A stretch of DNA of 37,745 nucleotides from Candidatus Poribacteria bacterium (GTDB lineage Bacteria; Poribacteria; WGA-4E; PCPOR2b): contig JADFGN010000008.1 in assembly GCA_022567695.1 (NCBI GenBank), forward strand, positions 1-37,745. The letters are read 5' to 3'. Below, piece after piece: positions 1 to 37,745 of the stretch. The notes below the pieces were generated by a model. That model did not search any database. It saw nothing but the letters and a program-made list of their open reading frames with translations, and had not been told where the DNA came from. Every line of letters starts with the position of its first letter. Position 1 is the first letter of the stretch. A program made the translations under genes and the position numbers.

Positions 1-66
1 TGTCGAAAACGAAAATATGACCATCAGGGCGAGTGTAAATAGTAGAATTAAGATTGTTTTACGCAT
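1..66 (-). CDS. N-terminus of an exported protein (partial, runs off window)
   Basis: The first 22 codons of a minus-strand gene are visible, starting with ATG at 66 and continuing past the window start. The peptide begins MRKTILILLF and continues as a hydrophobic stretch, the n- and h-region of a signal peptide or lipoprotein leader. An AGGAGG Shine-Dalgarno sequence lies about 14 nt upstream, slightly far but present. The mature protein is outside the window, so its function cannot be told. Confidence 0.6.
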   Translation of the reverse strand, partial: MRKTILILLFTLALMVIFSFST

Positions 67-195
67 GATTACTTTAACTGCCTCCTATTTAGTTAATAGT
101 CACAATTATCGTGGAAAGCACATTCCCACGACCCGATTTTGCTGACGAACGATCTGCCGAATGAACTGAACTAGCACATCGTTCGTCAATACGTT

Positions 196-561
196 CTAGC
201 CACGCATTATTGATTCAACTTCCGGCAAGGCAGCCGCGACAGCCGCTTGATCAACATTCGTCGCAACATCCTCATAGCCTGCGGTGCGAATCATCTCAGC
301 GAGATTGTTACCAAGTTGCTCAATCGTCCACCCGATCGAATCAGGGACCGTAGCTGTATCGAGAGAGCGATGATCGTTTTTTCCAGAGGGATCATAATGA
401 TAATGCGGATTCTTTCGGAAGCAATCGAACCGTAGCAGTTGCACCGATTTGCCATCAACGTCGCCATAGACACGGACGGCAGGGCCGCCGTCCTCGCCAA
501 GGGTGCGGTTATCAACGTGGAGTTCGACCCCACCAGTGCTAAACACTTTTTCTTCACTCAT
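196..561 (-). CDS. Small hypothetical protein (121 aa)
   Basis: No family is recognised with confidence. The protein is soluble and acidic, without signal peptide or membrane segment. A His-rich patch (NPHYHYDP) precedes an amphipathic C-terminal half. I chose the ATG at 561 because an AAGGAG ribosome site sits 8-9 nt upstream. A longer in-frame start at 582 would place that site inside the coding region. It is the only gene between the exported protein and the divergent sugar-epimerase gene. Reading-frame integrity and the ribosome site support it being real; nothing more can be said about its role. Confidence 0.65.
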   Translation of the reverse strand: MSEEKVFSTGGVELHVDNRTLGEDGGPAVRVYGDVDGKSVQLLRFDCFRKNPHYHYDPSGKNDHRSLDTATVPDSIGWTIEQLGNNLAEMIRTAGYEDVATNVDQAAVAAALPEVESIMRG

Positions 562-608
562 TTGTGCATTCTCCTTGTTCAATCATCAATTGTTAATCGT
601 CAATTTCC

Positions 609-638
609 TTGACCTACATCAATGCCATGCGATAGAAT
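609..638 (+). promoter_or_regulatory. Candidate sigma-70 promoter for the epimerase gene
   Basis: TTGACC (609-614) and TAGAAT (633-638) are separated by 18 nt and point toward the epimerase start at 757. About 35 nt downstream lies an imperfect dyad (673-690, CCGCAAGCTTTCGAGACA) that closely resembles the palindrome at the glutaredoxin promoter (8867-8884). Confidence 0.4.
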
Positions 639-756
639 AGACGATGTATTTTATGTTTAGGTTGAATCATTTCCGCAAGCTTTCGAGACAATCCCAATTA
701 ATCTGATTTTATGGAATGCTGATTCGTGTGAACGACTTTTGGAACGGAGGAATTGA

Positions 757-1686
757 ATGGCGCATTACTTGGTTACAGGCGGTTGTGGATTCATCGGATC
801 TCATCTTGTTAAGGCATTAGTGAAACGAGGAGAGCGTGTGCGTGTATTTGACAACTGTACGACAGGAAAAGCGGAAAATATCGCCGACGTTGCAGATAAA
901 ATAGAGTTTTGCTCCGCGGATTTGCAGGACATTGATGCTGTCTCTCAGGCTGTTGAAGGGATTGACTACGTTTTTCACCAAGGTGCATTACCCTCTGTCG
1001 CCAGATCTGTTGCCGATCCAATCGTGACCAACAATGTCAATATCAATGGAACGTTGAACCTCCTTGTTGCCTCGCGAGATGCCGACGTGAAGCGAGTTGT
1101 TTACGCGGCGTCCTCTTCTGCCTATGGAAATAGGCCAAAATCTATAAAGTCGGAAGACCTCCCTCCCAATCCCGCCTCCCCTTATGCACTGACCAAATAC
1201 GTTGGCGAGTGCTATTGCCAAATTTTCACGCAGCTTTACGGGCTGGAAACGGTTGCATTGCGATATTTCAACATCTTCGGTCCCGGCCAGGATTCAAGTT
1301 CTTCCTATTCTGCAGTCATACCTCTGTTTATTTCCGCCTACCTCAATGGTGAAGCCCCTAAGATCGAGGGAGATGGTGAGCAATCACGAGATTTTACCTA
1401 CGTTGCCAATGCGGTTCACGCAAACTTGCTCGCTTGTCATGCTGAAGGCGTAGCCGGAGAAGTCTTTAACGTCGGTTGTGGTGAACGAGCATCAATTAAC
1501 CAGCTTGCCACTTTGATCGGAGAAATGATGGAATCTGATACGAAACCCGTCTATGTTGCACCACGGCCGGGGGATGTCCGACACTCGCTTGCAGATATCC
1601 AAAAGGCGAAACGTCTTCTGGGTTATGAGCCACAGGTCGATCTCAAAACAGGTTTGCGCCGAACAGTTGACTGGTTCCTTCAGTGA
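757..1686 (+). CDS. NAD-dependent UDP-sugar 4-epimerase-like protein (extended SDR)
   Basis: This 309-residue protein has the hallmarks of extended short-chain dehydrogenases acting on nucleotide sugars. The Rossmann motif GGCGFIG is at residues 8-14, with a Ser-rich substrate strand (ASSSAYG, 118-124) and the catalytic Tyr143-x3-Lys147 pair. A C-terminal nucleotide-sugar region includes RDFTYV. Overall it resembles GalE and WbpP-type UDP-GlcNAc/UDP-Glc 4-epimerases, but the exact sugar cannot be deduced. The start is supported by GGAGG about 7 nt upstream. The sulfatase-fold gene follows after 49 nt on the same strand, so the pair may act on surface polysaccharide. UDP-glucuronate decarboxylase or dTDP-glucose dehydratase activity is less likely but not excluded. 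Confidence 0.85.
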   Translation: MAHYLVTGGCGFIGSHLVKALVKRGERVRVFDNCTTGKAENIADVADKIEFCSADLQDIDAVSQAVEGIDYVFHQGALPSVARSVADPIVTNNVNINGTLNLLVASRDADVKRVVYAASSSAYGNRPKSIKSEDLPPNPASPYALTKYVGECYCQIFTQLYGLETVALRYFNIFGPGQDSSSSYSAVIPLFISAYLNGEAPKIEGDGEQSRDFTYVANAVHANLLACHAEGVAGEVFNVGCGERASINQLATLIGEMMESDTKPVYVAPRPGDVRHSLADIQKAKRLLGYEPQVDLKTGLRRTVDWFLQ

Positions 1687-1735
1687 AGCTATTCTCACAG
1701 TAAGGATGCCGCTAATCGCATTACGGAGGATTTTT

Positions 1736-3124
1736 ATGAACGTTATCGTTATCATGGCAGACAGTTGGCGCGTGGATCATTTCGGTTGCTACGGAAACGA
1801 TTGGATACAAACGCCGAATTTAGATCGATTCGCGGAGGAGAGTTGTGTTTTCGATATGGCATTTTCCGAAGGCTTGCCAACGATTCCAACTCGCACGTCT
1901 CTGTTTACTGGACGCTACACATTTCCATTTCGGGGCTGGCAGCGACTGGAACACGATGATATCCTCTTGGCTGAAGTGCTGTGGAGTTCAGGCTATACCT
2001 CCGCATTGATTACTGATACTTATCACATGCACAAACCAAGAATGGCATTTGAGCGTGGCTTCGATTACGTTCATTTCATTCGTGGGCAGGAAGGCGATCC
2101 ATATATCCTGGACGAGTCAATTGAGGTAGATATCGATGCGTATCACAAAGACAATGGTAATCCCGAGGCGCAAACTAGGGTCCGGAATCAACTTGAACAG
2201 TATATGCGAAATCGAGCGCACTGGAAAAGCGATGAGGATCATTTTATCGCTCAAGTGGTTAAATCATCGCTCCATTGGATAGAAAATCAGTCGAAAAAGG
2301 ACGGACTTTTCTTATGGATGGATTGCTTCGATCCGCATGAGCCGTGGGATCCGCCGCCACCTTTCAATCGGATGTATCAACCAAATTATACCGGGAAAGA
2401 ACTGATTCATCCCATACCCGGTGAAGTAGCAGGCTATCTTACAGAGGCGGATCAGCGGTGCGTTCAGGCCCTTTACGCCGGTGAAATTTCGTTGGTTGAC
2501 AAATGGATTGGTATTTTTCTGGATAGGTTGCGCGAGCTCGAAATGTTTGACGATACGTTAATTGTCTTCATGTCCGATCACGGTGAACCGCTTGGTGAAG
2601 GTAAATGGGGGCACGGTATCGTCCGAAAAGCACGTCCCTGGCCCTATGAAGAACTTGTGCATATCCCGCTCATCATTCGCCATCCGAACGGCGTCGGGAG
2701 TGGCAAGCGAAATCAGGCGTTTGTCCAACCGCCTGATATCATGCCAACCGTGCTTGACTTTCTTGGTTTAGCTGGCCCCGGACATATGCACGGCCGAAGT
2801 CTCCTTCCCCTCCTTTCCGAACAGGTTGACAAGATTCGAGATTACGCTTATACAGGCTTCTACCTCAAATCTTGGAGTATCCGAACACCCGAATGGAGTT
2901 ATATTTGGTGGCCACCAACGCTCCCAAAGGTAGAGCAAACGATGCCAGGCACTCTCGGCGCGATTTCTTGTACGCTTGTTGGAAGCTTGGAAACACCACC
3001 GAAACCGGAGCTTTACAATCGAAAAGTAGACCTGTATGAACTGAACAACCTCGTAGATGAACATCCGAACATTGCCCAAGAATTGGAACTTGAGTTACGC
3101 CGGTTCGTTGAAAGATTGTATTAA
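1736..3124 (+). CDS. Sulfatase-fold (alkaline phosphatase superfamily) hydrolase with Thr at the FGly position
   Basis: A 462-residue cytoplasmic-looking protein without signal peptide. The N-terminus VIVIMADSWRVDHFGCYG, the block PTIPTRTSLFTG at 48-59, and the metal-site motif SDHG (Asp281, His282) place it in the sulfatase branch of the alkaline phosphatase superfamily. The nucleophile motif C/S-x-P-x-R reads Thr49-Ile-Pro-Thr-Arg53. Without Cys or Ser it cannot be converted to formylglycine by the known enzymes. In the same superfamily, nucleotide pyrophosphatases/phosphodiesterases and phosphonoacetate hydrolase use Thr as nucleophile, so a phosphoester or phosphonate substrate is more plausible than a sulfate ester. 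The start at 1736 follows GGAGGA by 5 nt; upstream in-frame codons overlap the epimerase gene and are unlikely to be used. Confidence 0.85.
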   Translation: MNVIVIMADSWRVDHFGCYGNDWIQTPNLDRFAEESCVFDMAFSEGLPTIPTRTSLFTGRYTFPFRGWQRLEHDDILLAEVLWSSGYTSALITDTYHMHKPRMAFERGFDYVHFIRGQEGDPYILDESIEVDIDAYHKDNGNPEAQTRVRNQLEQYMRNRAHWKSDEDHFIAQVVKSSLHWIENQSKKDGLFLWMDCFDPHEPWDPPPPFNRMYQPNYTGKELIHPIPGEVAGYLTEADQRCVQALYAGEISLVDKWIGIFLDRLRELEMFDDTLIVFMSDHGEPLGEGKWGHGIVRKARPWPYEELVHIPLIIRHPNGVGSGKRNQAFVQPPDIMPTVLDFLGLAGPGHMHGRSLLPLLSEQVDKIRDYAYTGFYLKSWSIRTPEWSYIWWPPTLPKVEQTMPGTLGAISCTLVGSLETPPKPELYNRKVDLYELNNLVDEHPNIAQELELELRRFVERLY

Positions 3125-3173
3125 AAGGAAATTGGCCATTCAAATGTTTTATAAGGTATTTACCATAAAAAAC

Positions 3174-3202
3174 TTGCAAACCTTTTCCGCTTGTGTTATC
3201 AT
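3174..3202 (+). promoter_or_regulatory. Candidate promoter for moaA
   Basis: TTGCAA (3174-3179) and TATCAT (3197-3202) are spaced by 17 nt, a good fit to a sigma-70 promoter. The leader to the moaA start is about 55 nt and contains GGGAGG at 3221-3226, too far from the start to be its ribosome site. The leader is too short for the known molybdenum cofactor riboswitch. Confidence 0.5.
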
Positions 3203-3261
3203 TTAATTCGTTTCAAAATAGGGAGGAAATCCCCAGGCCCCTACCGTAAAATTGATTGATA

Positions 3262-4257
3262 ATGAAACCACAACTGATTGATAGCTTTAATCGAGTGCAT
3301 ACCAACTTGCGAATCTCCGTGACAGATCAATGTAACTTTCGTTGCATCTACTGCATGCCGGAAGATATGGACTTCATGGAGAATGAGAAGATAATGACCT
3401 TTGACGAAATTCTCCATCTGACTCGCATCTTCGTCGATTTAGGAGTTGATAAAGTCCGGATTACGGGTGGTGAACCGTTAGTTCGTCGGGGGGTTCCAGA
3501 ACTTATTAAGCAACTTTGGCAGGTCGAAGGTCTAAAGGATATTGGCTTGACGACGAACGGCATCGGTTTAGTGAAGCAAGCGAAAGCACTTTACGACGCA
3601 GGGCTTCGTCGTATTAACGTGAGCCTTGATACGCTGAATGAAGAGAAGTTCGAGCAGATGACACGCCGAAAAATGCTTGCAAAAGTGCTAGCGGGGCTGA
3701 AAGAAGCGCAACATTGTGGATTTAATCCGATCAAGATAAATGCTGTAACGATGCGGGATTTCACCGAAGATGAAATTATTGACCTCGCCGAATTTGCCCG
3801 TGAAAATTCTTATGAACTCCGTTTCATTGAATTTATGCCTTTAGATGGGGACGACATTTGGGGACGTAACATTCTCCTTCCTGGCAAGGAGATTCTCAAT
3901 AAAATTCATGAGATCTATCCGCTTGAGCCAGTTCAGATGAATGGAAATAGGAAACATGCTCCGGCGAAGGAATATCGTTTTGTGGATGGTAAAGGTAAAG
4001 TTGGCGTCATTGCTTCGGTGACCGAGCCGTTTTGCGATGATTGCAATCGGGTACGTCTCACGGCAGATGGTCATCTACGGGCATGCCTGTTTTCGATTTC
4101 AGAAACAGATTTGTTGACTCCACTACGCGCTGGTGTTCCGGATGAAGCCATTGCAGAGCTTATCATTGAGAATGTGAAAAACAAGGGGCCGGGGCATAAA
4201 ATCAATGCAGCAGATTTCGTAAAACCCGCACGCAACATGTCAATGATTGGTGGATAA
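3262..4257 (+). CDS. moaA: GTP 3',8-cyclase MoaA (molybdenum cofactor biosynthesis)
   Basis: A radical SAM enzyme that, with MoaC, converts GTP to cyclic pyranopterin monophosphate, the first step of molybdenum cofactor synthesis. The N-terminal 4Fe-4S motif CNFRCIYC (Cys24, Cys28, Cys31) is followed by the SAM-binding block RITGGEPLVR. The second, GTP-binding cluster has Cys residues in PFCDDCNRVRL and in HLRACLF. The protein ends in Gly-Gly, the conserved MoaA tail needed for activity. Length (331 aa) is normal. The ATG at 3262 is preferred over an in-frame TTG at 3256; neither has a good ribosome site. No other moa gene is adjacent. As a two-cluster Fe-S enzyme it sits next to the SUF operon, though its own promoter suggests separate transcription. 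Confidence 0.95.
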   Translation: MKPQLIDSFNRVHTNLRISVTDQCNFRCIYCMPEDMDFMENEKIMTFDEILHLTRIFVDLGVDKVRITGGEPLVRRGVPELIKQLWQVEGLKDIGLTTNGIGLVKQAKALYDAGLRRINVSLDTLNEEKFEQMTRRKMLAKVLAGLKEAQHCGFNPIKINAVTMRDFTEDEIIDLAEFARENSYELRFIEFMPLDGDDIWGRNILLPGKEILNKIHEIYPLEPVQMNGNRKHAPAKEYRFVDGKGKVGVIASVTEPFCDDCNRVRLTADGHLRACLFSISETDLLTPLRAGVPDEAIAELIIENVKNKGPGHKINAADFVKPARNMSMIGG

Positions 4258-4347
4258 AAGCAGCAGTGGCATGGTTCAGAAGCGGATTGGCATTTTGAAA
4301 TCTCCCCGCATTAAAATTAGATGGTAATAGGAGCTTAAACAGAGATA

Positions 4348-5178
4348 ATGAGCACTGAATTAGTCATTAAGGACTTACACATCAGCGTGGAAGGAACACC
4401 TATCATCAAGAACCTGAATTTGACTGTACGACAAGGCGAAATCCACGCGCTTATGGGACCGAACGGTTCTGGCAAAAGTACCCTTGCAAACGCACTCATG
4501 GGGCACCCACTTTATGAGATTGATTCCGGCGAAGTCACTTTTGATGGCGTTGATGTCCTTGAACTCGAGTCGAACGAACGTGCAAAGTTGGGGCTTTTCC
4601 TCGCCTTTCAATATCCAACGGCAGTGCCTGGCGTAAGTATGGCGAACTTCCTCCGCATGGCTGTGAGTGCTGTGCGCTCTGGAAATTCAAATGGGAGTGA
4701 AACGAAGTTGATTCCCATGCGAGAATTTCGAAGGGAGTTACGCACCAAAATGAAACAACTGGGAGTTGATGAATCGTTTGCTCGACGTTATCTTAACGAT
4801 GGTTTTTCTGGAGGTGAGAAGAAACGCGCCGAGGTTTTGCAACTGGCAATGCTTGAACCCAAAATTGCGATTCTTGATGAAACAGACTCTGGGTTAGATA
4901 TTGACGCCGTGCGAATCGTTGGCGAAAGCGTGAACCAGTTGATTGGACCAAATTTAGGCGTTTTGATCATTACCCATTACCCTCGCCTCCTCAACTATAT
5001 CCGTCCAGAATTCGTACATATTATGCTTGACGGTAGAATCGTTGAATCAGGCGGCTGGGAACTTGCCCAACTGTTAGAGGAAAAGGGATACGGTCCGATA
5101 CGTGAGAAGTATGGAATTTCAGAGGAAGTTTTAGCGAATGAAGGAGATCAAGATCCCTTGTTCTCTTTAAGACGATAA
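4348..5178 (+). CDS. sufC: SufC, ATPase of the SufBCD Fe-S scaffold
   Basis: SufC is the ABC-type ATPase that drives conformational change in the SufBC2D scaffold during Fe-S cluster assembly in the cytoplasm. Walker A is GPNGSGKST at 37-45 and the signature is FSGGEKKR at 153-160. Walker B is IAILDETDSGLD from 173, and the H-loop is His210. The ETDSGLD form is typical of SufC. At 276 aa it is slightly longer than the common 250 because of a C-terminal tail. It heads a co-directional run sufC-sufB-sufD. Only a weak promoter-like pair was seen upstream (TTGGCA, 19 nt, TAAAAT, ~4290-4320), and I do not call it. Confidence 0.96.
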   Translation: MSTELVIKDLHISVEGTPIIKNLNLTVRQGEIHALMGPNGSGKSTLANALMGHPLYEIDSGEVTFDGVDVLELESNERAKLGLFLAFQYPTAVPGVSMANFLRMAVSAVRSGNSNGSETKLIPMREFRRELRTKMKQLGVDESFARRYLNDGFSGGEKKRAEVLQLAMLEPKIAILDETDSGLDIDAVRIVGESVNQLIGPNLGVLIITHYPRLLNYIRPEFVHIMLDGRIVESGGWELAQLLEEKGYGPIREKYGISEEVLANEGDQDPLFSLRR

Positions 5179-5223
5179 CTCCATTTTCGATATTGATATT
5201 CTCTTCCGAGAAAGGAAATAAAA

Positions 5224-6648
5224 ATGACAGAGCAGAAAGTAACTGAAACCGCGGATATTGGCGTCAGTGATGACTATGAAGCTAAATATGGATTTCATGA
5301 CGATATTAAGCCAGTTTTCAAAGCGCGCAAAGGCTTAGATCTTGAAATTATTAATCAGATGTGTGATATCAAAGATGAACCCGATTGGATGCGTGAATAT
5401 CGGCATAAGGCTTATGAAATCTATAAGCAGAAAGCAATGATAAAATGGGGAGGCGATCTCTCCCAACTCGATTTCGATAACATCTATTATTATGTCAAAG
5501 CTTCAGATCGCGCTGAACGAAGTTGGGATGACGTTCCCGATGATATCAAGAAAACTTTCGATCGACTTGGCATCCCTGAAGCGGAGCGGAAGTTCCTTGC
5601 CGGTGTTGGGGCGCAATACGATTCGGAAGTGGTCTATCACAGTGTTGAGAAGGAATTGGAGAAGATTGGCGTTATTTTCGTTTCTATGGATACCGCTGTT
5701 AGCGAATATCCCGATCTGGTAAAAGAGTATTTTGGAACGCTTATCCCTTCGGCGGACAACAAATTTGCGGCACTCAATAGTGCTATTTGGAGTGGGGGCA
5801 GTTTTATCTACATTCCGCCCGGCGTTAAGGTTGATTATCCATTGCAAGCGTATTTTCGTATCAACAGCGAAAACATGGGGCAATTTGAACGGACGTTGAT
5901 TATTGTTGATGAAGGCGCAGAGGTACACTATGTGGAAGGTTGCACCGCTCCCACATTCTCTAGCGAATCCTTGCACAGCGCGGTCGTCGAAATTATTTGC
6001 AAGAAGGGTTCGCGTGTCCGGTACACGACAATTCAGAATTGGGCAAATAATGTATATAATCTTGTCACAAAACGGGCTTTTGCTTATGAAGACGCCACGA
6101 TGGAATGGATCGATGGGAACTTGGGATCTAAACTCACAATGAAGTACCCCAGTGTTTACATGAAAGGAAAAGGTGCTCACGGTGAGATTCTCTCAATCGC
6201 TTTTGCGACCAAAGGCCAACACCAAGATGCGGGTGGTAAGGTGATTCATTGTGCGCCTTATACAACTTCAAAAATCGTTTCAAAGTCGATTAGTAAGGAT
6301 GGTGGGCGTTCCAGTTACCGTGGGGAACTCAAAGTCCTTAAAGGCGCACACGGCTGTAAATCCAGCGTCGTTTGTGATGCACTCATCCTTGATGAAGAAT
6401 CCCGATCTGATACCTATCCGGTCATCGAGATTGGTGAAAGTGACGTGAATATCGGACATGAAGCCCGTGTGAGCAAGATTGGTGAGGAACAGCTTTTTTA
6501 TCTGATGAGTCGCGGACTTTCCGAAGATGAAGCCTCGACAATGATTGTAAATGGTTTTATTGAGCCGCTCGTTAAGGAACTTCCGATGGAGTACGCCGTG
6601 GAAATGAATCGGCTCATTCAACTCCAGATGGAAGGTTCAGTTGGATAG
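5224..6648 (+). CDS. sufB: SufB, Fe-S cluster scaffold subunit
   Basis: SufB is the core scaffold of the SufBC2D complex on which nascent Fe-S clusters form. The 474-residue protein carries the N-terminal helical block with [12 protein letters not shown], the beta-helix core, and the conserved C-terminal Cys384 in [10 protein letters not shown]. That Cys corresponds by motif to the essential C-terminal Cys of E. coli SufB. The end motif [13 protein letters not shown] is the SufB/SufD signature for SufC contact. AAAGGAA precedes the ATG. The gene starts 45 nt after sufC, and sufD initiates just beyond its stop codon. Confidence 0.97.
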
Positions 6649-6658
6649 GAGATTAGAA

Positions 6659-8068
6659 TTGCAGTCAGAGTTCATTCAAAACTCCCTCGGTGCCTATGAA
6701 GTACACACGGGGGATTTTTCACGCGAATTTGTAGAGAAAATATCAAACGCGCAAGATGAGCCGAATTGGATGCGCGAAAGGCGGTTAGAAGCCTATAGTG
6801 TCTACGAAACCCTCCCGATGCCTCACACGACTCCGGATGCGGTGTGGCGTAAGACAACCGACATGCGTACCCAAGATTATTGGCGTCGGACGACAAGGCA
6901 TATGCGAGGACTGAAGTTGGATGGGTTTCAGCCAGTCGCACTCTCTCCTTCAGGACCATCAAACCAGCCACCTTCCGCAGATTCCCAGCAAATGAATTTG
7001 CCATTGAACGGAGAAACATCTGGACTCATTGCGTTGCAGGATGGTCGCGTCATTAAATCCGCGTTGCTGAAAGACCTTGAACGCAAAGGGGTTTATTTTG
7101 CGGATATGAACACCGCGTTGAAGGAACGTCCAGAATTCTTCCGATCGCACTTTATGACCAAGGCAGTGACAGTCGATTGGAACTATTTCGACGCGCTCCA
7201 CGGTGCATTTTGGCAGGGGGGATACCTGTTACACGTTCCAAGAGGCGTTGTCGTTGAAATTCCGTTGCGAGTTTTTGTCGCTCTGTCTGAATCACAGCGG
7301 GCAGATTTGGCGCACACAATAATTGTTGCTGAAGCCGATAGTCAATTCACCATTTTGGAGGAACACGTTTCGACAGACGCAAATACGTCCGGGCTTCACT
7401 GTGGTGCAGTCGAAATATTTATCGATCGCAACGCGCATGTGAATTACGTTCAGATCCAAAAGTGGAATCATCACGTGTGGAACTTCTCTACACAACGAGC
7501 GATTGTCGGCAGGGATGCGCAACTTCGTTGGGTAACGGCGGCGCTTGGAAGCCGCTTGAGCAAGATGAATCAAGTATCCATTTTGGAAGGAACGGGTAGC
7601 CATGTAGACATGCTTGGGCTTACGTTTGCCCATGCTCGCCAACACATTGATATTCATACGTATCAGGAGCATAAAGCACCTCACACAACTAGCGACTTAC
7701 TTTATAAAATTGTACTCAAAGATCGCTCAACGACAGCGTGGAGCGGCATGATTTATGTTCATCCCGAAGGGCAGTATACCGATGCCTATCAGAAGAATGA
7801 TAATTTGGTCTTGGATAAACGGGCCCATGCAGACACATTGCCGGGCTTGGAAATCCTAGCGAGTGAAGGCATCCGTTGTACGCATGGGGCAACAGCCGGT
7901 CCAATTGATAAAGATCAGGTGTTTTATCTCATGAGCCGTGGGCTGTCTTATGACGAAGCTGAGAAGATGATTGTCGACGGTTTTTTTGAGCCAGTCGTGC
8001 AAAGGGTTCCGCTAGAATCCATCCAGAAGGAACTGCAAGAATCGGTAACATACAAGCTTGCAGTTTAG
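6659..8068 (+). CDS. sufD: SufD, Fe-S cluster assembly protein
   Basis: SufD pairs with SufB in the SufBC2D complex and is needed for iron acquisition during cluster assembly. Homology is clear at both ends. EPNWMRERRLEAY parallels the SufB helix, and [22 protein letters not shown] is the conserved SufD region with its functional His. I chose the TTG at 6659 (469 aa) because GGAG at 6648-6651 lies 7 nt upstream and overlaps the sufB stop. A TTG at 6641 inside sufB is less likely. Residues ~85-125 hold a Ser/Pro/Gln-rich low-complexity stretch absent from the core family fold. Translation is probably coupled to sufB. Confidence 0.95.
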   Translation: MQSEFIQNSLGAYEVHTGDFSREFVEKISNAQDEPNWMRERRLEAYSVYETLPMPHTTPDAVWRKTTDMRTQDYWRRTTRHMRGLKLDGFQPVALSPSGPSNQPPSADSQQMNLPLNGETSGLIALQDGRVIKSALLKDLERKGVYFADMNTALKERPEFFRSHFMTKAVTVDWNYFDALHGAFWQGGYLLHVPRGVVVEIPLRVFVALSESQRADLAHTIIVAEADSQFTILEEHVSTDANTSGLHCGAVEIFIDRNAHVNYVQIQKWNHHVWNFSTQRAIVGRDAQLRWVTAALGSRLSKMNQVSILEGTGSHVDMLGLTFAHARQHIDIHTYQEHKAPHTTSDLLYKIVLKDRSTTAWSGMIYVHPEGQYTDAYQKNDNLVLDKRAHADTLPGLEILASEGIRCTHGATAGPIDKDQVFYLMSRGLSYDEAEKMIVDGFFEPVVQRVPLESIQKELQESVTYKLAV

Positions 8069-8148
8069 GCAGCCTTTTGGAATCTTGTATCAGACGCTGC
8101 CTACCCTTGTATTTTACTTCAGGACTCCAAATTGTAGGTGACAACAAA

Positions 8149-8430
8149 ATGGTTCAAACGACGAAACATCGTTACATCGTCAGAGACGATCAAATTCTGA
8201 GTAGTGAGCCTATCATTGAAGGAACGCGTACCCCAGTAAGAGCCATTGTGGAACTGTGGCGGCAAAGTCTATTGTCTGACGAAATACCGAGCCATTTACC
8301 TCATCTCACACTTGCGCAGGTGTTTGATGCCTTAAGCTACTATAGCGATCATCAGGTTGAAATCAATGCTTATATTGAGTCCAATCGAATCCCAGACGAA
8401 CTAATTGATCCTTTGGTGAAGGAAAAGTGA
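8149..8430 (+). CDS. DUF433 family antitoxin-like protein
   Basis: A 93-residue protein with the DUF433 winged-helix pattern: strand RYIVRDDQILSSEPIIEGTRTPVRAIVEL, then the helix LTLAQVFDALSYYSDHQVEI. DUF433 proteins are usually the antitoxin partner of PIN-like toxins. AGGTGA lies 7 nt before the chosen ATG at 8149; upstream in-frame TTG codons are poorer. Its stop overlaps the start of the DUF5615 gene by 4 nt, so the two are translationally coupled. The pair lies between sufD and the glutaredoxin gene, interrupting an otherwise coherent Fe-S cluster locus. Confidence 0.8.
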   Translation: MVQTTKHRYIVRDDQILSSEPIIEGTRTPVRAIVELWRQSLLSDEIPSHLPHLTLAQVFDALSYYSDHQVEINAYIESNRIPDELIDPLVKEK

Positions 8431-8774
8431 CTCGGCTCTTCATTGAACTTTATCTGGACGAAGATGTAGATGTGTTGGTGGCACATTTATTACGTGCGCG
8501 AGGCTTTGTGGCAACTACTACACGGGACGAAGGACAACTTCAAAAAAGCGATGCAGAGCAACTCACATATGCTGTCAGTCAGCAAAAAGCAATTATGACA
8601 CACAATCGGGTTGACTTTGAAGTGCTCGCTCAAACATACTTTGCCAGAAAGCAAGTACATTATGGCATCATTATAGCTACACGTCACCCACCATACGAGC
8701 TTGTGCGACGGCTTTTGCGCATCCTCAATTATGTAACGGTGGATGAGATGGAAAATCAGGTTCGTTATATTTGA
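8427..8774 (+). CDS. DUF5615 PIN-like toxin candidate
   Basis: A 115-residue protein opening with the acidic motif LYLDEDVDVLVAHLLRARG, followed by TRDEGQ and the IMTHNRVDFEVLA block. This is the DUF5615/Mut7-C-like PIN fold, which in many genomes is paired with DUF433 or VapB proteins. By family, it is predicted to be a metal-dependent RNase acting as toxin; no target can be inferred. The start is GTG at 8427, overlapping the upstream gene's TGA. A TA pair inside the SUF operon suggests insertion, since the next gene has its own strong promoter. Confidence 0.8.
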   Translation: MTRLFIELYLDEDVDVLVAHLLRARGFVATTTRDEGQLQKSDAEQLTYAVSQQKAIMTHNRVDFEVLAQTYFARKQVHYGIIIATRHPPYELVRRLLRILNYVTVDEMENQVRYI

Positions 8775-8834
8775 TAATACTCTGGTGAACAAACGATGTT
8801 AAAGAGCTAATCGTTGGTATTATGATTCAAGTTG

Positions 8835-8863
8835 TTGACATGTAGAAGTTCTGCTTTTACAAT
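8835..8863 (+). promoter_or_regulatory. Strong sigma-70 promoter for the glutaredoxin/sufS half-operon
   Basis: TTGACA (8835-8840), exactly 17 nt, then TACAAT (8858-8863). This is the best promoter match in the window. It implies that grx-sufS-sufU and the genes after them are transcribed independently of sufCBD. The predicted start of transcription falls inside the palindrome at 8867-8884. Confidence 0.7.
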
Positions 8864-8866
8864 AAC

Positions 8867-8884
8867 CTCCGAAAGCTTTCGGAG
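8867..8884. promoter_or_regulatory. Perfect 18-bp palindrome at the transcription start (operator or 5' hairpin)
   Basis: CTCCGAAAGCTTTCGGAG is a perfect 9+9 inverted repeat beginning 3 nt after the -10 box. It could be an operator for a dimeric repressor of the Fe-S genes or form a 5'-end hairpin in the transcript. A near copy lies downstream of the candidate promoter at 609-638. Confidence 0.5.
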
Positions 8885-8919
8885 ACATTTCAAACTTTTC
8901 AAACAGAAAGGAAACAAAA

Positions 8920-9258
8920 ATGCGTCAGCCAAAAATTACCGCCTATATGAAACCTGTCTGTGGTTGGAGTAATGGTGTTCGCGCCATCTTCGCCAAATAC
9001 GGTTTGGAATACGAAGATCGAGATATCATTAACAACGCGGACAACTATCGTGAAATGGTTGAGAAAACAGGGCAGTCGCTTCAACCCAGTATCCAAATCG
9101 ACGATGTGATTCTTGCCGATGTGAGCGGCGATGAAGTGGAAGCGTACCTTCTTCGTGAAAACATTGTTGCACCAAGTGACGGGGCGACTGACGTGCCGAC
9201 AGATCAGGCATGTGCCGATCACGGTCCGACGGCGACTCCAGTAAATATTGGATTCTGA
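8920..9258 (+). CDS. Monothiol glutaredoxin-like protein (CGWS type)
   Basis: A glutaredoxin fold of ~80 residues with active-site Cys14-Gly-Trp-Ser17, a monothiol variant of the CGFS class. Class II monothiol glutaredoxins bind and deliver 2Fe-2S clusters with glutathione or a similar thiol, which fits its place beside sufS-sufU. The cis-Pro region reads LQPSIQIDD. An unusual ~30-residue C-terminal tail after the fold includes a second Cys (ACADHG) and has low complexity. The ribosome site AAAGGAA is 6-7 nt upstream of the ATG. Cluster transfer is inferred from family and context. Confidence 0.85.
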   Translation: MRQPKITAYMKPVCGWSNGVRAIFAKYGLEYEDRDIINNADNYREMVEKTGQSLQPSIQIDDVILADVSGDEVEAYLLRENIVAPSDGATDVPTDQACADHGPTATPVNIGF

Positions 9259-9279
9259 GACGTATAAATAGTCGGATAT

Positions 9280-9323
9280 GGGGTTGGGAATTCGGTATAA
9301 TTCAATACCTGAAATCCTAACCC
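9280..9323. repeat. Imperfect long hairpin between glutaredoxin and sufS
   Basis: The arms GGGTTGGGAATTC-GGTAT and its imperfect complement ending TCCTAACCC fold around an AATTCA loop. There is no T-run, so a classical terminator is unlikely. It may be a processing or attenuation element, or a degraded dispersed repeat. Confidence 0.3.
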
Positions 9324-9352
9324 TTAATGCCCAAGTCCTATAAAAGGAACAG

Positions 9353-10654
9353 ATGTCGATGCACCTTGAGCAAAGTAAAATCCCAGTTATCGGGGAGAAG
9401 CCAATGAATATTGACCCATATCGTTCACTTAAGGTGGAAACTATCCGTAAAGATTTTCCTATTTTCGAGGCTCATGATAATCCGCCTCTGATCTATCTGG
9501 ATAGTGCGGCAAGTTCTCTAACACCGCTTTGCGTGATCGATGCAATGGACAAATACTATCTGAATTACAGATCGAATATTCATCGCGGCATCTACCAGAT
9601 CTCTGAAGAAGCAACGGCTCAGTACGAGGAAGCACGAAAGAAGGTTGCGCGTTTCATTAACTCTAGGCGTTCGAGCCAGATTATCTTTACTCGAAACACC
9701 ACCGAATCCATTAATCTCGTTGCGTATAGCTGGGGAGATGCCAATATTCGCGAGGGAGATGAAATCCTCGTGACTGTGATGGAACACCATAGTAATCTTG
9801 TTCCATGGCAACTACTCGCACAACGGACGGGCGCAAAACTGCGATTTATTGAGGTGACTGACGACGGTGTATTACAATTAGAAGACCTCGATGGGCTGTT
9901 GACAGAACGGACGAAATTAGTTGCAATCACGCACGTTTCTAATGTTCTTGGTACGATTAACCCCGTTCAGTCGATTACAACCGCCGCGCATCAAGTAAAC
10001 GCAAAGGTCATCATAGATGCTGCTCAGAGTGTGCCTCACTTCCCCATCGACGTTCAGCAAATTGATTGTGATTTCCTCGCCTTCTCAGGGCACAAAATGT
10101 GCGGTCCCACAGGAGTTGGCATTCTCTACGGCAAACGAGATCTCCTAGAGCAGATGCCTCCCTTCTTGGGAGGGGGTTCCATGATTCGCTCAGTCGAGCG
10201 TGAACGTTCAACCTATGCCGAGCTACCCGCAAAATTTGAAGCGGGAACGCCGGGCATTGCAGAAGCTATTGGGCTTGGGGCTGCTGTGGACTATTTGACC
10301 GATATAGGCCTGGATGCGATTCAGGCGCATGAACAGGAAATCCTTGAATACGCCTATCAAATATTGAGTGAAATTGATGGCATCACCCTCTATGGGCCAA
10401 AGCCACGGCAACGTGCAGGCGCACTCACATTTAATCTGAGTGGTATTCACCCTCATGATTTGGCAGGCGTTTTGGATGGAGAGGGCGTTGCGGTTCGCGC
10501 AGGGCATCATTGCGCTCAACCCCTTATGCAAAGGTATGGTGTCATTGCGACGGCCCGTGCCAGCTTTTATCTCTATAATAAACTGGAAGAGGTCGATAGG
10601 CTCTATGATGGATTGTTGAAAGCTCAGAAGTTATTTACGCGGAGAAGACGATGA
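9353..10654 (+). CDS. sufS: SufS, cysteine desulfurase
   Basis: SufS is a PLP enzyme that removes sulfur from L-cysteine as a persulfide and passes it to SufU/SufE for cluster assembly. The PLP Lys248 is in SGHKMCGPTG, the PLP-ring Asp222 in IIDAAQS, and the cofactor-stacking His pair in MEHHSNLVPW. The catalytic Cys387 is in RAGHHCAQPLM, the SufS-type (group II) motif. At 433 aa it has ~20 extra N-terminal residues relative to typical SufS. ATG 9353 follows AAGGA by ~5 nt; ATG at 9359 is an alternative. It overlaps sufU by 4 nt (ATGA), which indicates coupled synthesis of the desulfurase and its acceptor. Confidence 0.97.
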   Translation: MSMHLEQSKIPVIGEKPMNIDPYRSLKVETIRKDFPIFEAHDNPPLIYLDSAASSLTPLCVIDAMDKYYLNYRSNIHRGIYQISEEATAQYEEARKKVARFINSRRSSQIIFTRNTTESINLVAYSWGDANIREGDEILVTVMEHHSNLVPWQLLAQRTGAKLRFIEVTDDGVLQLEDLDGLLTERTKLVAITHVSNVLGTINPVQSITTAAHQVNAKVIIDAAQSVPHFPIDVQQIDCDFLAFSGHKMCGPTGVGILYGKRDLLEQMPPFLGGGSMIRSVERERSTYAELPAKFEAGTPGIAEAIGLGAAVDYLTDIGLDAIQAHEQEILEYAYQILSEIDGITLYGPKPRQRAGALTFNLSGIHPHDLAGVLDGEGVAVRAGHHCAQPLMQRYGVIATARASFYLYNKLEEVDRLYDGLLKAQKLFTRRRR

Positions 10655-11040
10655 ACATCTATGAAGAAGATATTCTCGATCATTACCAAAACCCAAGCAA
10701 TTATGGTGACCTTGAGAATCCCGACATTTCTTATGAGGAAGATAATCCCCTGTGTGGCGATAAAATTCACATGGACTTGAAGATCGAAGATGGGATTATA
10801 GAAGACATCCGCTTTCATGGTTACGGTTGCACAATTAGCCAAGCGGCAGCTTCGATGCTAACCGAGGAAATCAAGGGAAAACCAGTAGAAGAGGTCAAGA
10901 AACTGACGAGAGATGACATCTTGGAGATGCTTGGGATTCCTCTTGGTCCTGTGCGACTCAAATGTGGATTGCTTGCCTTAAAAGTGCTCAAAGCAGGTAT
11001 CTACGGCATCAAAGAATGGCCGGGAGAAGAGGAAGATTAG
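10651..11040 (+). CDS. sufU: SufU, Zn-dependent sulfur acceptor for SufS
   Basis: An IscU-fold protein that accepts persulfide sulfur from SufS in SufU-type SUF systems. Conserved residues are Cys35 and Asp37 (NPLCGD), Cys60 (GYGCTIS) and Cys105 (VRLKCGLL), the expected Zn ligands and acceptor Cys. At 129 aa it is shorter than Bacillus SufU. The ~18-residue insertion that usually marks SufU, between the GCxIS helix and the last Cys, is missing, so the protein is intermediate between SufU and IscU in layout. Its position directly after sufS favours the SufU role. The C-terminus is acidic (PGEEED). Confidence 0.92.
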   Translation: MNIYEEDILDHYQNPSNYGDLENPDISYEEDNPLCGDKIHMDLKIEDGIIEDIRFHGYGCTISQAAASMLTEEIKGKPVEEVKKLTRDDILEMLGIPLGPVRLKCGLLALKVLKAGIYGIKEWPGEEED

Positions 11041-11053
11041 GAGACAATTAAGT

Positions 11054-11365
11054 ATGAGTGAGTTTTTCAAAGTTGCTGAAGTGAGCGAAATCCCGTCAGG
11101 TGGAAAAAAACTGGTCGAAGTGGATGGATACCCGGTCGCTCTATTTAACGTTGATGGTGAATTCTACGCCATTGAGGATGTTTGTACGCACGATGGTGGT
11201 CCCCTCGCAGAAGGTGAGCTGGAAGGCAACGAGATTGAATGCCCTCGGCATGGGGCGAGATTCAACGTGCGCACAGGAGAGGTGCTTTGCATGCCCGCTG
11301 TGGAACCCGTTGAGTGTTACGAGGTTAAGGTCGAGGGCAATGATATTCTTGTCAGTATTGATTGA
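11054..11365 (+). CDS. Rieske [2Fe-2S] ferredoxin-type protein
   Basis: A 103-residue, single-domain soluble Rieske protein. The cluster ligands are Cys44/His46 (CTHDGGP) and Cys63/His66 (CPRHGARF), with the usual 16-residue gap. Such proteins act as electron carriers for ring-hydroxylating oxygenases, or as stand-alone ferredoxins within SUF operons. Since no oxygenase is nearby, an assembly-linked redox role is more likely here. GGAG lies ~10 nt before ATG, and the gene starts 13 nt after sufU. Whether it is a client or a helper of the SUF system is open. Confidence 0.93.
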   Translation: MSEFFKVAEVSEIPSGGKKLVEVDGYPVALFNVDGEFYAIEDVCTHDGGPLAEGELEGNEIECPRHGARFNVRTGEVLCMPAVEPVECYEVKVEGNDILVSID

Positions 11366-11445
11366 ACAATAAGATGGTTCAGATAGGAAGTCTCAAAATT
11401 CGATAGTAAAGATGCAAATAAATCCATGAATCAAGGAGTTCTAAG

Positions 11446-11745
11446 ATGGTAACTGAAGAAACTGTGTTGGAGACTATAAAACAGATTATAGACCCAGAGG
11501 TAGGTATTAGCATCGTCGATATGGGCTTAATATACGGTGTTGATATTCACGATAAAACTGTTGACGTTACAATGACCCTAACAAGCCCGGGTTGCCCTGC
11601 TGGTGGTCAAATCGTTAATGGAATACAAAGCGTTACACAACAACTGGATGGTGTTGATGAAGTCAACATCGACGTCGTTTGGACGCCGCGTTGGACGATG
11701 GAGATGATGAGCGAAGAAGGAAAGGATGAGTTAGGCATTTTTTAA
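11446..11745 (+). CDS. sufT: SufT-like MIP18 family (DUF59) Fe-S maturation protein
   Basis: A 99-residue MIP18/DUF59 protein with the family core IIDPEVGISIVDMGLIYGV, the Cys motif LTSPGCPAGGQI and the C-terminal VDVVWTPRW-type segment. Stand-alone DUF59 proteins in SUF operons are called SufT and assist Fe-S maturation; related PaaD proteins act on an oxygenase component. The SUF setting favours SufT. A good ribosome site (AAGGAG) precedes the ATG by 7-8 nt. It is probably co-transcribed with sufSU and the Rieske gene. Confidence 0.88.
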   Translation: MVTEETVLETIKQIIDPEVGISIVDMGLIYGVDIHDKTVDVTMTLTSPGCPAGGQIVNGIQSVTQQLDGVDEVNIDVVWTPRWTMEMMSEEGKDELGIF

Positions 11746-11783
11746 GAGGGATTTTATCAACTGGCTTAAAGGCGAAGATATTA

Positions 11784-12140
11784 ATGAATGTCTCAGCGAT
11801 ACAAAAGCAACCGAAAATTCTGAAAAAGCTGGATACTGGCTTTTTGATTGAATGGAAAGATGGGCATATCAGCGAATATCCCTACCACTATCTTCGGCAA
11901 ATGTGCCCTTGCGCTGAGTGTTCAATGACGCGGCATAGCGGGCAGGATGTTCATTCCCTATTTGCACCACAAGGGGATGGCGATCCATCCAAAATCATTT
12001 TTCCTGCCGATATTCACCCACTCGACATCCAACTCGTTGGTCGCTACGCCCTTCAGTTCATATGGAGTGATGGGCATGCGACGGGGATTTATTCTTTCGA
12101 GACGCTTAGGGAAATTTCCCCAACTAAAATCCAAAATTAA
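11784..12140 (+). CDS. DUF971 (GBBH-like N-terminal domain) protein
   Basis: A 118-residue protein with the DUF971 pattern: FLIEWKDGHISEYPYHYLRQMCPCAEC, then the core PLDIQLVGRYALQFIWSDGHATGIYSFETLR. The domain is the Zn-binding N-terminal module of gamma-butyrobetaine hydroxylase, but in bacteria it commonly stands alone and is found fused or adjacent to Mrp/ApbC Fe-S carriers. The Cys pair CPCAEC and the final His are candidate Zn ligands. As last gene before a strong hairpin it completes the SUF transcription unit. The ribosome site is weak. Confidence 0.88.
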   Translation: MNVSAIQKQPKILKKLDTGFLIEWKDGHISEYPYHYLRQMCPCAECSMTRHSGQDVHSLFAPQGDGDPSKIIFPADIHPLDIQLVGRYALQFIWSDGHATGIYSFETLREISPTKIQN

Positions 12141-12165
12141 GGAATGGCTTAATCAGTTAATCATT

Positions 12166-12212
12166 CAACCCCCTCTAACTCCCACTCGCTAATGGGAAGT
12201 CAGAGGGGGTTG
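12166..12212 (+). terminator. Hairpin terminating the SUF operon
   Basis: CAACCCCCTCT and its complement AGAGGGGGTTG, plus an inner ACTCCCA/TGGGAAGT extension, form a long GC-rich stem around an ~8-nt loop, 26 nt after the DUF971 stop. The following T-tract is short (TTCAATT), so termination may not be purely intrinsic. Confidence 0.75.
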
Positions 12213-12251
12213 TTCAATTGGTGCAGAAGTTATTCCCACACATGAAACATT

Positions 12252-13112
12252 ATGAAAATTGTCATTAACTCCAAATTCTTTGCACATCTATCTGTCGCGC
12301 AACTTGGCGAAAAAGCGATTGAACTTGGCTACGATGGAATCGACATCTGTATTCGCCCCGGCCATCCGATTCACCCGGATAATGTTACCAATGGCCTACC
12401 TCAGGCGATGAAAATTTGGGCGGACCAAGGCCTCATCTGCCCACTAGCCACAGCACCAGTAACTATGACAAACCCAAGTGCAGCAGAGGTGGAAAAGTTA
12501 TATATCGCTTGTGCAGATGCAGGAATTCCCCGCCTCAAGATTGGATTCTGGAAATTCAATGAGAACGACAATTACTGGGAGGTGTTGGATGCCGCGCGGA
12601 GGGAACTTGAGGGGTTTGTCAAATTCAGTGAAAAATATGAAGTACAAACGTGCTATCAGATTCACAGTGGGCCTTGCATCGGATCTAACTGTGCAGGGCT
12701 GATGCACCTCATCAAGGGATTCGATCCGCTACATGTTGGCGCGTATCCTGATTTTGGGCATCTCGTTTTAGATGGGGAAGATTGGGGGTTGGGACTGTCG
12801 ATGATTCACGATTACCTCTCGGTTGTTGGCATCAAGGACGCTTTTTACATTTCTCAACCTGCCGGTTGTACGCCACCCTATCGTCCCTGCTTTGTGAAGG
12901 TCGGCGAGGGATGTGTGGACTGGCAACGGTGCATGGGCATTTTGTGCAAAATCGGCTTCGACGGTCCCTTAACAGTGCATACCGAATATACCTTCGATGA
13001 ATCGATTATTCGTCAGGTCGGTTATGCGGAGAAATCGCCTCCGAACGTCGAAGAGTGGGCAAGGGCAGATGCAGTTTATCTTCGGGATGTTTTAGCAGAA
13101 TTCAGATCATAA
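12252..13112 (+). CDS. Sugar phosphate isomerase/epimerase (xylose-isomerase-like TIM barrel)
   Basis: A 286-residue AP-endonuclease-2/xylose-isomerase-like TIM barrel. Recognisable segments are the first strand IVINSKFF, AIELGYDGIDICIRPGHP, the mid-barrel YQIHSGPCIGSN, the metal-site region YPDFGHL, and HTEYTF near the end. Acidic and His residues on these strands are the usual divalent-metal ligands. Members isomerise or epimerise sugars or inositol-type compounds; the substrate is unknown. It follows the SUF terminator and stands alone on this strand, so it is likely monocistronic. The ribosome site is weak. Confidence 0.82.
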   Translation: MKIVINSKFFAHLSVAQLGEKAIELGYDGIDICIRPGHPIHPDNVTNGLPQAMKIWADQGLICPLATAPVTMTNPSAAEVEKLYIACADAGIPRLKIGFWKFNENDNYWEVLDAARRELEGFVKFSEKYEVQTCYQIHSGPCIGSNCAGLMHLIKGFDPLHVGAYPDFGHLVLDGEDWGLGLSMIHDYLSVVGIKDAFYISQPAGCTPPYRPCFVKVGEGCVDWQRCMGILCKIGFDGPLTVHTEYTFDESIIRQVGYAEKSPPNVEEWARADAVYLRDVLAEFRS

Positions 13113-13166
13113 CACTTGGTAAGAATTACGGTCAGGTGTTCTGGAGGGCATAACGTTGAAGCCAAT

Positions 13167-13203
13167 AAAAAAGCTCTCCGATTAAATTAACCAGAGAGCT
13201 TTA
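13167..13203 (-). terminator. Intrinsic terminator of the sigma-factor gene
   Basis: On the minus strand a 9-bp stem AAAGCTCTC/GAGAGCTTT encloses a 15-nt loop and is followed by TTTTTTATT, a textbook rho-independent terminator, 22 nt after the sigma-factor stop. Confidence 0.8.
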
Positions 13204-13224
13204 CGCAATGAGAATTTGTTTGGT

Positions 13225-14544
13225 TTAAAGTAGTTCTTTGAGCAATTGCATCCGTGTGTGGTGGCGCAATTTGCGCAGGGCTTCATCCTCGATTTGACGC
13301 ACCCTTTCGCGGCTGATTCCGAGTTGGCGTCCAATTTCAGCAAGTGTATACTCAGTGCCATCAGTTAAGCCGTAGCGAAGCTTAATCACAAGCGTTTCAC
13401 GAGGTTGCAGTGTGTTAAGCACCTGTTCAAGCGACTCTTTTTCTGAGCTACAGAGCAGTTCTTGTTCCGGCGTCACTTGCGAGTCATCTGATAACAGGTC
13501 AGAAATGGTTGCATCAGGTGATGATTCACTGAGTGGAGAATCCAGCGAAATTGTGCCTTTTGTACTTTGGAGAATCTCAATAACGCGGTTTTCAGTCATT
13601 TTAACTACTTCAGCAATTTCCTTGATGTCTGGTTCACGCTCAAGAGCTCTTGCCAGCTTGCTCTGCGCCTGCTTAATCGATCTCCGGGTTTCTCCAACAT
13701 AACAAGGAATGCGGATGGTTTGGCTTTGCTGATCGAGGGCACGTCTGATGGCCTGCATAATCCACCATGTGGCATAAGTGCTGAAACGAAATCCTCTCGT
13801 GAGATCAAATTTCTCAACCGCTTTCATCAGACCAATGCTCCCTTCTTGCATCAAATCGAGGAAAGAGAGTGATGATCTGTTGAAATTGTGCTGTTTGGCA
13901 ATACTTGCAACAAGCAATAGATTCGCCTCAACAATTTTCAGTGTCGCACTGTGGATTTTTGGGGCGACCTCGTTCAGCTCACTCCAAAGCTGGTCAAGGT
14001 ATTCACACGTTTCATGATAGTCAGCGGACATGGTATTCCCATTTATTTCTCCGCGTTGATAGGCTTTAATCGCCTTCTGGATTTGCTCTAGAGTGATGCC
14101 GAGATTCATCGGGCTCCACCACATGCCCTCCTTTGCCTTCTGCTTGGCACCGCGACGTCTGTCGACTTGAGGACGGACTTCCTGTAAAATAAACGGCGGA
14201 AATCGATCCAATAATTCTGTTACCTGCTGTCTTCCTAATTCAAATTTTTCAAAGAGTTCTACCTCCTCTTCACGCTTGAGCAAGGGCGTCCGTGCGATTT
14301 CTTGGAGATAAGAGAATGCTTCATCCCTTGTTCCATCGGGAACATCCCCACGTCTTCTAAAGGAAGAAATCACACTGCTGTCACTTTCCTCCCTCAAGTC
14401 CTCATCTGAATCATCATCTAAACTGCCATCGCCTGAATCAGCTGTTGGTAGCGATAGAAATTCATCGCCTTCTTCAACCTCTGCCTCTTTGGTGATTAGA
14501 TCATCCTCTATTTCACGATTTGCGAATTTCCGTTTATCTGCCAT
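13225..14544 (-). CDS. RNA polymerase sigma-70 family factor (RpoD/RpoS-like, group 1 or 2)
   Basis: A 439-residue sigma factor that directs RNA polymerase to promoters. An acidic N-terminal tail (1-60) replaces region 1.1. Region 1.2 is at ~74-105, region 2 at ~198-280 (FLDLMQEGSIGLMKAVEKF, GFRFSTYATWWIMQAIRRAL), region 3 at ~285-355, and region 4 at ~377-430 (LAEIGRQLGISRERVRQIEDEALRKLRH). A ~90-residue non-conserved segment (110-197) lies between regions 1.2 and 2. The region 2.4/3.0 junction reads RIPCYVGET instead of the near-universal RIPVHM found in housekeeping RpoD, so this may be an alternative group 2 factor. ATG 14544 follows GGAGG by ~10 nt; a GTG directly precedes it. Confidence 0.92.
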   Translation of the reverse strand: MADKRKFANREIEDDLITKEAEVEEGDEFLSLPTADSGDGSLDDDSDEDLREESDSSVISSFRRRGDVPDGTRDEAFSYLQEIARTPLLKREEEVELFEKFELGRQQVTELLDRFPPFILQEVRPQVDRRRGAKQKAKEGMWWSPMNLGITLEQIQKAIKAYQRGEINGNTMSADYHETCEYLDQLWSELNEVAPKIHSATLKIVEANLLLVASIAKQHNFNRSSLSFLDLMQEGSIGLMKAVEKFDLTRGFRFSTYATWWIMQAIRRALDQQSQTIRIPCYVGETRRSIKQAQSKLARALEREPDIKEIAEVVKMTENRVIEILQSTKGTISLDSPLSESSPDATISDLLSDDSQVTPEQELLCSSEKESLEQVLNTLQPRETLVIKLRYGLTDGTEYTLAEIGRQLGISRERVRQIEDEALRKLRHHTRMQLLKELL

Positions 14545-14613
14545 CACGCATTCACCTCCACATCTCTCCATTCTTTGATTTCATTTTTAACTGGCCGGAT
14601 CTTTGAACTATGG

Positions 14614-14703
14614 TTAAAGACTTTTACTGATGTATTTTAGATCTTTGACGGTCAGCAAGCCTTCGAAGTTTGAATTTGTCGATTTACGGATGGAAACGCT
14701 CAT
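14614..14703 (-). CDS. Possible 29-residue small ORF upstream of the sigma factor
   Basis: ATG at 14703 is preceded by GGGAGAGAAG, a plausible ribosome site, and opens a 29-codon frame that starts MSVSIRKSTNSNFEG and ends in KYISKSL. It lies 69 nt before the sigma-factor start in the same direction, so it could be a leader peptide or a small protein. No family is recognised, and short frames like this can occur by chance. Confidence 0.35.
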   Translation of the reverse strand: MSVSIRKSTNSNFEGLLTVKDLKYISKSL

Positions 14704-14790
14704 CTTCTCTCCCACAATAAACGTCTAAATTAACGGCTATTTCTGTAAATTCTTCAATACTAAATTCTAATCAACGATTGGGAGGTTATA

Positions 14791-15366
14791 ATGAACCAAC
14801 TGACTCAAGATGATGTTATCAGGCGTTTTCAACACGGCGAATCATTTGTGAACGAAAATCTAGCAAATATTGATTTATCCGGTACTCAACTTGCGGGTAT
14901 CGACTTCTCAGAAGCGAACTTAAGCGGTGCAATATTTAAGAACGCAAATTTAACTAACGCAAATTTTAACGATGCCAATCTATCTAATGCCGATCTATCA
15001 GGAGCGATAATGCAAGGAATTTACCTTGTTGGTGCAGATTTAACTAATACAAACTTTGAAGATGCGGACCTCCAAGGCGCATTTCTCAGCGGTAGCACAC
15101 TTTCGGGGACAAATTTCCGCAAGGCCAATTTGCACCGCGCAACCGTTGGTTGCCCTCATTGGGTGACTCCTGACCCGTTTGGCAGCCTGACGAGCTTTGA
15201 AAATGCAAATCTCAAAGAAGCGATTTTCGGCGAAACAGCACTGAAAGGAGTCATCTTACTTGGTGCGAATCTTCAAGATGCTTATTTATATGAAGTAGAC
15301 CTTTCAGATGCTGTCTACAGGCATTCAGATCTCAAGGACGCAATTACTAAAAGCACTAGAAATTAG
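14791..15366 (+). CDS. Pentapeptide-repeat protein
   Basis: A 191-residue protein made almost entirely of A(D/N)LXX pentapeptide repeats (residues ~20-185), for example NADLSGA and ANLTNAN. It predicts a right-handed quadrilateral beta-helix. A non-repeat interruption at ~118-135 contains CPHWVTPDPFG. Family members include gyrase-protecting DNA mimics, but most have no known role, and charge and length here do not decide it. GGGAGG precedes the ATG by 6 nt. It is divergent from the sigma-factor gene and convergent with the ABC transporter. Confidence 0.9.
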   Translation: MNQLTQDDVIRRFQHGESFVNENLANIDLSGTQLAGIDFSEANLSGAIFKNANLTNANFNDANLSNADLSGAIMQGIYLVGADLTNTNFEDADLQGAFLSGSTLSGTNFRKANLHRATVGCPHWVTPDPFGSLTSFENANLKEAIFGETALKGVILLGANLQDAYLYEVDLSDAVYRHSDLKDAITKSTRN

Positions 15367-15483
15367 GTCGCAGGCCTTCTGTTCGTTCTGAATGCTTGAT
15401 GCCTTTCGATCTTTCTTGTTTAGCTTCCTTTGAGACGTTTATCACATGGATGAAGTTTACAAAGAAGTGCAAGAAAATGCAAC

Positions 15484-17292
15484 TCACCGAAGCTGTATCT
15501 GACATAGCTTCTGATACAGTCCCGCCTTTTCCAACAACGTTTGGTGAGTTCCACTCTCGACGATTTGCCCCTGATCGAGAACCAGAATTTTATCCGCATG
15601 GGCCACTGTTGAAAGCCGATGGGCGATCACGAAAGTTGTTCGCCCTTTCATCAGGTTTGCAAGCGAATCTTGGATCAGTGCTTCAGACTCACTATCCAAT
15701 GCAGACGTGGCTTCATCAAGTACAAGAATCGGTGGACGCTTCAGAAGTGCTCGCGCAATAGAGATGCGCTGCCGTTCCCCTCCGGATAGCTTGAGGCCAG
15801 ACTCTCCAATCGGCGTTTCATAGCCATTGATAAGCTGCATAATAAAGTCATGCGCGTTTGCCTGCACCGCAGCTTCAATAACCGCGTCATGTGTCACATC
15901 GGGGCAGCCATAACCGATATTCTCCATCACTGTTCCGTCGAACAAAATTGTATCTTGGGGTACCATTGCAATCTGTCGCCTGAGGGATTCTAGCGTCACC
16001 TTGGATATAGGATACCCATCAATCAGAATGTCTCCAGTATTCATTTCGTAGAAGCGCAACAGCAGATTGAGTAAAGTGGTTTTCCCACTTCCGCTCGGAC
16101 CGACTAGCGCAACGACTTCGCCGGGGTCGACATGGAAGCTAATATCCTTGACAACTGGCTGATGATGATAGCCAAAGGACACGTTGCAAAACTCAACCTC
16201 GCCACGAATAATTGGTAGTTTTAACAGCTTGTTTCCTTCATCCACTTCGCTGTCGAAATCAAGCACGTAAAAAATCCGTTCAGCAGAAGCGAGGCTTTGT
16301 TGCAAGACATTGTTGAAATGCCCAATTGTCTTAATCGGCTTGAACATCAGGCTAATCATCGCAACGTAGCCGATGAACCAGCCTGTCGAAAGTTCCCCGC
16401 GAATGACCTGCCAACATCCCAGCCCGAAAACCATCGCAATGCCAATGGCACTGATCAACTCAATCAGCGGTGGCAGCATCGAAGTCAGCCGAATACGACG
16501 CATTACAATGCGATACTGTTTCCGATTCGTCGTGGCAAATCGTTTACGTTCCGCATTTTCCGCCGTGAAACTCTTGATGATTTTAATGCCAAAGATCGTC
16601 TCCTTCAGTTGTGAAGCGATGTCTGCACTGTACTGCTGAATCTCCGCACTCGTGTTGCGAATTCGGGTGGCAAAGCGAGCAATAAGATAAGCCAAAAGTG
16701 GAAAAACAAGCAGGGCAAGTACCGTCAGTTTGAAACTCCGCACCAGCATCATGGAAACGAAAACAGGAATGAATACAACCGCCCGGATAATGTTCGCCGT
16801 CGATCCAACCGCGTTTTGCCACGTTCGTACGTCATCTGTAACCCGTGACATTAGATCGCCTGTGCGATGTTCTCTCAAAACGCCTAGCCGTGCAAAGATG
16901 ATTTTTCCATACAGTTCGTTGCGAACCCGAAGAATGAGCTGATGTCCCACTCGCGCCATTAGGTAATCATTGAAATAAGTGAAAATGCCCTTGATCAGGA
17001 CAAGGGTCAGGATGCCCGCCAATACCCAACCCACAAGCTGAAGTGCTACGCTGGCACCCGATAATGAAACCTCGATGCCATCGAAAAAGCCTTCGACTTG
17101 GAAGTATCGGACATCAATCGATCCGTCCTCAAAACCGCGAGTTTCAATCAATTTGAGCGCGTCAATCGTATCGGCTAAAATGTAGATATAGCCCATCTCG
17201 CAGATTGCGATGGCAAGCGCACACACCACTGCCAGTAAAGTTGATCCGATGTATGGCTTGAGATATTTCGCAAAACGCGAAAAAATTGGCAT
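15484..17292 (-). CDS. MsbA-like ABC exporter (TMD-NBD half-transporter)
   Basis: A 602-residue half-transporter with an N-terminal six-helix exporter domain (~1-335) and a C-terminal ATPase. Walker A is GPSGSGKTT, the Q-loop is in MVPQDTILFDGTV, and the signature is LSGGERQR. Walker B is ILVLDEATSALD and the H-loop is in IAHRLST. Closest in layout to MsbA/LmrA-type lipid or multidrug flippases, working as a homodimer in the inner membrane. Between TM1 and TM2 there is a longer extracytoplasmic loop (~45-75, acidic). It starts 2 nt after the methyltransferase stop, with GGAG upstream, so it ends the minus-strand operon. Confidence 0.92.
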   Translation of the reverse strand: MPIFSRFAKYLKPYIGSTLLAVVCALAIAICEMGYIYILADTIDALKLIETRGFEDGSIDVRYFQVEGFFDGIEVSLSGASVALQLVGWVLAGILTLVLIKGIFTYFNDYLMARVGHQLILRVRNELYGKIIFARLGVLREHRTGDLMSRVTDDVRTWQNAVGSTANIIRAVVFIPVFVSMMLVRSFKLTVLALLVFPLLAYLIARFATRIRNTSAEIQQYSADIASQLKETIFGIKIIKSFTAENAERKRFATTNRKQYRIVMRRIRLTSMLPPLIELISAIGIAMVFGLGCWQVIRGELSTGWFIGYVAMISLMFKPIKTIGHFNNVLQQSLASAERIFYVLDFDSEVDEGNKLLKLPIIRGEVEFCNVSFGYHHQPVVKDISFHVDPGEVVALVGPSGSGKTTLLNLLLRFYEMNTGDILIDGYPISKVTLESLRRQIAMVPQDTILFDGTVMENIGYGCPDVTHDAVIEAAVQANAHDFIMQLINGYETPIGESGLKLSGGERQRISIARALLKRPPILVLDEATSALDSESEALIQDSLANLMKGRTTFVIAHRLSTVAHADKILVLDQGQIVESGTHQTLLEKAGLYQKLCQIQLR

Positions 17293-17294
17293 CC

Positions 17295-17999
17295 CTATAA
17301 TTTCTCCGCAATCGTAATCATACGTCTTGCTTCCAGACAGAATGGCGTGTGATCAAAATCACCATACCTTGCACAAACCTTTAGTCCCACAGCTTCTAAC
17401 ATAGCTTCCAATTCTGCTGGAAAGTAGAACCGAACCCGATTGACCATCCTGTGAATCGTGGCCGTAGACAGTTCAATAATCGTACGATGATCGAACAACT
17501 GGCCGGATTCGGGGTGATACTCTACCTCTGCGAGCGCGAGGATCGATTCAGAAATCCACCACCAATTGCGTGTTCGATCCAGTTGAATGACGGCGTAAGG
17601 ATTCCAGTAATCTAACAAGCATTTGCCTCCCGGCTTGAGAACAGAGGCGATTTCTGAAAGCACTTTCCTGTTGTCTGCTTCATCAAAAAAACCGAAACTG
17701 GTAAAAAGATTGATGACCGCATCACAAATCGGTTTCAGTGGAATGGAACGCATATCCCCTTCAACAAAGTATATCCCTTTCCTCTTCTCTGCCTCTTCGA
17801 GCAAGAAATGGGAGCTATCCACGCCGATGACAGTCAACCCTGCATTTGCAAGCCAGTGGCTGTGTCGCCCTTGTCCACAACACAGATCTAAAACGGTTTC
17901 TCCTTGCTGGAGTTCTAGCGTGTCAAGGATAAATTCGACCTCTTCTTCTGTTTCCGTTTCCGATGGGAGTTCCGACAGGATATAGTTTCCATCCCACAT
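17295..17999 (-). CDS. Class I SAM-dependent methyltransferase
   Basis: A 234-residue Rossmann methyltransferase. Motif I is VLDLCCGQGRHSHWLA (from ~36), motif II-like VIGVDSS, and motif III/IV GDMRSIPL and VINLFTSFGFF. The NLFTSFGYF type is frequent in the methyltransferase-25/11 group. The substrate is unknown. It lies 8 nt after the Clp1-like kinase gene and 2 nt before the ABC exporter, so it is clearly co-transcribed with both. Given the neighbours, it could modify an RNA or a small molecule. Confidence 0.85.
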   Translation of the reverse strand: MWDGNYILSELPSETETEEEVEFILDTLELQQGETVLDLCCGQGRHSHWLANAGLTVIGVDSSHFLLEEAEKRKGIYFVEGDMRSIPLKPICDAVINLFTSFGFFDEADNRKVLSEIASVLKPGGKCLLDYWNPYAVIQLDRTRNWWWISESILALAEVEYHPESGQLFDHRTIIELSTATIHRMVNRVRFYFPAELEAMLEAVGLKVCARYGDFDHTPFCLEARRMITIAEKL

Positions 18000-18007
18000 G
18001 ATAATGA

Positions 18008-19066
18008 TTATTGTCTCTCATTCTTCCAATTTGCTTGGTAGTGTCCGAATTGAATGATCCTTGCATCGCGTGCAACACCCGCCCTGCAACGAATCTGCAA
18101 TTGACTGGCTTGAAAGTCAACACCTTCGATGATGCCAATGGAGAGTGCTTTTCCGTTGGCGTTGAGCAATCCGATCAAACGTCCTTCAAAATGCTCCGGG
18201 GTTTCAGTGAAGAGGTTAATCAAACTCAAATGACTTTTGAGTCGCGCTTTAGCGAAACTTGGCAAAACGTCTAGTGCCACTAGCGTCAACGAGCGATGTC
18301 CCCACTCGGCATAAAGGGCACGGTCTTGGACAAGATTCGAGATGAAATCAAGTTCCTTTGCATTTGCTTGTCGTCCAATGAAGAACGGCGTCCTCTGTCC
18401 GCGAATCTGATCAAAGGGCAACGTCTCCACGACACTGTTGGAAAAGTAGCAATCAAAACCAGATTCCCGGTACTTGCGTCGGAATTCGTTGCTTTTGGAG
18501 GTGACCGCTTTATGCGGCGAAAGTCGGTGAAGGTGTAGGCAATCGAGATTGTCAAAGCAGGACACGATTGCGTCTAACTCGCGGGAGCGATGAATGCAGA
18601 TGAGATGATTCGGTTTGATTAGCTCAATTTTCTGCTGTTTTAAAACGATGGCGGGCATTCCATCGATATAACCCGTTGTGTCTATTACGAGAAAGTCAAC
18701 CCCTGTCTCGAGAGCGGCATCCACCATTAAGCGTGTACCGGTCAAACATTGAAGCATGTGGCGTTCAGGCGAAATCCAGCCAACGAAGTAAAAATCATCT
18801 GCCTCCAAGATGCCACTTTGCTCCACCTCTAACTCATTTGGCCCAAAAAACTTCAACCCAATCGTCGTCGGGGGACCGATTTGCGACTGTCCCACATCGG
18901 CATCGACGAGCCCCACTTTCAGCCCACGAGACATGCCCTGTTCAACGAGGAAACGACAGAACGTTGATTTACCAACGTCTACTGAACCAATAACGAGCAC
19001 AATCTGTTGAGGTTGCACGACACGCCAGGCAATGCGTTCCCAATCATGGTTGGTTTGTATTACCAT
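18008..19066 (-). CDS. Clp1/Grc3-type P-loop polynucleotide 5'-kinase homolog
   Basis: A 352-residue protein with Walker A GSVDVGKST (27-35) and the block DADVGQSQIGPPT (55-67), the fingerprint of the Clp1/Grc3 family. Other conserved points are LTGTRLMVDAAL and VIDTTGYI (Walker B). The C-terminal ~100 residues form a beta-rich module ending in IQFGHYQANW. Eukaryotic and archaeal Clp1/Grc3 enzymes phosphorylate 5'-OH RNA ends during tRNA, rRNA and mRNA processing; bacterial members are sparsely distributed and little studied. The start overlaps the vapC stop by 7 nt, without its own ribosome site, implying translational coupling. Kinase activity on RNA is inferred from family; a non-kinase GTP/ATP-binding role is possible. 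Confidence 0.85.
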   Translation of the reverse strand: MVIQTNHDWERIAWRVVQPQQIVLVIGSVDVGKSTFCRFLVEQGMSRGLKVGLVDADVGQSQIGPPTTIGLKFFGPNELEVEQSGILEADDFYFVGWISPERHMLQCLTGTRLMVDAALETGVDFLVIDTTGYIDGMPAIVLKQQKIELIKPNHLICIHRSRELDAIVSCFDNLDCLHLHRLSPHKAVTSKSNEFRRKYRESGFDCYFSNSVVETLPFDQIRGQRTPFFIGRQANAKELDFISNLVQDRALYAEWGHRSLTLVALDVLPSFAKARLKSHLSLINLFTETPEHFEGRLIGLLNANGKALSIGIIEGVDFQASQLQIRCRAGVARDARIIQFGHYQANWKNERQ

Positions 19067-19446
19067 AGCAACTTTACTGGATAATTTGAGAAAGCTGTAT
19101 CTCGACTCACAAGAAACGCATCTTCCACTTTCGCTTGTGCAATCAACAATCGGTCAAATGGGTCTTTATGATGAAAAGGCAAACTGTCTAACGCTAAAAC
19201 ATGGGCTAAATTCACGTGCAAAATTTGTAAACTGTTTGTCTGTTGCTGACTTTCAATCATGGTCTTTAATGGGAGATTAAAACTTAGTTTTCCCAGTTGA
19301 ATTTTGATTTGCATTTCCCACGCACTTACCACGCTTAATATCAAACTGTTATCAGAGTTCCCACATGCAGTTATTACCCGCTTTGGCAGCTTTTTCGGTT
19401 CGATCACCCACCATATAAAGGTGTGTGTGTCCAACAATAGCTTCAT
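19060..19446 (-). CDS. vapC: VapC-type PIN-domain toxin
   Basis: A 128-residue PIN nuclease with the four acidic residues expected of VapC: Asp6 (LLLDTHTFIWW), Glu44 (SAWEMQIK), Asp98 (DPFDRLLIAQA) and Asp116 (SRDTAF). This subtype (DTHTxxW) is usually partnered with Phd/YefM-like antitoxins. VapC toxins are Mg2+-dependent RNases, commonly acting on tRNA or rRNA. The ATG at 19446 overlaps the antitoxin's TGA by 4 nt. At its end it overlaps the Clp1-like kinase start by 7 nt, which is uncommon for a TA module. Confidence 0.93.
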   Translation of the reverse strand: MKLLLDTHTFIWWVIEPKKLPKRVITACGNSDNSLILSVVSAWEMQIKIQLGKLSFNLPLKTMIESQQQTNSLQILHVNLAHVLALDSLPFHHKDPFDRLLIAQAKVEDAFLVSRDTAFSNYPVKLLW

Positions 19447-19691
19447 TTTGAATCCGTCCAAAAATCATCTGGTAAAGGATCATCGAAATCCTCGCTGACC
19501 CAACCTTTGCCTTCGTGCAATCCGGCCACACGCTTTTTCTTGTGTTTTTTCTTGGTTGAAGAAATCGGAGCGAGGCGTACCAAAGGTTTATTGTCATCAG
19601 CAATGATGACTTCGTTGCCTTCTAAGGCGAATGTCAGTAGTTCGGAAATCTGTGTTTGTGCCTCGTGAATAGTTACCGTTTTGGTTATCAT
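19443..19691 (-). CDS. vapB: Phd/YefM-type antitoxin (VapB role)
   Basis: An 82-residue antitoxin. The N-terminal DNA-binding/dimer part (TVTIHEAQTQISELLTFALEGNEVIIA) is Phd/YefM-like. A Lys-rich hinge (KKKHKKK) follows, with an acidic aromatic tail (DFDDPLPDDFW) that would bind and neutralise the PIN toxin. GGAGG precedes the ATG at 19691 by 6-7 nt. A palindrome upstream is its probable autoregulatory operator. It heads a minus-strand unit of five genes. Confidence 0.92.
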   Translation of the reverse strand: MITKTVTIHEAQTQISELLTFALEGNEVIIADDNKPLVRLAPISSTKKKHKKKRVAGLHEGKGWVSEDFDDPLPDDFWTDSK

Positions 19692-19710
19692 GTATGCCTC
19701 CTACAACATG

Positions 19711-19728
19711 CAGTAGTACGTATTACTG
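19711..19728. promoter_or_regulatory. Palindromic operator of the vapBC unit
   Basis: CAGTAGTACGTATTACTG is an 18-bp inverted repeat with one mismatched pair. It sits between the -10 box and the vapB ribosome site, where a Phd/YefM-type antitoxin would bind to repress its own operon. Confidence 0.6.
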
Positions 19729-19737
19729 TGACCTGAT

Positions 19738-19743
19738 ATTATA
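19738..19743 (-). promoter_or_regulatory. -10 box of the vapBC promoter
   Basis: On the minus strand a perfect TATAAT lies just upstream of the operator. The sequence 17 nt upstream is a poor -35, as is frequent for autoregulated toxin-antitoxin promoters. Confidence 0.5.
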
Positions 19744-19796
19744 TTACATTCACCCAAAAAATACGAGAGTTTTCACAGGCTCGATAGATAGAAATA

Positions 19797-19827
19797 AAAA
19801 AGCCCGACGTGTTATGTCAGGCTTTTC
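19797..19827 (-). terminator. Intrinsic terminator of the SRAP gene
   Basis: Minus-strand stem AAAAGCC.GAC/GTC.GGCTTTT with a ~7-nt loop, followed by TTTTTTATTT, about 45 nt after the SRAP stop. It separates that gene from the vapBC promoter. Confidence 0.8.
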
Positions 19828-19871
19828 CTTGTAATGACTTTGCGAACAATGGAGAAGATTCTTGCCTCCAC

Positions 19872-20546
19872 CTATTGGGCGGGAACAACGCAATCGGGAG
19901 AATCATTCTTTGGCGAATTGACCAGACGTGAAACTGAGTACGCTGTCATCTCTTCGGTGGGGTACGGCTTGAGAAGGTCGTTCAGGGCATCGGGAGGTTG
20001 TTCGGTTGTGGTAAGCCACAGGTCATAAGCCTCTGGCTGAAGAATGACTGGCATCCGATGATGAATCTGCTGCATCAATTCGTTGGGAGCGCATGTGATA
20101 ATTGTGCATGAAAGAACAGGGTCATCCCCTTCCGGTGAATGCCACACTTCCCACAATCCAGCGAATGCGAAAGGTTTTCCAGATTCCATTCGTATGTACA
20201 TCGGAACTTTAAGTCTGCTTCCCGGCATCTTCCGCCATTCGTAAAAACCGTCTGTTAGAATCAGACAGCGTCGCCGCTTATATGCAGTTCGGAAAGCTGG
20301 CTTTTCACCGAGCGTTTCTCCACGCGCATTGATCATCCGATTACCAATTTTTGCGTCTTTCGCCCAAAACGGAATGAGTCCCCAATGAAAGTATTCTATC
20401 TTATTTTCTCCATTATTTGCAATGACCGCGACATCCTGAGTGGGAGCAATGTTATAGCGCGGAGAGAGTTCAGTGGGTGCTTCAAAGTCGGGGAAGGTTT
20501 CTGTCAGAGTCTTTGGATCTGATGCAAGCGTGAACCGTCCACACAT
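19872..20546 (-). CDS. yedK: SRAP protein, YedK/HMCES family abasic-site DNA crosslinker
   Basis: SRAP proteins form a covalent thiazolidine link through Cys2 to abasic sites in single-stranded DNA and so protect them from breakage. All signature residues are present: MCGRFT with Cys2, Asn73 (MINARGET), Glu103 (DGFYEW) and the His in IHHRMPVIL (~162-163). The substrate-arm motif RYNIAPTQ is also present. Length (224 aa) is typical. AAAGGAG precedes the ATG by 6 nt. No LexA-type box was seen, and the promoter is a strong constitutive-looking one. Confidence 0.96.
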   Translation of the reverse strand: MCGRFTLASDPKTLTETFPDFEAPTELSPRYNIAPTQDVAVIANNGENKIEYFHWGLIPFWAKDAKIGNRMINARGETLGEKPAFRTAYKRRRCLILTDGFYEWRKMPGSRLKVPMYIRMESGKPFAFAGLWEVWHSPEGDDPVLSCTIITCAPNELMQQIHHRMPVILQPEAYDLWLTTTEQPPDALNDLLKPYPTEEMTAYSVSRLVNSPKNDSPDCVVPAQ

Positions 20547-20599
20547 CGTTATCTCCTTTCATGTCATGCAAGCCAGGCAGTTGTTTATCATATCGTCAT

Positions 20600-20628
20600 A
20601 TTATACCACACGCATGTTAAGTATTCAA
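20600..20628 (-). promoter_or_regulatory. Promoter for the SRAP gene
   Basis: On the minus strand TTGAAT, 17 nt, TGGTATAAT: a perfect -10 with the extended TGn element, ending about 55 nt upstream of the SRAP start. Confidence 0.65.
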
Positions 20629-20649
20629 TAGAAATATGTAGACATGCAC

Positions 20650-21534
20650 TCACTGAGTGACTTCAATTAACCCGGAGCGATCAAAGGAAAGATTGAGCTT
20701 TTCTAAAAGCGGTAAGGAAGTTGCCAGATCAAGATTTCCCTGAAATTGATAATTTATGCTCTGTCCACCTTTCAGTAGCTGATAAGCTGATTGGCCGATC
20801 TGCAAGAAGTTGAGGGAGATTGGAATTTCGATGACGCTTTCGCCCTTCTCCGGCACTTGTGTTTGCTTCTTCGCATCTCCGACCACCCATGATTTTCCAT
20901 TGACATCAAACTGATATTGGAAATGCTCAAGCAACATGCTGAAGGCATTTGGATTTTTGAACTTAATCTCCAGTCCTAATTTTGCCCCTGAAAACCCAAG
21001 ACTTTTAAGCTTAAGCGCACTCAAATCTATAGAGGGCCGCTTGATTGCGGGAAACTCTCCTGCCTTGCTCACCGGAACCCGTACAACTCCCAGGACTGGC
21101 ACATTAAACGCAAAACCACAGTTGAGTTGGTAGGTCGAGCGATCTTGATTTTTTAAGCTCTGAAAGGCTTTGTAGAGGTCTGCAAAGTTCAGCGACAAAG
21201 GCAGTTGAATTGTATTTTCACCGTTTGCAGGGATTTCCAGTTCATTATTCTGATTTCCTTTAATAAACGTTCCGTTATTGATCAAAAAGTCGTAGTCGAA
21301 TCCAGCCAATTTCACTCCCAAGGCGTTGGGATTGCGGATGTTAAAGTCAAACATAAAATCCGCTTGATCAAATGACAGCCCGGTCAATTTCGCGCCCGTG
21401 AAACTGACCTGCGGCGGTTTCACTTCCACGCCGGGGAGCTTGTTCAATACGGCACATGCGTTTAAAAATAGGGCACTTAAAATAAGACAAACATAAAGCA
21501 GCGCGCTAACGCGATTGCACTTGGTTTGATTCAT
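20650..21534 (-). CDS. LEA type 2 / WHy-domain lipoprotein
   Basis: A 294-residue predicted lipoprotein: signal sequence with hydrophobic core LLYVCLILSALFLNAC, where the Cys follows an LNA lipobox. Two tandem LEA2/WHy-type beta-sandwich modules follow (~30-160 and ~165-290), each with the family pattern of a hydrophobic strand then N-x-R/K-NPNA (FNIRNPNALGVKLAGFDY; IKFKNPNAFSMLLEHFQY). LEA2 proteins are linked to desiccation and stress protection; the bacterial lipoprotein forms have no defined role. The start at 21534 has GGAGGAG directly upstream, so an earlier in-frame ATG at 21546 is not used. Confidence 0.88.
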   Translation of the reverse strand: MNQTKCNRVSALLYVCLILSALFLNACAVLNKLPGVEVKPPQVSFTGAKLTGLSFDQADFMFDFNIRNPNALGVKLAGFDYDFLINNGTFIKGNQNNELEIPANGENTIQLPLSLNFADLYKAFQSLKNQDRSTYQLNCGFAFNVPVLGVVRVPVSKAGEFPAIKRPSIDLSALKLKSLGFSGAKLGLEIKFKNPNAFSMLLEHFQYQFDVNGKSWVVGDAKKQTQVPEKGESVIEIPISLNFLQIGQSAYQLLKGGQSINYQFQGNLDLATSLPLLEKLNLSFDRSGLIEVTQ

Positions 21535-21654
21535 CGTCTCCTCCATAACGTGGGTGCGTGAGTTTTTAACAATACCATTTTAATTTTGGAGTGTGACACT
21601 GACGGCTCATCCGAAAACAAGCACGTCCGGAAAAGCCATACTCAATTTCCCTGC

Positions 21655-22929
21655 TCACTCAAAGGCAATCTGATCTTTGAGTGCCGCTAACTTTTTCGGC
21701 CCTAATCCTTTGATTTTCTGTAGTTCTTTCATACTTCGATAGGGGCGCCCGACAAGAATCGTGTCGGCTAGCTTCGGACCGATTCCCGGCAAACTTTCTA
21801 TCTCCGCCTTGGTCATGGTGTTGATGTTGCGTTTATTTGAGGTAGGCGAAATCGTCGAGGGCTTAATATTTCCTGACACCCGTTGAAACTCTTCAGTGTA
21901 CAACTGAGCAATTGCAGTGTTCCCATCCAGTATCAAGAGGTTCTCATCGTTGGTTGTTGCGGCGTTTTGGGAGAAGTTAAATGAACCTGTGATGACTGTC
22001 CTGCCATCAATGATGATGACCTTGTGATGCAGTATCCATTTATTGGTGTCTTGCATCACCGGAATTCTCAGTCTTTTCATGGACGGATATTCAGAATATG
22101 ATGTGTTTGATCCGCGGGTTTCAAAAACCCCTCGCACATCAATGCCGGCTTGAAAGCGTTCTTTCATTGCGTTTCCGAGTTCATCATGCGTAAACGAAAA
22201 AGCCATGAAATAGATAGATTGTCGCGCCTGACGAATGTATTCTACAAGGGCAGAGATCACGTCGTTTTCCGGGGCGAAGTAGGCGTAAATTTTTGTACCA
22301 TCAGGCATTGTCACGATGGGATTCGGCAATGATTTTTCCGAGCGACTGCCGAATTGCTTGCCTTTGTACATTTCGTTAAATTCGTGAGTAAAATTGGCTG
22401 CCAGTTGAGGCGAATCAATCCAGATTGCATTGTTGTTATTTTTGTAAGCACCGTTATCCGTTGTATTGAAAGAACCTGTCCACACATAGCGTCGATCGAC
22501 CACGATAAATTTGTTGTGCATCAATCCGGCGCGTCCGCCGTCATTAGCGACGGGAATACCCGCCGATTGCAACGCCTCAATCGAATGTTCATCCATGTAA
22601 TCTGTCTCCGTGAGGATACGCACCTTCACACCCCGTTGATGCGCATCAATAATTCCATTCGCAATCGGCTCTGAATCGATCTCATGTAATGCGGCATCAA
22701 TGCTTGTTTTAGCAGATGATAATTTTTGAACGAGCTTTTTGTCAATGCTGTTAGGATGGGCTTTTGCGGAGATAGGATCTCCGGCATAAACTTGGCTGAA
22801 GTATACCTCATACCAGCTTGGTATAGTCGGTGGAGGAACAACAGCGGCAGGTCTGTCTATACCACGTATCACCACGAATGCAATGACTGCTACAATCAAA
22901 AATACTAAAATAAACCATCGGTAGCGCAT
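21655..22929 (-). CDS. Membrane-anchored phospholipase D-like nuclease fused to ComEA-type HhH
   Basis: A 424-residue protein. One N-terminal TM anchor (residues ~5-22) is followed by two PLD domains with HKD motifs, His138-x-Lys140-x4-Asp145 (HNKFIVVD) and His302-Lys303-x4-Asp308 (HHKVIIIDGRTVITGSFN). A helix-hairpin-helix pair (368-421) follows, of ComEA type (NINTMTKAEIESLPGIGPKLA, then IKGLGPKKL). PLD nucleases of this type act on DNA without metal; the HhH tail should bind DNA. The topology places it outside the inner membrane, so a role in extracellular DNA cleavage or uptake is inferred. GGAG 9 nt upstream selects ATG 22929. It starts 1 nt after the previous gene's stop. Confidence 0.9.
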   Translation of the reverse strand: MRYRWFILVFLIVAVIAFVVIRGIDRPAAVVPPPTIPSWYEVYFSQVYAGDPISAKAHPNSIDKKLVQKLSSAKTSIDAALHEIDSEPIANGIIDAHQRGVKVRILTETDYMDEHSIEALQSAGIPVANDGGRAGLMHNKFIVVDRRYVWTGSFNTTDNGAYKNNNNAIWIDSPQLAANFTHEFNEMYKGKQFGSRSEKSLPNPIVTMPDGTKIYAYFAPENDVISALVEYIRQARQSIYFMAFSFTHDELGNAMKERFQAGIDVRGVFETRGSNTSYSEYPSMKRLRIPVMQDTNKWILHHKVIIIDGRTVITGSFNFSQNAATTNDENLLILDGNTAIAQLYTEEFQRVSGNIKPSTISPTSNKRNINTMTKAEIESLPGIGPKLADTILVGRPYRSMKELQKIKGLGPKKLAALKDQIAFE

Positions 22930-22930
22930 G

Positions 22931-23296
22931 CTAAATAACTCCGTCCGCAATTTTTAATAAAGCGTGAATATATTCATTGAGCGGGAGTTGGTTGTTCAAT
23001 AAGCCCATAAAAGATTGCTGTTTGGCTGAATCGGTTGTCAGCTTTTGAAACCTGCGTTTGATGAGACTTAAATCATCCCCATCTTGGATGTGGATGGCAA
23101 TTTTGGTGACGGTTCGCGCTTGCTGAATCAGACGCCGGCTATATTCAGCCAATGCTTCATCTTGAGGAAAGGTCTCAACCTTTTCAAGACACCATTGAAT
23201 AATGTGTTGGGCATCCCCATCCTCTAGGCCATCGGTGATGGATTCGTTGTCCAAAATGCTCTCGATCACATGGTGTTTCGTTATTTCACTGGACAT
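22931..23296 (-). CDS. Small helical hypothetical protein
   Basis: A ~121-residue acidic, mostly helical soluble protein (MSSEITKHHVIESILDNE... ending HALLKIADGVI). No family is recognised. The start is uncertain: ATG 23296 has no ribosome site, and an in-frame TTG at 23344 would add 16 residues. It lies 60 nt after the SDR gene and 1 nt before the PLD gene, so it is probably co-transcribed with the PLD nuclease and may be an accessory factor. Confidence 0.6.
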   Translation of the reverse strand: MSSEITKHHVIESILDNESITDGLEDGDAQHIIQWCLEKVETFPQDEALAEYSRRLIQQARTVTKIAIHIQDGDDLSLIKRRFQKLTTDSAKQQSFMGLLNNQLPLNEYIHALLKIADGVI

Positions 23297-23356
23297 AAAA
23301 ATTCGAACAATGCTCTGCCAGACAAATTTTCCGAGAAGGCACAATTCGCCATCAAA

Positions 23357-24187
23357 TTACGGGCTTTGTGGAACAAGAATATCATCTCGCCAGCGTAAGC
23401 GGAATGAAGGGCGCACGAGTGCTTCAGGGGATTGAAGTGTCAAACCACCGTCAGCCGTCAGCACAATACCTGTCACAAAAGAGGCTTCATCTGATGCCAG
23501 AAACAGGGCGGCGTTGGCAATTTCCTCTGGCTTCCCGTAACGACCAAGCGGATAGCAATCCCGACACGCCTGTTCTTCAACCGGGTCGGTTGCAAGTTTG
23601 ACCTCTTCTCTCTCACCCACAATTTGCCCTGGCGCAATTGCATTCGCACGGATGCCAGATCGCCCGTAGTCAAGAGCGATACTGCGTGTTAATGCATTCA
23701 GCCCGCCCTTCGCTGCCCCATAAAGACCAAAACCAGGGTTCGTGATTGTCGCGTTGACGGTAGAAATAAAGACGATTGCGCCCCCTCCAACACGAATCAT
23801 CTCCGGGATACAATACTTCGCGCCAAGCCAAGGACCGCCTAAAGTCACAGCCAGACCTTCGTTCCATTCCTCTTGTGTAAACTCGATAGCCGGTTTGGTA
23901 TACGAGTGCGAAGCGTTATGCACAAGCGTGGTCACTTTTCCGAAGCGATCTAACGCCGTGTCAACAAGCGTTTGCCAAGTGTCCTTGTCGGCGACATCAC
24001 CCATGACGGAAACGGCTTCTCCACCAGCGTCTCTGATTCGAGTCACAGTTTCTTCAAGTTTCTCCGCCCGTCGGCGGGTATTGACGACAACTTTTGCACC
24101 TTCGCAGGCAAACCGATATGCGGTCGCAGCACCAATTCCTCCCCAAGCCGCTCCCGCGACAATCGCAACTTTTCCTTCTAATTGCAT
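23357..24187 (-). CDS. SDR family oxidoreductase (FabG-like)
   Basis: A 276-residue classical short-chain dehydrogenase. The cofactor motif AGAAWGGIGAATA is a variant of TGxxxGIG with Trp-Gly inserted. The NAG-equivalent VHNASH, catalytic Ser in VFISTVN, and YGAAK (Tyr-x3-Lys) are all present. The RRR after the second strand (NTRRRAEKL) suggests NADP(H). Substrate unknown. The C-terminal ~25 residues extend beyond the fold. A good ribosome site (AAAGGAG) precedes the ATG. It is separated from the amidase by a GC-rich inverted repeat. Confidence 0.92.
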   Translation of the reverse strand: MQLEGKVAIVAGAAWGGIGAATAYRFACEGAKVVVNTRRRAEKLEETVTRIRDAGGEAVSVMGDVADKDTWQTLVDTALDRFGKVTTLVHNASHSYTKPAIEFTQEEWNEGLAVTLGGPWLGAKYCIPEMIRVGGGAIVFISTVNATITNPGFGLYGAAKGGLNALTRSIALDYGRSGIRANAIAPGQIVGEREEVKLATDPVEEQACRDCYPLGRYGKPEEIANAALFLASDEASFVTGIVLTADGGLTLQSPEALVRPSFRLRWRDDILVPQSP

Positions 24188-24235
24188 CTGAATTTTCTCC
24201 TTTCTGATACAACTTTTTCACTTAGAGGGTATACA

Positions 24236-24287
24236 AAACCTCTCCCCCAGCCCCTCTCCTACGAGGGAAGGGGGCCGGGGGTTAGGT
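24236..24287. repeat. GC-rich REP-like inverted repeat
   Basis: CCCCC-A-GCCCCTC... pairs with ...GGGGGC-C-GGGGG to make a strong hairpin, extended by ACC/GGT after a 3-nt internal loop. It stands between two minus-strand genes. The composition (CCTCTCCCCCAGCCCCTCTCC...) recalls REP-like palindromes dispersed in many genomes. It could also act as transcript terminator or stabiliser. Confidence 0.6.
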
Positions 24288-24330
24288 CTCATCGCGAATC
24301 GAATGATAACTGAAAAACTCGTATTTCTGA

Positions 24331-25761
24331 CTACTCCTGCAATGTCATCCCTTCGGCCTGAACGCCGTGATTGAGTTTCACGTTCCTTGTGTGCCAAGGG
24401 GTTGCTTTCTCATAAGTGTAGGCAGCTTGGAGGAGTGTTTTTTCACTCCACCACTTCCCAACAATTTGTAGCCCAACGGGTAAACCCGCTTGCGTAAATC
24501 CACATGGAACGGAGATGGCAGGTAAACCGAGCAGATTGAAGATTCGAGTATTTTGAGTTAAGCGTGGACGAATCCGATTGGATTCGCTTCCTCCCGAACG
24601 CAATGGGGCAAGAATCGGAACGGTTGGTAATACAATCAGATCGACCTGCTCAAATGCCTGTGAAAATTCTCGTCGGGTGATTTCTCGGGCGCGTACCGCT
24701 TTTATGTAATCGGCTGCGGACAGAGCCTTCCCCGCTTCAAGCAATTCACGCACATCGGCACCGTAACTGTCTCGATAATCGACAACGCGCTGCCGGTGAA
24801 AGTAACCCGCTTCCGCCATCAAAATTGTCAACGTCGCATTGTGTGCCTCTGGCACAGATGGGAGATTAAGTTCAACGATTTCTACTCCCAATCCGCTCAA
24901 TGTTTTGATTGCCTCATCTACAGCACTTTCCACTTCAGGATGGAGGTCATCAAAGAAATGTTGCTTCGGAATGCCTATTTTCCATCCATTGATGGATTCT
25001 CCCAACCTCTCGGTATAGTCATCAACGGGCTGATTCTCGCTATGCACATCGCGTGCATCGTGGCCGGAAAGGGTATTCATCATGATTGCGACATCCTGAA
25101 CATAACGGCACATTGGGCCCACACAGTCGAGGGACTGAGCGAGTTCAACGACCCCGTGGACGCTGACCCGTCCGTACGTGGGTTTCAGTCCGACATTCCC
25201 GCACAGCGCGGCTGGAATGCGAATCGATCCACCTGTATCGGTGCCGAGAGCCCCCGCGCAGAATCCGGAGATGACAGCAGCAGCCGACCCACCACTTGAG
25301 CCGCCCGGTACGCGAGCGACATCCCACGGGTTGGCAGTTGTGCCGAAGTGCGGATTCTCCGTCGTCACACCGAAGGCAAATTCATGCAGGTTGGTTTTGC
25401 CGATGATAATCGCTCCCGCTTGTTTCAGCTTGGCGACAACCGTTGCATCGGACGTTGCATAATTGTCCGATAGTCTCTTCGAGCCGCATGTCGTGGGGGC
25501 TCCTGAGACATTGATGATGTCCTTGAGAGCAATCGGGATGCCATGCAAAAGTCCTCGATTATGTCCACTCCGAATCTCTGCCTCCGCCTGTTTTGCGAGT
25601 TCAAGACTTTGCTCACGGAACAAAAAAATAAAAGCGTTCAAACGTGGTTCATGCCGATCAATTTCCGCAAAGGTCGCTTCAATGAGTTCTACAGGGGAGA
25701 TTTCTCTTGTGCGGAGGAGATCTGTGAGTTGAGTGATTGGGCGATAAATTGTGTCTTCCAT
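24331..25761 (-). CDS. Amidase signature family protein (GatA-like)
   Basis: A 476-residue amidase with the Ser-cisSer-Lys triad: Lys80 (GIPIALKDII), Ser155 (PGGSSGGSAAAV) and Ser179 (GTDTGGSIRIPA). It cleaves carboxamides to acids. The sequence is close to GatA, subunit A of the Asp/Glu-tRNA amidotransferase, but no gatB or gatC is adjacent and the neighbours are catabolic-looking. A stand-alone amidase (AtzF/indoleacetamide-hydrolase-like) is therefore at least as likely. Its ATG directly abuts the TAA of the PhyH gene, indicating co-expression. The C-terminal tail past ~450 is short and variable. Confidence 0.9.
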   Translation of the reverse strand: MEDTIYRPITQLTDLLRTREISPVELIEATFAEIDRHEPRLNAFIFLFREQSLELAKQAEAEIRSGHNRGLLHGIPIALKDIINVSGAPTTCGSKRLSDNYATSDATVVAKLKQAGAIIIGKTNLHEFAFGVTTENPHFGTTANPWDVARVPGGSSGGSAAAVISGFCAGALGTDTGGSIRIPAALCGNVGLKPTYGRVSVHGVVELAQSLDCVGPMCRYVQDVAIMMNTLSGHDARDVHSENQPVDDYTERLGESINGWKIGIPKQHFFDDLHPEVESAVDEAIKTLSGLGVEIVELNLPSVPEAHNATLTILMAEAGYFHRQRVVDYRDSYGADVRELLEAGKALSAADYIKAVRAREITRREFSQAFEQVDLIVLPTVPILAPLRSGGSESNRIRPRLTQNTRIFNLLGLPAISVPCGFTQAGLPVGLQIVGKWWSEKTLLQAAYTYEKATPWHTRNVKLNHGVQAEGMTLQE

Positions 25762-26589
25762 TTAAAATCTCGGATTAAACAGATAGTTAAGTTCTTCATC
25801 CACAAACTCTGTATTCGAATCGAGGTCACTATTCTCAAAAGCAGGTTCACATCCCTTGTTGAACTTTAAACGTTTTGCGCGTCTAAGCCAAGGGACATTG
25901 TGAATCATAGCAATCATATGTCTCGGGCGATTTGAGTGATTTGGTACGCCACGATGCCAAACGCGAACGTCTCGAATCAGTACACTCCCCTTTTTCGCAC
26001 TTCCACGAACTGGCGGGGCAATTTCTCGCCGCGCTTCTTCGATTCGCTCATCAATCCGTCCACCATTGCCACGTGTCTCTAGATGCGAACCAGGCCAAAG
26101 TTCAACGCTGCCGTTTTCCTCGGTCACATCCATCGGCGAAATATTGACCACCACAGATGCTGTTGGATGAGCGACCTTCAAACCGCCCCACAGATGCCTT
26201 CCATCCATGTGTAACGGTTGGGTGACGCTCCCGGGGGAGTTGGTGTTCCCGTTGTAAAAGCTGTTGAACAACCCTTCGCCAAGCAATGCTTGGGTCACTT
26301 GGATGACGAACGGATTGGCGACAATATCGCGAAAAATGTAGGGCGCAAACGGTGGTGGCCCCTGTTGCAAGTGCCCTTTGAGGCGACCTGCGCCGCCCCA
26401 CTTTTCTGCGTCGATTAATTTCTGTGAATCTTCGTCCATCCGTTCGCGTAGAATGTCTAAATGCCCATGGTTAACAACGTTCTCCAAAATGATGTAACCA
26501 TCAGTACGAATTGCTTTCACTGCCCGATCAACGTGTATTTGGGACATTTTGCCCTTGGCAAGCTCTTGGGATTGAACGGTTACTTCCAT
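25762..26589 (-). CDS. Phytanoyl-CoA dioxygenase (PhyH) family Fe(II)/2OG enzyme
   Basis: A 275-residue cupin-fold dioxygenase with a complete metal triad: His127-x-Asp129 (PLHMDG) and distal His212 (RVWHRGVPN). Arg221 or Arg223 (NRPRHM) would bind 2-oxoglutarate. Such enzymes hydroxylate diverse small molecules; the substrate is unknown. GGAG 9 nt upstream selects ATG 26589 over an in-frame TTG at 26595. A sigma-70-like promoter lies just upstream. It forms a two-gene unit with the amidase. Confidence 0.9.
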   Translation of the reverse strand: MEVTVQSQELAKGKMSQIHVDRAVKAIRTDGYIILENVVNHGHLDILRERMDEDSQKLIDAEKWGGAGRLKGHLQQGPPPFAPYIFRDIVANPFVIQVTQALLGEGLFNSFYNGNTNSPGSVTQPLHMDGRHLWGGLKVAHPTASVVVNISPMDVTEENGSVELWPGSHLETRGNGGRIDERIEEARREIAPPVRGSAKKGSVLIRDVRVWHRGVPNHSNRPRHMIAMIHNVPWLRRAKRLKFNKGCEPAFENSDLDSNTEFVDEELNYLFNPRF

Positions 26590-26612
26590 TTTCAATGTCT
26601 CCTTAGTTGCTA

Positions 26613-26642
26613 ATTGTATAACAGGTTTCTAGCATAACTCAA
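26613..26642 (-). promoter_or_regulatory. Candidate promoter for the PhyH-amidase unit
   Basis: Minus-strand TTGAGT (26637-26642) and TACAAT (26613-26618) with an 18-nt spacer; the -10 lies ~25 nt from the PhyH start. Confidence 0.45.
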
Positions 26643-26672
26643 ATTGCCTGCCTCGAAAACAAAAATCTCCTG

Positions 26673-26753
26673 TCATAGCACAATGCCTTTGACCTGATTA
26701 CCCTCAAAATCTTCCAGATCGCGGAACTGCCAGCTCAATAACTCCACAGCCAT
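26673..26753 (-). pseudogene. Short coding-like fragment (26 codons)
   Basis: In the 350-nt gap between divergent genes, a minus-strand frame starts MAVELLSWQFRDLEDF and ends in KGIVL with normal amino-acid composition. A neighbouring frame directly upstream also reads protein-like (TLNEAYGCGVIEL). It may be the frameshifted end of a lost gene. There is no ribosome site. The rest of the gap shows only the two promoters. Confidence 0.22.
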
Positions 26754-26845
26754 AAGCTTCGTTTAATGTGCGGAAATTGCCACATACTTATATCAGACCC
26801 GTGCATTTGTGTCAAGTTTTTACTGCACGATTCCCTATTTTGTCG

Positions 26846-26874
26846 TTGACTTTCTTTTACGTTTCTGCTATTTT
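26846..26874 (+). promoter_or_regulatory. Candidate promoter for the TIM-barrel gene at 26941
   Basis: TTGACT, 17 nt, TATTTT, ending ~66 nt upstream of the start codon. Confidence 0.45.
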
Positions 26875-26940
26875 TGCCGGAGTTGCCGCTACAACGGACA
26901 GATTTACTTTGTCCCTTATGAAAATGAAAAGGAGAGATAA

Positions 26941-27855
26941 ATGTTTGAAAAACTCGGCATCGTTACAAACATCTGGTCGAAACGCATGGGGAATGGGGAC
27001 CGATTTGAGGACCTTGTCGTTCAGTTTGGCGAGAATGGATTTAAGGATATGGAAGTCCGCGACGGCGACTATTTCCGCAACTCAGCCTTTGGAGAAATGG
27101 TCCAAGAAATTGAGACGGCGATGGAGAGCTACTCAGATGGAGAGTGGAAGCAGATCTGCGAAAAGGTTTGGCAGGACGAAAATGAGTGTGAGTTCATCAA
27201 ACCGGAGCATCAATCCCTTGTAGCTCGGGTGGGTGAATTTGCAAAAAAGGCGGCGGCACTGACCTTGAGCTACGCGATCGCCCATTCTTGGCTCTCTCGC
27301 CCGGCAGATCTGGAAGCCGACAATCAGCGGATTATCACCGCAAAAAAAAATTCATATCTTCTCTGTCCGCATAAAGCTCGGTTGCGGTTGGTCGATCTCG
27401 GGTCGGAGAGCGAAATTGACCCGCACATCGCGGTTGGAAATGTAAAACGGTATCGATCGCTTTTGCCAAACTATCCAATCGTTTTTGCTGTCGAAAACGC
27501 TCGTCAACCTGCCGACTTCACACTCAATTTGGCCATGGGCGGTGGCGCATTGCTCACCTACGATGAAGCGAACGTTTATCAAGCAGACGGTAGCACGCTT
27601 AATGAACCAGAGACATTCTGGGAGGCCGTGACACTGGAAAATATTACCTCTATTCATTTCAAGCAAAAAACGGAGGACGGAGTTTTATCACAGGTGGGTG
27701 ATGGATTTGTCGATTTTGGGGCGATCGCTCACCGTTTGAAGGCGGGTGGATATAAAGGGGATCTCCTGCTTGAAAACATCGCGACCGACCAGCCTTTAGC
27801 GGACGCAATCAAGAGTCGTGAGTATCTCTTAAAGGTAGAAGGTCAATCGTCGTAG
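26941..27855 (+). CDS. Sugar phosphate isomerase/epimerase-like TIM barrel
   Basis: A 304-residue TIM barrel of the xylose-isomerase-like superfamily: first strand KLGIVTNIW, then FGENGFKDMEVRDGDYF, and a C-terminal strand set with SIHFKQKTEDG and GGYKGDLLLENI. Metal-ligand positions are recognisable only in part (Glu in VEVRDG/LLLEN, His in SIHFKQ). It is diverged from the barrel at 12252 and is not a duplicate. AAAGGAGAG precedes the ATG. Its 3' end overlaps the convergent PhyH gene by 13 nt. Confidence 0.72.
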   Translation: MFEKLGIVTNIWSKRMGNGDRFEDLVVQFGENGFKDMEVRDGDYFRNSAFGEMVQEIETAMESYSDGEWKQICEKVWQDENECEFIKPEHQSLVARVGEFAKKAAALTLSYAIAHSWLSRPADLEADNQRIITAKKNSYLLCPHKARLRLVDLGSESEIDPHIAVGNVKRYRSLLPNYPIVFAVENARQPADFTLNLAMGGGALLTYDEANVYQADGSTLNEPETFWEAVTLENITSIHFKQKTEDGVLSQVGDGFVDFGAIAHRLKAGGYKGDLLLENIATDQPLADAIKSREYLLKVEGQSS

Positions 27856-28586
27856 TGTATATTTTTCCCGCTATTCGGACCGCCCTGATTCCATACCCAA
27901 ATGTCTCTGAAGAAAGCCTTCTTCTCCGGTGGGAGATGATCGATGACTTCTTGAGATACAGACGGTCTGTGGAATTGACAGCCAACATAATTATAACAGT
28001 TAAAAACAGCAATACGGGGTCGATCTGGATTCTTCCACACATCCCCCGAATGACATAGGTTTTCCGTGAAAACAATCATTGATCCAGGCGGACAACTATA
28101 GGTCTCAAGAAGAGGTGAGTCGATGCGTCGGTGATTTGCGGGCATGGGCAAGTTGGATTTGTGACTTCCTGACATAAACAACGTTCCCCCATCTCCGACT
28201 TCTACCTCGTTCAACTCGAAGACGACGCGCGTGAGTGCTGAGTAGATTTTCCCATTTTGGCACTGATAATTGAAGTTGGGATTTATATTTCGCCCACCAC
28301 CGTGCGGCTCCGGCCCCTTATCGCCCACAGTTCGATAAGTGAACCAACTTGATTCCATACGGACTTCACCGATGAGTTCATCAAGGATGTCCATCACAAC
28401 TGGGTGATCAATCAACATAGCAGCGGTTCCGCCTGGAAAACGGCGTTCATATGGCGGCAGGGATTCCGGATTGGTGCGAATGGTCTCAATCTGTTCTTTT
28501 AGGGCATCAATCTCTCCTGGTTTGAGCACCTCTGGAATTAACAGGTAGCCTTTCAGATCGAAGACAAATTTTTGCTCTTCAGTCAT
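27843..28586 (-). CDS. PhyH family protein with HxG in place of HxD
   Basis: A 247-residue member of the phytanoyl-CoA dioxygenase-like family. The distal His179 (NLCHSGDVW) and 2OG-binding Arg (PDRPRIAVF, 189/191) are present, as is GDGGTLFMSGSHKSN, the family's turn-and-strand motif. The first metal motif reads His95-Gly-Gly97 rather than His-x-Asp. In non-heme Fe halogenases the carboxylate ligand is replaced by Ala or Gly to make room for chloride. However, HGG is, as I recall, common in a large environmental PhyH subgroup with no known halogenation, and another acid (for example Asp132) could serve. No clear ribosome site was seen. Confidence 0.82.
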   Translation of the reverse strand: MTEEQKFVFDLKGYLLIPEVLKPGEIDALKEQIETIRTNPESLPPYERRFPGGTAAMLIDHPVVMDILDELIGEVRMESSWFTYRTVGDKGPEPHGGGRNINPNFNYQCQNGKIYSALTRVVFELNEVEVGDGGTLFMSGSHKSNLPMPANHRRIDSPLLETYSCPPGSMIVFTENLCHSGDVWKNPDRPRIAVFNCYNYVGCQFHRPSVSQEVIDHLPPEKKAFFRDIWVWNQGGPNSGKNIHYDD

Positions 28587-28631
28587 GACTTTTCGGGCCA
28601 GGCGTTATAAGCTTTCTTTATCAAACATACT

Positions 28632-29480
28632 TTATTCCAGCCTTTTAACGGACTCTATAGGAGAGTTAGCCTTTTTTGCCAATTGATGTGTGACCTGATC
28701 AAATTGCCGAATTGATGCCAAAAGTGAGTTTGCAACGCGATCTTGGTAAGCAGAAGATGTAAGTTTTCGATGTTCCTCCTGGTGGGTTAAGTAACCCAAT
28801 TCAACCAAAGTTGCTGGCATGTTCGTATCGGCGAGAACTCGAAACGGTGCGCGCCTAACGTGTTTATCGCGGGCGCTCCGATTTCGATTCCTACTTTTAA
28901 GTTGGGAAGAGATCACCGATTGAACAATTCGAGTTGCTTCCCAACTATATCTTTCCCGACCTCTCTGGTGAAGGTTTTTGACAATGAAGTTGATTGGATT
29001 GATGTTCTCTTCTGCGTTTTCGCGTTTTGCTAACCTCGCAGCGAGTTGATCTGTTGGTCTGAGATTAAAAATGTAGCTCTCCAATCCGTGAATATTCGGA
29101 TTAGGATGCGAGTTACAATGAATGCTAATGAAGAAGGTCTGGTTAGCTGGAAATTGATTCGCAAGGTTTGCTCGATCGGCAAGGGAAATCCATCGATCAG
29201 TGGTGCGAGTGAGAAAGACTTCATATTCAGTTTGGCTACGGAGGAGTTTAGCAAACTTGAGGCAAATTGAAAGATTGACGTTCTTTTCGAGGGTTTTTCG
29301 TCTGGTCACATTGCCCGGATCGCTGCCACCGTGCCCCGGGTCAATCACGATTGTTTTCAAACTAAAGGCAAATTGATTCCCTTGGTTTTCCCGGCTTGAT
29401 TCATCTGGCGTCGATCTAGCCACTGAAACGCATAAAAATATGATGAGAATACTTACAAAACATTGTTTGAGAATAATCAT
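28632..29480 (-). CDS. N-acetylmuramoyl-L-alanine amidase (AmiC type, Amidase_3)
   Basis: A 282-residue exported Zn-amidase that cleaves the bond between N-acetylmuramic acid and L-Ala in peptidoglycan. A signal peptide (hydrophobic to ~23, ending VARS) precedes the catalytic domain. The Zn ligands are His50 (VIDPGHGG), Glu66 (LEKNVNL) and His120 (ISIHCNSH), and the catalytic Glu226 is in LVELGYLTH. No AMIN domain or SPOR is present. GGAG 7 nt upstream selects ATG 29480. Cell separation or wall remodelling is the expected role. Confidence 0.93.
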   Translation of the reverse strand: MIILKQCFVSILIIFLCVSVARSTPDESSRENQGNQFAFSLKTIVIDPGHGGSDPGNVTRRKTLEKNVNLSICLKFAKLLRSQTEYEVFLTRTTDRWISLADRANLANQFPANQTFFISIHCNSHPNPNIHGLESYIFNLRPTDQLAARLAKRENAEENINPINFIVKNLHQRGRERYSWEATRIVQSVISSQLKSRNRNRSARDKHVRRAPFRVLADTNMPATLVELGYLTHQEEHRKLTSSAYQDRVANSLLASIRQFDQVTHQLAKKANSPIESVKRLE

Positions 29481-29498
29481 CAATATTCTCCAAATCTA

Positions 29499-29825
29499 TT
29501 AGGATTTATATTCGTCCCTGGGGGGACTAAAAATGTCCAAAGCAATTGCTGACTGATCAAAAGATTGAGCACTGTGCTTTGCATTGGACGGGATGAGGTA
29601 AGCGTCTCCTTTTTCGAGCTGTTGCCTTTCACCTTCGATGACCAGTTCAAATGTCCCTTCTAAAACCATACCCATTTGTTCGTGGGGATGATTATGTTCT
29701 GGCACGGCGCTGTGCGGCTGGAAATAGACGAATGACATCATAATCTTTTCCCCAAAAATCGTGCGAATCCTAACACCGTCAGAAATCCGCTTTTCGAGTT
29801 GTTGGTCAATTCCGAAAAATGGCAT
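29499..29825 (-). CDS. Single-domain cupin protein
   Basis: A 108-residue cupin with metal ligands His44, His46, Glu49 or Gln50 (PEHNHPHEQ) and His84 (NAKHSAQ) in the second motif, which follows the G-x-F-E-x-V-I-E strand and GDAYLIPS. Small cupins of this kind may be metal-dependent dioxygenases or isomerases, or binding proteins; function is not decided by sequence. AGGAG 8 nt upstream selects ATG 29825 over an in-frame GTG. A cluster of short direct repeats lies immediately upstream. Confidence 0.87.
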   Translation of the reverse strand: MPFFGIDQQLEKRISDGVRIRTIFGEKIMMSFVYFQPHSAVPEHNHPHEQMGMVLEGTFELVIEGERQQLEKGDAYLIPSNAKHSAQSFDQSAIALDIFSPPRDEYKS

Positions 29826-29862
29826 TATTTTCACTCCTCACCTAGTAAATTGACGAATCAAC

Positions 29863-29931
29863 AATTCACGCAAACGGAAAAAAATTCACGCAAGCGGAAA
29901 AAATTCACACAAACGGAAAATATTCAAGCGG
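29863..29931. repeat. Tandem 19-20 nt direct repeats upstream of the cupin gene
   Basis: Three units of AATTCACGCAAACGGAAAA (variants with G/A and C/A changes) start at 29863, 29883 and 29902, followed by a partial copy TATTCAAGCGG. Spacing of 19-20 nt puts the units on nearly the same DNA face, suggesting an iteron-like protein-binding array that could regulate the cupin gene. The rest of the 29826-30033 gap has no gene. Confidence 0.6.
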
Positions 29932-30033
29932 TTTCATCTGGGACATTGAAGAGGTTGTGCAAATTATGGAGGGAAAATTCTTCGATGGCTGTTACGGAGA
30001 TCTCTAATCGATCGATACTGCAAAGAAAAGGGG

Positions 30034-30798
30034 TTAAGAGGATGCCTCTTCATCGGTGGGCACTTCGTCGGAGGCGGACGGAGGTAAGGGATAGAGGATT
30101 CGTTTGCAGATTGGGCAAAACATAATCCGTTCATACTTCCGTGACTCCTTTAATATCTGAGGTGGAATAGTGATCCGACAACTACTACATGCATTATCTA
30201 TGACTAATGAGACAAACCCAGTTCCGTTACGTTTCAACCACTCTTGGCATTTGTTCATCAAATTTCGATCAACTTTGGAAAAGAAGCGCTTACGTTCTTC
30301 TTGATGTAACGCAATCTCTGCTTTGAAGTTTTCAATTTCTTTTTCACACTCGCCTTTTTGGATCTTATTTTTTGCCTTTTCCGTATCAATAACTTTTTGT
30401 TGTTGTTGAAGTTCTTCCTTCAGTTGATCGACAAGCAACATCGATGCCAAGATTTCATCCTCTATTTCTGCCTCTTTTTCCTGAAGGAAACTTATCTCTT
30501 TATCTAGTGCCTGATATTCTTTATTGGTCTTAACCCCCCGTAATTGAGACTGATATTTTCCGCGCTGTTCTTGCTCCATCTCAAGCTGTGCCGTTTTGGA
30601 CCGCTGTTCCTTTCCGGCTTGTGAAAGTGCCTCTTCCTTTGTATTTAATTGCTTCTCATAGATCTGGAGCCCCTCTCCCAATTTTTTTATTTTCAAAGGG
30701 GCAGATTCGAGTTTACGATGCAATGCTAAAATTTTTATATCGATTTGTTGTAGTTCGTGCAGTCCAGCGAGTTGTTCTCTCAAGTTCAGATTAGGCAT
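30034..30798 (-). CDS. Coiled-coil C4 zinc-ribbon protein
   Basis: A 254-residue protein: a long helical hairpin/coiled coil (~10-185) followed by a C4 zinc ribbon with Cys204/Cys207 (ACSSC) and Cys228/Cys231 (FCPICKRILY). This is the zf-RING_7-type family found across bacteria, thought to bind nucleic acid but without settled function. An acidic tail (DEVPTDEEASS) ends it. GGAG is 10 nt upstream. It overlaps the end of tatC by 8 nt, so it belongs to the tat operon. Confidence 0.9.
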   Translation of the reverse strand: MPNLNLREQLAGLHELQQIDIKILALHRKLESAPLKIKKLGEGLQIYEKQLNTKEEALSQAGKEQRSKTAQLEMEQEQRGKYQSQLRGVKTNKEYQALDKEISFLQEKEAEIEDEILASMLLVDQLKEELQQQQKVIDTEKAKNKIQKGECEKEIENFKAEIALHQEERKRFFSKVDRNLMNKCQEWLKRNGTGFVSLVIDNACSSCRITIPPQILKESRKYERIMFCPICKRILYPLPPSASDEVPTDEEASS

Positions 30799-31615
30799 AG
30801 CTCTCAGGCTCCTGTTCTACAAGGAAAGCAAAGAAGATCCCCAACTGATACAATCCAATCAATGGGATTGCCATCAGTAACATTGACATCACATCTGCCG
30901 GAGTCAACATGGCAGACATTGCAAAGATACCCACAAACGCATAGTTTTGTCTTTCGCGGAAGCCGCCCGAATTAATGACGCCAATCCGTGCCAGGAATCC
31001 CATGACAATGGGGAGTTCAAATGCGATACCAAACCCTAAGAGTAAACGGGTGAGGAAATTTACATGCCTCTCAATATCCCAACGGTTTGCCGCGTCGGGA
31101 AATAGGCTCGCTGAGAACTGTAGAACAACTGGAACAACAACCAGGTAGGCAAAAATTGCGCCAATGACAAAAAAGAGGACAATGATAAGAAAAAGCGGTA
31201 GGACAAATCTTTTCTCGTGTTGAGTCAAGGCAGGAAAAACGAACGCCCATATTTGATAAAGCACAATAGGCGAGGCAAGTAACACGCCGCAAGCAATACT
31301 CACCTTGAGGTAAACCATAATTGCGGAGAGCGGATCGACTTTAATCAATTCAGCGTTAATTCCCGAAGTACTTCTTAGGACAATTGATAAAAATCCCATC
31401 GTTGAACCTTCTGAACCGACGGTATTATCAATGACGGTTACGAGCAAACTGTTCAACGGTGTTTCGAGCGGAAAACGAATGAACTTCTCGATTAATGAGT
31501 GAAAATATAAGCTCGCCATGGCGAAGACACCAATTGCTATCGCGGATATAATAATCCGTCGGCGGAGCTCTTCAAGATGATCCCAGAAACTCATTGATAT
31601 ATCATCAAGTGCCAT
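30791..31615 (-). CDS. tatC: TatC, twin-arginine translocase receptor subunit
   Basis: TatC recognises the twin-arginine signal of folded substrates at the inner membrane. The N-terminus FWDHLEELRRRII is the family hallmark, followed by six TM helices and P48-type loop residues (ASPIVLYQIWAFVFPALTQHEKR). At 274 aa it is slightly long because of an extended first periplasmic loop (~45-95). The start lies 9 nt after tatA's stop. Confidence 0.96.
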   Translation of the reverse strand: MALDDISMSFWDHLEELRRRIIISAIAIGVFAMASLYFHSLIEKFIRFPLETPLNSLLVTVIDNTVGSEGSTMGFLSIVLRSTSGINAELIKVDPLSAIMVYLKVSIACGVLLASPIVLYQIWAFVFPALTQHEKRFVLPLFLIIVLFFVIGAIFAYLVVVPVVLQFSASLFPDAANRWDIERHVNFLTRLLLGFGIAFELPIVMGFLARIGVINSGGFRERQNYAFVGIFAMSAMLTPADVMSMLLMAIPLIGLYQLGIFFAFLVEQEPESYA

Positions 31616-31624
31616 ATCGACTCA

Positions 31625-31834
31625 TTAACTAAGTTTTTTATTCGCTGGTTTGGTTGAATCGCTGTCACCGTCTATTGCTTCTGTTACTTCCTGTTGAATT
31701 TCCTTACCGGCACTTTTGAATTCACGGATGGCCTTTCCAAGCGAACGCCCCATCTCGGGCAATCGTTTTGGACCGAAAACCACAAGGACAACTATAAGAA
31801 TAACGATAATTTCCCAGCCACCTAAAGCCCCCAT
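31625..31834 (-). CDS. tatA: TatA/TatE pore-forming subunit
   Basis: A 69-residue protein with the TatA plan: short N-terminus, single TM helix (IIVILIVVLVVF), hinge FGPKRLPEMGRSLGKAIREFK, and an amphipathic helix plus charged tail. It oligomerises with TatC to move folded proteins. GGGAGG lies ~10 nt upstream, and a good promoter is 65 nt away. No tatB is seen, so a minimal TatA-TatC system is suggested for this locus. Confidence 0.95.
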   Translation of the reverse strand: MGALGGWEIIVILIVVLVVFGPKRLPEMGRSLGKAIREFKSAGKEIQQEVTEAIDGDSDSTKPANKKLS

Positions 31835-31900
31835 TGTTATAATTCCTCCCTAAAAAAAAGATAATTTCTCTTCGTATTCGCTCTAATAAATTATGGCGGT

Positions 31901-31929
31901 ATTATACTCCATGAGTTGAGGAATTGCAA
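31901..31929 (-). promoter_or_regulatory. Promoter of the tatA-tatC operon
   Basis: Minus-strand TTGCAA, 17 nt, perfect TATAAT, about 65 nt upstream of the tatA ATG. Confidence 0.65.
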
Positions 31930-32013
31930 TCGTTTTGTCCCGCAAAGATTTCTAAGTACTCTACCCGGGAATATACAACGCCGCTCAGCCGTTGCCCTAT
32001 TTTATCGTTGAAG

Positions 32014-32115
32014 TCATTGAGTTAAAGTCATTGATTCGTGCGAGGATTCATGCCCCGGTACGATGATGTCAGCGATTTTCGCAAGTTCATCAATCGTCCC
32101 GGCAACCACTTCTGA
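32014..32115 (-). pseudogene. Fragment resembling the end of an MBL-fold hydrolase
   Basis: After an in-frame stop, 33 codons read SEVVAGTIDELAKIADIIVP-GHE..., resembling the C-terminal AD-x-x-VPGH segment of metallo-beta-lactamase-fold proteins. It has no start codon or ribosome site. The assignment is tentative. Confidence 0.3.
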
Positions 32116-32149
32116 TTACGCCGAGAATCGCCTAAGGGGCGAAGCCTGC

Positions 32150-32290
32150 CTAGAGATCTCTGATTCGCTGGCCATCGTAACCCTTGCCACCGATTCTGTC
32201 TTTCCGTTCATAAAAAAACGCCCCATTTTTCGCAAAATGACGCGCAATTTCTCTTAACCACCCTGCAGGCCGCTTCCCCTGGGCTTTCAG
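32150..32290 (-). pseudogene. Unidentified coding-like fragment (46 codons)
   Basis: An open minus-strand stretch between two stops reads like normal protein (LKAQGKRPAGWLREIARHF, then YERKDRIGGKGYDGQRIRDL). It has no start codon, so it is probably the end of a decayed gene. No family is recognised. Confidence 0.25.
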
Positions 32291-32296
32291 TTATTT

Positions 32297-32409
32297 TAAA
32301 TGATTACCCTCTAGAGATTCTCATCTTGGATTCCAAACAACTCACAAGCGGATACGCAGCTAAACTCATCAAGTTTCAATCTCGTAATCGAGATTCTCGT
32401 CTTGGATTC
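32297..32409 (-). CRISPR. Relic CRISPR unit: one repeat, one spacer, one degenerate terminal repeat
   Basis: Read on the minus strand, a 37-nt repeat (32373-32409) begins GAATCCAAGACGAGAATC and ends GATTACGAGATTGAAAC. It contains a 7-bp stem with a TAAT loop, and the ATTGAAAC end is typical of many type I and III repeats. A 39-nt spacer follows (32334-32372). A second repeat (32297-32333) matches at 20 of its first 21 positions and then degenerates, as trailer-end repeats do. A leader-like stretch and a Cas2-like fragment lie in the expected upstream position. With only two copies, chance duplication cannot be excluded. Confidence 0.5.
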
Positions 32410-32599
32410 AGCCCATGTTTGAAACGCAGTTGTCGAAAGGGTTTGAAGTGTCTGTTTCTGTCAGGGCATTTTTATGCGCTCCGAGAATTCGCCTTTACCC
32501 TTACCCATCGGCAGGTAAAGAGCGAAACGCTTGCCTCAATTGACTTTTCGGTAATCCTGTCAGGGTCGGGGGGTTTCGTCATCGCAACCGCTGACAGTT

Positions 32600-32677
32600 T
32601 TAACATACCTCTATTCTAAACGACATACGGTTTCTTCGCCCATCGTCAGTGATATCATAGGCAACGACGTAGTACAT
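32600..32677 (-). pseudogene. Cas2-like N-terminal fragment
   Basis: ATG at 32677, preceded at 8 nt by AAGGA, opens 25 codons beginning MYYVVAYDITDDGRRNRM, very like the first strand and helix of Cas2 (the YDIxDDxRR pattern). It ends prematurely as SFRIEVC-stop, so only the N-terminus, or an internally deleted form, remains. Its place next to the CRISPR-like relic fits. A competing reading is a fragment of an Ig-like beta domain (PGMYYVVAYD...SFRIEV), since the frame stays open for some codons upstream. Confidence 0.4.
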
Positions 32678-32768
32678 CCCAGGCTTCCTTCCCAATCGGA
32701 GTTATCTGACGGTCAGCGGCGTATATGCATCGATTTCTTCGGTCAAATTATAGGACGGGGAGGACAAC

Positions 32769-33881
32769 ATGTACCGAACTGACGAACCAGACAAAGAACT
32801 TGTCCAGCAAGCCCTTGCCAACTCAATGTGGGCTTTTGAATGTCTTGTCGAACGGTATCAATCGGTTGTTTGCGGTATGGCGTATCATCAACTCGGCAAC
32901 TTCGCCGACGCCCAAGACATCACACAAGATGTGTTTCTGGAAGCGTATCAAAATCTGGATTGTTTGCAACAGCCGGCAAAATTTGCGCCTTGGTTGCGAG
33001 GTATCACGCTCAACCTGTGCCGAATGTGGCGGCGAAGACGGCGCCCTGACGCTCTCTCGCTGGAAGACGAGTTGAATTTGCCGGGTAGCGAACCGACTCC
33101 ACTCGACACGTTAACCGATAAAGAGTTTCGCGATTCGGTGGCTCAGGCAATTGGGGCACTCCCCGAAAACAATCGGCTAGTTATCATCCTTTACTACTTC
33201 AATGAGATGTCGTACAAGGAAATCAGTCAGTTTCTCGATGTCCCCTTGACAACCGTTGAAGGGAGACTACATCGTGCCAAAAGGCAACTACGAAAGGAAA
33301 TGATTGATATGGTAGAGCAGACATTGACTCACCAGAAAATTGAACCCAAAATTCAGACGGAAACTTTGCTAGAATCCGGTCTACATTTCGGACATCAGAC
33401 ATCAAGAGGGAACCCAAAGATGGCAGCCTACATCTTTGCGGAACGAAATGGCATTCAAATTTTCGACCTTAAAAAGACACGGGAAGGGATCAAGAAAGCA
33501 CAGCGCTTTGCTAAAGGAGTTGCTCAAAAAGGCGGAAAGATTCTGTTTATCTGCACCAAGCAACACGCCCAATCGGTCATCGACAAGCAAGCACAGCGGT
33601 GTGAAATGCCATACATAAATGAGCCGTATCAGCGCGGAAAGCTTACAGAGATTGCTCAACAGATTGGTGGGCTTCACGCAGTTGTCATCGTTGATGTTAG
33701 CCGCGAAAGTGCTGCTGTTGACGAGGCACGTGCATTGGGTGTACCGATTATCGGACTTGTAGACAGCGATGGCGACCCATCCCGCGCCGATTATGTAATT
33801 CCAGGCAATGATGATGCGTGCAGAGCGATTGAGTTGGTGTGTTCGCAGATTGCTGATGCAGTTCTTAGCGTTTCGATTTAA
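32769..33881 (+). CDS. ECF sigma factor fused to a ribosomal protein S2 (uS2)-like domain
   Basis: One 370-residue frame joins two unrelated families. Residues ~20-90 are sigma region 2 ([45 protein letters not shown]) and ~118-180 region 4 ([39 protein letters not shown]), an ordinary ECF layout. After a short linker, ~195-366 is plainly bacterial S2: [43 protein letters not shown], then [16 protein letters not shown] and [13 protein letters not shown]. The ~60-residue coiled-coil hairpin that S2 normally inserts is missing at ~289-298, so it is a reduced S2, unlikely to replace the housekeeping protein. GGGAGGA precedes the ATG by 6 nt. No anti-sigma gene is adjacent; the S2 domain may itself be the regulatory part. 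Confidence 0.93.
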
Positions 33882-34038
33882 ACGCTTTCTGCAGCCAGTT
33901 TCTTGTCAACATCTTGGTCAGTGGTTGAGTAGAGTATCTGATGGTTTTTATGGACTTTTCATAAGATTACGTGAAAACGTCATTTGAATTGCACTGATTT
34001 TACCCTCGTGAAATATGCTCAAAGAGATTTTGATTTTG

Positions 34039-34088
34039 GAATGCAAAACTTGCCCTACCTAAGTTCATGGAGAGCAAGTTTTGCATTC
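34039..34088. repeat. Perfect 15-bp inverted repeat with 20-nt loop
   Basis: GAATGCAAAACTTGC (34039-34053) and its exact complement (34074-34088) flank a 20-nt loop, between the convergent sigma-S2 and DUF5610 genes. There is no T-run on either side. It may act as bidirectional terminator, or be a small mobile palindromic element. The remaining 33882-34140 sequence shows nothing else. Confidence 0.7.
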
Positions 34089-34140
34089 ACTGCTTAGCGT
34101 GAGCTATAAACACCTGCCTTGAAAAACGCCCACATCTCGG

Positions 34141-34701
34141 TTATGCTTCGTCAGAAACTTCGTTGGCGGGATTGAGGGCATCGAGTTGTTCTTGCTCAAA
34201 CCTATCCAGCATTTCCTGCAATTGCTGATAGGTTTCCTTTGCCACATCTTCGATCTCGGGTGTAAAGCTAGATAGACCTGCCAAAATTTCCTGTGCCTCT
34301 TGAAACCCTTGATTAACGGCATTTCGGATGGTTGTCATAAAACGACTCAGCACTTCTTCTGCGTCTTCGTCTGAGTGCTGTTGAGCGTACTTTTGATAGA
34401 ACCCAGTTGCAAAAGTGAAAATGCGTTCAGCCGTCGCCTGTGGAGAGGTGTCTAAATTTGAATCAAATTTGATTAATTCAGCAGCTTCGTCGCCGTATTT
34501 TTCTGCAACCCTAGCCGCGATTTTATCGAAAATGAGATTCGCCATGTATTGAGACGACGATGAGATTTCAACGCGGTCACCGCGAGAAACAGTTTTACTT
34601 TTTGCGTCATGCCCTTCTGACACAACCTCAGAATACCTTAAAGCGGCTTGTTGGAATAGGACGCTCTGCCCGGCTAAGTTTTGGTTCGTTTTAATATTCA
34701 C
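34141..34701 (-). CDS. DUF5610 domain-containing protein
   Basis: A 186-residue soluble protein. The core SPQATAERIFTFATGFYQKYAQQHSDEDAEEVLSRF followed by AVNQGFQEAQEILAGL matches the DUF5610 pattern, a helical domain of unknown function found in some flagellated and environmental bacteria. The N-terminal ~55 residues are polar and probably disordered (SKTVSRGDRVEISSSSQ). The start is GTG at 34701, with AGGAGG 8 nt upstream. It lies 114 nt after ubiE and may have its own promoter. Confidence 0.8.
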   Translation of the reverse strand: MNIKTNQNLAGQSVLFQQAALRYSEVVSEGHDAKSKTVSRGDRVEISSSSQYMANLIFDKIAARVAEKYGDEAAELIKFDSNLDTSPQATAERIFTFATGFYQKYAQQHSDEDAEEVLSRFMTTIRNAVNQGFQEAQEILAGLSSFTPEIEDVAKETYQQLQEMLDRFEQEQLDALNPANEVSDEA

Positions 34702-34815
34702 GTGTATTTCCTCCTTTCCGTACGATACGTGTTTTTAATCCGCTTTTACTTTCAAATTCTTATCGGTTGTTTTTAGTCAGATCTTAAAGCATGATTGTTG
34801 ATCGTTTTCAACTAA

Positions 34816-35520
34816 TCATTTCTTTTTTCCGACATGAATTGCGACGATACCGAACGTCTTCCTGTAAAATTTAACGTCTTGCAGTCCGCACGCCCCCATA
34901 ATGTTCTTAAGTCGTATGCAATCAGGAAATTGCATCACCGACCTCGGAAGATAGCCGTAGGCATCGTCCTGATTCTTTGAGATCAGATTTCCGATGAAGG
35001 GTAGAACTTTCTTGAAATAAAAGAGATATAGACTGCGAAACATAGGTGCGGTCGGTTGATTAAACTCCAAAATTACGACACGTCCGCCCTTGACGGCGAC
35101 TCGCGTCATCTCACGTATTCCCCTCTCGATATCGCTGACGTTGCGAATGCCGAAGCCAACCGACACCACATCAAAGGTATCATCTGAAAATGGAAGCTTA
35201 AGCGTATCTGCCTCAATCGGTAGGAAAGCATGGGGCCGCTTCTGCTTTTCAACTTTCTGTTTTGCAACCGCAAGCATCTCGAAGCAAAAGTCCGTGCCGA
35301 TTACCGATGTTCTGTTGTCCAACTCGCTGGCATAAGCAAGGGCAAGCTCACCTGTGCCAGTACAAACATCAAGCACTCGCTGCTTCGGTGTCACTTCACT
35401 GACGCGAGCGGCGAATTTCCGCCATGACCGATCGAAACGTAAGCTCAACAGAGAGTTGAGAAAATCGTACTGGCGTGCTATTGCGGAGAAAATATTGCGG
35501 ACGTATATTTCTTTACTCAT
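34816..35520 (-). CDS. ubiE: UbiE/MenG quinone methyltransferase
   Basis: A 234-residue SAM methyltransferase that C-methylates demethylmenaquinone (MenG) or the ubiquinone precursor (UbiE). Motif I is VLDVCTGTGELALAYA (~49). The family signatures VGFGIRNVSD and NQDDAYGYLPRSVMQFP are both clear. Which quinone is made cannot be told from this gene alone; menaquinone is the usual case outside Proteobacteria. It begins 6 nt after the PD-(D/E)XK-like gene without an obvious ribosome site, so it is likely coupled. Confidence 0.95.
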   Translation of the reverse strand: MSKEIYVRNIFSAIARQYDFLNSLLSLRFDRSWRKFAARVSEVTPKQRVLDVCTGTGELALAYASELDNRTSVIGTDFCFEMLAVAKQKVEKQKRPHAFLPIEADTLKLPFSDDTFDVVSVGFGIRNVSDIERGIREMTRVAVKGGRVVILEFNQPTAPMFRSLYLFYFKKVLPFIGNLISKNQDDAYGYLPRSVMQFPDCIRLKNIMGACGLQDVKFYRKTFGIVAIHVGKKK

Positions 35521-35526
35521 TGTCGA

Positions 35527-36126
35527 TCAACACACGATATTGTGAAAAATGCCAAGAATTTTGCCCACATTATCAATATAATATTCAGGCAAATCAATCG
35601 AAACAATCCGATCTTCCAATTTTAAGAACCTCCAAGCCGTTCCTGTAGTTACGACGCCATAAATCGTTGTAATTTGGTTTTCCTCCCGTTCGTTGAATAA
35701 TTTTGCAGCAATCATTTCCGCAATGCACTGGCCTAATCCACCTTTGATATTTTCGTTTTTTGCTTCCACAATCAGAATCAATGGTGCAGTGAGAACAAGC
35801 TGATCGCGGGAGGTACTGATGATAAAATCACACTGTCCGTTCAAACCGATGCTTGGATCGACATTAAAATCAATGCCTGAGAACAAACTGATTTTGTGGT
35901 CTAAAGTTTTGCGCAACTCAACCAGAATCGGCGCGATTATAAATTCGGACCGCGCTTTTTCGGTATGAACCGCTAATGCTAGGGGGATATTTTCCTTGAG
36001 AATTTCATTGAGCAAATTGCTCACTTCCACCGCTTCAATTGAGTGAAAAAGATTGCTCTCTTGATCGATTGTGAAATCACCAAACGTCTCCTTAATTTTG
36101 CTGAGTGTAAACTCACTGTACGCCAT
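35527..36126 (-). CDS. PD-(D/E)XK-like hypothetical protein
   Basis: A 199-residue protein with a restriction-endonuclease-like core: Asp100 in GLNGQCDFII, then Glu121-x-Lys123 in LILIVEAKNENI, followed by a helix GGLGQCIAEMIAAKLFN with a conserved Gln. Glu61 (RSEFIIAPILVEL) may be the N-terminal acid. Similar stand-alone proteins occur in cyanobacteria and other genomes without known function. No methylase or restriction partner is nearby. AAGGA 8 nt before the ATG supports the start. Nuclease activity is inferred from fold only. Confidence 0.72.
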   Translation of the reverse strand: MAYSEFTLSKIKETFGDFTIDQESNLFHSIEAVEVSNLLNEILKENIPLALAVHTEKARSEFIIAPILVELRKTLDHKISLFSGIDFNVDPSIGLNGQCDFIISTSRDQLVLTAPLILIVEAKNENIKGGLGQCIAEMIAAKLFNEREENQITTIYGVVTTGTAWRFLKLEDRIVSIDLPEYYIDNVGKILGIFHNIVC

Positions 36127-36183
36127 GTGATTTGTCCTTTGTCATACCAGTGGCAAGGATTCCGATAAGATGGATGGCATCCA

Positions 36184-37383
36184 CTACCCCTTTTGCGCTT
36201 GCTTCAATTGACTGTTCGATTTCCACTGCCTCCAGAAATTCACGCAAGCACTGAATAAGAAACCTGTCCCAAGCACCACTGTTATAAATCCACCCATCCC
36301 AAATTTCGGCACCGTCATTCCATAGCAACCTCCGCCAATTAGCGCGACTGCAATGACGAAATCTTGGAGACATCTACGCCGTGCTCTCCTTAAGACGACC
36401 TGCAAATTCTTCGATTTCTCCTGTCTCACATACTTCGTCAGCAATTCAATGGAGATTTGGATTGGATAGGCTTGGGCCTCCTCTAATGTTACATCCTGAA
36501 CGCACCGAAAGCCGATATTACTCGCGGTGTGATCTGCGGGTATATGCAACCGATTCGCACATCGAAAATATCGTTTTGCCGTCTGGTCGCGGACTTCCAG
36601 CCATGAACCACCCCGAAGGGTTTTATGCTTCTCGCCGTAATCCCGGTTTCGGTGCGGATTTCCAGCATAGGGTTGATACCAATCCGCCGTCCATTCCCAC
36701 ACATTGCCGACGACATCATGCACACCGTAGGGGCTTGCCGTGACAGGGCGGCTTCCCACCGGTGTAGAGCGACTCGTAAAAAGCTGTACCATTACCCATG
36801 ATTCATGTTGAGTCGTTGTGGAATCGGTCTTCCAATTGTGGATGCGATCTCCTGTGCGCGATTCGGGGTGGTCCTCCCACAGTTTCTTTTTCCATTTTTT
36901 CCTCCAGCCAATTTCCTTATCCTTTCGTTTCCGAGTCTTGTTCTCCGCTTCATCTACAGGTTGAGGTTCGAATTCGTCTCCCCACGGATAGACCCGTCCA
37001 TCTGCTCCTCGGGCGGCTTTCTCCCATTCTGCTTCGGTCGGCAACCGTTTCCCTACCCATTGTGCATAAGCATTCGCGTCATGCCAACTCACATAAACAA
37101 CTGGCAGATTTGCCTCTTTGGCAGGACACTTTCCGCGTTTCCAATGAGAGGGTGGAGGGTAATCAGTTTCCCGCACAAAGATCTCATATTCTGCGTTTGT
37201 CACAGGATAGCAATCGATCGCGTAGGGATGCAAGTGTACAGCGTGCATGGGGGCCTCATCCAATTTAGCATACTCAGACTGCGCTAGTGCACTGCCGTAA
37301 AATGGTTCAACGTCAGTGCCCATAATGAAAGCACCCGGTGGGATGAGAACGTGGGTGGAGGTGCTTTTACGATTTTCATTCAT
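36184..37383 (-). CDS. SUMF1/FGE-domain protein with C-terminal membrane segments
   Basis: A 399-residue protein. Residues ~10-315 are a sulfatase-modifying-factor domain: [61 protein letters not shown] and LRGGSW. A basic insertion ([20 protein letters not shown]) interrupts it. The copper-binding Cys pair of genuine formylglycine-generating enzyme is not found after RGGSW (the loop reads [14 protein letters not shown]), so it is probably a lectin-like or other SUMF1 variant rather than an FGE. Two hydrophobic segments at ~340-385 anchor the C-terminus in the membrane. Its ATG overlaps the upstream TGA by 4 nt. Confidence 0.87.
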
Positions 37384-37745
37384 CGCCGAAAATTCCATTC
37401 TGCGGTCGCGTATTTTGCTTCGCCCAACGATTTGGCAGACTCGATCTCTTTGCGTGAGAGTTCACTGGTAATCGATCGAATCCCTAGCGTTTCTTCAAAT
37501 CCAGTAGTCACGCCACATTCAATCTGTTTTCGATCGATTACGGTTGATCGCTGGATATTGATAGCAACAGATTTTTCCACCAAAGTCTGATTAAAGTTGG
37601 GCAGCTTTGTAGCCAGAGCGAGAACGTCTGGCGGCGGCATATCAAGAGCGATGTAGCCTTGGTACATGACTCCGACACGGTTACGACGTTGTGAGACTCC
37701 GGCAATCTTTTTCCCATGAAGCATAATGTCGTATCGCGCGGGATT
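37380..37745 (-). CDS. Lipoate-protein ligase/octanoyltransferase family protein (C-terminal part)
   Basis: The gene enters from beyond the window end; 121 codons are visible. The core [21 protein letters not shown] is the biotin/lipoate ligase-family motif that ends in the catalytic Lys region (D-x-x-x-x-G-K-K-I-x-G), followed by GYIALDMPP and a C-terminal helix [21 protein letters not shown] typical of LplA/LipM proteins. These attach lipoate or octanoate to 2-oxoacid dehydrogenase and GcvH subunits. LplA and LipM cannot be separated without the N-terminus. It heads the minus-strand unit, overlapping the SUMF1 gene by 4 nt. Confidence 0.82.

Follow-up and report, generated by a model that had tools for sequence, protein, structure and literature searches.

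A sigma factor gene continuing into ribosomal protein S2

The window analysed here, a stretch of 37,745 nucleotides from a Candidatus Poribacteria contig, carries on its forward strand (positions 32769 to 33881) a gene in which an ECF sigma factor is joined in frame to a domain of ribosomal protein S2. Its reading frame, recognized as an ORF with Pfam and NCBIfam matches, starts with ATG, ends with TAA and runs through 370 codons without an internal stop, and its ribosome binding site region (GACGGGGAGGACAAC, positions 32752 to 32768, same strand) lies directly 5' of the ATG, with GGGGAGG immediately upstream of it. The initial annotation, made from the letters alone, had described an uninterrupted frame with a good ribosome site, and this description holds.

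The sigma half consists of sigma2 and sigma4 only. Region 2 (Pfam Sigma70_r2) covers residues 26-92 (positions 32844 to 33044) and region 4 (Sigma70_r4_2) residues 122-174 (33132 to 33290), both being present also in the AF2 model, while neither sigma1.1 nor sigma3 was found by Pfam, NCBIfam or AF2. According to the AF2 secondary structure and the alignment of relatives, sigma4 ends in a helix (residues 160-189, positions 33246 to 33335) that leads nearly straight into the S2 domain, which begins within about seven residues of the helix end. This domain, recognized by Pfam, NCBIfam, AF2 and Foldseek, extends from about residue 196 to the C-terminus (33354 to 33881) and is devoid of the coiled coil. 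Ribosomal_S2 (PF00318) is the only Pfam family matched by the C-terminal extension, with 187.5 bits against a cut-off of 26.1, and the match falls into two stretches (profile positions 1-97 and 152-214), the coiled coil at profile positions 98-151 being absent. The same part scores 175.8 bits against TIGR01011 (rpsB_bact; NCBIfam cut-off 76.3). At such scores chance matches are excluded, and the reading of the gene as an ECF sigma factor fused to a coil-less S2 is confirmed. Pfam found no SnoaL, TPR, WD40 or cysteine-rich extension that would place the protein in ECF41, ECF42, ECF57 or the CorE-like group. An internal ATG (codon 182) follows AAGGA within positions 33286 to 33340, and separate translation of the S2 domain could occur from it.

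For the full-length AF2 fold we used sigma rows only, as MAFFT placed S2 rows over sigma in the combined alignments and these were discarded. Block means of the model are mostly above 90 for residues 1-91 and mostly above 80 for residues 111-189, and no contact between sigma and S2 is predicted confidently (pTM 0.46). Judging from this model, the link from sigma4 to S2 is short and could transmit a binding event from one half to the other.

The fusion is a single gene, preceded by a TatA gene and followed by a DUF5610 gene, both on the opposite strand, and no anti-sigma gene adjoins it. Adjacent anti-sigma genes are expected for canonical ECF groups only, as the groups with regulatory extensions do without one. 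Between the convergent genes there is an 18-nt inverted repeat with a 14-nt loop (34039 to 34088), possibly a terminator hairpin, although one with no T run; it is absent from the other loci fetched. A promoter scan performed no better than chance, and gene order around ubiE, a neighbour on the contig, is not conserved in five genomes of the same family. The source genome, presumably a metagenome assembly, amounts to 7.3 Mb in 733 contigs, with 91% completeness and 6.7% contamination. A full-length rpsB located directly upstream of tsf, which the initial annotation had proposed to look for, is present in this genome on another contig (G000:C429), and the S2 part of the fusion is therefore an extra, second copy and not the ribosomal one.

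Features kept and lost in the S2 half

It had been noted initially that the S2 part keeps the most conserved stretches of the family and lacks the coiled-coil hairpin. Both statements stand, but the losses go further. At the site of the missing coil (residues 289-302, positions 33633 to 33674) a profile gap shows that about 50 residues are absent, and the RWLGG motif (Arg-Trp-Leu-Gly) at the base of the coil is gone with them, as is the otherwise invariant Trp of RRWNPKM (Trp25), together with a few other residues. When compared with 110 rpsB sequences, the fusion retains 47 of 55 invariant positions outside the deletion, versus 43 of 126 other positions (p 8.5e-11). Such selective keeping indicates that the S2 fold is under selection and, combined with the separate normal rpsB, makes it likely that this domain was selected for a role other than building 30S subunits, as proposed before. 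Without its coil the domain is predicted as a complete alpha/beta fold (AF2 mean pLDDT 94.6), and its best Foldseek matches are bacterial uS2 proteins with TM of about 0.9, the E. coli S2-S1 complex 4toi being in the list. Thus, what speaks for uS2 membership is the family cut-off passed, the globular fold and the zinc and S1 residues; what sets the domain apart is the absent hairpin, a location away from rpsB-tsf and the fact that it is not the sole copy.

The branch leading to the fusion S2 is very long (4.16 substitutions per site versus an rpsB median of 0.14), and its origin thus cannot be placed. A clade uniting it with the rpsB genes of relatives is not rejected (p-AU 0.488), and in this tree test a descent from the lineage's own rpsB would be compatible with the sequences.

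The retained residues point to one particular face of the protein. In the E. coli 30S subunit, the uS2 coiled coil touches 16S h35-h37 in the head, while the globular domain touches h26 (PMC10931766). The N-terminus of bS1 docks on the globular domain of S2 at Phe32, His15, Phe16, Asp188, Asn203, Asp205 and Arg208, and a zinc ion is held by His18, Asp188, Asp204 and Asp205 (PMC4288201). All nine residues of this S1/zinc face are kept in the fusion (H206, F207, H209, F223, D332, N347, D348, D349 and R352). On the forward strand, HFGH (residues 206-209, positions 33384 to 33395) contains the S1-contacting His206 and Phe207 and the zinc ligand His209; Phe223 (33435 to 33437) is the equivalent of E. 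coli Phe32, which stacks on the N-terminal helix of S1; Asp332 (33762 to 33764) corresponds to the zinc ligand Asp188; and NDDACR (residues 347-352, 33807 to 33824) includes the S1-contacting Asn347 and Arg352 next to the zinc ligands Asp348 and Asp349. This retention exceeds chance only slightly (p 0.020, or 0.057 without the deleted columns), the residues in question being near-invariant in S2 generally. Moreover, they are conserved also in Firmicutes devoid of ribosome-bound S1 (PMC4288201), and so they may serve the fold. We regard the retained face, a feature of the sequence that the initial annotation had overlooked, as suggestive of S1 docking but no proof of it.

The bS1 protein of the same genome (G000:C180) carries LESLEQAYDNSLK...IDIGFKSE. 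In a hand alignment with the E. coli docking helix, Phe5 is replaced by Leu and Phe9 by Tyr, and the equivalents of Asp39 and Lys43 are kept. At L229:1057-3165, the bS1 of this genome appears to be lengthened at its N-terminus by an acidic stretch of about 130 residues ahead of the S2-docking helix.

Two other uses of the S2 domain have to be weighed here. On one hand, the fusion might be a metal-responsive sigma factor resembling CorE or OrbS, in which zinc or another ion in the His/Asp/Asp/Asp pocket acts as the switch. All four E. coli S2 zinc ligands are kept (H209, D332, D348 and D349), and PMC8999054 describes metal-sensing ECF extensions, OrbS being another case. Still, none of these ligands varies among the 110 rpsB sequences compared, so that they may only stabilise the fold, and no metal gene was recognised beside the fusion in the window; we consider such a switch unlikely. 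On the other hand, S2 might bind the 30S subunit via h26 or draw RNA polymerase towards ribosomes, and the availability of sigma would then report the state of ribosome assembly. The globular domain contacting h26 is indeed retained, uS2 sits at RNA polymerase-30S interfaces (PMC6566652), and human mitochondrial uS2 (7pnt_B), which is matched in one stretch with no room for a coil, is a ribosomal protein, so binding via h26 is conceivable. However, the losses comprise the coil gripping the head at h35-h37, the RWLGG motif at the foot of that coil and the invariant Trp, and the normal uS2 of the same genome would be a competitor. Capture on S2-less 30S particles, which was the mechanism suggested initially, is weakened by this loss of the head contact (PMC10931766), even if mitochondrial uS2 takes its place in ribosomes without a coil, and we find the 30S reading as a whole slightly less probable than the metal switch.

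Occurrence of the fusion and its counterparts in related genomes

The same domain order, whose recurrence across related genomes the initial annotation had proposed to test, was found neither in 98 relatives nor in 387 genomes, nor in viral contigs. In a scan of GTDB contigs with patterns specific to this protein, the matches listed were to ordinary rpsB and none was to a second fusion. All evidence for the fusion comes from a single metagenome assembly, and this is the main weakness of the case. Uniqueness to one assembly, with separate genes in all relatives, had been named as a sign of an artefact, and half of the argument applies, the ECF-S2 pair being unique; at the same time no rpsB found resembles the S2 part, and a simple chimeric join therefore explains the fusion poorly. 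An assembly or binning error, by which a fragment of S2 from one molecule was attached to a sigma gene from another, would fit a single MAG of 733 contigs with 6.7% contamination and no second assembly of the fusion. Nevertheless, the S2 segment is at most 52% identical to every one of the 110 aligned rpsB sequences and is itself abnormal, both halves resemble the neighbouring genes in codon-position G+C, the nearby ubiE shares 70-78% identity with its counterparts in genomes of the same family, and other ECF fusions of related genomes recur in independent assemblies. In the light of these facts an artefact seems very improbable, and we take the fusion to be a real, lineage-specific gene of the ECF-with-extension kind, unusual in having a ribosomal protein as the extension. 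In the literature searched there was no description of an ECF-S2 or ECF-SAICAR fusion, and no paper combining ECF, sigma factor and Poribacteria, in agreement with the earlier statement that no description of a sigma-S2 regulator was known.

The ECF genes of related genomes are joined to other housekeeping proteins as well, which had escaped the initial annotation. In seven related genomes an ECF sigma factor is followed by SAICAR synthase, PurC (loci L014:1420-2877, L203:769-2364, L204:829-2355, L217:244-1839, L218:732-2279, L219:660-2168 and L220:821-2323). The PurC halves are mutually 55-94% identical, while the sigma halves form five groups only 19-34% alike, and five dissimilar sigma groups on similar PurC halves speak for five independent fusion events. 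In two cases a pair of genomes has the fusion in common (identity between the sigma halves 89% and 69%), and three assemblies, all of them incomplete (G008, G045 and G079), contain no strong match to PurC apart from the fused copy. ECF fusions to a Pup-ligase-like protein (Dop/PafA-like) were found at L196:58-2040 (G074), L224 (G076:C812), L199 and G003:C607; they show 57% identity between two families (G074 and G076) and appear to be split by a frameshift in G003. Further partners include PheS, the phenylalanyl-tRNA synthetase alpha subunit with its class II core domain (L180:805-2082, G079), a bifunctional nuclease (BFN) domain (L145:1462-2781, in the same genome as the S2 fusion, and L193:961-2184 in G079), a thioredoxin-like domain (L203:2674-3861, G008, adjoining the ECF-PurC gene) and an AAA ATPase (G075). 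The ECF-BFN gene L145 lies on the rpsA contig, about 7 kb downstream of rpsA. The nearest sigma relatives of the S2 fusion end in bifunctional nuclease (L145), TPR, HTH, ankyrin and kelch domains. Altogether, this suggests that ECF sigma factors have repeatedly captured housekeeping proteins as control modules.

One may also argue that a second rpsB copy joined the ECF gene simply by chance, S2 being a stable tail, or the whole product being on its way to loss. This would be in line with the fusion being a singleton, with its very long S2 branch and with the wide range of unrelated proteins joined to ECF genes in this group, as though such joins came about easily. It is harder to reconcile with selectively kept invariant S2 positions, a clean deletion and a complete predicted fold. 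We hold a passive fusion to be rather improbable, if worth keeping in mind.

A possible translation-linked sigma factor and its likeness to known systems

Our preferred reading, to which we would assign a probability of only about 40%, is that of a one-component ECF sigma factor with an S2-derived regulatory module, bS1 docking being its most likely input. Judged by its domains, the sigma2-sigma4 half would direct RNA polymerase to promoters, and the C-terminal half would be a diverged second copy of uS2, with its coil cut out, acting as a regulatory module and no longer as a ribosomal protein. The input would be received by that face of S2 which, on the ribosome, docks the bS1 N-terminus and holds a metal ion. 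Upon disturbed translation initiation or 30S assembly, free bS1 might bind to the S2 domain and alter the activity of sigma via the short sigma4-S2 link. Three points here are our inference: the regulation of sigma by the S2 domain, the role of bS1 as its ligand and which way the activity would change. Since the head-gripping part is deleted while the S1/zinc face is kept, S1 docking or metal binding is favoured over rebuilding of the 30S subunit, with bS1 as the first candidate ligand and zinc as the second. Regulation by conformation or protein binding is known for C-terminal ECF extensions (PMC8999054).

A bolder version, which appears improbable to us at present, is that the fusion senses the state of translation: the S2 domain, remodelled and without its grip on the 30S head, would serve as a decoy that binds free S1, and a dedicated set of promoters would thereby respond directly to how much of the translation machinery is unassembled or idle, the fusion being one of a wider class in this lineage with captured sensors (S2, PurC, PheS and Dop). 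Most built-in sensors described for ECF factors are domains for small molecules or metals, or repeat domains. With a ribosomal protein as the sensor, promoter choice would be coupled to translation without an intermediate. From the PurC and Dop cases it would seem that bacteria have a general way of turning housekeeping proteins into transcription switches, and this lineage-wide pattern of fusions may outweigh the S2 case as a finding.

When compared with bacterial uS2 (rpsB; PF00318, TIGR01011), the fusion shares the globular alpha/beta domain, the HFGHQT, NPKM and PGNDDA motifs and the zinc and S1-contact residues, but it has no coil, RWLGG or Trp25, is fused to sigma, lies away from tsf and is an extra copy. 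Human mitochondrial uS2 (7pnt_B) likewise is matched in one stretch without the coiled-coil insertion, yet it is a structural protein of the ribosome, not joined to a regulator. As in ECF sigma factors with C-terminal extensions (PMC8999054), sigma2 and sigma4 are followed by a soluble C-terminal domain and there is no adjacent anti-sigma gene; the extension here is a ribosomal protein domain, and the section consulted in that source does not name S2 as an extension type. Finally, although ECF-PurC and ECF-Dop recur in several genomes while ECF-S2 does not, and although the captured domains differ, the PurC, Dop, PheS and bifunctional nuclease fusions resemble ECF-S2 in having a housekeeping protein as their C-terminal half.
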